A DNA stretch of 64,000 bases from Siniperca chuatsi. Lineage: Eukaryota > Chordata > Actinopteri > Centrarchiformes > Sinipercidae. Location: positions 1,695,310-1,759,309 of the forward strand of contig NC_058065.1 of assembly GCF_020085105.1 (NCBI RefSeq), in the 5' to 3' direction. The notes beneath the pieces were generated by a model, which was not told where the DNA came from, ran no database searches, and saw only the letters and a program-made list of their open reading frames with translations. Within the stretch, counting starts at the first letter, position 1. Every line of letters starts with the position of its first letter. Positions 1 through 64,000 of this stretch are shown one piece after another. The position numbers and the translations under genes are program-made.

Positions 1-341
1 CCAGGTCTGCTTTAAGGCCTTCATTATTTTAAGGTTTAAGGTCTAATGGAGGTTAGAGCGTCGCGTCGTCATCAGCCAGCGAACCCGACAGGAAGCCTGA
101 CGCTCAGGTGAGGGTGGCGTCACGTGCTGCAGGACCTGCCTGAGAATCCTGCTGTTTTTAGGCTCGCAGCTGACTCACCGTCTCCATAGCAACGTGCGAT
201 CAGACGGTCACCGCATCTCAGCCGGGTGCACTTGCTAGCTTTTTCCAGAGCTTTTGAACTTCTGCAGCGTTTGTCTTCTCCATCTGTGGGTGGAGTTTGA
301 CCTCCAACAGATCGAACAACAGCGTTGTGTTTTCATTTCAG

Positions 342-1597
342 AGGGCCACCCCAGAGATCCGCAGCACAAGGACAAGTTCCTCCACCACCTGACAGGTACG
401 AGCGCCAGCAGCCACTTACAGACCCGCTCATGCAGCCTGGGAGCAAACTGTGCAGGTGTGTCCACGCTGAAGGCGAAGAGCGAGCGCTCCCGCGGCACTG
501 AGGTGTTTAGACTGAAGCGTATTTAAAGTCGTAGTGGGGAGATGTGCGAGGGTGTAGGTGTGGTTTCAGAATGGGGAGGCACGAGAAGGTAAAGTAGGAA
601 CTATAGGTGTATACTGTCCGTACGCGGCGAGGGGGCGGAGCCACAGGGGGCCGCAGCACGCCAGGAGACGCAGTGAAGAAGAAGAGTGGCAGCTAGTAAA
701 CATGTAAACAGTACAGGGTTCAAAATATTCCAAAATCTGCGTTCAGCACGCGTTCGTTAGACCTCAAGGACTTTTAGCATCTTTCCGTTCACTTCCTGTC
801 TAGTTTCTGAGGCGCGGTGCATTTTAAGGTTTTGTTCGCCACGTTTATTTTTATTATTATTATTTACAAAAAAACCTTTAACGCCACGAAAAAAGAAAAA
901 CACTTCACTTACTGGCTTTTTCGACAGCTGCGTCTCATGGTCTTCATCGCAGCTGATCCACCGATGAAGACCAATAAAACTGCGGGTGAAAGCTCTGAGA
1001 GAAACAAGCTGGTCCTTAACGTTGTCAAACTGCTCGTCTCACTTCACATTTGAGCTCAGTGGGATTTTAAAATGTCAGCGTGAAGTCTTTTGAACACACG
1101 TAAGGCCGTTTTCTGGCGACTGAAACTACTTTAAGTTCAGAAAAAGATGGCGGCCGCGATTAAAAGACACCAGCGTTCACTGTTTGTGGGAGACAGGATG
1201 TGTGAAGTCCTGAATTCAAAACGTCCCTTTAGTAAAAGTACACGAGTGTTATCAAAAACACGTACAATTAACGAATACCGTGAGGGCATTTTAACGTTGT
1301 AAAACTTCAAGCGTCAGAGAAACGCAGTAAAAAGCGCAACAGTTCCCTCTGAGATGCGGCGGAGCAGAAGTACAACGTGGCATAAAATGGAAATACTCAA
1401 GTAAAGTACAAGTACCTCAAAACTGTGTCTGTGTCACACCTTCCGTCCAATCAGAGTCCAGTATTCTGAAGCGTTTCGTTCTGTCCTCAGGTCCTCTTTA
1501 CTTCAACCCAAAGTGCAGAAAACATTTCTACAGACTGTACCACAACACCAGAGACTGCACAATACCTGCCTGTGAGTACACACACACACACACACAT

Positions 1598-1665
<68 letters not shown>

Positions 1666-1770
1666 TGTTATCGGTGTAATCGTGTCAGAACAGCAGCTCT
1701 TATGATCTTAAATCATGCATATCGCACTGTGTTTATCTTGGAGAGAGTGAGTGTATGTGTGAACAAAATG

Positions 1771-1819
<49 letters not shown>

Positions 1820-2646
1820 AAACAAGTCTTATCCTGTTTTTGATCTGAAACAACCTCCTGCAGCAACACGACACAGTAACACTGAAGGGAATCGAACCGA
1901 CGTCCAGTGAAATAACTCTGACCTGATTTCTTCTGTGTGTGTGTGTGTGTGTGTGTGCGTGTGTGTGTGTGTGTGCGTGCGTGTGTGTGTGTGTGGCCCG
2001 TTCATGCAGCAGCAGGTTTTCCCGTTGAAGGTGAAAGTTACAGAAGCTGTGAAGGTTCAAACTTGTTCTGCTGTTGTTTACAGAAATCTGACAGCTTATT
2101 GGCTGCCGTTAGCTTGTGTTGTAGCAGGAAAGTAACGGAGTACACTGTAAAGTGTTTAGTGTTTAGTTTCGTTAAACCACCTAGCGTGCGTTCTCGTGTC
2201 ACGCATTTCTCGCAGAGCGGCTGCAGATGTGCTTGTAACTGGGGGCGAGACATGTGCAGTGAATTTAAGCTTAAAAAGATCTTTTTAGTTCCAGGTTTTA
2301 AACATCAGTAGTTGCTGCAGTGCTCTGTACTAACTGTTGCAACAGAATCATTACTTTTATTACTTCCACTTGTGCTTTTCCTGCTACAACAAGCCAGGTG
2401 GGACATTTAAACTGCAGCTCCAGGCTAGCAGTTTCCACCTGCCTCCAGTCTTTGTGCTAAGCTAGGCTAAACACATCCTGGGCCGTGTGAGACTCCAGCT
2501 GTAGATTGTGTCTGTTTTTAGAAAAGCGAACCTGTTTTCTAACCGCAGGTAAACATGCTGTGTTGTTTTGCCCTCCCGCAGATTATAAAAGGTGTGCTCG
2601 TCTGTTGATTCGATTGGCCAACAGCCCTCGCTGTATGGAGAGATAA
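342..2646 (+). CDS. alkal2: ALK and LTK ligand 2 (alkal2/FAM150B), 3' three coding exons, 5' partial
   Basis: This is the C-terminal half of a small secreted cytokine that activates the receptor tyrosine kinases ALK and LTK; in fish the family controls neural-crest and pigment-cell development. Exons join in phase: 342-395, 1491-1571 and 2582-2646. The joined peptide includes KDKFLHHLTGPLYFNPKC, then [20 protein letters not shown], and ends in SPRCMER before TAA at 2644-2646. The four cysteines (PKC, RDC, KRC, PRC) match the augmentor domain, and the spacing matches vertebrate FAM150B. The signal peptide and N-terminal exon(s) lie upstream of base 1 or were not recognised in the first 340 bases. 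A donor-like G|GTAAGA begins 16 bases after the stop, so the last intron may lie in the 3' UTR. Family identity is firm; I cannot say which teleost paralogue (2a or 2b) it is. Confidence 0.93.
1577..1663. repeat. (CA)n microsatellite
   Basis: A nearly uninterrupted CA run of about 85 bases begins a few bases after the donor of the second alkal2 exon in the window. Further TG runs follow at 1769-1818 and 1935-1995, so the intron carries three dinucleotide blocks. Confidence 0.95.
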
Positions 2647-3329
2647 ACGGACCGAGAGACGGTAAGACGCCGTTTGATCACATTTGCGTATACAGACCAA
2701 AATATACACGTCGTGCCATCATGTCCGGGCTCTCTGGACCTTTTTATTATGAACGCTACTGTGATTTCTTCCTCCTGTAGACTAAAACCACACAGATCTG
2801 AGTCCTGAACCAGCAGGGACCAAATGTACAGAGGTCAAAGGTCAGAGCAGGCAGAACAAATATTACGGATGAATGACGGGAAAATATTCCCAACAGCGAC
2901 TTTATCGGCTTTAGGCCTGAAAGTCTGGTAACAACAACATGTTTCATACATGAGGGAATGTTTGTTGTTCCTGGTGTTGCCAGTCACACTGCAGAGGACC
3001 GACCCAAAATTCCTAAAATGGAGCATCAGCTTCGTTATCTGACCTCGTTCAGAGCGCAGGGCCCCGCTGCCGGCGAGCAGCGGTCTCTATGGAGACCATA
3101 GAAGAAGAGCATAAACAGCTACAACACAATGTGACGATTGTTCAGTCAGTAAATAACCCGAAAAACTCCTGACAGAGACTAAATGATCAGGCAGAACCAC
3201 AGAGTCTGCAGAGAACCAGGAGAACCTGAAGAAACACTGAGTCTAGAAAACCTGTGGTTCCAAATCCCCCATCAGGCCCGTCATGCATGCGTTGTGACAA
3301 CTTGGGGTGGTCCAGACCCACGATGGGAG

Positions 3330-4000
3330 CCATTGCTGTAGAACATAGTCTGTAAAACCTGTTGAGCGGGTTCTACAGAGTCTATAGAACCTGCAGAACC
3401 TTGAGTGAATAGACCCTGTTGATTATAGAGTCCATAAAACCAGGTCAGTAGATCACGTAGAACATATACTCTGTAGAACATCTTAAACCCAATGTCTGTA
3501 GATCCTTTGGGTGTAAAGACTGTAGAACCTGTAGCATCTAAGGTCAGTAGAACCTGTACAACATAGTCTGTACAACGTGGAACCAGAGCTAGAGACTACA
3601 CAACCTGTAGGGTAAAAGCCTCTATATAACCGGTAGAACCAAGAGAACCTGAATCTGTGGAACTTGTGGACTCTTTATAACCTGTAGAACATGTGGCTTC
3701 TTTAATGCTGCAGATGCTTGCAGAGACAATAAAACTACAGAGAGTTTATAAAACCTGTAGAACTTAAAGTCTCTGATAGAACCTGTAGGATGTGGACTCT
3801 GTATAGTTTGTAGAACCCTTAGAGCAGAGAGTCTGTCAGTCTTGTAGAACATGTGGAACTTGTAGAGTCTAGAATCGGTAATCTGTAGCTTTATAGAGCC
3901 TGTACAACCTGAAAAACTGCGGTTTACAGAACCCACAGAACCTGAAGACAGTGGCCCGTAGAACCTGTTGATATTGCAAGCAGTAAAACCTGTAGAGTAC
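3330..4000. repeat. Degenerate minisatellite, core TAGAACCTGTAGAAC
   Basis: About 650 bases hold dozens of imperfect copies of a 14-20-base core containing AGAACCTGTAGA, with variable spacers. It lies in the putative UTR intron of alkal2. The open frames here only reflect the repeat. Confidence 0.7.
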
Positions 4001-4198
4001 ATAACGCCGTTAGAGTTGCATCATGGGAAACGTAGTACCCAGCGCTTCTGGAGCTGCTTCGATTCGGACATTTCTGTTGTAGTTCAAGATGCTGAAACCA
4101 GGCTTCTTCTTAAAGGGCCAGTGCGCCGTGTTTGACTTAGTAAAAGGTTTCTGAGCTGAACTTTATTGTCTCTTCTTTCTCAATCTCTCTTGTAACAG

Positions 4199-5310
4199 CC
4201 TCTGGACAGGAAGTGTCGCCGTGACCACGAGGAGGGTGGGGCATCTTAACGAGGGCCGTCGACCGACAGCCAACAGAAACTACTCCGAGTTATCTACTGC
4301 AGCCAGACGACGTTGCTGCGCGACCAGCGACCAGGATGCGGTTTTCTGCTCGGCCCTCTCCTGAATGACCCCCCCTGCTCTGCTGCGCTCTACTAAACTC
4401 AGCTCGGCGCCGACTGAAGAAGGACCTCCGCCGACAGGAGTGGACGGAAACCAGCATTCCTTCGCGTTTTCTTTTCGCCATTTTCTGCACATTTTGTTGA
4501 AATGTGTTTGGACGGAAACTCGACTCACGATCTGATCTCAAAAGACTAAAGCGTTGTGTAGTCTGATTTTGGCGTTAGTCTACTCATCTTGACTCAACTT
4601 CATCCCACTCAGTCGTACTCAGTTTAGTTCAGCTCTGCTTGATTTAAATCCTCTTTTTACTGCTCGACTCTAACTCCTCCTCTTCCTCCTGTCACAGCTC
4701 AGGCCTCTAGTCGACTTGCCTTCACTAGACTCTAATCTCTTCGACTACTCATCCACAGTCTTGTTGTCAAAACATCTTCTCTACTAGATTCTTCCTCCCT
4801 CTCGCTCTGTCCTGCTGGACTCGACTCTGCTGAACGCCACACCGACCGGAGGCCCGTCTTCATCGTCTCTTCTCACATTCAGACTGAGAAGAAGCTGCAT
4901 TTCTGTTTTTCTCAGGTGAGCGTCCTCCTGATGATGCAGCTTCTGGAAAACAGCGAGCTGAATCGAGGTGGATCGCAGATTTGATCTGGAAACTTTCATC
5001 TGGGGCCGAATGTCTTCTTCTCGTTCTCGCAGGACAACAGTGTTTTGGTTTTTGTGTTATTTTGGACGACGGACGCTTAAAACACGGAGGAAATAAACGG
5101 ACAAATCCTCTGATTAACAGCGTTTTGTTGCCTTTTGTTCTGCCGTCCTGTGCGACAGAAACATCAGAGACGCTGAATGTGTTTAATGTTACATGACGCA
5201 TAATAATAACTGATAATTATAGTAATATTCCAGTGTATTTATATTGTTTACGCTGCCGCTCCATGTGCAATATGTACATACTGAAAGAGGAATAAAGACA
5301 CACATTTGAT
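4199..5310 (+). other. alkal2: Probable alkal2 3' UTR exon
   Basis: A strong acceptor (pyrimidine tract then TGTAACAG) ends at 4198. It pairs with the donor at 2662-2663 that lies just after the alkal2 stop. The following 1.1 kb has no long open frame and ends near an AATAAA. This is inferred from splice consensus only. A transcript ending nearer the stop codon is equally possible. Confidence 0.4.
5291..5296 (+). terminator. Polyadenylation signal AATAAA, candidate for alkal2
   Basis: A canonical hexamer follows a UTR-like segment and precedes AT-rich intergenic DNA. It is the first convincing plus-strand signal after the putative alkal2 UTR exon. Confidence 0.4.
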
Positions 5311-7258
5311 ATATATTTTTCCCAAATTAAGGCTTTTTATTCTGCTGTTTCTTCACTGTGTAGCTGTTAAATCCATGCCTCCCGAATAACCTGGAAAGCC
5401 TTGAATTATATATATATAAAGTCCTGGAAACTGGGAAGTTTGGAGAAAAAGAAAATTCAGTTTTCACATACAACCAAATTCTTTATAAACTGTTTATTAT
5501 ATGATCTCTCAGTGTAACAAACACCTAAAGGACAAGTCGATGGATAATTCCAGTTTATTACAACTTGGGTCTTATTTTCATACTTTTGTCCACTATTTCT
5601 ATCCGTAGCAATAATAATAATAATAATAATGATAAGTTAATATCAGAGATCTGCGAACACGATGCTGTCACTAAGTCGAGTTCAAGATGTCTTAATACGT
5701 CTGGTCTGGTTTCATCCGAGGCCCAGACTAACAGTTACTCTTCTAAAGGGAAATGGTCTCGTTTTAGCGTGTTTTTGCTTTCTGCAGCCGGCTGTTAGAC
5801 GAACTGTGGCGGAGGTGCGTTTCCTGCGGCTGCTTCACAATAAAAGCCTCACTAGGTGAAACAGCAGCAATAGAAGCTGCTGCGTTAGCATTAGCAGCAC
5901 ATTAGTGAACAGTAAACTGCTTTATGCAGAGGTGACACATCAGTGGTATCAACTGTGATGGGATGCAAACAGGTGGAAGAAGTGTTCACATCCTTTACTG
6001 CAGTAAAAGTCTGAAGTATCATCAGCAACATGTAGTTAAAGTGAGAGTCGTCCCTGTGCAGTAAAACGCTTCCTGTCAGTGTTTATTATATCTGATGTTT
6101 CTGGATTCATATTCCTGCTGCATTCATGTGTGTGTTGCATTTTACTGCTGCAGATGTTTCAGGTTGAGCTCATTTTAACTGCTTTACATCCTGTTGGGTA
6201 GTTTAACCTGCAGCAATGCATCATGGTCTATAAGATCATCAGGTGTTTGCAGCGTCGCCGTCCTGTGAGAACCACGTATCAGAGAAACAGCCTGTTTTCA
6301 GCTCTGTGACGATGCGTTTCCCAGCTGATCCGAGGGGGGGTTAAAGGGTTTATTCAGCTTCAGGAGGAGGAGAGTTTCCTCAGCACATGAAGGAAACTCT
6401 TCATCCTTCAGCTCGTCACAAACACCTGGAGATACGAGGTTTTCACTGGACAGGAAGGGGCTGAAACACTGTGATCTGTAAAGTAACTGAAGCCGCCCCC
6501 GATGAAGACCTGGAGTCGATCCTGAAGATGGAGCGCCGTGGTTTTTGCCCATGGTTGTCTGCCCCACTTAATATGAAGCGAGACTTCCTGGATCCAGTTT
6601 TCAGCCACTAAAGCTGTCAGACAAACGTAGTGGAGTAAAAAGTACGATGGAAATACTACAATACTCGAGTAAATGCACTTGAATGCCACAATTAGTCCCG
6701 TTGAAGAAGCCAAGGCCAAGACAGCTTAGTGCACCCGGTGTCTGGTTGAGTCTGTCTCCGACAGGGTGAACCACATAGCAGCACTGTTGACTTTGGCTGC
6801 CGCCGCACAGCTTCACGTCTAAAGTGAATGTTTCCTTTCTGCTATGAAGACAAAAAGCTCGACCTCTTCAAACCAGCAGAACTTTATTTTTAACGCCAGC
6901 GGGGACACGGTGGCCTGAATGTTGGGGAATGTGTATTTCCATTTGACTGAACGGTGCAGCCACGAAAACACGCTCACTCGCGCAGTTTGGAAAACATTTT
7001 AAAGCTGTTTAAAGTGAAATTTAAGTTCGAAAAGTCCAATAATTCAGTCATTAGTTTCTTGTTTAGTGGTGATTTCTAAAGAAAGAAGTGACTGTGGTGA
7101 CTGTTGCAGTCAAAACATGCAGCTGTAGTAACAATAGCCTAGACGTAATTACCCAGAATTCCTTTTAACGAGGTAATGATCTGTCTGTCTGTCTTTGGCT
7201 CGATGCTGCTAAAATATCGCTTACAGTCATTTCATAGTAATTAAGCAAACTGTCAAAA

Positions 7259-7260
<2 letters not shown>
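5311..7260. other. Intergenic, dispersed fish repeats only
   Basis: No gene is recognisable. There are two pieces of the common teleost repeat with GTGGAAGAAGT and AAGTAAAAGT motifs, near 5970-6070 and (reversed) 6610-6690, and a short AAT run near 5610-5630. Further fragments of the same family occur near 1380-1420, 11690-11715 and 25340-25440. Confidence 0.55.

Positions 7261-7261
<1 letters not shown>

Positions 7262-7294
<33 letters not shown>
7262..7294. repeat. (TG)n microsatellite
   Basis: A pure TG run, followed about 60 bases later by a short imperfect CA run (7351-7380). Confidence 0.9.
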
Positions 7295-7296
<2 letters not shown>

Positions 7297-7698
7297 TTAG
7301 ATGAATGCAAGTTGTTGCCAAAACTGCAGCAGAGCTGGTCGGACTGCAAACACACACACACAAACACACACACACGCACACCTATGTCATCTGTTGAGTG
7401 GGCCAGAATCACCTTTGCTTCCTTCACCTGGAACGTCTTCGTCAGCCGAACACGTGAACTAACCGACAGCGCCGCCCTCAGCGCAGACATCGCACGATTG
7501 CGCCCAAAACGATTTAGTGAGAAAGCATCGCGTCCTTTGAGTTGTTTGTGTCAGGAAACAGCTGCTCGTTTCCGTCTCCAGCAGCTGCAGAGCGACGCGA
7601 CGCTTCGTCAGGAGGCAAGTTTGTGTCTCCTGATGGACGTCGGTCCGGTCTTCTCTCCGTCAGCGCTCTGTTCGGTCTCCTGAGGGAAACACCTGGTT

Positions 7699-7985
7699 CT
7701 TCAGCAGCTAGATGCGCCGCTATGTTCAGCAGCTAGATGCGCCGCTATGTTCAGCAGCTAGATGCGCCGCTATGTTCAGCAGCTAGATGCGCCGCTATGT
7801 TCAGCAGCTAGATGCGCCGCTATGTTCAGCAGCTAGATGCGCCGCTATGTTCAGCAGCTAGATGCTCCGCTATGTTCAGCAGCTAGATGCGCCGCTATGT
7901 TCAGCAGCTAGATGCTCCGCTATGTTCAGCAGCTAGATGCACCGCTATGTTCAGCAGCTAGATGCGCCGCTATGTTCAGCAGCTG
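7699..7985. repeat. 25-bp minisatellite, about 11 copies
   Basis: The unit is TTCAGCAGCTAGATGCGCCG followed by CTATG (25 bases). Copies are almost identical; the only variants are CTCCG or CACCG in place of CGCCG. This homogeneity suggests recent expansion. The frame is not maintained through a gene; no coding role is visible. Confidence 0.95.
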
Positions 7986-9040
7986 CGGGTTTTTACAGCT
8001 TGTTTGATGAAAACAGCTGGAAATGACTCGCGCTAAGACTCAACCAAAACATAAATCCAAAAACACCGACCTGAAATATAATGAGTTTATTCAAATGAAG
8101 TTGTTTTCTTGCTTTAACAGCTTGCTGACCTTGTTTTCCTGAGATAACCTGATACTCAAAGGGACCCTGTGGAGTTTCTACCCGCTGGCAGTGCTATGAA
8201 GCAAGGTTTTTATTAGCAGGAGTCGGTGGTTATGACACACAAAGAAACAAAGCAATGCACCAACAGCACAAACTTCACTTTGTTTATCTCGGGGCCTTCA
8301 GAAACGAAAATGCCACGGAGCTGCGCACATTTCGTCGGCCTCGGCCATCCCGTTCGCAGCGCACATCTCCACAGACATAAACGGCTGATTTGTTCCTGAT
8401 GAATGTGTTTCTCTATGACAGAGTTCAGCAGAGGGTTGGGAATCAAACCAGTCTGCTTTCACATGATATTATAGGAATAAATCCTGACTTCCCACAGTCC
8501 ACATGACTGCACAGAGGGCAGATTTTATTTTCCTTTTAACCTATTTTCTTCTCACTGTTTCCTATTTTTTTAATCTCTTCCTCATCCTACTCTTGTTTTT
8601 AAACTGAATTAACTTTGCTTTTAGAGGAAATTCACAAATAAACACTGTAAAAGGATCAAATTAAAGATGTTTGTCTGTTTTATTAATTGCCATTTTGAAC
8701 AACAATTATGTTACCAGACAATATCGGGAATGTGGGTTATTGTAAGATTCACATGTCATATATTAAAAAGTATCTTAAAACGTTTCCTGTAAACAAATTA
8801 AAGAATGAGGCACTTTAATGGCAAATGACATATTTATCTCAGTGAATAATAGTCTTTAATGATGATGCTAATTTTAGCATGTTAGTATTGAGCTGTATTG
8901 CATATTCAGTTAAATCAATAAAGCTACCTAATGTTTTGCTAAAGTTAGCATTCAGCCACATAGATCCATAATGTAGTTAACTGTTATGTGATGCTAAAAT
9001 TAGCTTACGTAATTATGCAAGTGCATTACCAAATAGCACA
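7986..9040. other. AT-rich intergenic stretch, no gene seen
   Basis: The DNA is AT-rich. From about 8870 it becomes dense in short GCTAA/TTAGC motifs, the start of the TTAGC-rich repeat that continues to about 9640. I see no exon-like open frame with splice sites. Confidence 0.5.
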
Positions 9041-9339
9041 CTGTTAGTGATGTCAGCTAATGTTAGCAGTCAGTAACAAAATGCTAGTTAATGTTAGCTT
9101 ATTTTAGCCTAAAACTATCTATGCTATGGACCGTAGTTTTTGTTGTTGAATGATTGCTAACATTAGCTAGCATAATGGACCTAGTGTAGATGAATATATA
9201 ATACAGCTAATGCTTTGTTCCTGAATGCTAATGTTAGCTGACACAAGCTAATGCTACTATTGCTAATATAGAAGCATTAGCTCAACATATTGAATATTTA
9301 CATAAGCTAATGTTAGCCTAACAATAACCACAATATGGA
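9041..9339 (+). repeat. Inverted duplication, copy A (TTAGC-rich)
   Basis: The 299 bases reappear in reverse complement at 10744-11041 with about ten mismatches by eye. The unit is built of GCTAATGTTAGC-type palindromic words. Copy A sits inside a longer TTAGC-rich tract (about 8870-9640), so it is probably the source. Confidence 0.9.
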
Positions 9340-10289
9340 CATAAAGTCATATGTGGCTGAATGCTAATTTTAGCAAATATTAGCTTGTGTTATAGACTTA
9401 ACTGAATATGAGCAATTTAAGTTGTTAGCCAATGTCAGCATTCAATTTTCTCATGTTAGCTAAATTAACGACATATGAATGCTAACTTTAACACTAGCTT
9501 TATTGACTTAATGCAGTGTTAGTCCACATCAATAGCTAATGCTGCGCTATAACTCCATAAACAACTAGGTCAGTGGTTGCTAATGTTCAGCTAACAACAA
9601 GCCACCATTTAGCAGACAGCTACGTTATAGCTTCATAACCAAACCAATCATATCTTTTGGGCCTTCAGCTCAGCTTTCGGGACATTTTCAGTGTAATGAA
9701 ATCATTCTCTGCTCTGGATTTCTTTATTTATTGAGGCGTTGAGGTGATTTTAAAGTTGCACGTGGCTGTTAGTGAGAGAGTTGGGTAATAACAGTTAACA
9801 ACATTGGAACATAAAGTACTGTGGATACTGGTTTGAAATGAAGTTATTGAAGGTACAGTTATATAAAATGACAGTAGAAACAATAGAAGCAGTGTAGGAG
9901 GAGCAGTGCAGCGAGGTGACTAACAGCTGTGGCAGGTAATGACTAACCTGTGATGAATTACACCTGAATCTCCGTCTGTACTGCTACTGTCTACATCCCA
10001 ACACACACACACTTTAAATAAACACATTCCTGTACCTTCATACACAGGAACACGCACACACGCGCGTGTCTTACATACCTGGGAGGGGATGTTTGATTGA
10101 CAGCTCGGGGGCGTGGCCAGCACGATCCAGACCGGAGCAGTGACAGGTAACGTTGTGGTTTCTGTGTGCGCGGTACAGGTTCGTTAAAAGTCTGTCACTA
10201 ATTGTCGCAGATACCAGACGTTAATAGTAGTTGTGTCCTGATTTGCCCACTGAGATACCGCAGAGTTCCCTCAGGTGATGCGGGACACA

Positions 10290-11330
10290 CATGTAGGACA
10301 AAAAGCAGTCCTAGAGAACTGGAGGACTTGGAGAAGGACTTAGTGGGGACTGGAGGACTTGGGGGAGGATTCTTAGGGGACTGGAGGACAGAACGAGAGC
10401 AGCAGTTCAAGGGCACTAGATGACTTGAAGGAGAATTCATAGTGGACCACAGGACTCAAAAAGGGACTTGTAGAGGACTGGATGACTTGAAACGGGACTC
10501 CTTGGGAACTGGAGCACTGGAAAGATGACTTACAGAGGACTAGAAGGACCTGAAGTTTACCTGATGAAGGTCTGAGAACTGAAACGTTGTTCATAAAGTA
10601 CAAGTGATCGACAGGGTGCAGGATTTGTTGGTTCTTTCGTGGACCAGAGGACCTAACAGGGACTCCTAGGGAACTGAAAGACCAGGAAGATGACTTGTGG
10701 AGGATTTGAGTACTAGAATAACTTGGGGGATGACTTGTAGTGGACCATATTGTGGTTATTGTTAGGCTAACATTAGCTTATGTAAATATCAATATATTGA
10801 GCTAATGCTTCTATATTAGCAATAGCAGCATTAGCTTGTGTCAGCTAACATTAGCATTCAGGAACAAAGCATTAGCTGCATTATATATTTATCTACACTA
10901 GGTCCATTATACTAGCTAATGTTAGCAATCATTCAACAACAAAAACTACGGTCCATAGTATAGATAGTTTTAGGCTAAAATAAGCTAACATTAACTAGCA
11001 TTTTGTTACTGACTGCTAACATTAGCTGACATCACTAACAGTAATGCAGAGGACTTAACACAGGACGTGAGGATTTGAACTCATAGTGGATTAAAAGAAC
11101 AGGGAAATCGAAGACTGGATGACGTACGGAGGACTGGAGGACTTGAAAAGGTGTTCTGCATGGGGAGGACGATCTGCAGAGGACTGGAGGACTTGGGGAA
11201 AGATTTATAGGGGACTGGGACTTAAACTTGAAGGACACAAGATGACTTGAAGGAGAATTAGCAGACTACAGGATGTGAAAAATAACTCAAAGTGAGGGCT
11301 TTTGAGGAGGACTTGTAGAGGACTGATCTG
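10290..11330. repeat. Degenerate minisatellite, core GGACTGGAGGACTTG, split by copy B
   Basis: Irregular copies of a purine-rich core with GAGGACTTG and GGGACT words fill 10290-10743 and 11042-11330. Spacing varies between about 20 and 40 bases. Reading frames within it are repeat artefacts. Confidence 0.7.
10744..11041 (-). repeat. Inverted duplication, copy B, inserted in a minisatellite
   Basis: This is the reverse complement of 9041-9339. It abruptly interrupts the degenerate GGACTGGAGGACTTG-type minisatellite, which resumes directly after it, so B looks like the inserted copy. Confidence 0.9.
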
Positions 11331-12059
11331 GTTTATGGAGACTGGGTGGCCTGAAACACCCCACACCCACACACACACACACACACACACACAAACCCAG
11401 TGGAAACACATTAAGAAGACAAATGGCTGCAGTGAGACTGATGTTTATCCAGCAGGCTATTTAAAGAGAGCGAGAGGAGGGATTAATGCGAGAAGCGATT
11501 GAAGGAAAAGATAAAGACACGAGAGAAAGAAGGAGAGACGGAGGGATGGATGAAAAGAAAGATAAAGATCAGAAGAGTCACAGAAAAAGACGACAAAGAG
11601 CATTAAAACACAAACTCTTATTAAAACAATTGTCTTTTCTTCCCTTCATCTTTGTCTTTCTCTTTCCACTCGTCCTTTTTCCTCCAGTGGTGGAAAGTAC
11701 ACTTACTCAAGTGGTGTGTTTAAGCTTTGCACACTTTGCAGATGAAGATTTTACATCAAAACACACACGATCGGTTTATAAAATACAAAACATTGTCGAA
11801 GATTAAACCAGTGGTTCACAGCTTCTTTGGCTCGTGACCTCTTACAGGAAAAAAAAAAGGATCTAGTCACATTTCAGAGTTATGAGTTTTTGTCATTTTC
11901 TCTCTGAACTTCTCACATGGTTTTATTTAAGCCCAAAAACCGAAACCAGATTTGTGTATCAGAACTTGTTTCTTCTTCTTTCTTCTCCCATTAATCATCT
12001 CGACCCCTATGTTGGGAACCACTGGCCTGAATTAGAGACCAGCTAGTCAACATGTTGAC

Positions 12060-12480
12060 GCTGTGTTGTTACAGCACTCGTGGGTCGGACCACACCCATC
12101 TTCGAACTCGGCCTTCGTTTTGATCTCAACCGCACACCTGTAAAGTTTCGCGACCACCAGAACAGCCTGGGTGCTAGTCCCCGCTGCGGTAGGCGACTCC
12201 AGGACCACATCTGGCTGTCGGTCCCAGCGTGAGGAGCTAGAGTACTGAAGAAAGGCTTCGCTGATGTTTCTCTCCGGTGAGACAGATATAACTCTGCTTC
12301 AGGTTAAACGCCGGATCATCACCTGAGCCTGTTGGCTCCAGCCTCCACGTCGATCGCCATCTCTAAAGCCACGGAGGGCAGGTTTGCGGATGGTGTGGCT
12401 TGCCTCTCAAGGCCGAAGAGCTTCGCTGTTTGCCTGGAAAAGCCTTGCAGCAACTGCTTCGGCCCTCTGTGAATAAAAAC
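12060..12480. other. GC-richer unclassified segment, possible mobile-element fragment
   Basis: This segment is more GC-rich and less repetitive than its surroundings but has no frame longer than about 60 codons with splice sites. It could be an eroded retroelement or pseudogene. I cannot assign a family. Confidence 0.25.
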
Positions 12481-13116
12481 AAAAAAGATTTCCTAGAAAA
12501 GTACAAACAAAACAACAAAAAACAAACAAAATACCTCATTAAAATTCAAGCATTGTTTTTAGGGTAGAAGCGATGTGCACAGGGTTCACAGCACGATCGA
12601 TCGTAGCGCTGGGAATTTGCGGGCAGAGTTTGTGAAAGGCTGTAAAGCAGATGTCAGAAGAAGCAATGAAAAGAATTCAGTGGATTTGTTTGAGGAAAAA
12701 TAATGTCAGCTGGGGGACGAAGGAAAGTTTTCCTTTTCTTTGGTTTCTCTTTCATATATGGGAATTAAAGGAGTTTAAAGGGGCACCAAACTGTGTACGT
12801 TAATAATAATAACTGTAAACGTTAATTAATATTAAAGTCCGTCTGGGGCGCCAACCTTAAAGAAGGGAAACGATAGATTCAGTCTCATCAGATATACTAA
12901 ACTAATAGTTTGCAACTCTGATTGATAATTAAATGAATAACTATAACCAGAATTACCACCAGTAGCTAGCAGGTTGGAGGAGTTCAACACAGAAGAAGCT
13001 GGCAGCTCATTCACTCGTGTGCGACATTAAAGAAGCCAGCATAATTAAACACAAGCGTTTATTAAGAAGCTAATAAAACACACAATATACAATCTAACCA
13101 AATACACAGAAAACAA

Positions 13117-13117
<1 letters not shown>

Positions 13118-13157
<40 letters not shown>
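13118..13157. repeat. (TG)n microsatellite
   Basis: A TG run of about 38 bases with no gene nearby. Confidence 0.9.
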
Positions 13158-13158
<1 letters not shown>

Positions 13159-13699
13159 GCTTTGGTCAGCACTGTGTGTTCGGCGTGCACGAGCGTGTTG
13201 CAGACGAAGAAAAGCACCTGCGGCGGGAGTTTCCTCTCCGCGTGTGCGGTTGTGTTTAAGGCCAGTTCAAGGTGTGCGTGTGTGTGATCTGTGTCGGATG
13301 ACGTTAAAAAGAGTTAGTTAGCACGCAAAGACTGTGTTTCTGCGTTAACTTAGCGGCGTTGCACAACGTTACGTTACACAATAACCTGCTGCGGGCGCTT
13401 AGCTTAGCTTGTTTAGTTAGCTTAGCAGTATGCAAAAGAAAAACAAAACGAAAGCCAGCTGACCCTTTTATTGACCTGGTGACATCACGGGTCACACTGA
13501 CCAATGGTAGCTGAAAGCTGGGTCCATGGGCGGAGCTCATACACAGGTGTGAATACCTGGAGGATTGTGGGAGACTGAGTTCAGTGGCTCGCGTTTCATA
13601 ATAAAAGTTCAGCTGGTGATACGGTTATCTAAGTAAGTATCTTGTATTTTCACAAGATCATCATGTTCCACAGATTCAAGGAAGTCGTATGAAATACGT

Positions 13700-15620
13700 C
13701 ATCTTTTAAAGCAGTTCAAACTAGCTAATTGTATATAAAGTAGTTCAAACTAGCTAACAGTGTATAAAGCAGTTAAAACTAGCTAACTGTATATAAAGCA
13801 GTTCAAACTAGCTAATTGTATATAAAGTAGTTCAAACTAGCTAACAGTGTATAAAGCAGTTAAAACTAGCTAACTGTATATAAAGCAGTTAAAACTAGCT
13901 AACTGTATATAAAGCAGTTCAAACTAGCTAACTGTATATGAAGTAGTTCAAACTAGCTAACAGTATATAAAGCAGTTAAAACTAGCTAACTGTATATAAA
14001 GCACTTAAAACTAGCTAACTGTATATAAAATAGTTAAAACTAGCTAACTGTATATAAAGCAGTTAAAACTAGCTAACTGTATATAAAGCAGTTAAAGCTA
14101 GCTAACTGTATATAAAGCAGTTAAAACTAGCTAACTGTATATAAAGCAGTTAAAGCTAGCTAACTGTATATAAAGCAGTTAAAACTAGCTAACAGTATAT
14201 AAAGCAGTTAAAACTAGCTAACTGTATATAAAACACTTAAAGCTAGCTAACTGTATATAAAGCACTTATAACTAGCTAACAGTATATAAAGCAGTTAAAA
14301 CTAGCTAACTGTGTAGTTAAAACTAGCTAACTGTGTAGTTAAAACTAGCTAACTGTGTATAAAGCAGTTAAAACTAGCTAACTGTATAAAGCAGTTAAAA
14401 CTAGCTAACTGTGTATAAAGCAGTTAAAACTAGCTAACTGTATAAAGCAGTTAAAACTAGCTAACTGTATATAAAGCAGTTAAAACTAGCTAACAGTATA
14501 TAAAGCAGTTAAAACTAGCTAACTGTATATAAAGCAGTTAAAACTAGCTAACTGTATATAAAGCACTTAAAACTAGCTAACTGTATATAAAATAGTTAAA
14601 ACTAGCTAACTGTATATGAAGTAGTTCAAACTAGCTAACTGTATATAAAGCAGTTAAAACTAGCTAACTGTATATAAAGCACTTAAAGCTAGCTAACTGT
14701 ATATAAAGCACTTAAAGCTAGCTAACTGTATATAAAGCAGTTAAAACTAGCTAACTGTATATAAAACACTTAAAGCTAGCTAACTGTATATAAAGCAGTT
14801 AAAACTAGCTAACTGTGTAGTTAAAACTAGCTAACTGTATATGAAGTAGTTCAAACTAGCTAACTGTATATAAAGCAGTTCAAACTAGCTAACTGTATAT
14901 AAAGCACTTAAAGCTAGCTAACTGTATATAAAGCAGTTAAAACTAGCTAACTGTGTAGTTAAAACTAGCTAACTGTATAAAGCAGTTAAAACTAGCTAAC
15001 TGTATATAAAGCAGTTAAAACTAGCTAACTGAATAAAGCAGTTAAAACTAGCTAACTGTATGTAAAGCAGTTAAAACTAGCTAACTGAATAAAGCAGTTA
15101 AAACTAGCTAACTGTATAAAGCAGTTAAAACTAGCTAACTGTATGTAAAGCAGTTAAAACTAGCTAACTGAATAAAGCAGTTAAAACTAGCTAACTGTAT
15201 AAAGCAGTTAAAACTAGCTAACTGTATATAAAGCAGTTAAAACTAGCTAACTGTATAAAGCAGTTAAAACTAGCTAACTGTATATAAAGCACTTAAAACT
15301 AGCTAACAGTATATAAAGCAGTTAAAACTAGCTAACTGTATATAAAGCAGTTAAAACTAGCTAATTGTATAAAGCAGTTAAAACTAGCTAACTGAATAAA
15401 GCAGTTAAAGCTAGCTAACTGTATAAAGCAGTTAAAACTAGCTAACTGTGTAGTTAAAACTAGCTAACTGTATAAAGCAGTTAAAGCTAGCTAACTGTAT
15501 AAAGCAGTTAAAACTAGCTAACTGTGTAGTTAAAACTAGCTAACTGTATAAAGCAGTTAAAGCTAGCTAACTGTATAAAGCAGTTAAAGCTAGCTAACTG
15601 TATATAAACTGTATATAAAG
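13700..15620. repeat. ~29-bp TATA-rich satellite array, roughly 65-70 copies
   Basis: The commonest unit combines AACTAGCTAACTG with TATATAAAGCAGTTAA. Copies differ by small changes (GCAGTT/GCACTT/GTAGTT, AAAACT/AAAGCT) and by deletions giving shorter units of about 20-27 bases (TGTGTAG or TGTATAAAG types). The shorter types cluster at 14300-14460 and in the last third, which suggests local amplification of variants. Each full unit holds a TATATAAA motif and the palindrome AGCT. No gene is seen in it. Confidence 0.95.
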
Positions 15621-16870
15621 ATGGACGACTAAGTGAAACCAGAACACCTGGAGCGCCCCCTGGTGGCGGGCTGCAGTACAGGTCATAAGCCCCGCCCCCT
15701 CCATGTTAGCGAACGGGTCATGAGCCAATTAAAATCAAATACACGTCAAATACATTTTTCCCAAAGATGGTTTCTGTCAGTTTAGGTCGTTCTTATCACG
15801 CTGAAGTTTGTTCAAGTGTTTGTGTTTCTGATAAGTTTGGTTCTAACTAGTTATTAGTTACCTAATCGTTAAAAGACACACTGCGTACCATTTAGGGAAG
15901 AGGAAACTGAAATTTTAAATGTATTATTTCCTTCCTACGGCGTTCCTGGCTCCAGAAAGCACAGCTAATCGATTAATTACATTTAATTATGACAGCTGAC
16001 ACCTGCTTTTCAGTTCTTGAGTTTAAATCCACAACTCGGGGTCATCTTGAGACGTATCGAGTTGTCATCTGTCAGGTTTCGCGGCAAAACCAAGGAGACA
16101 ATAAAACCTGGAAGCAATGGGTCTCACTTTCGCTTGAGGTATAAATTGTCGCTTCACATTGGTAAAACTGTCCCCGCTGAAACCGGTGGACATTTTCCTA
16201 CACAAGTCTCCAACTCCTGATGTCTTCAACGGGCGATGGCACGCAAAAACAAACTCAGACAGACGCGATCCGTCAGTCGGCACAGTGTTTCTTCAACGGG
16301 GCCGACTTTGATGCAAAGCAAGCCTGCACGAGGATAGGGAAGCCGACACGGGGTTATCATCCTTATCGATGATTGTATATACTCGCAGTGTTTCTTCTCT
16401 GTGGTATGTGCCCCGTACTCGAGATAATAGATAACACGCTGGCTGGTGTTGATACTAGCGCTGGGCGATATGGCCTGGATATCATATCACAGTATTTATC
16501 TTCCGTTTGATGTATTCGGCAGGATTTCGTTTTCTAGTGCAAGTTTCAGTGTGATATGACGCTACAGGCCATTGTATTGTGATTTGAACTGTCGTGCTGC
16601 TTTAATTCAAAATGGTCTGTTTTCTTTTTTGATCCAGCTGCAAGGACTCTGTTTATTACAGTTTCTCTCGATCGCTAAGACACGTTTCTAGAAAGCTGCT
16701 CTCCTTTTCTCCAGACTGTGAACACGAAACACAGTTTTCAAGCTGCATTCACAAAACCTCAGACTCTTCTTTCACCTCAAAACAGTTCAGTCTGTGCTCA
16801 AAACTGAACTGTGTTGTCAAATCAAAATTAAAAGCGCTAAACGCTACGTAGAAAAATAGAAAAACACAAT
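15621..16870. other. Intergenic, no gene seen
   Basis: Mixed-composition DNA directly after the satellite. No exon, tRNA or clear mobile element was recognised. Confidence 0.4.
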
Positions 16871-16879
16871 GCTCGGGAC

Positions 16880-17255
16880 GCGAAGCTGGAGGGATAAATG
16901 TTTATTGTAGAAAGAAAACGAGGAGCTGTGAGTGTTGCAGGGCCCCAGGTTGGCGTGATGGCGGACACACTGATGGCAGCACACCATGTGACATTGCCGC
17001 CACGCTGCCCAGGAACACCGACATCAGCCCGATGGCCGATCGCGTCACGGCCTTTTGGTGAGATTAAACCCACGTCGATGTGTTCGTGGGGTCCTTCCCC
17101 TCAAAGTTTACACGGCCCTCAATGATCTTCTGCTGAATCTCACTCAGTTTAATGGCATCGTTCTCACGGACAAGAACATACCTGTCCTCCCGCCGCCAGG
17201 TGGCAGTCTTTCAGTTCTCCAAACAGAGAACATGGAGTTACAAACATGAATACCA
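16880..17255 (-). mobile_element. Decayed Tc1/mariner-like (DDE) transposase fragment
   Basis: On the minus strand two frames together resemble a fish DDE transposase. One frame near 17090-17170 reads AIKLSEIQQKIIEG, like the second helix-turn-helix. The other, near 16890-17060, reads SPKGRDAIGHRA, VPGQRGGNVTWCAAIS and then GPATLTAPRFLSTI, like the catalytic core. The part between them is much shorter than in an intact element, and the frame changes, so it is internally deleted and dead. Assignment rests on remembered family motifs. Confidence 0.6.
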
Positions 17256-17259
17256 GGCC

Positions 17260-20200
17260 TACAAACAGGTGCAACACTGCAGTATAATGGCACAGCGATG
17301 CACTGAAACAGATTTACTTCACGCTGAAGTTTTTGATCGTTATTGCTTCTTCTTCTACGTCAGTAAAAGATGTGAATCCATTTTTTCTTACCTTTTCTTC
17401 TTCTGTCCTTTTGTCTCTCTTTCTTCTTCTCTTCATGTCGCATTTTATTAATTTTTTAAGTTTTCTTACCTGCTCCTCCTTTGTTTCTTCTTGTTCTCGC
17501 CACTTTTTTCAGGTTTTTTTTTTGTTCACATTCACATATTTAATTCAAGAGTTTTAGTCATGGATGTGAATACGTGAACGGTTTTGTGCGTTCGGCAGCA
17601 GATCGCACGTGAACATTTGAACACACGGCATCGGAAAACAATAATTACAATAACAATACCACCAAACTTACACAATGAAAAAGCAGATTTTAGTGTTAGA
17701 CTCGAGTGTCAGCGGGTTCCAGTTGTGCGTTTTGTATATTTGGAGGTTTTTAAGATGAAGCCGTGCAGTAAACAAGAGGACGTGTTGAAGCTGTTGTGGG
17801 ATCCGACGAGGTGAGAGCAGGTTGGGAGCTGGTCCTGGTCCTGGTCCAGCAGAAAGACCTCCTCCGCCAGCCTGCGGAGCATCATCCTCAGAGGACCGGC
17901 CTTCTTCACTATTGACATTTTTGCAATTTTACGCACATTTTAAATTTGAGCTTGAAACAAAAGTGCAGCAGAGTGAAAACACATGATTTTTGTTTTTTTA
18001 AAAAAGGGATGAAATGCTAGTAAAAGCTTTAACACGAAAAGATGCGATAAAGGTTGATGTAAGCAGACGCTCCCTGAGGCGGCGAGTCCCAGACGGCTTC
18101 TTCCTCAGATAAATCCCATTTTCACGGCTGTTCTTCCTGGCGTCATTAGCTGAATGCCAGCGCAGCTGTGACTGATGCACAAATAACTGTTATGTGCTGA
18201 GATGTAATACCGTGTAACTGAAAGGCCCTGATCTCGTCAGGTCACCTGACTCCGTCCACCAATAAGATCGACGCAGGTGCAGGTTCACCTTTAAGCCGAC
18301 AGGCGTCTCTTCAGCCAGGTTGTTGAAACAACACCGTGTGATATAAAGTGTCTGTGGCGGTGATCAGCGGCAGGTGTTGCAGTCGTGAGTGCAGTTTCAG
18401 CGCAGTTCTTCCCTTTTAGCTGCTTTTAGCTTCCACTCCGCTGCATTTCAGAGACACATGCTGTACTTTCTGCTGCAGTAACTGATGTGAAGTTACTCGT
18501 TGCTTTGAGTTTACACTGAAACGCACGATCGGCTTTGTAACGCGTGAAGCTGCGGAGCCTCGCAGGTGTGTTCAGGTGCGGCGCTCAAAGTCGCAGCAAC
18601 AAAACTAACAGGGCGTTTTAAAAACGTCACTTGTCTGGAGCTCTGCGTGAAGAGGGCTTTCACTTTGGATGCTTTAAGTACGCTCTGCTGGTACTACTTG
18701 TGTACTTTCTGTACTTGTAAGAGGGTTTGTCTGATTAAATGTCCATCTTCACCTTCGGCTCTTCACATTTTGTGATTGTTTTGTGTCTTTCGTTGTTCAT
18801 ATTTAAAGTGTTAGAGATCTTTGTGGCCCTTTGCTGCGTGGCATCCCGCCTGCCCCCCCCCCTCGCTCGTCTGTTTGCGTGTGGATGGCTGTTGGACTTC
18901 TCCCACGCCTCCACGCTCACATCTCTGCGTCTCTGCGTCGCCGCTCACAGCCATTACTGTTATTATTCTAATGACTTAAGCTGGAACTGCTTGCATCTAT
19001 TCTGGAGGAACCGGCAGGCCGTGTTTGACCCTGCTGACCTCTGACCTCCCCGAGGGAGGCCGCCTGATTACTAATAACATTAACATTATCACGTTAACTG
19101 TGAGAAAACGACTCACATGGGAAGGGTTTCGGCCTCTGAGCGGAGGGGGGAGTTGGCTGGGGGGGCCGTCCCGGGCCGATCTGAGACCTGCTGAGTCATA
19201 GCTGCCAGATCTGATTATGATTATCATCTGCGGAGGAAACCGGTCGGATACCGAGCAGACGAACATTTCACATATAGACCCAACCGTCTGAGCATCAGCT
19301 GCGTCTCCATCCAGTTTCCAGATCTTTTTCTTTTAATCATTGCAGATAATTCTCCCAAAAGGCAAACTCATGGTTGTGTCAAACTTTGCCAGTTGAAGAG
19401 CTTCGTGAGTCCAGAGAAAACAGGCCGACACACTGATCCAATCAGAAGGACTCTGTGGCGGAAAATGAAAGTAAACTTTATCTGAAGCTTTCTGTGACAC
19501 TTTCGGCCGTGCCTTTATTTTTTTTATTGGATCTCCAAACGAATAATACATTACGAGTTTCAGTTTTGATTTTTAAACATGCGTAAAACAAAAGAAGAGA
19601 AAAAGAAAGCAACTAGAAACAGCTGACTGCAGCTCGCAAACGATCATTTACATCACAAGGAAATGAAAACTGAGGATGAGGACGAGCAGCAGCCTGAGGA
19701 GGAAGCTGCTCCGGAGTCTGCTGGTACCACGGACCAGGTGGACCAGGTGTCGGGCTCTCGGTGATGCTGATTCCCAGGAACCTGCTCCAGTGTACTTCTT
19801 CATGAGGACATGCTGATGGGATTTAAGAAATATGGCAAATATAAAACACGTGTGTATAAATACACACACATGTGAAGTAGTGTTGAAATAAATGTATAAA
19901 TAAATATATAAATAATGTTTTTAGTGAGAAACAGTCCAGGTTTATCACTTCTGTTTTTTATCAGTGTAGTTGACGCTGGTTTCTAATGTGTTGCCCTGAG
20001 CGCAGACTCCCAGGCATCCCAGCAAGCTCCACCAATGAGGTGTTTCAGGTTATCAGGCGTGTCAAATTATTAAAGGCACAATGACATTACAAGACAAACA
20101 AAAGGGGGAAAACCCCTGAGCCAAAGCAGAAGAGAAATACAAACTACTATGTACGACTGTGTAAAAGATAATTCGCACAGAAACGGGAACGTAATTTAAA

Positions 20201-20540
20201 TCAAACATAAATAAACAAGTCAATTAAGAAAATCATAATATACAAATATAACTCAAGAGATGGGATGTCTTCAGAGGAAGAAAGTGAAGTTTGATTAATT
20301 TAATTTGATCGATTTATTAATGTGATGAGACTCATAACCTTCCTGTTATGACAACACATTAATTAATAAGGAAATTAAGTAAAAATAAAATAAAATACTT
20401 GATATAAATCTAGTTTTTGCGGAAGGAACATGAGGAGGAACTACTGGGTGGAGAACTGCGTGTGAACGAGTCTCTGCCTGAGAGACTGAACTCAGGGCGC
20501 ACAAAGCTGAGGCCTCAGGCACGCGCCCAGCTGTTCAACG
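17260..20540. other. Intergenic upstream of sh3yl1, no gene seen
   Basis: Several frames of 60-100 codons exist but none has a recognisable domain with supporting splice sites. The segment 17740-17940 is somewhat exon-like, and 19010-19270 is moderately GC-rich. In human the ACP1 gene lies in this relative position on the opposite strand; I do not recognise its phosphatase signature here. Confidence 0.4.
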
Positions 20541-20866
20541 CCCCTCTGTTGGGGCTGTCCTCGCGGCGCCAGTCCACCTGACATCACCTCAAGCCATTCA
20601 TCAATTCCTGTTCACCTGTTTCTGTGTGACGTCGCTGAAGACCATCAAGTAACTCCTCCCACTTGCGTTTACCGGCACAAAGCAGGGCGCGAGTCATTTG
20701 TTACTTTTTACGTGACGTGTCGGTGGTTTCCGGCAGCGCGCGGGGCTGTCAAGAGAATCAGGTGAGGCGGAAGTGAAGAGAAGAGAGGGCTTCGCGCAGC
20801 TCACCTGTCCGCAGGTACACAAGCAGAGCGAAGAGAAAAGGAAGAAAAGAAGTGAAAGAAACAAAA
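20540..20866 (+). promoter_or_regulatory. sh3yl1: Putative sh3yl1 promoter and first (leader) exon
   Basis: The region is GC-richer than its surroundings and contains a CRE-like TTACGTGACGTGT word near 20710. It ends in a purine-rich leader with a strong donor, AAAA|GTAAGT, the last exon base being 20866. No TATA box is obvious. The exon start is not defined by the sequence. It is linked to sh3yl1 because it supplies the A needed to complete the initiation codon of exon 2. Confidence 0.55.
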
Positions 20867-23800
20867 GTAAGTTTATTAAAGCTGAGTCCTGCTGGCTGTT
20901 TACCTGTCCGTCTACCTGTTTACCTGTCCGTCTACCTGTGTTCTGCTTTCACAGGATCCACCGGTTCTAGCTGTGTTCTTAGTCTGTAAAGAGTTCTCAC
21001 TGTAAAAATAAGACGCGTTAAAAAGTTTTTAACCCTGGTGACAAATGTCACATGGCTTCAGGTGAGGGTCTTTCAGGTTCTAGTCATCCTCGAGGAGGTT
21101 CTGGTTGTTTGTCAGGAGGTTCTGGTTGTTTGTCAGGAGGTTCTGGTTGTTTGTCAGGGGTTCTGGTTGTTTGTCAGGAGGTTCTGGTTGTTTGTCAGGA
21201 GGTTCTGGTTGTTTGTCACGGGGTTCTGGTTGTTTGTGACGGGGTTCTGGTGGTGTTTTAGGTCCTAGAAGTCTATGAGGAGATTCCTTGGAGGCGTTGT
21301 AGTGGCCTTTAAAGGGGTCCTAATGGTATTTGCGCAAGTTCTATTGGGTTTTAGGTTCTAGTCGTCTATAAGGAAGTACTAGTGGTCTTTGAGGAGCTTC
21401 TGTTGGTCCTTTAGGGGATTTTAGTGTTTGTTGACAAGGTTCTAGTAGTCTTTTAGGTTCTAGTTGTTTGTGAGGGGGTTCTAGTGCTTTGTTAGGTTCT
21501 AGTCATCTATGAGGAACTTCTGTTGGTCTTTTAGGGGATTTTAACAAGGTTCTAGTAGTCTTTTAGGTTCTAGTCGTCTATGAGGAGGTTGTCATTTTTG
21601 ATGTGGTTCTAGTGGCTTAGGGGGATCTAATGGTCTTTGAGGTTGTAGTGGGCCTTTAGGATCTAGTTGTTAATAAGCGGCCACGGTCGCTCTAGTGGTC
21701 GAGGAGGAGGTTCTGTTAATCTAAGGGATCTAGCCATCTATGAGGGGGTTCTGGTGGTTCTGGTTCTAGTCATCACCAGATCAGTTAAATGATGTGTTGT
21801 TACTGTCAGATCTCATCAGACCGCACGTGTCTCATATTTTGTCCGTTTATGTTAAATACAAAATACCGAACGAAGACGTGATGGATTCCACACTGCCGTC
21901 GGCACGGCAACGCTCCTGCTGGAGCTCGTTAGCGTTAACGAGCTGTCATTAGCGGTTCATCAGCTCCTCTCTGATCGAGTTTGGGCTCGGGGGCCTGTGA
22001 TTGATTAATTAGTCATTTAGCAGGTAATTGGCAGGGGGTTTGAGAGGCATCGTCATGGCGACAGAGACGACGTCACAGCTCCCTCAGTGTGGGAGATTCA
22101 TTTCTGTCTCATTTAAATTAATGACATTTTAATCAGAAGGCCTTTAATTACTTCATGAGGAAGTCGACGAAACTCCATTCACATTTATTTTCAGACCCGC
22201 GTCGCCTCTCAGCGAGCTAATCAGCCGCTAAATGACGGAGTCACGACACGCCATCGCAAGACAGTATGCTTCGTCTTTAATGACTCTTCATCACGCGTTC
22301 ATCCGTCCTTCTCCAGAAACACCAAGATACATTTAATTAGCTACTGTTTTTTACTTCTGACAGTTGTAGACATTAGAACCTCCTTATCCAGTAGAACCTC
22401 CTCAAAGACCGCTAGAACCTCCTCATAGATGACTAGAACCTAAAAGACCATTAGAACCTAATCAGAAATGAATGGAACCTCCTCTTAGACGACCACAACC
22501 TAAAACATCACTGGAACCTCCTCAAAGGCGATTAGAACATTTTGAAAGATGCCGAGAACCTCCTAGAAGACGACTAGAACCCCCTTAACGAAGACTAGAA
22601 CCTCCTCAGAGACCAATAGAAACTCCTCATGGACGAATATACCATAAAAGATCACTAGAACCTCCTCATAGATAACAAGAACCTAGAAGATCATTAAAAC
22701 CTCCGCAAAGACCACTAGAACCCCATCATAGACTACTAGAACGTCCTCTTAGACCACTAGAACGTCCTCAGAGACAAATAGACCGTAAAAGACCACTAGA
22801 ACCTCCTCAGCCACTGTGTTAAAGATGACTATAACCAAATGAAAGACAACTGGCGGTCGTAGCTCAGATGGTGGAGCAGGTCTGCCGTTAATTGTAAGGT
22901 TGGTGGTTCAGTCACAAACCTGTAGAGTCTGAACTATGTGGACTTGTCCTGCCTGAGGACTGATTGGGTTCTTACAGGATGATCCCAGTTTATTAGAACT
23001 GCGGTCTTATTGTTGTGGTTTTGTCCATTTTCCTCTAGCGCCACCATGAGGTTCACATTTGTGGTTTTAAGTGAAGCGTCTCAGCAGCTGCTGGACTGTG
23101 ACGAGACGTGCTTCATTGTTCATGCTCCCCTCAGGATGAACTGTAATAACGCTGCTGATCCTCTGACTTTCCATCCAGCGCCACCATCAGGTCGACATGT
23201 TAACGTGTCCGACACTTTGGTTTCTGACCAAATACCTGCAGAGCTGATGACCTTGTGTTTACTGCTAATTAGGTAATGTTAGCATGCTAACACACTAAAC
23301 TAAGATGAGGAACACGGTAAACATTAAACCAGCTAAACCACTCTGAGCATGTTAGCATGCTAACACGCTAAACTAAGATGGGGAACACGGTAAACATTAT
23401 ACCTGCTAAACCACTGTGAGCCTGTTAGCATGCTAACACGCTACACTAAGATGGGGAACACGGTAAACATTATACCTGCTAAACCACTCTGAGCCTGTTA
23501 GCATGCTAACACGCTACACTAAGATGGGGAACACGGTAAACATTATACCAGCTAAACCACTCTGAGCATGTTAGCATGCTAACACGCTAAACTAAGATGG
23601 GGAACACGGTAAACATTATACCAGCTAAACCACTGTGAGTCTGTTAGTATGCTAACATGCTAAACTGAGATGGGGAACACGGTAAACATTATACCTGCTA
23701 AACCACTCTGAGCCTGTTAGCATGCTAACACGCTACACTAAGATGGGGAACACGGTAAACATTATACCTGCTAAACCACTCTGAGCATGTTAGCATGCTA

Positions 23801-25626
23801 ACACGCTAAACTAAGATGGGGAACACGGTAAACATTATACCTGCTAAACCACTCTGAGCATGTTAGCATGCTAACACGCTAAACTAAGATGGGGAACACG
23901 GTAAACATTATACCAGCTAAACCACTGTGAGTCTGTTAGTATGCTAACATGCTAAACTGAGATGGGGAACACGGTAAACATTATACCTGCTAAACCACTC
24001 TGAGCCTGTTAGCATGCTAACACGCTACACTAAGATGGGGAACACGGTAAACATTATACCTGCTAAACCACTCTGAGCATGTTAGCATGCTGACTTTAGC
24101 ATTTAGCTGAAAACGCAGCTGTTTGTAGCCTCACAGAGCTGCTAGCGTGGCTGTAGACTCTAACAAACAAACAAATGGGACTCTTTTAAAGGAAGTGATA
24201 TGTTCTGGTTTGAAACCAGTGATCCTGTCATTTAGCTTCCTGTTTCTGCTTTAAGAGTCACGCAGCAGAGACCGGTCTGCCAACATGCCGCCTGCCAGCA
24301 CATTCCTAACACATGACACAACGACACACTGAGCCCGAACATCCCATCCTCAGCTGAGCTACAACGCGCTAACAAAGCTGTGCTTCTGCAGCATGAATAC
24401 ATCCGTCAGACTCCAGCACACCGTCCAGCCGCAGCCGGAGGCCACAGCAACATTCACGATGCTAAATGTCAGAATTATAAGACAAATCAAACACATACTG
24501 GGTTTTTTTTTTTATATATGTCATCCAAAAATATCTTATTTGGTGAAAGGATGATGGCGCTGAATGCGACGAAGCAGCAGATGGATGAGTGTTACAGGCT
24601 CAGTTGATAAATCGAAAGAATGCGTTGGCAACTATTTCGACTAATTGTCATTTTTCAAGCAAACGTTTGCTGGTTCCAGCTGCTGAAGGGTGAAGTCAGT
24701 TATAATAGTAAATGAATTTGACTCTGTCTTTTGGACAAAACGAATCTGAAGACGTCACTCTGAGCTCTTCGCTTTCTGACGCCGTGTAGACTGATCAGTC
24801 GGGAGAAATCTGCTTTTTAGAAACGATTACCTCACAGTCCACGTCTGTCTGTTCTACCAATAAAAACCCTCACAATCAGAGCTTTCTAGAAAGTTTGCTC
24901 AGCTTTTATTGGCACAGATGTGGATCCGATAAGATCAATTCAAGCCAACAAGGAGCTCATTGACGAGTGGTGCGACTCCTCGCTTTGACAAAGGTTTTAG
25001 TTTTACGTGTGGCTGAAAAGTGAAAAAATTGTGTAGCTTTTGGGAGCAGCGCTGAATGAGCCGTTGATGTTTTAATAAACCATATAATTTGTGTGTTTGC
25101 AGTGAGTAACCCCATCCCGTCCAACCTCAAGTCGGAGGCGAAGAAAGCCGCCAAGATCCTGAGAGAGTTCACTGAAATCTCCAACAGGAACGGACCCGAC
25201 AAACTCATCCCCGGTAAAAAAAAGAAAGCTGCCCTGTCCTTCACTGCACCGTCAGGGAGGGAGGAAGAGCATGGCGCAGGGTAGAAAGAGCACTTAAAAT
25301 CAGTAAGCTGTAGTTTAGTGGATTTTACAGTAACCAGCGGAAAGCGAAGTACAAATCTGAGGTGCTTGTACTTCGCTGGAGTATTTCCATTTTCTGCTAC
25401 TTGACTGCGTCTCAGAGGGGAGGACTTTACTCTTTACTGCTCTGCGTTTTATTTAAGTTTAGTTACTCTGCAGATTCAGCCCATTAATACAAAATATAAA
25501 GTCAATTATGATGCATTATAAGAGATGAAGCTGCCCAGCAGAATATAAAGGCATTAAAATGAGCTCCACCTTCAGCAGCTGCAACACTAAAGCGACGAAC
25601 ACATCTGGAATTACAATCCAATAATA

Positions 25627-25663
<37 letters not shown>

Positions 25664-25799
25664 CGCAGCTGCGCACTAAAACTGTAAATTCACTCAACTT
25701 TTCGAAACACTTTTGGTGTTTTCGTCATGCATTCACAACCAAAGTAAAGCACTACACGTGTGTTTCCTTGTGTGTATTCAGTGATGGAGGAGTGATTGA

Positions 25800-25835
<36 letters not shown>

Positions 25836-28800
25836 GCAGCTCATGTGATAGCGAAGGCGGAGGGTCTGGCCATCATCTCCGTCATCAAGGCCGGCTTCAT
25901 GATCACCGCCAGAGGAGGCAGCGGCATCGTCATCGCCAGACTGGCCGACAGACGTAAGACCCCACGCGCCTGTCTGTCAAATCTAACTGAATCTGAGGTC
26001 AGGGGTCAGAGGTCAGGGGTCAGTATCTGGCGGGGATTCAGGCGCTCCATCCCTCCTGAGGTGACCTCATTATTTTTGGGACATGTTGTGCAGCCATGGT
26101 GACAAACAGACTCCCTCAGATCTCCCTGCAGCGCTGGGAGCGGCGGCGTGCAGTCATCTGATGTGTTGTTGTTGGCCGTTAATCACTCGTCCGGCGGTGG
26201 CAGCTCTGGCTCTTGCGGATGTCGCCAAAAGCCGCCGAGGATCACACGGCCCGGACGCCTCGCCACGTCTGCAGGGCTTTTTGCTGGTTTTCCGGTTTGT
26301 CAGATTAAAGTAGCAGTTCAACCAAATCTCACAACGCCGGCGGCAATAAAAACAAGAGCAATGAATTCTTGATTTACCGTCCAGATCTTATCGGCGTGAA
26401 CAAACGCAGCACGGAGTCATATAAAGATATTAAAGACAGGTTTTGTTATGGAGCCTGATGGCATCTGATAGTCAACAGTGAGCAGAGAAGGACACGGAAA
26501 TACGAAGGCAGCGGAGGGAAGGAGGAAGTCCAGGATGCCTGTCTTATATTTAATAGCTCAAAACTTCATTTCTTCGTTAAGTCTGACTTACAAAGAAGTG
26601 CAAACCTCTGTCCTCGTCTAAACTAGCTAACGGGGAACGCGTGTCTCGTCCTGCTGAGGTCTTAGCGCTGCCTCCCATGTTAGGCTCTCCTTTCTGTGAT
26701 CAGATCCGCATGATTTACACACCTGATCGACGGAGAGATCAGGTGTGTAATAGATCAGGTGTAGCTATTTTTATTTCTTTGTCTCCATCTGATGCTAAGG
26801 AAGCGATCAGCCTGAAGGCTCGCTCGTTACACGGATACTTCAGTAATCAATAACTTGGCACCAAATATTGATTTACCTGATTTTTAAAAAAATGGGTTTT
26901 TGTGACGGGACTTCTTTCTGCGGATTGACATGATTGGACTCTGTGATCAGGTCTGCGTCCATAGCAACGGTCTGCTCTTCAGAAATAACGTAGGATGCCG
27001 TAATTGACCGATCAGAATCGAGTATTCAACAAAGCCGTGTAATGACATCACAATAATGGTAGTATATCACACAAGATTATTAATCTTAACCTTATAATCT
27101 TTCTGTGATCGATCATCTTGGGGCTCTGTGTGACCTTTTATGTGACTCGTGCAGCTTTAACTTCTTTTTAAGGGGAAATATAAACAAACAAAAGCTTCTT
27201 TAAAACATGCACTGTGGCTGGAAGTGTTTCAGCCCTGAGAAGTACTAAATAATATTAATAAACTTTATTTATGCAGCATATAAAACAAAGATACAGAGAG
27301 CTTTATGCAATTGAACGAGGATTAAAACATTTTAGTTTCAATACCAAACAACAACGCGAGATAAAAGCAGTACTACTACTACTAATAAAACAGATAAGAC
27401 ATGTTGGAAATAAAACAGTGTGCTGGCATTAATACAAGTATTTTTTTAAAGATGTCACTGATTCTGCAGTCTCCCTGTAGAGCTGCATTAGACACCGACA
27501 ACCTGAGAGGCGAAACTCAGGGCACAAATCACTCGCTGCTTATTGCTGTTTCTGTATGATGCAGGCAGTACGTAACATCTCCTCATACTTTCTTATTTCT
27601 TTAGTAAGAGGAGTCACTGAACGATTAATTAAAAAGAGAGAAAACACAGCAGCAACCATCGTCACTGTGTTTGTGTTCAGGCTGGTCGGCGCCGTCTGCC
27701 ATCGGCATCGCTGGTCTGGGAGGAGGCTTCGAGATCGGGGTGGAGGTGAGTGATCACATACAACTTTTACAAAATCCGCCCTTTCTATTTACATTTTATA
27801 GAATAAGGAAGATCTGTGTCAACAATGCTCAGTGTATACAAAGTGAAATAAAAACGCTAAATGTAATATACAGTGCTGTGAAAAAGTGATTCCCCCCTAA
27901 ACCTAATAACTGGTTGCTCCACCCTTAGCAGTAACAACTGCAATCAAGCGTTTGCGATAACTTGCAGTGAGTCTTTTACAGCGCTGTGGAGGATTTTCGG
28001 CCCGCTCATCTTTGCAGAATTGTTGTAATTCAGCCACATTGGAGGGTTTTCGAGCATGAACTGCCTTTTTAAGGTCCTGCCACAGCATCTCAATAGGATT
28101 CAGGTCAGGACTTTGACTAGGCCACTCCAAAGTCTTCATTTTGTTCTTCTTCAGCCATTCAAAGACCCCACAACAACATCCAGAGAGCTGCAGGCCTCAC
28201 TTGCCTCAGTTAAGGTCAGCGTTCATGACTCCACCATAAGAAAGAGACAAAAATGGCCTGAATGGCAGAGCTCCAAGATGAAAACCACTGCTGAGCAAAA
28301 AGAACATCAAGGCTCGTCTCATTTTTGCCAGAAAACATCTTCATGATCTCCAAGACTTTTGGGAAAATACTCTGTGGACTGATGAGACAAAAGCTGAACT
28401 TTTTGGAAGGTGTGTGTCCCATTACATCTGGCATAAAAGTAACGCCGCATTTCAGAAAAAGAACATCATACCAACAGTAAAATATGGTGGTGGTAGTGTG
28501 ATGGTCTGGGGCTTGTTTTTGTGCCCAGTCTCTTTCTTATGGTGGAGCCATGAACACTGACCTTAACTGACGCAAGTGAGGCCTGCATGTGTATATTATT
28601 ATAAATGATATGCATTAAAAGCTGTGGAGAAAAGTGCATCTATGAAACAATATGAAACGTTCACTAGTGTTAAACACTAAATATAAAGCACAGACATTAT
28701 ATTGCATCATACTGCAACAGCAAAAATAGGAGTTCACAGCAGTGGGTGAGTTTGTTCAAATGATCTTTACTGTTCTGGGTTTGATTTTCAAGCAACACAC

Positions 28801-31800
28801 ATCGCAAAAAAACATACATTTTACCAAGTCAGTATCATATACAGTTGTTGTTTTTTATTATTATAAACATAACTGCAAGTGAATGACACTTTATTCTAGA
28901 AAACTGTCTCAATCAAATCGATCTGTTTAGGAAACAGGCAGCAATGAATACAAGAATTAATGTGAGTAAAGTGGCCGACCGTGTGCGGATCAACCACATT
29001 GGCTGATTATTAAACTACTTAAACTACTAGTTTTTCAGATAAATCCTTCACTTTCCATCAGTCGGCTGTCAAACATAAGATAGCAGAGTATTTCTGGCAC
29101 AACTTCACCTTCCAAGGTGCGTGGGAGAAGTGACAAAAGTCTGAAGAGGTCAAAACTTCAGCAACACTCAAAGTATAAAGAGCAACGTCACTGCGAGACC
29201 GACGACGTTCGCCGATGAGCCTGGAGCCAAAACGCACCGGTCTCGCCGTAAAGTTGATCTTTATGCTACAAGTGTTGGTGTCAAACTTCAGATGTCAGAT
29301 TGTCCTCGAGAACATGAATAAATAAGTGTTTATCTCTGGAACTCCCTCAGGTGTCTGACCTGGTGATCATCCTGAACCAGCGGAGGGCCGTCGAGGCGTT
29401 CACGAAGGGCGGCAACCTGACGCTGGGCGGGAACTGCACCGTCGCCGTGGGACCCGTGGGCAGGTGAGCACCTGCACTCTCTCTGTCTGTCTGTCTCTTA
29501 ATTGCCTCTAATCGTACTTTACTTTTGAAGTAAATTATGGTTTATGTTTTAATGCTTTACTCTGCCTCGAGATTTATGAGCCGTTTGTGTTTTGAGGCCT
29601 GAAGCAGAAACACAAACTAATTCAGTGTCTGTTAAACCTTTTGACAGATACAACATCAGACGTGATTAACTGTCATTTATGCGTTCAAGGTTTTAGAATA
29701 AGGAGGTCAGTGTTGTTTCACGGCAGTTTGACAGGTTTTGGCGAGCGCGTGTGTTTGTTGGCAGATGTGTGTGGGTGTGGCCAGGTATTTGACTTGCAGG
29801 TAAATGCTGACATCATAATAGCTGTTAACTAAGTGAGCTGCAGACAGAATGAAAATAAGGTGAGCTGTGATGTTGACCTGAATTTGTCTGGACTTCAACC
29901 AAAACTACAGTTTTTACAACAATTACATGCGTGGAGACACATTTATGGTATCGTGGCTCAGCTTTTCAGAAACGACTCTTAAATATACCCTAGATGAGAA
30001 AATATCAAAGGAAGCCTGGAAGAGAGACAGGACTTTCTAAACAGAATAACAGAGGACCAAGGATCCTGCCTTGTGGAACACCACAGAGCAATGGCGGCGC
30101 AACACGAGTTCAGAGCATCAGCTGTTTGTGACGTGTACAAAAAAGGTACAACAGTGCAATTAAATTAGTTCTCCACTGATTTAACATCACTCAGACTCAC
30201 GGTGGACAGGTTTTAAGCAAAGGATCAAAACCAGAGTCTGGCGCCTACATTACCCACAATGCAACTCAACCACCGACAGTTGGGTGTGAGATTGGGGTGC
30301 GTTATGCTAGTAGTGGCTAATGTAGCCTGGAGCAGGGATGAGGAGCTACGGACGTCTGCTAAACTCACTTCTATCTAACGCCACATCAACAGATTTCATC
30401 TTCAAGCTTGTAGTCTTCAGCCCCGACCGACGCTGACTCAAGTGACATCACTTGAGGACATTTAGAGACACTTAAGGCTCTATACGACTTGTTTCATATA
30501 TGCTGCAGAACTCACCTGGAAAGTCATCGTTAAGGACGTACTGACTGGTACAAACCAAATAAACAGTCATAGAGCAGAACAATGGCGAATAGAAACAAAG
30601 TCCAACATAAACTACTTGAACAAAGGTAGGACATTATTCAAACCCGTCTCCCAGACAGTTATCATCACAAAGCACAGGTGTTTTCATATTGTCTATATAT
30701 CTGTGTTGTCTGCCTTGGTATTGTTTAATCTGCTGGATAAGAAGCTGTTTGATGTATGTACAGCAGCGTATACGTATTCGTGTCAGATGCAGTTTTTGCT
30801 TATTTGTGCGGGTTTTGTGCTCTTTTTTCTGGTTAATTCTAGTAAGACTATATAACGAAGGTTATATATTACATGTGTTGTTGTGTTCTTAGGCTGAAAG
30901 GTGCTCGTCTATAGAAAGGGACACCTGGGCCGCTGTGATGTTGTTCCACTACTGCCACAGAGATAATGGCGTCCTTCATCTTTCTGTCTTTCAGGAACGT
31001 GGAGGCTGACGTGGCTCTCCGCAGCACAGCGGCGGTCTTCACCTACTGTAGATCCAGAGGTTTGTTTGCTGGTATTTCTCTGGAGGGATCCGGACTGATC
31101 GAACGCAAAGAAACCAACCGCAAGTACGGACAAGAACCGTCTCTCCGTTCACTTCACAGCGCGCGTTTCTGTGAACATACGTGTTATCAAATATGGGATT
31201 ATTTGTGCGTTTACGGCTGCAGGTTCTACTCCCAAGACATCCGTGCATCGGCCATCTTGAACGGCGACGTGGAGCCGCCGTCAGCGTGCTACGACCTCTA
31301 CCACATCCTGGAAACCTACACTGAGGCCTACACTGCCGACTGGACCAGCAAGAACCTGCGTCCAAAGGTAAACTAGACGCTCTGCTACCCAGGTTTCTCT
31401 GCCTGCGCCCAGTGATGGCGCTCTCAATGCTCCGCAACAAATACATCATTTTAATGGTACAATTATCGAGGAAAACATCATCTGTACCCTCACCGCTTGT
31501 GATTCTTTAGTCTTTGCTCTCGCGCGTTGTCGTTCTCAGTGCTGGAAGGTAACTTTTATTAAGCTAAAATTCAGATTTTCTGTCTGTGGAAGCTGAGCTT
31601 AACCTCGGGATGCTTTCAGGTACAGATTTCATTCAAACTTGAAACGGTGACGTGGACCTTTTCAACCGTCATCCCGCTTTTCGAGGCCTTTTTTTAGGGT
31701 TTTTGAAAAATCCCAGTGTGCATTTTCAGCTTCCAGCTTTCCTAGAAATACATTTCAGCTGGCACACACACTTCCTTTTTGTCTCTCTCTCTCTTTCCAG

Positions 31801-34310
31801 TTGTCTCTTCGTCCATCCAGACCTCCTGCTCCACCTCAGCAGAGACCGGCAACCAGCTACCAGCAGCCAGCGGCCAACACTGGTAACGCCTCACTAAAAT
31901 AAGCGTTTTGCTCGTCGATGTGAGACGTAAACAGAGTGTAACGATCTGCGTGTGTGTGCAGGTGCGGGTACAGGAAGTCATAACGCCCTCTACCCGAGCA
32001 TCTCTGTATATAAATCTGAGACCTCAGGTGAGTTTTACCTTCCTCCATCTTGCAAACAGGTACAGCTGTGCATGTTACCTCCTCTGCTCCTCCTTTCCTT
32101 CTGTGCCACCTCCGTTCCTTCACTATGAACTAATTTCCTTACTTCTTTCCTCCTCTTTTCCTTCATTACTCCCTACTTTCCTTCTTTACCTCTACATATA
32201 CCTCTATCACCTCCTCTCCTTTTTCACCTCCTCCTCCGTTCCTTCACTATGAACTAATTTCCTTACTTCTTTCCTCCTCTACCTCCTTCTTTTCCTTCCT
32301 CCCTTCTTTACTTTGCCTCCTCCTGTCTTTCTTTACGTCAGTCTTTCCTTCCCTGCCACATACTTTCCTTCGTTACCTCGACATTTCCCTCTCTATCGCC
32401 TCCTTTCCTTTCTGCAGTCTTTGACAGATGATGAGAGATCAGTGTTTTCATTGCTACACTAGCTCACCACAACACACACAGTGTGTCAGAAGATGGAAGT
32501 TAAGGTGTGTGTTTGTACTCAGGTCTGGTATTAACTTGCGACCTTGATGAAGCAGCCAATATCAACAAACACGACTCATCAATAATCCTGCTGTTTGCTG
32601 TGTGTGTGTGTGAGCTGTACATTAACAGCGTTCATTGTCGGGCTTAAACACACAAACCGGCAGTATTAAAAAGGCTGCAGCTCTCTCTAATGGCCACATA
32701 ACCAACCTGCAACTGCAGAAACACACCAGACAAAACAGACATGCACGCATTTATGCAAGCAAGAAGAGGGGAAACAACAACAAAATATTCAGTTTATGAT
32801 GATAATAAACAGCAAAAATAAATTAATCGATTATCAGAACAGATGCAGATTAATTTGCTGTAATCAGTTCAGTTCTATACTCGAGTTATTGTTGAGATTT
32901 CTGTCTCTGCACTTGAGTGTTGACAGACTTTTTACTGTGTTTTCTCTTCTGTTTCAGGTCAGTTCGCCTCCAGAAACTCTCAAAGCTACGGTACGACAAA
33001 ACTGAAGCCGGTGTTTAAACTAACTAACATCAAAATCAATAGGACGGTGTCGTCCCTCATTCGTCCAGGAGTGATCCATCGTAGAAAAGGTTTCAGTCGT
33101 AGTCGTCTGGACGCTGTTTTCAGAATCAAGACGTTTCGGCTCCCATCCGGAAGTCATTCTCAAATGTGAAAAAATGGACTGTCTGGAAAAACTACAAAGG
33201 ATCTTTAGACAGCACGATGTTCCTGTTTTCTTTAAACCAGGCAACACTTTAAGACTCGTTCACCCTAAGGACAAGATGCCCACACAGAAACAGAGCAATG
33301 TAGTTTACTCCATTCAGTGCAGTGAGGAAAACTGCAAAGAACGGTACACAGGCGAGACCAAACAGCCGCTTCACAAAAGACTTGATCAGCACAGACGACA
33401 CGCTAACTCAGGATTGCAGAGCGCCGTGCGTTTACATCTAAAAGCTACAAACCGCACATTTGAAGACAGCGAGGTGAAGAGTCTAAGTAGAGAGAAGAGT
33501 TGGTTTGAACGGGGCGTCAAAGAAGCCATTTTTGTGAAAAAAGAGAACCCCTCTTTGAACAGAAATGGTGGTCTGAGATTCAACCTGCCCAAAGTTTACC
33601 ACAGTGTATTAACACCTTGGTCACGCCAATCACATGCTAATCAGGTACTTAACAGTGATGAGGGAGGTGCAGCCAGAAAACAATAGGCCTGATTACTGAT
33701 TACTGGGCCATCATGGAAACTATTAGGTCAGTTTCAGGTGAAACTAGCTAATCAACAGATACTCAGGTAGACTCCTCCCTGAGGGCGGGGCTTATGTAAC
33801 ACAGAGTAGCTTAAATTTCTGAGTTCTCAGACCATTTTTCACAATTGAGAATGACTTCCGGATGGGAGCCGAAACGTCTTGATTCTGAAAACAGTGTCCA
33901 GACGACTGCGACTGAAACCTTTTCTACGATCAAAATCAATATATAATCAATATATATCATGGCTGAGAGAGCGCGACAACCTGCAGCTTAAGAAAACAAA
34001 AAGCACAAAAAATGACTGAAACGAATCTCAAAATAATAAAAAAAATAAAAGCGTAATTTTTCTGGTGGATTAATTAAAACGACATTTTTCTTTTCCTCCA
34101 GGTGGAGGGTCGTCAGTGGGCGGGGCCAGCGGGCAGCTGGTCGTCACGGCAACCCACCCGTTCACGGGGCAGCAGCCCGGCGATCTGAGCTTCGTCCCCG
34201 GCGACCGCATCACCGTCATCACCAGCACCGACTCCCAGTACGACTGGTGGGAGGGACAGCTGGGCGACGGGCGAGTCGGGATCTTCCCCGCCAACTTCGT
34301 CACGTACTGA
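20866..34310 (+). CDS. sh3yl1: SH3 domain and YSC84-like protein 1 (SH3YL1), 355 aa
   Basis: SH3YL1 is a phosphoinositide-binding adaptor: an N-terminal SYLF/YSC84 lipid-binding domain followed by a C-terminal SH3 domain. Family studies tie it to dorsal ruffles, 5-phosphatase SHIP2 and endocytic actin. Coding exons in phase are: A at 20866, 25103-25213, 25840-25953, 27681-27745, 29351-29463, 30995-31123, 31223-31367, 31801-31882, 31962-32027, 32958-32990 and 34102-34310 (TGA). The protein starts MSNPIPSNLKSEAKKAAKIL. The SYLF part includes ARGGSGIVIAR, WSAPSAIGIAGLGGGFEIG and SRGLFAGISLEGS. A Pro/Gln linker follows (residues about 227-300). The SH3 domain (about 300-355) has GQQPGDLSFVPGD, DWWEG and GIFPANFVTY. 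Length is close to human (342). The usual ALYDY start of the SH3 is ATHPF here. Introns are rich in mobile elements and arrays. Confidence 0.95.
21095..21760 (+). repeat. 21-bp minisatellite decaying into a degenerate TTCTAG array
   Basis: At 21095-21250 a 21-base unit, GGTTCTGGTTGTTTGTCAGG plus one base, repeats about seven times. It then grades into irregular copies with GGTTCTAGTCGTCTATGAGG words to about 21760. It lies in sh3yl1 intron 1. Confidence 0.85.
21880..22330. promoter_or_regulatory. Candidate conserved non-coding element (enhancer) in sh3yl1 intron 1
   Basis: Unlike the repeats on both sides, this unique segment is dense in plausible factor sites: TGATTGATTAATTAG, TTTAAATTAATGACATTTTAA and CCTTTAATTAC (homeodomain-type TAAT/ATTA cores), plus GACGACGTCACAG (a CRE-like core). 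It has no coding frame. Conservation cannot be tested here, so the enhancer call is inference from word content alone. Confidence 0.35.
22368..22830 (-). repeat. Degenerate minisatellite, core CTAGAACCTCCTCATAGA (inverted relative to 21.1-21.76 kb)
   Basis: About 20 irregular copies of a 22-26-base unit, ACCTCCTCATAGACGACTAG in idealised form. The core is the reverse complement of the TTCTAGTCGTCTATGAGGAGG words of the 21.3-21.75 kb array, so the two arrays are opposed. Confidence 0.8.
22850..22925 (+). repeat. tRNA-derived SINE fragment
   Basis: GTCGTAGCTCAGATGGTGGA resembles a tRNA 5' half with box A. GGTGGTTCAGTCACAAACC, about 30 bases later, resembles a decayed box B (GGTTCRANNCC). The cloverleaf is degenerate and there is no functional 3' half, so this is a SINE head rather than a tRNA gene. 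Confidence 0.5.
23033..23275 (+). repeat. Dispersed repeat with CCTCTAGCGCCACC head
   Basis: The head TCCTCTAGCGCCACCATGAG and following GTGGTTTTAAGTGAA reappear at about 37206-37245 (with TTTTGAGTGAAAT), in part at 44218-44243 and 54830-54857, and reversed near 49150-49165. A second partial head lies at about 23176-23200. This is a multi-copy element of fish genomes; I cannot name its family. Confidence 0.65.
23276..24095 (+). repeat. 73-bp tandem array, about 11 copies
   Basis: The unit begins TTAGCATGCTAACACGCTAA, continues ACTAAGATGGGGAACACGGT and ends with CTAAACCACTCTGAGCATG. Copies are over 90% alike. Variant pairs such as CTACACTAAG and TCTGTTAGTATGC recur at regular intervals, which suggests that multi-unit blocks were duplicated. 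The unit itself is the tail of the dispersed repeat whose head lies immediately upstream. Confidence 0.95.
24100..25090. other. Rest of sh3yl1 intron 1, nothing specific
   Basis: No exon or clear mobile element. A T-run lies at 24504-24513. Confidence 0.4.
25621..25662. repeat. (ATT)n microsatellite
   Basis: About 12 ATT units in sh3yl1 intron 2. A TG run follows at 25803-25835, directly against the acceptor of the next exon, and seems to serve as its pyrimidine-poor upstream tract. Confidence 0.9.
26715..26750. repeat. Perfect 14-bp hairpin
   Basis: TTACACACCTGATC (26715-26728) is the exact reverse complement of GATCAGGTGTGTAA (26737-26750), with an 8-base loop. A third copy of GATCAGGTGT follows at 26753. 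It lies in a sh3yl1 intron. Confidence 0.85.
27870..28590. mobile_element. Scrambled Tc1-like transposon remnant
   Basis: The left end CAGTGCTGTGAAAAAGTG is a typical Tc1-like terminus. On the minus strand 27903-28139 encodes the C-terminal catalytic part, with SPDLNPIEMLWQDLKKA. From about 28150 the plus strand encodes other parts: an N-terminal helix-turn-helix piece (ELQASLASVKVSVHDSTIRK), then ENTLWTDETKAELFG and KYGGGSVMVWG. Segment 28189-28248 returns inverted at 28528-28587. The halves are thus in opposite orientation and the element is dead. It sits in the sh3yl1 intron between exons ending 27745 and starting 29351. Confidence 0.85.
29120..29240 (+). repeat. Dispersed repeat, copy 1 (partner near 38.78 kb)
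   Basis: GTCTGAAGAGGTCAAAAC, followed by CAGCAACACT, AAGTATAAAG and GACCGACG, is shared with 38779-38840. Two copies in one window mark a repeat family; no family name is assigned. Confidence 0.6.
32070..32420 (+). repeat. Polypyrimidine tract with internal duplication
   Basis: About 350 bases of almost pure C/T on the plus strand. A segment holding CCGTTCCTTCACTATGAACT and the following TTTCCTTACTTC occurs twice (about 32109-32155 and 32237-32283). It lies in a sh3yl1 intron. Confidence 0.8.
33029..33941 (+). mobile_element. Truncated Penelope-like retroelement with inverted ends and target duplication
   Basis: The insertion is bounded by a 13-base direct repeat, ATCAAAATCAATA, at 33029-33041 and 33929-33941. 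Inside it, an 86-base segment (33078-33163) recurs as an inverted copy at 33845-33930. Between them an open frame of 170 codons (33174-33686) encodes a GIY-YIG-type nuclease domain with VVYSIQC, YTGETKQPLHKRLDQHRR and a conserved tail, FERGVKEAIFVKKENPSLN. In Penelope-like elements this domain follows the reverse transcriptase; no reverse transcriptase is present, so the copy is 5'-truncated. It sits in the last sh3yl1 intron, same strand. Confidence 0.85.
33174..33686 (+). pseudogene. GIY-YIG endonuclease domain fragment of Penelope-like polyprotein
   Basis: The 170-codon frame starts with ATG by chance of truncation and stops at TAG. It has the VYS...YTG pair of the GIY-YIG fold about 15 residues apart, the following arginine-rich helix with LHKRLDQHRR, and the E/N residues of the C-terminal half (FERGVKEAIF, ENPSLN). 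It lacks the reverse-transcriptase palm. The frame is intact, which points to a fairly young insertion. Expression is not suggested. Confidence 0.8.
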
Positions 34311-34414
34311 CTGCTGCCCCGCGGTGGTCTGGAGGAGGAACTGCAGCTACGCGACATTTTCTACGGGAAGCGGGAGGGGTCGAGTCAAATACTTTAAGGT
34401 TTGGGTAGCATTTT

Positions 34415-34740
34415 AGAGCTGCAATGATCAGTCGATTAATTGATTAGTCAATTGAAAGAAAATTAATCTAACAATTTTGAGCGTCGATTAATCATTTAAG
34501 TAATTTTTTCAAGCTAAAACACCAAACATTTGATGTTTTTAGGTTCTCCAATGTGGGAATTTGCCGGTTTTCTTGGTGTGATATTATAGCAGAAAGTCAC
34601 ATGATGACGTTACGTTGCGATCTGGGATACTTTGATGGATATTTCTCACTGTTTTCTGATGTTTTATAGACAAAATTAATCGATTAATCAAGAGCAGATT
34701 AGTCGATTAATGAAAATAATCATTAGTTGCAGCCCCACTT
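34415..34740. mobile_element. Short non-autonomous DNA transposon (MITE-like)
   Basis: The left end, GAGCTGCAATGATCAGTCGA, and the right end, AATCATTAGTTGCAGCCCC, are imperfect inverted repeats around an AT-rich core with repeated CGATTAAT words. Fragments of the same family occur near 45495-45575, 61510-61690 and 63750-63805. It lies in the sh3yl1 3' region. Confidence 0.65.
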
Positions 34741-37700
34741 TATTTTACAGCGCTGTAATTTCCTACTAATTTTTCTTTAAAGAACTATATAAACTTTAGG
34801 CATTTCGTTAAAAAAACTCAATTTAAACAAAACTAAATATTAATTTATTATTATTTTTTCTTCCATATGTGTTGAATTTTATGCCTATAGACAAAATTCA
34901 CTTTTTTTATATGTTCAACTGACCTGCTAGCTTTTAATTAAAATTGACTAATTAAAAATGTCCCTTTTGTTCTTTACAGGAAACTTCTTGGAAATAATCA
35001 CAAATTTACAGAATTAAAACGTTACCACGTTTGTTTTTTCATGACCATGAAAAAACAATCATAAATAATGTCTAAGTAAAAACTTTATAACATTTACATC
35101 AGAATTGTTTTATATTTATTTTAAAAAGTAAAAAAATCATTTTTTTTTTTTTTTTAAAAAGCCACAAAAATGTATTTTCCACATTAATAGTCCAAACTTT
35201 TATTTCACACTCGAGCTGCCAACAAATTAAGTTAAAATATTAAACTTGATCTGGTTCAAAAACAATTAAAATGAAGAAATATTAATAATTTTGGGCACAT
35301 CTGTTAAAACTGTTCAGTGTTGAGTTCAGGGAGCGTCGGACATCTCAACGCCCACCGACACCGTGGCACTTTGTTCAGACGGTGATTTTTGTTTGTTCGT
35401 TATGTGTTTGTGTTTATTTAACTGGTTATTGTGGAGGTGATGGTCGGGTAACTGCAGTCTTTCACCCAAAATATCTTTCCTTTCACTAAATACTTTAAAA
35501 TAAAAGCACTTTTCAAATTGGATGAAGGTTATTTTCTAAATTGAATTTTAGAAGCAAAACTTTCAGGTAAAGATTTTGTCACTTCTCTTCACTGCGTTCG
35601 TATCAAACAGTATTTAAAAGCTTCACTTCTGGGATCTGTTACTGTCTGCACCTTTAAAGATGTCTCCTCAGCAGTAAACGGGACGTAGGTGGCGTAAAGT
35701 ATTTTTGGACACTTGTATCTGTTTATAGTTTATATATAATGATGATGATGATTGTTTAAGATGACAGCAGGTGTATTCTGTCACTTTAATTAAAATAATC
35801 AGGGTGTTTTGGGAATTGTTTTTACACATCAGAGATTGTTTAAGGATCATAAATAAATCTAAAAACTTTGCTTGTATTTCTGCTCATTTTTGTCCATTTT
35901 GTCAAAGTAAGTCCAAATATCTGTACAATATCTAAAAGATATGGAAAGATAATTCTGTGGAGTGACACTTAAAGCAGATCAAACATAAACTTGTTCAGTA
36001 TTTTATGTTGAAGATGGTGTCAAAGAGCCAGTTTTGGTGCTTTTAGTCAGCCTTTTTAAAGTTTTAAACCGCCCTCGAGGCTCTAAAGAAAGTGTCGGAA
36101 GATCATTTATACATATTTATTCAATGTTTGTTAAAGCCAAACGCTCTCTAATCCAACTCAAAACCTGCATTACTCCAAAAACAGTTTTCAGGTGTCACTT
36201 CTTCTATGTGATAAATATAACAAAACCTGCAGAAATGTCCAAAAAAACCCCATCTAAAATAACAAAGTTTTGTCTGTGTGAAAGATGTCAGACACTTACA
36301 TGCGATGCTTTCACCTGATTTAACAGGATTTATCAATAGAAAATATCTAGTTTGTGTCAGCAGAGTGATTTTTTACAGTTCCTTATGTGTCCTGCAGAGA
36401 GCGCTGCGACTGCAGGACTGAGCTCTGACCTGACTGTGGTGTTACTGCTGTCGCATGCTGCACCAAACCTACAGCACGATGAGCCGATGAAAGCCAGCGT
36501 GTTGATACAGAGGACTACGTTTCACTTCTTTAAAAAGACCCACGTGCTACGAATTTAAACCACAAAACCTTAATGAAACAATATAGTTTTCATAGCCACC
36601 AATCATACATTTAAAACATTGCCAGCTTTATGGTAAACACAACAACATGGTGAACAGTTCAGTGATTTCATACTGAATGAGTGAGCTGGGCCCAATGTGT
36701 GACTAATTATATTATAGTCTGACTTTATATTGATCTGATAAAGTTTAATCGCTGCGATCCGTAAAGGTGCAGTGGATTCTGGCTCTGAACTACCAGTTCA
36801 TCACGATGGTTAAACACATCAAACGTTGCTGTTTTAATGCTTTTTATTTATCTCGCATGGGTCGGCTGAAATAAAATCTATAAATCTGTGACGGTCCCCT
36901 CCTTTCAAGCCTCCACCTTCCCACGATAACTTTCCTGCTGCACCTAAATACAGTGGTTAGCTCCGCTTTGAACAGCCGCAGCATTAAAATGGCGTTTACA
37001 GTTAGACAGCACATTGTTAAAAGTAGTGCAATAACATAATATATAATAATAATATGCTTAATTGCATAATGAGTACTTTAACTTTAGATACGCTTCCATC
37101 ACGTTAGCGGCGTGGCTAGCAGCGTCGGGCCAGACTGAAATATCGTTTGGTAACGAACGTTCACGTTCCCCAGAGGATGAATCCTACTGACTTCGCCGAT
37201 CCTCTGATGTTTCCTCTAGCGCCGCCTGCAGGTTGTGGTTTTGAGTGAAATATCGCAGCTGTTCTTTGTGTTTTAGTGCTATGAGCAAATGTTAGCATGC
37301 TAACACGCTGAACTAAGATGATGAACCTGCTAAACATCGGCGTGTTAGCATGCTGGTGTTAGCATTTAGCTCAGCCTCACAGAGCTGTAGACTCTTGTTG
37401 ATAATACACACTTCCTTCAGTTTGACTTGCGATGGAGTATGTTTACATTGTGGCGTTGCTACGTAAAGTAAATGAAATACTTCTTGACCAGCGACGACCA
37501 GGAGGAAAACGCCGTTTCAGTTCGGTTTATTTTCACAGCGATGAAAACAAAGTGACAACAACAACATGGGAATAAAACACACCTCCTGCAACATGTTCGC
37601 TCACCTTCGTCTTCTCTAATCTGAACTCGCTGATCGCTCTGTGCTCCCTCAGCTTTTTGGTCTTTAATTTAAAATCAGAACTAAACACAAAAATTAAAGC

Positions 37701-37832
37701 TGCTCGTTACAGTTAAAACAAACTAAGCCTCAGACTGTGTGTGTGTGTGTGTGTTCATATCAGTCCTGTGTGTGTGTCGTCTTTCTCTGCAGGGAGGATC
37801 TCTGCGTTCGTGGTTTGACCGCTCACCAGCTT

Positions 37833-37863
<31 letters not shown>

Positions 37864-39466
37864 TGTAAATCAGCACAATGATTCACTTTGCAGCTGTTAA
37901 TGTGTGTGTCACGTAATTTATTTTCTTTCTTGTAAAGATATTAAACAAACCGTAGTTGATTATTTACTTGAAAGAAGAAGAAGAATAAACTTCCTGAATA
38001 TGTGACTTTCTGGTTCAAAGTGTTAAAACACTCGTTATGATTTTCAAGTTGCAACGTGACTGAACAGCTCGATCAGTGTGTTCTTGCAAAACCGTTCTGA
38101 ATCTGAAGGTTCAGGCCTGCAGTGGTTTGTGCGAAGCCGAAGCGTACTGCACTTTACTTAACTTTACTTTGCTGTTGTAAAGAAACAGAAGGGCGTTGTG
38201 GTTAAAGGTCGTAAGACCTACCTGTGGTAACTTTTAGAAAAAGGTAGAAACGTGAGGGGCAGAGTTGTTAGAGCGTCGCGTTTTTCTTCTTCAAAATGCA
38301 AATGACTTCTAAATAAAAGTAATTCACAGGAGACAGAGTTGCACCCAGAAGAAAGACCGAAAAGCTCTGAGAAACGTGTCAGTTGTTGAAATATTTAACG
38401 TTTCATTTGGTTGCTTCATCCTCCTTAAATATTCTGTGTGGTTGGGGTTTTAGTCGCGCTTAAGTGAGTGATCGCACTTTTAAGGACAACAGCCAGAAGA
38501 GATTCTGCGATTACTCAGAAAAGATCCTGCGGCTCAAAGTGTTTGTAAATCAGAAGTTCAAACCGAGCTGAGTCTGTATTTTGCAACCCAACATCAAAGA
38601 TAAAGACTGAGGAATGGCGCTCTAAGTCACACAAAATCCTGCATGAGATTTGTTGTAGGTTTGAATCTGAGCAAGTCGGTGAACGCCCAGAAGAAAGACT
38701 GAAATCTTTGATAAGATATGATAGATGGATGTTTTCCTATAAGCTAAGATTTGGAGTTCCAAACTAGGTTAGAGAAAAAGTCTGAAGAGGTCAAAACTCC
38801 AGCAACACTTGAAGTATAAAGGACGACCGACGCTTGTCGGCTTGTGGCCTCCATCAGGGACATCCAAGTCTGGGCCTGGATTCAATCCTCAGCTCACTCC
38901 TTGAATTTTGAAGGCCGGCGTCCAGAGGAAAGAGTGACAAGCTAAAAACAATAAAGCTTCACGAGTCTCTTCCCAAGTGGCTCGAAGTCTCAGAAGACTT
39001 TTCAGGAGTTTTTGAGGTTGCGGGTTCGATGTTCTGTAATTTCTTCATTCCCAGAAATGATGTCACCAAAGCTTTGGCACTGACCAGGACAGTTTTTAAT
39101 GTTAAAAGCAAGTAAGAAAGGAAGCGACTGAGGAGGAAGTGTTGCGCTTCACTGACGGTAGCTTTACGTTGATCGGAAACAAGAAAGTAGAAGCAACCGG
39201 AGTTAATGAGTGTATGAAAACAGCATTGGTGTTAGTAAGTGTTTAAGCAGAGTGGTGAGTACCACGTGACTCTGTTGCTGGGGAAATGTACATTATGCTG
39301 ACTTTAACAGGTAAACAGGGAGGTTTCTTACTAAAATATAATGCAATATACTTATAAAACAGGGGGAATTACAAACAATTATATATCTCTTATATAAGCC
39401 TGTTCAGTTGTTGCTGTTCAATAAATAAAGGTCAATAAAGTTCACAGTTTGTGTGTTTTTTTTTTC
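34741..39466. other. Convergent intergenic region between sh3yl1 and the SLC22 gene
   Basis: Mostly AT-rich DNA that probably contains both 3' UTRs. It includes a copy of the CCTCTAGCGCC repeat with a single, undivided TTAGCATGCTAACAC tail (37206-37355), short TG/CA runs at about 37736-37755 and 37841-37864, and the dispersed repeat partner at 38775-38850. No further exon was recognised. Confidence 0.5.
35852..35857 (+). terminator. Candidate polyadenylation signal for sh3yl1
   Basis: An AATAAA in AT-rich DNA 1.5 kb after the sh3yl1 stop. Other candidate hexamers exist, so the transcript end is not settled by sequence. Confidence 0.3.
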
Positions 39467-42400
39467 TCACCGTGTCCTCCAGAGGGCGCCCATGCTGGGT
39501 GGGCGGGGCCGAGGCTGCCTGTCACAGTCCTCCACCGAATCAGGAAGTGGGACGCCGCTGGTCTCCGGCAGCAGCAGGCACAGACCGCAGCCTATGATTG
39601 GTCCACTGCTGTACACAACCATGGCAGCCAATGAGATCGCTCCATTTGGGTTGTGGGGGACGAGGGAGTTGACCAGAGAACCGAGCCGGAAACACAAGTT
39701 GACCAGGGACACACACCGCTGTCTGGATTAATATGACATGGTTAACATTATATATACTGCGCCAAAGGTATCGATATACCGCGTGTGCTAGTTTGTACCT
39801 GACCACAGTGGGGAACAGCTCAATGCTGTACAGTATGGAGATGAAGATGGCAGCCAGGATGCAGAGTTTCCCCAGCAGAGCCAGACTCATCACCAACACA
39901 GGCTCACCTGCACACATGATGAGTGTTACCTGATTACAGATCAATAACAGGATCCTTTTTGTTTCTTAGAGACGGGTCAGTCCAGAGCTTCGTGGGCAGA
40001 CAGAACACCCATTACTTGGAGTGGATTAATGTGCTAACGCTAATTTTATAATCATGTTTATAAGCGTTAGACTAAGGTATGAGTAAAAAAAAAAAGCATC
40101 CAACTTTATGCTGACGATTCGCTACTGTACTTCTAAAACCTGCTGCTGTAGTTCGACTCTTGGGACACAGAATTAATTCAAATAAAAATACAGAAATCAC
40201 ACCTTTCTTTTTTGGACAAGGTAAGAAATCATTTTTTATCATTTTCAGATCTCGAGAAAAGTAGTGTTTTTTTAAAATCACTTCTAAAAACGCACTTTAT
40301 TGTCTCTTACGTTCCATTTCCCAGTCTAGTAGTCTCATCATTATTTATTGTAAAGACGTTTGTAACTTTGCGCTATATAAACAAAGTTATTATCAACCCG
40401 TTTTATTAAAATGTTTAAAAACATTAACATTAAGTTAATAATTTAGCATGTTAATGTTATATTAAAATAAACATTAGCAAGTGTTTTTCGAAATGCTAAT
40501 GTTTAGAAATATTTAAAACCATTAGCCTGTGGTTAATGTTATTAGCAGTTAGCTTAGTTAGCAGTTAACTAGTAGTAAACTAGCTAGTACAGTACAACAA
40601 CGCTATGTAATATGCAGCATTATTACACAGAACCACAGGTATTTCACCGTTGTATCTGGACAGCAGTAACGACAGGAAGCAGGCCGCTCCGCTCAGGAAC
40701 AGAGCGAGCATGCTGATTGGCCGGCGTCCCAGGCGAGCCAATGGGACGAGCAGGCAGGGAGCCTCTGATAGGCCGGAGAAGAACTGGGCAGAGTAGACGC
40801 CAACGCCAAACGAGCCGATGTTCATACAGATGCCGAAGTACGTCAGCGCTGACGCTGCACTGCAGGATGGGAAGACAAAAACACAGGTTTTACATCTCAT
40901 CTGGTTTCACCTTGAGTCGTCTCGGCCCTTTTATCTTAACCAACGCTTTATTTTATGGGTCTCGTGGTTTCTGACAAGTTTCCTAGAAATGAAGTGATAA
41001 TTAACTGTGAATTCTTAGGAAGGTTCCTGGAGAGGAGAGGCAGTGTTGGATTGGTCAGCTGAACATATAATATACATTACCTGGGTTTAAGTGCTTTTCC
41101 AGTCAATAAGGTTATAATTCCTATGTAGTTAGTACCAAATTACAGTTATTTCCAGGATATTCCCCTGAAAAAAAGGACCTGTAAAAGAAAATTACCTTGT
41201 CATGTCTCATGTCACATCTCATCTTCATCAGTTTAATTTTAGAAACACATGATGTTTTTTGCACCAAAGTATAAATGTTTAAAGGACCATACGAGTTGCA
41301 CTTGTCTATCAGTGAAGTGTGGTTTAGAGTATCAGCTGTGGTTATTACACGACAAAGATCTCCGGCTGATATAACAATATTACTGTGTGTGTGTGTGTGT
41401 GTGTGTTGCATAAGACTGTCACCCTTTGGTCCTTTTAAGTGTCCAAACACTAACTTACTCTAAATCTACAATCTCCTGTTTTATTTCTCTTTTATCTTGT
41501 GCTGCCTGCTGGTTTTTAATTCACTTTTAGTAACTATACAGGCCACTGTTATGAAAGTCATTGCGAAAGATTTACTCATTTTATTCTCTAAATATACCAA
41601 CTTCATTCTTTTTCTCTATATATTATAACTTTATTCTGAAAATCTCTTCTAATCGCCTCTAATCTTATTTACGTATCTGTTAAAACGCGCTACAGTTTGT
41701 TTGCGTGGTACCTCAGGTAGCTCATGATAAACAGCCGCAGCAGGACGGTCGGGTGTCTCAGGTGGATGATGTCACTGGGGGCGTGGCCTTCAGGAGGCTG
41801 CTCCTTCTGAGCCTCGGTGGCTTTCTGCAAGTCAGACCAGTCCGAGTCCAACAGCTACACACACACACACACACACACTGTTAACTCTGACAGTCTGGAT
41901 ATTTTAAGACAAAGGTCGATGACTGGAGATTACTTTTATACAAGTTAAAGTAAAAGTCTGGAGATATTTTATATTTTTCTTCCTGTCTGCGGCTCTCGGC
42001 TGCGAGCCCATTGGCTCCTGCTGCAAATCTTTAAAAACACCTCGCAGATATTTAGTTTAAAAAGGCTCAGTTCCTCAAACAGCTGCTCGCTGTAGTTTTT
42101 ATCAGACAAACAGCAGGAAACAGAGCATCTGTTGGGGACTATTTCCAGCGGCGGATGAATCCACATGTGGTGCTGTAGTGAGTGTTTGGGGCAGCAGGAC
42201 GGTGTGTGTGGGGCGGAGGCAGAATAAACTACAGTGTGTGTGTTCGTGGTGATGGAGGAACGTGTCGCCCGGTGCAGCAGAGCGGCTCGCTGATGTGTTT
42301 TAATAGTTTCTGGACGACGATGGAGGCTGTGATGCACACACAACACTTCTATAAAAATATATAATATCACCAGACTTAAGCTTAAGTGTTTGCGTGTGTT

Positions 42401-43182
42401 CACCAGGTCCAGACACTGTTTATCCGCCGGGCTGTTGCTACGGTAACGGTCCAGAACATCCGTCCTCCTTTTTAACAGCAGCCAGCGAGGAGACTCAGGG
42501 ATCGAGCTTGAAAAAAAGACAGAAAAACACCTCGAAGCTGTTAACTAGCTCAGATCGTTTTCAGAAACTACGCAGGCGCGTGCACCTACAGGTAGAGCGG
42601 CAGACAGACGAGCTGAGGCAGAGCCAGCGACAGGTGCAGGTGTCTCCAGGTGGGGCTGAGCCAGGCCAGCGGAGCTCCACCCATCGTCCCCAGGCTGAAG
42701 CAGAACGGCAGGAAGGCCGGCGGCCAGAGCCGAGCGGCGGGGGGGGTCCACTCCACCGCTGCAACACAAACACAAACACTTTTAAACCGCGAGTTTTCAT
42801 TGATGAAGCCAAAGCTGACGTGTCTTAAAGGGCCGGTTTACCCAAATTCTCCGCACATGGAAACCAAACCTGCCTGCGTGGACAGAAACCACGAGCACCT
42901 GAGTTTAAAAAAATCTGATGCGGAAATATCAGCTGTTTCTACGTGACTTCAAACACTTCTTGTTCCTTATCGTCCGACATACACACCGACGGCAATGTAT
43001 CTGTGACATGACGAAACTGTCCTGAACTGATCCTTTAAGTCACCGACTGCAGCACCAAGAAAACTCTGACCACACTGAAGTGAACACAGGTGCACGATCA
43101 ATCTGAAAACACCGTTTTGCTACGGTTTCCGGGTCAAATGACACGTTTCCTCAAAACGCAGCGGGTTTACCAGACGTCTCTG

Positions 43183-43228
<46 letters not shown>

Positions 43229-46200
43229 CAGATGGCCTTGCAAGGTTAAACCTCTGTTGTATATCTGTCTTTACAGTAATAATAATAATAATATCCGTAA
43301 AGTTCCATGTAGCTAACTCTGGTCAGGTGATCTGTGGATCGCAGGTGTAAGGGGGCGTGGCCTGGAGAACAAAGGAGAGAGAACTGTTCGGGGTGGGGAA
43401 GGCAGAGGGAAAAGGTGTTTGGCTCTTTGTTACGGTCGTGCCTCGTCCGCGTGAAGTGAAAAGGAAGCCAGTGAGATCTGAATCCGCAGCTCCACCTGCG
43501 GTGAGTTCGATTCTTTTGGGGGAATTTTGCATTGCTGTTCCTGAAGGGAGGACGTATATTCAGTTTTTGGACATTTGGGTTGGACTACGCGAGATCTATA
43601 AGGAAGGCCTTGTGAACTTATTCGGGGGGGGGTTGGTGTCTTAATGAACGGTGTGAAGCATTCATTGTAACGAGGCTTAAAACTTGAGCTGAGTGTTTTA
43701 ACACAGAGTAAGATATCTCTAACGACTACTGGTCAAACTGCCACGAAACCTTCTGACCGCTATAAGTCTGGACCTGATCCCTCCCCCCCATAATTAAGAG
43801 ACCCAATCTGAATAAACCTGAGGATAACACAACCTGATCCGAGATGCAGTGGACCTGAACAGACCCCGACAGAGAGAGAACCGCAACACTGGCAGCAGCC
43901 ATTTCTCCTGCACTTCAAAAAAAGACTTGTTCTCGTCCTGTGATCGCGATGATAGTCAGCGCATGAAGAGAGAGTCCACTCGGGGGTTAAAACACACAGA
44001 CCTGAGACCTGCACCAATACTACAGGACCCAGCCAAACCTGATTAGACTCAATGTGCAGCTGCTCATTCGTAATGTCGGCTGTAATACGTGTTTGTAGTA
44101 TTTGTTTTGTTATGTATGTGGAACAGTGTGCGCCTTGGGACGCAAGACAAATTTCGAAATCAATCTATATAATTTGGACCTGGCCCGACTGGGGTCCTGG
44201 ATCAGGAACCCTGGTCTTTCCTCTAGCGCCACCCTCAGGACAAACTACTGTTAAAGGTCTAAAATCCTCAGGTTGTCCTTTCCTTAAATATTGTGGACTG
44301 TAATGAACCTGCCGCCCCCAAAGAGCCGTTCAGCCTTTCCCCAAATGTGTCCCCCAACCAGGGCTCGGCGGCGGTCAGAAAGCTGCTGGAAGCTGTCTCG
44401 CTTCATTAGCACTCAGCCCGGTCAGCGTGACTTTATCTGGGACACGTGCTCTTCGTCAGCCACGTGCGCAAGCGCGTCCCACCGTGGTCGGATAAAACTC
44501 ACCCGACAACCGGTCACCCACAACGCTCTGAGGCCAGTTTGGGAACAAGGGAAGAAGGGAGGAGGAAGGGGAAAGTCTGTGTTGTTGCTGTTGTTGTTAC
44601 CCAGGCTGAAGGAGCAGATGTTGATGCAGCAGCAGCAGACGCCCGTCAGGCAGCGAACAGCGAGGAAGAGAAGCGCCTGAGGATGGATGGCGGGCACGAG
44701 GCCACACACGGCGTGCACGAACACAAACACCAGCAGCACCGGACGCTTCCCGTACCTGCACAAACAACACCGGCACAGAGTACAGCAGTGTGGAAGCACA
44801 TTGAAGTGACAGACCGTCGTGTGTGATGAGTGTTTGTGTTATACCGGTCGGATATCGCTCCTCCGAACAGAGACCCCAGCAGCAGGCCGACCATGTAGAG
44901 AGTCTGACCGTAGGACAACCAGTCTGTCCAACCACACACTGACTGACGCACACACACAAACACACGGAAATAAATTACTAAAGAACGACCGTTACCCCAA
45001 AAAATGTCCGCTGGGCCCCCACTGACCTCACCTCCCGCCCTCTGGTATTTTATTATGCGTACCCGGTCACACAGCAGACAGCTGGTCCCTTGGCAGTACT
45101 CCTAAGCTGGATTAATAGTGTTTCTGTGTGTAAAAGACGTTGATTAAACACAACTTTACGTGAGTAAAATATAAACTACAATAATTAAGCTCAAGACCAG
45201 GTACTAAAGCAGGACCTCCTAAATTGATATTTTACCTTCCTGGTGCAAATGTGCAACTTGTGCAATTACATGAATTACCAAAACCAACTGACACACAGTG
45301 AATCTGGGGCTCTGGGGGCCTCTGGGGGCCTCTGGGGGCCCAGGGTAGTTGCCGCTTTGCCTGCATTGTAATTCAACATTGCTTCAAATCTGGAAAAACT
45401 CACACACACACAAAATAAAATACTTATTTACATGTTGTATCTCATAGAAATGTAAAACTGAGACGTTGTGGCTTTTAGCTTTTAAGCTACTGAGCGACTG
45501 CATTATTATTTTTTCCCCATATTGATAAATCTGCAGATTATTTTCTCGATTTAATCTTCTTTCAGTCGACTAATTATTTGCGCTCTGTGTCAGTTTAACC
45601 CAGCTGACTACAGGATGAATCGGTGGCTAGCTTGTCAGCTAACAACATACATCAGGTGAATCAGAGAGAGATTTTTTTTAGTTTTTTGACTGGAAGCAAC
45701 TGCTAGCCTAGCTCAATGTTTGTGCTAAGCTAGGCTAACACGTCCTGGACCTATCTCTGTAACTGAATGACAGCCATCTTCTCACCTGACTCTGGGTAAG
45801 ATGGCTAACAAAACTATTTAGCAAAAATGTTGATTTTAACAATCAGTTGACATTAACAGCTTCAGGTTGTACATTAGCTCTGTACTTTAATCTGGAGAGT
45901 GTTGTGTAATGTGTTTTTGACAAGACACCGCTGTTTAAAAGTATCTTACAAATACATAAGGCTAAATTAAAAGCACATAAAGTCGTTCAAATATTACAGG
46001 AATATCATGGAAAAACCCCATAAAAGTGATCGTCACTCACATCTCGGTTCCCGCCCTCCGTCCTCCAATCGGCTTCGCGCTCCGAAACTTCCCCGGGCCG
46101 TGATTGGTTGCCCGCCGCGCCGGTGCCGTTGCCGTGGCGACAAGAGGCCGCGACGATGGCGTCCGTGAAAATGTCGAGAAAGAAGAGGAAAGAGGTGAAG

Positions 46201-46277
46201 ACGAAGACGAGGGACAGACGCCAGTAGACGGACAGCTGCAGCGGAGACATTACCTCTCTCAGGTCAAGTTTTTTCAT
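39467..46277 (-). CDS. SLC22-family organic ion transporter, nine exons, 493 aa
   Basis: A 12-helix major-facilitator transporter of the SLC22 family, most like the organic anion branch; it would carry small organic ions across the plasma membrane. Exons in phase (minus): 46277-46041, 44942-44845, 44755-44601, 42758-42590, 42506-42404, 41854-41712, 40859-40648, 39907-39799 and 39722-39467. Signatures in order: TM1 LSLVFVFTSFLFFLDIF, TM2 LYMVGLLLGSLFGG followed by ISDRYGKRP, VEWTPPARLWPPAF, IPESPRWLLLKRR after TM6, LARLGRRPISM between TM8 and TM9, YSIELFPTVVRQ, and LLLPETSGVPLPDSVED at the end. The first extracellular loop is only about 45 residues, much shorter than usual, with NGT and NQS sequons. 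ATG at 46250 is an alternative start. I cannot fix the orthologue (SLC22A6/7/13-like) from sequence alone. Confidence 0.9.
40340..40400 (+). mobile_element. Probable LINE 3' tail
   Basis: GTAACTTTGCGCTATATAAA followed by CAAAGTTATTAT resembles the 3' end of fish L2/Rex-type LINEs (CGCTATATAAATAAA then TTATT). It lies in an intron of the SLC22 gene. No coding part is left. Confidence 0.4.
41385..41405. repeat. (TG)n microsatellite
   Basis: A short TG run in an SLC22 intron. A CA run of similar size at 41857-41878 abuts the acceptor of the exon at 41854-41712; read on the gene strand it forms a TGTGTGTAG acceptor. Confidence 0.8.
43184..43224. repeat. (TA)n microsatellite
   Basis: About 20 TA units in SLC22 intron 3, followed by a short AAT run at 43277-43292. 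Confidence 0.95.
43340..44300. other. SLC22 intron 3 segment of possible mobile origin
   Basis: GC-richer than nearby introns, with frames up to 95 codons but no recognised domain. Part of the CCTCTAGCGCCACC repeat lies at 44218-44243. A retroelement fragment is possible; I could not identify one. Confidence 0.25.
44970..46030. other. SLC22 intron 1
   Basis: Holds a triplicated CTCTGGGGGC-type 11-base unit at about 45307-45342, a fragment of the CGATTAAT MITE family (45495-45575) and a copy of the AAGCTAGGCTAA repeat (45690-45750). No exon was seen. Confidence 0.5.
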
Positions 46278-46319
46278 TTCTTTTGACTTAATTAATTTTA
46301 TAGTTTTAGCTTCATACAA

Positions 46320-47240
46320 AGTTTGTCTTGAGGTGGAAACATTTCAGGAGCTCCCCATTTTGTTCTCAGCAGTCTCAGTCCGTTCAGGTCTTCCTGTGTC
46401 TCCGGCTGAACAGCTGCTGGTGGCAACAGGATATCTGTTGACTGCAGAGGCACTTCACATTTAAAGTGAACTTTCATCCACAAGTCCTCCCCCGCCTTCT
46501 CCACCTTATAAGGACAGGAAGGAGTGGAGCAGTTTCAGCACAGGGATACAGCGACACCTGCAGGCCGCGTGTGACACACCTGTATTAACAGTGCTGCCCT
46601 TTTCCTTGACTTCCAAAAGATGGAGGAAACACAGGTAAAGGAAGGAGGAGGTAGATAAGGAAAGGAAAGGAGGACTGAGGAGTAGGGAAGGAGAGAAGGA
46701 AGTGGAAAGGACGACATATGGAGGATTTAAACAGTTTAAAAGTGAATTTATTTGCTAAAATACAGTACATGTGTTAATATAGTCATAGTTGGCTACTTTT
46801 ATTCTGAAGCCAGGAAGTCAAATCATTAAGAGCAATAAGAATTTAAAGTTCCTACAGTATAAAATATAAGACAGACACAGAGATTATGAATAACTCCGGG
46901 TAAACACATATCACAGTTAATCAGATCGGCCAAAAAACAGTTAATTTGAATCTAAAATGGCTTTATGGAGGGATTTTTTAGCTTTTATTCCTGTTTTTAA
47001 TAAGTATTTCATAGCCATCCACTAATCAGTATATTCCTTTATCCTTATAATTGCGCCATTAATTAAAAAGCAAATGATAAATAACAGCAAAGCCTCGCGC
47101 GTTAAACACTTGACTTCATTCATGCTTCTTTATTTGACTAAAAACAGATGTCTTCATGCTCCTGGCTGCCGTCCACATCGTCGACGGATCGCCAAACAGG
47201 TCGGGGGGCCCCGAGGCAATGTGGGTCCACGCTCGGGGGC
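46320..47240. other. Intergenic between c1orf115-like and SLC22 gene, same strand
   Basis: Contains the presumed SLC22 promoter and c1orf115-like 3' UTR. A purine-rich tract lies at 46620-46710. No gene, CpG-dense island or clear core promoter was recognised. Confidence 0.4.
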
Positions 47241-47251
47241 CCGCCATCCCA

Positions 47252-47526
47252 TCATGCCTTGCTGCCGGTGGATCGGCGAACGTCCGGCACCAGCGTGGAC
47301 GCAGCGGAGAGCGGTGTGGAATAGGCAGAGGCCATGCTCTGCAAGCCGGCCATCAGACAGCGCCAGCCGAAACACAGCGCCTTCCTGACGTTCTGCCAGA
47401 CAGAACAAAGGGAATAAAAAACAAAGGTGCAGGGCCCCGCCGCGGACTGCTGTCACATTTCTGTTTGTTTACAGGTTAAACAAACAAGATGTTAGTGTGC
47501 AACAGCTCTGCACACAGCGCTATATA

Positions 47527-47623
<97 letters not shown>

Positions 47624-48364
47624 CCCCTAAAAAGAAGCCAGACGTGACGGTGCAAACATTATCATTAAATATCAGATCTCCAGTAATGAGACTAGTTCGT
47701 GCTTTAACAATACAGCGTTTCACGCTCTTCTTCTTCTTCTTCGCTGCTTTCTTTATCTGCGTTGATCACATCAGGCTGACTCTGCGTGCTGGGGTCAAAG
47801 GTCACTCACTGCTGAGTCAGCGTCGATCGGACAGACTCGGGGATTCAAACCTGTGACGGCAGCTGAGTGCTGTTTGCTGCCGGCTGCACACAGTACATGT
47901 ACACGTATCAATATGTCTTATGTATTATTATTATTATGTTTAACATTATTTACTTTTTATTTGTAGATTAATTTCAGTTTGTTCTATTAATTTATTTTAT
48001 TAGTTCTTATTTATATTCTTATTTCAATATTTATATATTGATCACGTTAGTTTTATTGATGAATCAGGCGTTCGTCAGTTTGGACTGAAACCAAAACAAA
48101 ATGTCTCCCTCGCACCTCTTCAGGTCAAAGGTCACCACTTCTTCTTACCTTCCTGTACTTCTTGTACTTCTTCTTCTTCCTCCTCTTCTTCTCCTCCTTC
48201 CTCTTCCTCCTCTCCTCCGGCGTCTCCCCTCTCTCCTCCTCCGCCTCTTCGATCAGAGGTTCGTATTTATCCGGCAGGACGGAGAAAAACACCTCCTTGG
48301 AGGTTTTCTGTTGCTTCTTCCCCGCCGAAGGAGCCGCGTCCTCCTCCTCTTCCTGCGCTCCCAT
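47252..48364 (-). CDS. C1orf115/RDD1-like protein, two exons, 118 aa
   Basis: Exon 1 48364-48149 and exon 2 47392-47252 (TGA) join in phase 0. The protein starts MGAQEEEEDAAPSAGKKQQK, has the family motif VFFSVLPDKYEPLIEE (human: FALLPERYEPLEE), a very basic stretch (RRKRKEEKKRRKKKKYKKYR) and a C-terminal NVRKALCFGWRCLMAGLQSM followed by ASAYSTPLSAAST. The last part matches the conserved amphipathic or membrane-associated tail of C1orf115 (NVGKVITKGCRYVVIGLQGF). Human C1orf115 (RDD1) is linked to drug sensitivity and ABCB1 handling; the molecular activity is unknown. Human is 142 aa, so this start may be too short: an in-frame upstream piece with a good donor at about 48598 could add residues. 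The intron holds a 98-bp TA repeat. Confidence 0.82.
47521..47620. repeat. (TA)n, about 48 units
   Basis: The longest TA run in the window, with one early TC interruption. It lies in the only intron of the C1orf115-like gene. Confidence 0.97.
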
Positions 48365-48839
48365 CCCTCGTTCCTCCTCGTCTGTCGCACCGTTGCTCCT
48401 TTTCTTGTTTTCAGGCAGGAGGACCTTTGGAGTGAGGAGGAGTCAAACTTTATTAGTAGCCTGAAGCTCATTTCAGACACAGGAAACTCTGTGAGCTTTG
48501 ACATGAAAACGCACTAAAAGCAGGATTAGAAGAAGAATGCGGAGTTAGTTTTTCGTTGCCTGCTTGAAGTTAACTGCAGTTTGTAAAGTTTTACTCACCT
48601 CGGCAGCAGAAGTTTGTGTTTCTCTCTCCTCCAGTTTGATTCTCTGCTGTTTGTTTTACAGAATAAACACTGAAACTGAAACCCCCGAGATGCTGAGTCA
48701 ACATCAGAAACTAGAAAAACATGTCTTGTAGAAAAACGTTCTGACTTTAATGTGTTTTATTTAAAGTAATTGAGTCATAAAATCAGAGGAAGTGAATGGG
48801 AGTGAGGCCCGAACTGACTGAGATGTTCAGACTTAAGTA

Positions 48840-49170
48840 CGGAGCTGGAGTCAGCACGTGGTTAGCTTAGCTTAGCATAAAGACTGGAAGCAGGGGGAAA
48901 CAGCTAGCCCGCCTCTAAAGCGCATTAATTAACATGTTGCATCTTGTTTGTTTAACCTGTAAACAAACAGAAATGTAGCAGCCATGCTAGCAGCTCTGTG
49001 AGGCTGCACTTAGCCACAGCGGTGAGCTAAATGCTAACATCAGCATGCTAACGTGCCCACGTTTAGCAGGTTTAGTTTAGTTTAGCGTGTTAGCTAATTA
49101 ACAGTAAAGCACAGCTGAGGCTGATGGCAGAAATTAAAGTGCTGACCTGATGACGGCGCTAGATGAAAAG
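48840..49170. repeat. Two dispersed fish repeats
   Basis: TAGCTTAGCATAAAGACTGG followed by AAGCAGG (48864-48895) recurs at 53594-53625 and, reversed and diverged, near 2420-2475 and 45680-45740. Next to it, 49020-49170 is a reverse copy of the TTAGCATGCTAACAC / TCTAGCGCC element. Confidence 0.6.
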
Positions 49171-49631
49171 TCAGAGGATCATCAAAGACATTAGATTACT
49201 CCTCTGGGGAGCATGAACGTCTGTAGCGGATTTCATGACAATTCATCTAAGAGGAGTTGAGATATTTTAGTCGGGGCCGAAGTGGTGGATCAGCCGACGC
49301 TGCTAGCACGGCTAAAAACTGCAGTTTGGGGTTTTAGGGGCGAGTTATGTGTTGTTGTTTTTCTTGTCATCACAGTGAGGTTGCCAGGTTTGGTACAACG
49401 CAACCCTGTGCTCACAGACCGAACCTGGCAACCAGCACTACAGCTGGAACAGCTGCACAGAAGGTGGGTGGGATACACTGTGGAAACAGGCGTCTTCCCA
49501 CCAGACTCCATTAAGTTTTCTTTACATTTTAGGGAAATCTGTCAACATGTTTTTTTTTTTTACATTATCCTGCTAAAAATACAAACAGGATTCAGTTTGT
49601 AAAAACAGATGACCGTATAATATCAAGTATG

Positions 49632-50014
49632 CTCTATGGCCAAAAGTATGTGGACGCCACTGTCCTGGTCTGGGGCTTTTTGGGTAGTTTATTCTTGGCC
49701 CCTTACTTCCAATAATGGGAAATCACAATGCTTCAGCATATAATGATATTTTAGACAATATTATTCCAAGTTTGTGTTCTTTCCTGTTTCAACATGACAG
49801 TGTCCCCGTAAAGCAGCGCCATAAAGAAATGGTTTTCCCAGTTTGGCGTGGAGGAACTTGACCTGGACTCCATCCAGCACCTTTGGGATGAACCGGAGCG
49901 CCGACTGTGATCCAGACCAGATCACCAGCGTCAGTGCTGGACCTCACTGATGCTCTGGAGTCTGAATGGGAGCGAACCCCCCGCAGCAGGGGGCGTACTT
50001 CTGGCCATGTAGTG
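49632..50014 (+). mobile_element. Tc1/mariner-like transposon remnant
   Basis: The left end CTCTATGGCCAAAAGTATGT and right end TACTTCTGGCCATGTAGTG are inverted repeats. The interior reads, with frame breaks, GGGCTTTTTGGGTAGTTTAT, TTTCAACATGACAGTGTCCC and CTCCATCCAGCACCTTTGGG. These resemble transposase segments (WGxF, FQHDSVP, DSIQHLWDEPER). At under 400 bases it is internally deleted and dead. It lies between the C1orf115-like and ELM2/SANT genes. Confidence 0.8.
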
Positions 50015-50790
50015 TGAGTAATTTGAGAAAATTAAAAAAACAAACCACTAATTTCCCTAAAATGATGACAGCGACTGAAGTTACTGTAAAGAGCCGCAGA
50101 CGGACAGAAAGCCCGGCGGCGTCTCGTGTTTGCTTTTCTTGTCCGTCTTCTTTTTTTCAAGTTTTTTTTCAAGGTATTAATAAGTGAAACTGTGTCCAGC
50201 TCTGAGGCCAGAGGGAGAAACGAGGACAGAGAGGATTAAGAAGAAGGAAAAACAATATCTCAACATACCTGAGCTGGAAACTAAAACTCCAGAGCTGCTC
50301 TCTGACCAGAAAACACAGCAAACATGATGCTTTGCAACAAGAAACGGAAATGCTATAAAGACTTTAAGTGGCATTGATTTCATTTCATGTGTTTGTTAAC
50401 TGATCATAAATGAAAATATACTGTAGGACTGTGTTTACAAACATTACATACATCGGCGTCTATGATTGGACATTCAACCAGGAAGAGGAAAGAAACACAC
50501 GACTGGATGGAGACAAATGTTTTTCCTTTAATGTTCAGCTCGTCTGAAGATATTTTTCATCGATACAACGACTTGTGACACCAGAGAAGCAGGCTGGAAA
50601 TAAATAGATAACGTGCGATGATGACGTGAAGCATTTAAGCGTTATTGGAGTGAACCGCCGCGAGGATTTAAACACTAAACGCATCACAGGTTTTGCCGTT
50701 TAAGCCTTAACAACGAAATTTACATTAATTTCGTGCGTGTGTGTGTGTCTGCAAGTAGTGTGTGTCTCCAGCAGCTGGCGGTGCGGTGGT

Positions 50791-51589
50791 TCATGACGCG
50801 GCGTGAGATCTTGACGACCTTTGACCCTGAAGAAACACAGAGATGAAAAGGGTTTTTTAAAATCACCAAAATGACAAAAACACATCATAACCTTGATCAA
50901 TTAACCAGTGACTCGTCAATTATTCAGTTACTGAAATCTCTGGAACAAAAACGCCTCGTAAACCTCAAAATATTGACCTGGGACTCGTTGGTCTCGTCTC
51001 GGGACCTGATTTTGGTCTTGTTGGTCTCGTCTCGGGACCTGATTTTGATCTTGTTTGTCTCGTCTCGGGACCTGATTTGGGACTCTCGTCTCGGGACCTG
51101 ATTTTGGTCTTGTTTGTCTCGTCTCGGGACCTGATTTTGGTCTTGTTGGTCTCGTCTCGGGACCTGATTTTGGTCTTGTTTGTCTCGTCTCGGGACCTGA
51201 TTTGGGTCTCGTTGGTCTCGTCCTGGGACCCTTTTATAATACTTGTTGGTCTTGATTCAAGACCTGATGCGGGACCTGACTTGTGGCTTGTCGGGCTGAA
51301 CCCGGGGCTTGCCTTGGGACTCGTTGGTCTCGTCCTGGGACTCGATACGGGACTTAAAACTACGTACAGGAGCGCACAGGTAGAGGTCGATACCTCTGGC
51401 CACACAGCGTGAGAAATATCAATCAATACCTGTGACTCAGACTCGGTAACCTGGATCAAAGAAGTCTCCAGATGAGTCAGCTGTTTTCATTTAAAGTGGA
51501 TCAGACTGATCGACGTCTAAATGACGTTCAAAATAAAGATGAATCGAAACGACACTGATGGAAAATTTAAGTTGACTCACGAGGCCTGA

Positions 51590-51625
<36 letters not shown>

Positions 51626-54600
51626 TTTTAAATGTCAAGTCACAGTTTGTTCAGAAACGTGACGGCTCTGACAGGAAGTGTGTGTCCTGTGTGTGTTTCG
51701 GAGTGCGTACTTTGCGCGTCAGTGTGTGTGTGGAGTGATAACAAGAATTTGGTTTCAGTGGTTTTTATTCATTCAGCCTTTTAGTTTCATTTGTCTTCAC
51801 ACGGAGGGAAGAAGTTTCTGACCTGAAACGGCGAGCAGCCGACTCTGCTGGAGCTCACAGACACCAACGCATTGTTTCCGTTTGCTTTACGAAAATAAAG
51901 ACTTGACTTGATCCTGAATCCTTGAACTCGCATTCTTGGGAGTTCAAGGATATATATTTCAGTCCAGTTTTTGGCAAAAAAAAAAAAGTTTTAATTCTAA
52001 GCATTTGAGTCTTACAGCTGCCGCCATCTTTGTTTTGCCACCGTGGTTACAGGTGTCGCTTTTTAGTGCGACGTCAACGTAGTGATGCTTCTTTAATGAG
52101 CGTCCAGAGGGAGATTTAGATGTTTGACTGTCGACATTAATCCTGGAACTGAACCTGACGACGACAGGAAAGATGGCCGACTGAAAGTAACGTTAACGTC
52201 ACGTCCGCAGCACCTGATGAAGTTACGTCAGTTACGTTTGTCTCAGCTGTTTGTTGCTGCTTCCTGTCGAACTCTCAGCGGACTGCAGATTAATTCAGTC
52301 TATGAATAATCAGATAACATTACTGACGGAGACAGAACGTTACAGAATGGAAGAGGCTTCTTGTTAACGGCAACAGGTCAAACAGATAAATCCACCTCTG
52401 AACAAGAGATATTATTGGCTGCTGCAGGAAACTGTTGGACCAATCAGGAGCTACAGCGTGCGATTCTGCAGCTCATTCAATAAAACTTTGCATTAAAACA
52501 GTAATTCGTTCATTTGTCCATCTTTCACGTTATCGTTTAGTTTTTATAGTAATAAAAAAAGTCATAGTTCTAGTTTTTGAAAAAAAATGGTCGCCAACGA
52601 ACATTTCGTCATCATAGTTTTCGTTGACGAAATGAGCACCGGTTCGAACTCTGCGAGCAGAACTCAGGAGTCATAACTCTTAAGCTGCCGAGATGACATT
52701 ATGCATTATTTTAATTAATTAACCACATTTTTCACAATACAAACGGTGAATCTCTCCCCTAAACAAACCCTCGACCTAACAGAGGACAGTAGCCCACTCA
52801 AAGCCTCGATAGACACCAACAGCCTCTTACGTTTGTGTCGGGCAGCGTGACGGTCAGCCCAGCCGGGGTCCTCGTGCTCAGACTCAGCTGCTTCTTCCAC
52901 AGATAATAAAACTCCACGCACTGAGACAGGGACTTCGTCCGAACCTGAACGCACACAGCGACAAATTACACACCACACAAAGCGAAGCACGCGGCGCCGA
53001 CGTTCGGACGGAAGTTGAAACTCACGGCTTTCTGGATTCTGCTGAAGTCTTTGTGGTGGAGCTGCAGCGATTTAACCAGCAACCTCCGCTCCTCTGCGCT
53101 CCAGCTGACGCCTACAAGATATATTTAATACAAAATACATTAGTACACTCTTACTTGTGTCTGTGTATCATGAAACACACACACACACACACACGTGTTG
53201 CTGGGATAAAATAGCAGATATACCTGGATGCGGCTGAGCGGCGCGGCTGCTGGTGGAGGTTTCCGGAGATGACAGCAGCTTCTCCACCGTCAGCTGGAGG
53301 ACAAAAACACAAACTGACCTTCGCGTTTTGATTTGGAGAAGTAAAAGCAAACGGGAAGCTCAGACGCTCTACGGACAGAAACAGAAAGCTTATGTCACAT
53401 CAGCTTTTGAGAATGCTATCCCGAGCTAACGGGCTAATCTGCTCGTCGCGTGGTGACAAACAGATTCGCAACGCTGGATTTAACGCCGATTCTCAAAGGA
53501 GCAGTTAAACGTTTTGGGAAATACTCCCTGTTTTTCTGAGAGTGATGCCGTATGTTCAGATGGACATCAGTGTGGAGTCAGGAAGTGTTTAGCCTAGCTT
53601 AGCATAAAGACTGGAAGCAGAGGGAAACAGCTAGCCTGGCTCTGTGTAGTCTGTCAGGTGTGCTGGATTAGATTTGTTACCTTTAGTTAATTGGTAAATA
53701 GAGATCTGAATGTGGATCATCACAAAATGGCTGATTAAACACGCAAACACTCCAGTGAGATTTTACCAGGAAGTCTCCTCTGCACTCCAATAGGACGCGG
53801 AGGGCCGACTCTGGGCTGGCTCCGCCCCCTGGCACCACGCTGCAGCGAGCCATCGCCAACAGAGCTTCAACTGGGCGAACAATGTGTCAATCAATAAATC
53901 ATCCAGTGATGGTCATGATTATATCAATGAGAACATTTGTGCGTGTGCGTCTACCTCTCTGCTGATTGATGGGACGCCCCAGCTCGTCCCACGGCGCCCA
54001 CAGCAGCAGTGCATTGTGGGAGTCGGAGTGGGCATATTTTCGGCCCCGCAGAGGTGGGATGTCAGCCTGGAAGCCCCGCCCCACATTGATCCGCCTGTGA
54101 TTGACAGCTCAGTGTGAACAGGTGATAAGACTGTGACATCACTGCGAAAAAATCAGCATGATTTGTTAAAATTTTACGTAAAATTTTACGTACGGCTCAT
54201 TGATTCCTGTCGTTAGTGTTCCAGGAGGAGGAGAGGCTGTCTCCACGGCAACGAGATCACCGAGTCCATCTGCCAATCAGAGACACACAAATTTTAACAT
54301 CACGTCCCGGCTGTTATCCAATCAGCAGACGGAACTGTTTAACTGTTTAATTAAAGTCGCATATTGCTCAGTTCACGTGAATATAAAATGGTGTGGAGGC
54401 TAAAACGTTTAACGGGAATAATTATTGAAAACTTTAGAGCCAATTCTGGATCTTTTAGGCCGAAAAAACCCAAAGCGATAACGATATATATCAATCGCTG
54501 ATCGTTTTTCTTAACAGAAACCCATAAACACAAATGTTTTCTTATTTTTTATCTTTAAATTTGTTCATAAAAACTGAATATGAGAAATGTATTGAAAACA

Positions 54601-57600
54601 TCGACGGATCCAAGTTCCTAATTTGTTCCTAGTTCATGTCTAAAGTTTCATGAATGAGGCCCACGGTTTCTAAATTACCCCGAACATTTCTGTTATTTCC
54701 GTACTGACATTTCATTTTAGTAAGAAATAATAAAATGATTGACGAGGTTTGCATTTAAATGGTACAGCTATTAAAAACTCCTGCTCGCCAGAGGATGAGC
54801 CCTTTAGATTTTAATAAACTTATGATCGTTCCTCTAGCGCCGTCCTCAGGACGAACTTTAAATGTTTATCTCCACTTCCGGTGAGACTAAATGGTCAGTA
54901 AGTTCACAACCTTTGCGTTCGTACAAACACTGCAGCCTCTAGGTGGCGCTCGCAGGTTTGTTTTGATGATGCGTTGACTTACTGTGTGTGGCGTGAAGCT
55001 GCACAGTCTGCACCCTCTGCTGCCTCCCGGTGGCGAGGGAGCAGTACAACCCAGGCCCCGCCCTGAGGGGACACAGCATGGGCGGGGGGGTGTAATGTAC
55101 ACCGCTGTCACCCCCGACAACCACAGCTTCCTCATCATCACGTCCACCGCTTGCTGCGCCGTCGCCCCTAGCAACCCCTTCCTCTTCCTCTTGGCGTAGC
55201 AGGCTGCGGTAGAGCGCAGCGCCTCCGGTGGCTGGAGAGAGACGACTGCTTCTCCTCTGTCCCCCCTTGCACGCCTTGGTCGTGCCTCTGGATTGGACGG
55301 GCACGGAGACGGGCATCACCATGGAGACCGGCGGGGAGGAGCGCTCACCCTGCAGAACAAAAAGACATTGAACAGACGCTCGCGGTCACCTTGCACTGTT
55401 ACCACAAGGGGCAGACTTTGGCCGCTCAGCTGGTCCCCTCAAGGTAAACCACTAAATCTTATGGTTAAGGCTAACTGGTTTCTGGCATGTTATGTTGTCA
55501 AGTCTCTAGGGAATCATCGTAAGTCGGTTCAATGGCCTCCAAAGCGACAAAACAAGGGTTTTTTGTGTGTGTGTGTGGACCTTTTTCAGCCACGCAGCTG
55601 ATCTGGAGCCGCTGTGCGAGCGCATGTGTCCGTTCAACGCCGGCAGACTCCTGAAGTCCCGGTTGCACACCGTACACAGCAGCCTAGAACGCACCAAAGC
55701 GAAATGTTGAGCGTATAAAACACGTTACCGTTTGTAACGCCGAACACGCTGAGCCTTCATTCAGGTTACCTGCTGTCGAGAGTCTCGGTGCTGTTCTCAG
55801 GTTGCGGCCGTTTAATCTGAAAATGGACAGAAAAGATTTAAATTAAGGAAAAATAAAACTTAAGAATAAATACTGATAGTACAATGTAATGTTTTGTTTG
55901 CTGAAACATTTAATTTGGTACTTATTTACTTATTTATGCACTTACTTACTGTACGGACCTACTTCTTCATGTGTTCCCTCACGTTTTTACTTATTTACTC
56001 ATTTTCAAATTAACATGATTACAATTAGGATTACAACTGCTAAAAAACTAACTGCTAATAACTTTGTGTATGTTTTGTATATCAAACACACCCAGGTCCA
56101 GTTCGGTTCACTATCTCCTCCTCTTCTTACTCCTCCTCGTCCTCTTCTTCTTCCTCCTCCGCACTCCTCTCTCCAGCTCAGCCCAGCAAGGAGGCCCGGA
56201 GGCTGGGCAGCGCCGCTGACGTCCCGGCCTCTTCCCTGTGGAGAGAAACGGCTCTCCGAGATCCCAGCGGCGTCGAGGAGGCCCGTCTGGTCCTGGTTCA
56301 GCTCACTTTGGCTCTGGAGGAGGTGTCGGCTTGTCTGATGCGGGTGGTGCTGACCGGGGTCAGAGATCATAGGGTAGCCGTCAGACTCGTGTAGACAGCA
56401 GCTGAGGGTTTTATTTCTGTTCAGCTGTCTGGATGCTTGTGCGTGAAAATCCGGTCTCTCTTCCCTGGGATGCATTTGAGGGCCGGGGCTGGAGATAGTT
56501 GGGGTTTGTGGGTAATGAGGACTCGGACCAGGGGTGGTGGGGCTACAGAATGGCTGGGGGGCGTTGTTGTCATGGCAGCTGTCGTGGAAAAACTGGGTGC
56601 TGGAGTAGTCTTCAGCAGATGATGAGCTGAACTCCACAGAGCTCCATCTCCCCAGGGCGACTTCTCCAGACATGGAGCCCAGAGGAGAGCCCTGCAGCTG
56701 GGACAGAGTTGGCCCCAGAGGCCTCCAGGTGTTCTGAACTGGACCAGGCCTGTCACCCTGTTCGTACACGCCACTGTCAAGGAGTGTGTGAGTGTTACAG
56801 GGCAGTCTGTATGTGTTCTCCAGTTCATCTCTGTGGTCAGTCACATCATTACTGAACTGGTTCTGGAGATGGGGATCCAGGTGGGCTGTGGTCTGGTTCT
56901 GTTTCAGATCAGATACAGACAGATAATAATGTTGGGACCATAATCAGCGGCATTTCTGGTTTGGTTTTTTGATGGAATAGAAAAGACGACTATCTTACCT
57001 GGTAGGAGTAACTGTAGCTCTTGAGCAGGTAGGAAAGTTCAGAAGCTGGTTCAGATCTGCTCCAATTTGGATTATCTAAACCTGGATCATGATTTTGGTT
57101 GTAGAGGTGGTGCTGGGGCGGGGAGAGGAGGTGGGGGGAGTTTACCTGGGGGTGAGGGTCATAATGAGGAGAGTTTACCTGGGGGTGAGGGGCGTGATAA
57201 GGGGAGGTTACCTGGGGTTGAGGGGAGGTTACCTGGGGGTGAGGGGCGTAATGAGGGGAGGTTACCTGTAGGTGAGGGGCGTGATGAGGGGAGGTTACCT
57301 GGGGATGAGGGGAGGTTACCTGGAGGTGAGGGGCATGAGGAGGTTACCTGGAGGTGAGGGGGGGATGAGGAGGTTACCTGGGGGTGAGGGGAGGTTACCT
57401 GGAGGTGAGGGGCGTGATGAGGGGAGGTTACCTGGAGGTGAGGGGCGTGATGAGGGGAGGTTAATGAGGGGCGGGGAGGTTACCTGGGGATGAGGGGAGG
57501 TTACCTGGGGGTGAAGGGCGTAATGAGGGGAGGTTACCTGGGGATGAGGGGAGGTTAACTGGGGGTGAGGGGAGGTTACCTGGGGGTGAAGGGCGAATGA

Positions 57601-58814
57601 GGGGAGGTTACCTGGGGATGAGGGGAGGTTACCTGGGGGTGAGGGGAGGTTACCTGGGGTGAGGGGCGAATGAGGGGAGGTTACTTGGGGGTGAGGGTGA
57701 ATGAGGGGAGGTTACTTGGTGGTGAGTGGAGGTTACTTGGGGGTGAGGGGCGTGATGAAGGGAGGTTACCTGGGGGTGAGGGGAGGTTACCTGGGGGTGA
57801 GGGGCGTGATGAGGGGAGGTTACTTGGTGGTGAGTGGAGGTTACCTGGGGGTGAGGGGCGTGATGAGGGGAGGTTACCTGGGGGTGAGTGGAGGTTACCT
57901 GGGGGTGAGGGGCATGATAAGGGGAGGTTACCTGGGGGTGAGGGGAGGTTACCTGGGGTGAGGGGCGTGATGAAGGGAGGTTACCTGGGGGTGAGGGGAG
58001 GTTACCTGGGGGTGAGGGGCGTGATGAGGGGAGGTTACTTGGTGGTGAGTGGAGGTTACCTGGGGGTGAAGGGCGTGATGAGGGAGGTTACCTGGGGTGA
58101 GGGGAGGTTACCTGGGGGTGAGGGGCGTGATGAGGGGAGGTTACCTGGAGATGAGGGGAGGTTACCTGGGAGTGAGGGGAGTGATGAGTGGAGGTTACCT
58201 GGGGGTGAGGGGCGTGATAAGGGGAGGTTACCTGGGGGTGAGGGGAGTGATGAGGGGAGGTTACCTGGAGATGAGGGGAGGTTACCTGGGAGTGAGGGGA
58301 GTGATGAGGGGAGGTTACCTGGGGTGAGGGGCGTGGTGAGGGGAGGTTACCTGGGAAAGACGAAAGTGAGCGGAGGTAACATGTGGGAGGTGAGGGGAGG
58401 TCACTTGAGGCTGGAGGTGAGGGGAGGTTACCTGGAGCTGACACAGGTGAGGGGAGGTTACCTGAGGAGGAGGAAATGCATACATAAGTAAATAAAGTTC
58501 TCAAATAAGTGTGAAAATAAGTAATTAAGTAAAAGTGCGTAAATAGGTAAGTTAGTACGTTAGTAAGTGAAAGAAGTGATTAGAAACGTAAAGGTGTGAA
58601 TAGGTTAAATAATTAAGTACGTGCATAAATACGTAAATAAATAACTGAGTGAGTAAACCTTGGCATGAGGGTTTCCATGGCTCCTGGGTGACGAGGGGGA
58701 GGAGAGGGGAGGAGGCGAAGAGATGAAAGGAGATGACTGGGACAGAGGCGAGTGATGAATGATGGGAGGAGGAGGAGGAGGAGGAGACGAGGAAGATGGC
58801 CACAAGTCAGACAT
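50791..58814 (-). CDS. C2H2/ELM2/SANT corepressor-family protein (TRERF1/ZNF541/MIDEAS type), about 726 aa
   Basis: A nuclear scaffold type that recruits HDAC1/2 through ELM2-SANT. Exons in phase (minus): 58814-58659, 57112-56999, 56898-56131, 55816-55770, 55683-55581, 55349-54983, 54269-54194, 54094-53955, 53870-53767, 53293-53224, 53111-53026, 52944-52831 and 50826-50791 (TGA). It starts MSDLWPSSSSPPPPPPPII. One C2H2 finger reads CTVCNRDFRSLPALNGHMRS plus H. The family's VHYTPPPMLCPLRAGPG precedes ELM2 (RINVGRGFQADIPPLRGRKY, then CSVVPGGGASPESALRVLLE). SANT follows: VSWSAEERRLLVKSLQLHHK and RTKSLSQCVEFYYLWKK. It is much shorter than human TRERF1 or ZNF541, with one finger only. The last tiny exon (GQRSSRSHAAS) and the first junction (weak donor GTTTAC) are the least certain. 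The array at 57.1-58.5 kb may be partly coding. Confidence 0.88.
50975..51345. repeat. 33-bp minisatellite
   Basis: The unit is CTCGGGACCTGATTTTGGTC plus TTGTTGGTCTCGT, with about eight good copies followed by eroding ones. It lies in the last intron of the ELM2/SANT gene. The period is a multiple of three, so both strands show long but low-complexity open frames (RSRDETNKTKI on the minus strand); I regard them as artefacts. Confidence 0.9.
51585..51620. repeat. (CA)n microsatellite
   Basis: A CA run in the last intron of the ELM2/SANT gene; a shorter one lies at 53174-53193. Confidence 0.85.
54176..54191. repeat. 16-bp perfect palindrome at a splice donor
   Basis: ACGTAAAATTTTACGT starts at the third base of the donor of the exon 54269-54194 on the minus strand (GCC|GTACGTAAA). 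A second AAATTTTACG half-copy follows. A local tandem duplication within the intron start explains it. Confidence 0.7.
57128..58465 (-). repeat. 33/21-bp minisatellite with splice-like units inside the ELM2/SANT gene
   Basis: Some 45 units of 33 bases (plus-strand AGGGGAGGTTACCTGGGGGT plus GAGGGGCGTGATG) are mixed with 21-base short units. On the gene strand every unit reads CCCCTCACCCCCAG|GTAACC, a pyrimidine tract plus AG followed by a donor consensus. Both unit lengths are multiples of three. The frame reads HHAPHPQVTSP, and the units nearest the exon at 57112 are in its frame (HPQVNSPHLLSPPQHHLYNQ). Some units carry one-base deletions that break the frame. Whether any of it is exonic cannot be decided from sequence. 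Confidence 0.93.
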
Positions 58815-59432
58815 GACGTCACGCGCGCACACACCTGCTAACACCGAGTGCGCGTGTGTTCGTGCGCATGATTGCGTGCGCGCGCGGCAGCTTGCGTGTT
58901 ATCTGGAAGGCGTCTTCGTGCGAATCTGACGATCTGCAGAACGACAGAGAGGAAGAGGTTCACTGACAGCGAGCGAATCACAGCTGGAAGCCCGCTGGAC
59001 GACATCTTACAGGAAACTGCAACCTAGAAAGCATTTCCTTGGCTTCCATGTTTGACTTTTTACCTGTGAATTTGTCTGGATGTTGCTGTGTTTCAGCTGG
59101 TGTCTCTGGGTTGCAGCGTTCAACTTAACATAGAAACGGGTGTCTTTTATTAGCGACTGCATACAAACCACAGAGCAGCTGTACATCTCTGTATGACTAA
59201 GTGTGAACGTGTGATAACAGGACACTTATAAGAACTTACACCCTCAGACGATTGAAACGCAACTTTTCTTAAAGTCACTTTGCTGAGTTTTAGACTTAAC
59301 TTCACATTCAAATCTAAATATATTATATCGCACAGTGTATTCTCTTTTTATCCCAGTTATTTTCAGAAATAGTTAACAAGCAGATAAAAACTTCACTGAT
59401 ATTTTCAGATTTTTAGAGGAAACAAATAGGAT

Positions 59433-59470
<38 letters not shown>

Positions 59471-59727
59471 ATATAAAACAATGGTAGATTTTTGTAATTT
59501 ACTCTTTAACCTGTCTGTAACATAGTCATCACTTAAACCATAAAACTTGTAGTAACTTGTATAATAACACAACTTGTATAATAACAGTGTATGTAAAGGA
59601 TATATGGCGTCGTAGCTGGTGAATAAAAGCACAAACAGTGAATTAAAGTAACAGCACTAATCTAACATTTAGTTTGAAATCAAATCTAAAATAAGTCCTC
59701 ACCTGAAACATCGACTCCGACCGACTG

Positions 59728-59765
<38 letters not shown>

Positions 59766-60672
59766 GTCAGGATGTGGTCACATGTTCTTCCTCTCTCTGG
59801 TCGACTCTTCAGGCTCTCTGCTTCTTCCTCGTGATGATGATTTCCGAGGCCGGTGAGACAGAAGCTCAAACAAAGAAATAGAAATGAAAATGTAAAACAA
59901 TTACAATCCAAAAATGAGTTTAAATTAAATACAAACACAATCATCTAAATAAACTGTTAATTGTGACATAATATTGTTGTTTTTTTAAAATCAGTAAGGC
60001 TGTTTTTTTAAGAATTAAAACAAAGTTAGCATGAGTGTGTATTTTATAATCACCTGATCATCCAAAACTTAACATAAAACTGATTTTTTTAACTTTTTTG
60101 TGTTTTGTTGCCTTCAGTCGGAAAATCCTGAATTTATGAATTTATAAATTGCAAAGATGTTAAGATCTATAAGATTTTACAAATTAATGGCGCCTGACTG
60201 AAGTCTGAAGTCCTTTAATGTAAATTAAATACCAATCATATTTGTATTTATATTTTTTTATACACGTGTGTTTTATTCTAAAGTTTTATTTATTTATATA
60301 AGTTTTGTCTTTTGTTTTCTACCCAGACATATAACACATCTCTGATATGCCAATAAAACGGTCACTGTCCCGCCTGATTGTTTGCGAATTAATTGTTCGA
60401 TAAAGCAAATTTTCCGTGCGGTCGGAACCTTTGTCAGGCGTCGCGGCACAGCACGGCGCCTTAACTGTGTGGGACCGAGGTCGGAGCCAAGAGTCAAGCT
60501 ACACACACTCATACCGGAAATATGTCAGTTTCAAGCGATATTACCTTTCAGAATAAAAGGGAAGAACAATAATAATAATATAAAATAGATATAATACACA
60601 ATTAAAAAATACACAAAATAATATTTTTTTATTTAGACATATATTTAAAAATGTTCCATCTTGTATTGAATA

Positions 60673-60723
<51 letters not shown>

Positions 60724-61870
60724 TTTTTTAGCAATTTTTTCTTCCCGCAACATATTACATTTTAAAAAGTGCTGTAACTACTGAATGATATTTTCTGTAA
60801 ATCTCCGCTTGGCTGTAATATAAATCTGTTGCACAGATACTAAATCTTGATTTATATTTTGCAGCCTAAAAACAACAGCCAAATGTAAAAACATCGACGC
60901 CTTAAAAACTCACCACATGTAAGTCGCTTTTATTCTGAAGGTCGGGAACGGAAGTTGTTTTTGACGCCGGTGCGCTCGCGCCCCCCAGTCGCTTCAGGTC
61001 AGCACGAGACCAACCGTTCTCTATTTTAATAATAATAATAATAATAATAATAATCTGTCAAACTGTTTGTTAAAATGTAATAAATTAAAGTTTGGATTTA
61101 GTTTTCAGCGACAACAGCAGGATTTACGGCGGCGCCAGAGCTAATGCTAAAGCTAGCGGTTTTGCTAGCGTCAAGGACGTCATGAGAAGGATGGGTCAGT
61201 GTCGTCACACAGGAGATCTCAGGTACTTTTATAAAAACAAAGTGATTCAGTAAGTTTTATTTGTTTTATTCCTCGAAATGAACGCTAATCGATATGTAAC
61301 TGTAAACCCGTACATGGGGCTGTTAACTGTTAGCTTCTTAGCATGAACATGTGTAACGTTACAGGCGCGCAGTAACTTAAACGGACAGTTTGTGGAAATA
61401 AAACAATAATTAATGTTTATCTACTGACTCGCTGTTACTCCAAGGAAACCCTGATGATTATAAACTCAACTAAACTGTCTCTGTTATCCCCCCTAACGTT
61501 AGTCCCATATTCAGGGCTGTAACTAACGGTTATTTTCATTAGCAGACACTTTTAATGATCGGTTTGTCTATAAAATGCCACAAAACAGTAAAAAAAGCCA
61601 GTAAATGTCTTGTTTTTTGGTCATTTAGTCATCCAGAAAATCTGTAATTTCCATGATTTCATGGGATGAAAATCCAAAAGTGAAAAGATTCTCTGTTTTT
61701 AAGGGTTAAACCAAATTACACAAAGTTACTGAACATCTGAAGAAAAACAGCAGTTTATTTAACTTAAATAAACTATAAACTGCTCAATAAAAGACGCAAA
61801 CTATTTAGTTTTACAACTTAACCTCGGTGTCACGTTGCCGCGGCTGGACTGACTCGCTTCCTTTCACGTT
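58815..61870. promoter_or_regulatory. Divergent intergenic region: ELM2/SANT gene (-) and lipt1 (+)
   Basis: The two genes are head to head, so both promoters must lie here. On the minus strand an ATG TTT CAG|GTGAGG word at about 59702-59716 is a possible leader-exon donor for the ELM2/SANT gene. On the plus strand GATCTCAG|GTACTT at about 61213-61220 is a possible lipt1 leader-exon donor, preceded by GC-rich DNA at 60950-61020 and 61125-61140. Also present: a TG run (59732-59764), TA runs (59439-59470 and 60675-60706, the latter followed by a T-run), an AAT run (61028-61054) and a CGATTAAT MITE fragment (61510-61690). Confidence 0.4.
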
Positions 61871-61924
61871 ACAGATGTTTCCGGCAGGTGGAGGTGACGA
61901 AGGCCGTTTGAAGGAAGCGCCGCG

Positions 61925-63564
61925 ATGTCGCACATCAGGAGGACGTTGCCTCTGTTAGGACGCCGCTCAGGTGTTTGCAGGCGTCAAACCGGCAGCCCGC
62001 CAGCTCGGACCAGCTCCAGCAGCGGGGCGGGGCTGGTCCTACGCTCCCAATCCACCGATGTGTACCAGAACCTTGCCCTGGAGGACTGGATCGACGCCAA
62101 CGTGGACCTGCAGCAGCGCAGAGTCCTGCTGCTGTGGAGGAACCGGCCGGCCGTGGTCATCGGGCGCCACCAGAACCCCTGGGCCGAGTGCGACCTGCCG
62201 GCCATGAGGAGGGCGGGGATCCCCCTGGCCCGCAGGCGGAGCGGCGGCGGGACCGTCTTCCACGACCTCGGGAACCTCAACCTGACCTTCTTCGCCTCTA
62301 AGAAGGCGTACGACCGGCAGAGGAACCTGAAGGTCGTCACAGAGGCTCTGAGGCGGCTCCGGCCGGGACTGGACGTCCAGGCCACCGACAGATTCGACAT
62401 TCTACTCAACGGACGCTACAAGATCTCAGGTAGGGAGGGGGGGCGGGGCGGGGCGGTCCAGTTATTTAGATTATTCTGAGGAGAGAAGTCAACTCCAAGT
62501 CCCAGAGTGCACTGCAGCAGGAACTTCAGATAAGATGTTGGCGCTCTGTAAGCTGTTGTTTGTTTCCAGGCAGTGCGTCCAGACTGAGCAGGAAGTCGTC
62601 CTACCATCACTGCACCCTGCTGCACTCCGCTGACCGCTCCGCCCTCGCCGCCGTGCTCCGCCCCTCTTGCCCCGGCATCCACAGCAACGCCACGCCCAGC
62701 GTCCCCTCACCCGTCGCCAACCTGCTGGACCACGCCCCCTCGCTGCAGTGGGAGGAGCTGCTGGACGCCCTGGCGCACCAGTACAATGCAGGTAAATGAT
62801 TCATTGAGGGAATAACGTGGGAGAGCGAGTGTTGCTCGCTGCTGCCACTAATCGAGGCAGAGCGGCAGCCAATCAGGCTCCTGCTGGAGGGTGATGTCAT
62901 CACGACTTGAGGGAAACAAAAACATAAATCTCATTTCCGTCTGTCGTTAGACAATAAAGACTTGATCTGTATTTCTTTTATTTAATCAACTAAATAAAAA
63001 ACATATAACTGTATGTATTTGCTGGTTTAACGTGTCGCCTCGCTGCAGTGATGTCACAGTGTACCGCAGGGTGTGTCGGTACGCTGTGACATCACTGACG
63101 GTCTGTTACCTGGTCTTCTAATTTAAATGTGCTTTTCATTCGGACCCTCAGAGTTCAGCCTCAGCGCTGCACCGACCCTCGTCAACCCCGCCGATGAGTC
63201 TGCATTTCCTGGTCTCGGCAGGACGGCGGCGGAGCTGCGTGGCTGGGAGTGGACGTTCGGTAAGACGCCTAAATTCAGCGTCCAAACCCTCCTGGACCTG
63301 ACGGACGGCCGGCCGTCTGCTCGCAGCGCCGCCCGGCTGCGCATGGAGGTAAAGAACGGCGTGATCGAGAGCTGCGAGCTGGACGTCGCTGCAGACTGGC
63401 TGCCCCGGCGGCTGAGCGGCGAGCTGGGCGGCGTGCTGGTCGGGGAGAGGTTTTGTCGGCAGCGGGCGGCCGCAGCTGTCACCGCGCTGCTGCGGGCCGA
63501 GAGCGGCGAGCTGCAGAACAGGCTGCGCAGCCTGTGTGACGCCGTGCTGTCTGTGACGGGCTGA
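61925..63564 (+). CDS. lipt1: Lipoyltransferase 1, mitochondrial (LIPT1), 379 aa
   Basis: LIPT1 transfers lipoyl groups onto the E2 subunits of the 2-oxoacid dehydrogenase complexes in the mitochondrial matrix, the last step of mammalian protein lipoylation. Exons in phase: 61925-62429, 62570-62791 and 63152-63564 (TGA). The first 40 residues are rich in Arg and Ser with no acidic residue, as in a mitochondrial presequence. The LplA/LipB fold follows: [46 protein letters not shown] (glycine loop), [17 protein letters not shown] (with the conserved lysine) and YHHCTLL. The C-terminal domain has [12 protein letters not shown]. Length is close to human (373). Coding exons are strongly GC-rich. 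An acceptor ends at 61874, so the coding exon begins with 50 bases of 5' UTR that include an upstream ATG in another frame. Confidence 0.95.
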
Positions 63565-64000
63565 AACAACTCGGCCGCTTGTGCGGAGGGCGATCCGTCG
63601 ATCCGTCCACGCTACTGCGCCCCCTAGTGACGCTCACAGAGACTCAGTGCGTCATTTAAAAAGTCCCAGCGCCCCCCAGAGGCCGGCAGAGCAAACAGCA
63701 TCCTGATCATCTGTTCTGGGACGTTTACATCAGTCATATTTACAACTGCAGCTGCTACGATCAGCTAATTAATCGATTAGCTGATCGACAGAAAATCAAT
63801 CAGCTGTTTAACTGACATCCTGCTGCTGCCATGGTGACGGGAACTCCTGCAAGTCATAAACTTGTGCGTCACATGGAAGAACAAATGAATAAAAGTGAGA
63901 AATAGAAATACCCGATGAAGGTCATATAGACAGAAATTGTGAATAAATATACCTGTTTACTCTCGCAGACAATTTGTAGTTTTTAAGTCTTTATTGTTCA
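63565..64000 (+). other. lipt1 3' region
   Basis: Probable 3' UTR with AATAAA at 63888-63893 and a second at about 63942-63947. A fragment of the CGATTA MITE family lies at 63750-63805. No further gene begins before the window ends. Confidence 0.5.

Follow-up and report, generated by a model that had tools for sequence, protein, structure and literature searches.

A minisatellite of 49 head-to-tail units adjoins the second exon of an ELM2/SANT gene in the window (the whole 64,000-nucleotide stretch of Siniperca chuatsi DNA analysed here), and we consider it somewhat probable that this array was seeded at an exon end with its 5' splice site, CAG|GTAACC, as a member of a group of similarly formed arrays in this genome. 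Its last unit closes with the CAG that forms the exon 2 acceptor, and this acceptor keeps the register of the repeat (Table 1). Of 11 sister arrays fetched from this genome, four begin precisely at the 5' splice site of an exon recognised through protein homology. An earlier note on this DNA, made from the sequence, had proposed growth from a real exon-intron boundary, a view now favoured by at least four sister arrays at identified donors, several of which repeat the exon end, while the exon preceding the window array is a putative one.

Table 1. Features of the host gene and of the array, in window positions
Feature	Positions	Strand	Remarks
SANT/Myb domain	52858..53112	-	two exons, 53112-53023 and 52944-52858
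ELM2 domain start	54040..54093	-	within open frame 53899-54108; solved relative MIDEAS
C2H2 zinc finger	55614..55676	-	
Exon 2	56999..57112	-	phase 0; donor CAG|GTAAGA
Minisatellite, 49 units	57113..58461	-	consensus GTAACCTCCCCTCATCACGCCCCTCACCCCCAG, plus a variant of GTAACCTCCCCTCATCACGCCCCTCACCCCCAG lacking 12 internal bases
Last unit, 33 bases, diverged	57113..57145	-	terminal CAG is the exon 2 acceptor
Four diverged units (30, 27, 24 and 30 bases)	58351..58461	-	upstream (donor) end of the array
Candidate end of preceding exon	58462..58485	-	reads MYAFPPPQ, phase 0 with exon 2; proposed by analogy with sister arrays
Coding exon 1 of the earlier note, 52 codons	58659..58814	-	donor AAG|GTTTAC

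The host gene was assigned correctly in the earlier note, with matches to ELM2 (PF01448, 8.4e-10) and, for a peptide joined by hand from two exons, to SANT/Myb (PF00249, 2.9e-8), both sharing the strand of the array with the zinc finger. The array had been placed at 57128-58465; it is there, with measured limits of 58461-57113, and its commonest unit lengths are indeed 33 and 21 bases (18/49 and 17/49). The claim that every unit is a merged splice site was not confirmed: nine of the 49 boundaries are not AG|GTAA (AG|GTAA 40, AA|GTAA 5, other 4). The interval 58480-57080 contains 38 copies of CAGGTAACC and 40 of CAGGTAA. The consensus units of seven other tandem repeats scored in the window are not comparable in splice likeness (top scores 4.2 and 3.5 bits), and a regular-expression search of both strands of the array (loops 1-7) returned no G-quadruplex.

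With donor and acceptor weight matrices, 38 of the 40 sense AGGT sites of the array reach at least 6 bits as donor and also as acceptor (medians 7.3 and 8.3 bits), compared with 18/533 AGGT sites elsewhere on either strand and 0/56 on the antisense strand within the array; by score, the AG|GT unit boundaries are usable both ways, as expected of a dual-specific array. The array could accordingly be imagined as a recursive or dual-specific platform, its units serving as acceptor and then donor, silently or as a ladder of lengths, and joining the earlier note's exon 1 to a unit would convert AAG|GTTTAC (0.36 bits) into AAG|GTAACC (7.1 bits). Human UBC is reported to use dual-specific sites in tandem repeats, and it and VCX3A share with the array an AG|GT at each unit boundary, intron ends that can match unit boundaries, and repeat expansion as the supplier of splice sites (Duan et al. 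2024, PMC10809524). UBC, however, has 228-base coding monomers with demonstrated splicing, whereas the window array has units of mostly 21-33 bases, is not frame-constrained and has predicted splice sites. Ratchet points likewise join acceptor directly to donor at CAG|GT, but are described from long introns with few in each (8 per 134-kb intron; PMC5126111), whereas the window array packs 40 copies into ~1.5 kb. The C at +5 of GTAACC departs from the Drosophila recursive-site consensus, (Y)nNCAG|GTAAGT, to which human recursive sites need not conform (PMC5126111).

We regard the platform as quite improbable. The intron bearing the array, at ~1.35-1.55 kb, is short beside the long introns in which recursive sites are described, the nine boundaries without AG|GTAA are joined by an acceptor G that varies in 6/48 units, and several sister arrays, which are mainly donor-like rather than dual, score near zero as acceptors. 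Vertebrate introns as short as these units of 21-33 bases are not known, and pairing one unit with the next would thus be impossible. Acceptor likeness is not a defining trait of this kind of array, and the acceptor look of the window array is best read as the product of an exon-terminal CAG and a C-rich unit body. The splice core is less variable than the rest of the unit (12/440 versus 60/879); because it ranks just third of 33 circular windows, and because of the variable acceptor G, this is not decisive for selection on the core.

As the earlier note had said, the units closest to exon 2 can be read in frame into it (8/42 acceptors, counting exon 2's own). An open frame runs from 57343 into that exon, and each of the four edge units has a length divisible by three and translates as VTSPHL or VTSAHF. 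These features would suit a coding tandem repeat, (VTSPHHAPHPQ)n, lying in an exon and partly spliced out, a reading rejected on codon positions and frame and now most improbable. Variants are equally frequent at the three codon positions (23/441, 24/440 and 25/438), only seven array acceptors are open in frame into exon 2, and nine of the 49 units, found along the array, are not triplets (32, 20, 32, 32, 31, 31, 32, 19 and 28 bases). The array is therefore not a constrained coding repeat, nor does it preserve the frame as had been claimed, and the proposed ladder of in-frame N-termini is correspondingly weak. The run of frame near exon 2 was dismissed as a sign of selection, seven unshifted units being unremarkable given 9/49 shifts (about 1 in 4, by hand). 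Triplet unit lengths are probably due to chance, since the spacings in sister arrays include 20, 37, 17/32/24 and 18/11.

Evidence on origin comes from elsewhere in the host genome (719 Mb), which holds further CAG|GTAAC minisatellites unrelated in sequence to the window array; a 21-base word from the window unit occurs eight times, always inside that array. In the sister arrays at XRCC3 (exon homology 6.5e-16), creatine kinase M (6.1e-34), PI4KB (1.3e-37) and NUP160 (2.8e-7), the protein alignment runs up to the final residue ahead of the first array GT. A further one of the 11 starts at what was judged by eye to be an SLC22-like exon, and past all five arrays the continuation of the protein was read by eye, the search being of the array strand only. 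No exon-like frame was found at the array start in L042 and L056, while L047, L048 and L055 have an open frame there without a Pfam family, that of L055, the one of these three compared with solved structures, having no relative among them; L052 is masked. Outside the 11, the open frame of L034 is rich in CA repeats and L035 has none, and additional arrays in the fetched loci (e.g. L049 8932 and L053 689) carry CAGGTAA at no known exon.

Several of the arrays also copy the end of their exon. The units of XRCC3 repeat ~24 bases of the exon end followed by GTAAC, and the mean identity between exon end and units over 12 bases, compared with 140 null positions, is 12.0 in XRCC3, 8.6 in the SLC22-like array, 7.6 in L055 and 6.7 in NUP160 (null 0/140 each). 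The value for the window array is 6.15 (null 1/140), with the caveat that both sides are C/T-rich. The similarity is weak in PI4KB (null 5/140) and creatine kinase (15/140), and absent in L048 (81/140).

The main competitor to seeding at an exon end is that the array is an intronic minisatellite of the ordinary kind, its CAGGTAAC core being recombination-prone or otherwise favoured and so recurring, as DNA, near chromosome ends, with an incidental resemblance to splice sites. All 11 sister arrays lie within ~2 Mb of a contig end, two have no exon-like frame at their start and three have one of no assigned identity, the window itself has at least seven further tandem arrays with units of at least 20 bases, and C occupies +5 in 9/11 arrays versus 7/30 isolated CAGGTAAx sites. 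The CAGGTAAC triples speak for seeding, with 1342 matches (backwards word 0; permuted words 94 and 21), whereas the competitor is favoured by the very common triples of CAGGTGAG (2290 matches; backwards control 328) and the rare ones of CAGGTAAG; individual large arrays swell all such counts, and the backwards controls span 0 to 328. Triples of CAGGTAAG, the commoner real donor, gave 16, the same as the control, and it is therefore not the rule that any donor can seed an array. Four stretches (40 kb) picked regardless of arrays contain four minisatellites, none with CAGGTAA, too few to serve as a control. By contrast, a bare core leaves unexplained the copying of ~24 exon-end bases in XRCC3, and does not account for four arrays that start exactly at exon ends identified by homology; we therefore hold this alternative possible but rather doubtful.

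For the window array, the preferred origin from an exon end and its donor would place the seed at the candidate MYAFPPPQ exon, amplified through unequal exchange or slippage, so that every unit would repeat one weak donor. In the first unit, CAG|GTAACC would be the donor of this exon (7.27 bits), which has a poor start context; the donor given to exon 1 in the earlier note, AAG|GTTTAC, is very weak, equalled or beaten by 2858 of the 8172 GT in the window. With the first copy (58461) probably serving as the donor and the last unit carrying the exon 2 acceptor, the array would be the entire intron, whose removal is expected to proceed for the most part in a single step, from the first copy to 57113. 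Copies farther downstream may act as redundant U1-binding sites supporting the weak donor, and may occasionally be used as alternative donors or acceptors. A U1-binding enhancer in PAH intron 11 likewise lies just inside the intron, downstream of the natural 5' splice site of a weak exon, but is one element shown by mutation (PMC5933811), whereas the window array offers dozens of candidate copies.

A broader and, as a whole, unlikely proposition is that the genome has a class of minisatellites growing from coding-exon 5' splice sites of conserved genes, in which the copies, each offering U1 a site, would jointly back a weak CAG|GTAAC, the exon's own donor would escape normal constraint and evolve in concert with the array, and the window array would be the extreme, an entire first intron. 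No earlier description of minisatellites seeded at splice donors was found in a literature search that covered a minority of subscription papers. Should real donors in conserved genes prove to be repeated starting points of minisatellites, duplication of splice sites would be a route of intron growth, the arrays would be natural test cases for spliceosome choice among dozens of equal donors, and the preference for GTAAC rather than GTAAG would allow a direct test of how donor strength affects the tolerance of such arrays.

Related repeats are known from other introns. Introns 1 and 3 of the Sparus aurata GH gene contain polymorphic minisatellites, so that there too a fish gene bears one in intron 1, and the available part of that account reports no splice-site seeding (PMC3045353). 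In the Rogers model of intron gain, tandem duplication of an AGGT segment (ATP2A1; 24-base repeats in fission yeast) likewise supplies both GT and AG (PMC4974935), whereas the sister arrays lengthen existing introns from an existing donor.

The array of the ELM2/SANT host gene is unusual and well formed and is most likely donor-seeded; as its seed we favour an exon end that was duplicated in tandem together with its donor. It consists of 49 head-to-tail units, the commonest being a 33-mer (18 units) and a 21-mer (17 units) that corresponds to the 33-mer minus the 12 bases between two CCCCTCA words; the remainder are 19-32 bases long, and the upstream edge holds four diverged units of 30, 27, 24 and 30 bases. 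The earlier note took each unit to be a merged 3'/5' splice site, which holds for the 40 unit boundaries reading AG/GTAA, but not for the other nine (five AA/GTAA and four of other sequence). Scored with literature-based donor and acceptor weight matrices, sense AGGT sites within the array reach at least 6 bits both ways in 38 of 40 cases; outside the array this holds for 18 of 533 sites, and none of the 56 antisense sites inside it does so. The last unit ends in the CAG that is the exon 2 acceptor, in register with the array. Splice-core positions are less variable than other positions (12/440 versus 60/879), but the splice-core window ranks only third of 33 for low variation, and the acceptor G is altered in 6 of 48 units.

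A coding ladder was rejected for the array on three grounds. Variants from the consensus are spread evenly over codon positions (23/441, 24/440 and 25/438), nine of the 49 units have lengths that are not multiples of three, contrary to the proposal that the array is frame-preserving, and only eight of 42 AG acceptors (41 in the array plus that of exon 2) join exon 2 in frame without a stop, namely seven array units and exon 2's own. The 282-codon antisense open frame running through the array is probably an effect of the repeat.

The host gene encodes a C2H2 finger, ELM2 (solved relative, MIDEAS) and SANT/Myb domains, and TRERF1 may be a close human gene; two more ELM2 matches, with identities of 44 and 45%, occur at other places in the genome. 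The exon 1 donor proposed previously, AAG/GTTTAC, scores 0.36 bits, equalled or exceeded by 2858 of the 8172 GT sites in the window, while CAG/GTAACC scores 7.27 bits, a value reached by 218 of the 8172, array copies counted. A candidate preceding-exon frame reads MYAFPPPQ and is in phase with exon 2. The CRE-like TGACGTCA overlaps the ATG proposed previously, and transcription could therefore begin downstream of that ATG.

Coordinates of the array and of other features (window positions unless a contig is named)
Feature	Position	Strand	Remark
Array	58461-57113	minus	49 units
Exon 2	56999-57112	minus	phase 0
Candidate preceding-exon frame	ends 58462	minus
Previously proposed exon 1	last base 58659	minus
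CRE-like element	58814-58821	minus
Antisense open frame	57643-58491	plus
RDD1 match	48125-48442	minus	PF15828, 4.7e-11; open frame
1.9-kb array	13707-15608		29-base units with CAGTTA and inverted copy TAACTG
CAGGTAACAGG array	C4:30996916-30999942	minus	at least 3 kb

The assembly has 718,788,923 bases, and matches to a 21-base word of the array unit occur in it at eight places, every one inside the array. Triples of the word CAGGTAA at array-like spacing number 1927, versus 23 for the backwards word; these and the following counts are of matches, not arrays. Triples were found 213 times for CCAGGTAA and 1342 times for CAGGTAAC (backwards words, 0 each), a single C4 array giving most CAGGTAAC lines among the matches listed. 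For CAGGTGAG there are 2290 (control, 328), for the permuted words CAGTGAAC and CATGAGGG 94 and 21 (controls, 3 and 41), and for CAGGTAAG 16, with 16 also in its backwards control, a scarcity which speaks against the idea that any donor can seed an array. Among the matches listed, CAGGTGAG triples lie at about 10 places near both ends of C1 (0.04-1.41 and 36.2-37.5 Mb).

The CCAGGTAA triples represent at least 13 distinct arrays, of which 11 were examined (those on C8 and C23 were left out). None of the 11 sister arrays is more than about 2 Mb from a contig end, and their unit sequences and spacings differ. Median acceptor scores are 0-0.4 in five (L051, L052, L054, L055 and L056), 1.5 in L053 and 4.1-10.0 in L042 and L047-L050, whereas donor scores are 6.9-7.5 throughout the main sister arrays, so that the donor half is their common part. 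At +5, 9 of the 11 carry C, versus 7 of 30 isolated CAGGTAAx sites, for which we consider two ideas: a DNA-level core, or tolerance of weak donors only.

Four of the 11 sister arrays (XRCC3, creatine kinase M, PI4KB, with an AAG/GT junction, and NUP160) have their first GT directly after an identified exon, which aligns to solved relatives through the last residue before the GT. L049 starts at an SLC22 transporter exon as read by eye; Pfam gave no family for this exon, and for a later one Sugar_tr at 0.024, under the cut-off. The starts of L047, L048 and L055 show an open frame without protein assignment, no open frame was found at those of L042 and L056, and that of L052 is masked; outside the 11, an open frame occurs at locus L034 and none at L035. 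Protein continuations past the arrays were read by eye for creatine kinase, PI4KB, NUP160, XRCC3 and the SLC22-like gene, the search covering the array strand with author-supplied motifs.

Repetition of the exon end within units was measured as the mean identity between unit and exon end over the 12 bases preceding CAG, against 140 null positions. In XRCC3, the 12 later units all match the exon end exactly over these 12 bases; the end they share with it has a median length of 25 bases, and at least one unit carries one change inside the 24 repeated bases. Mean identity is 8.6 in L049, 7.6 in L055 and 6.7 in NUP160 (0/140 null positions as high in each), 6.1 in PI4KB (5/140), 5.5 in creatine kinase (15/140) and 3.4 in L048 (81/140). 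The window array gives 6.15 (1/140), but there both sides of the comparison are C/T-rich.

Exons commonly end in CAG. A donor-seeded origin would explain the 'merged' site as an exon-terminal CAG plus a C-rich unit body, the latter being the acceptor-like tract. Any splicing use of the array copies, including the recursive or ladder use proposed previously, is something we can only infer. As PAH intron 11 illustrates, an exon can be enhanced by a U1 site that lies shortly past its natural donor (PMC5933811); by analogy, a row of GTAAC copies might support a weak first donor. Human UBC uses dual-specific sites in tandem repeats (PMC10809524), which makes occasional use of internal sites possible in the window array.
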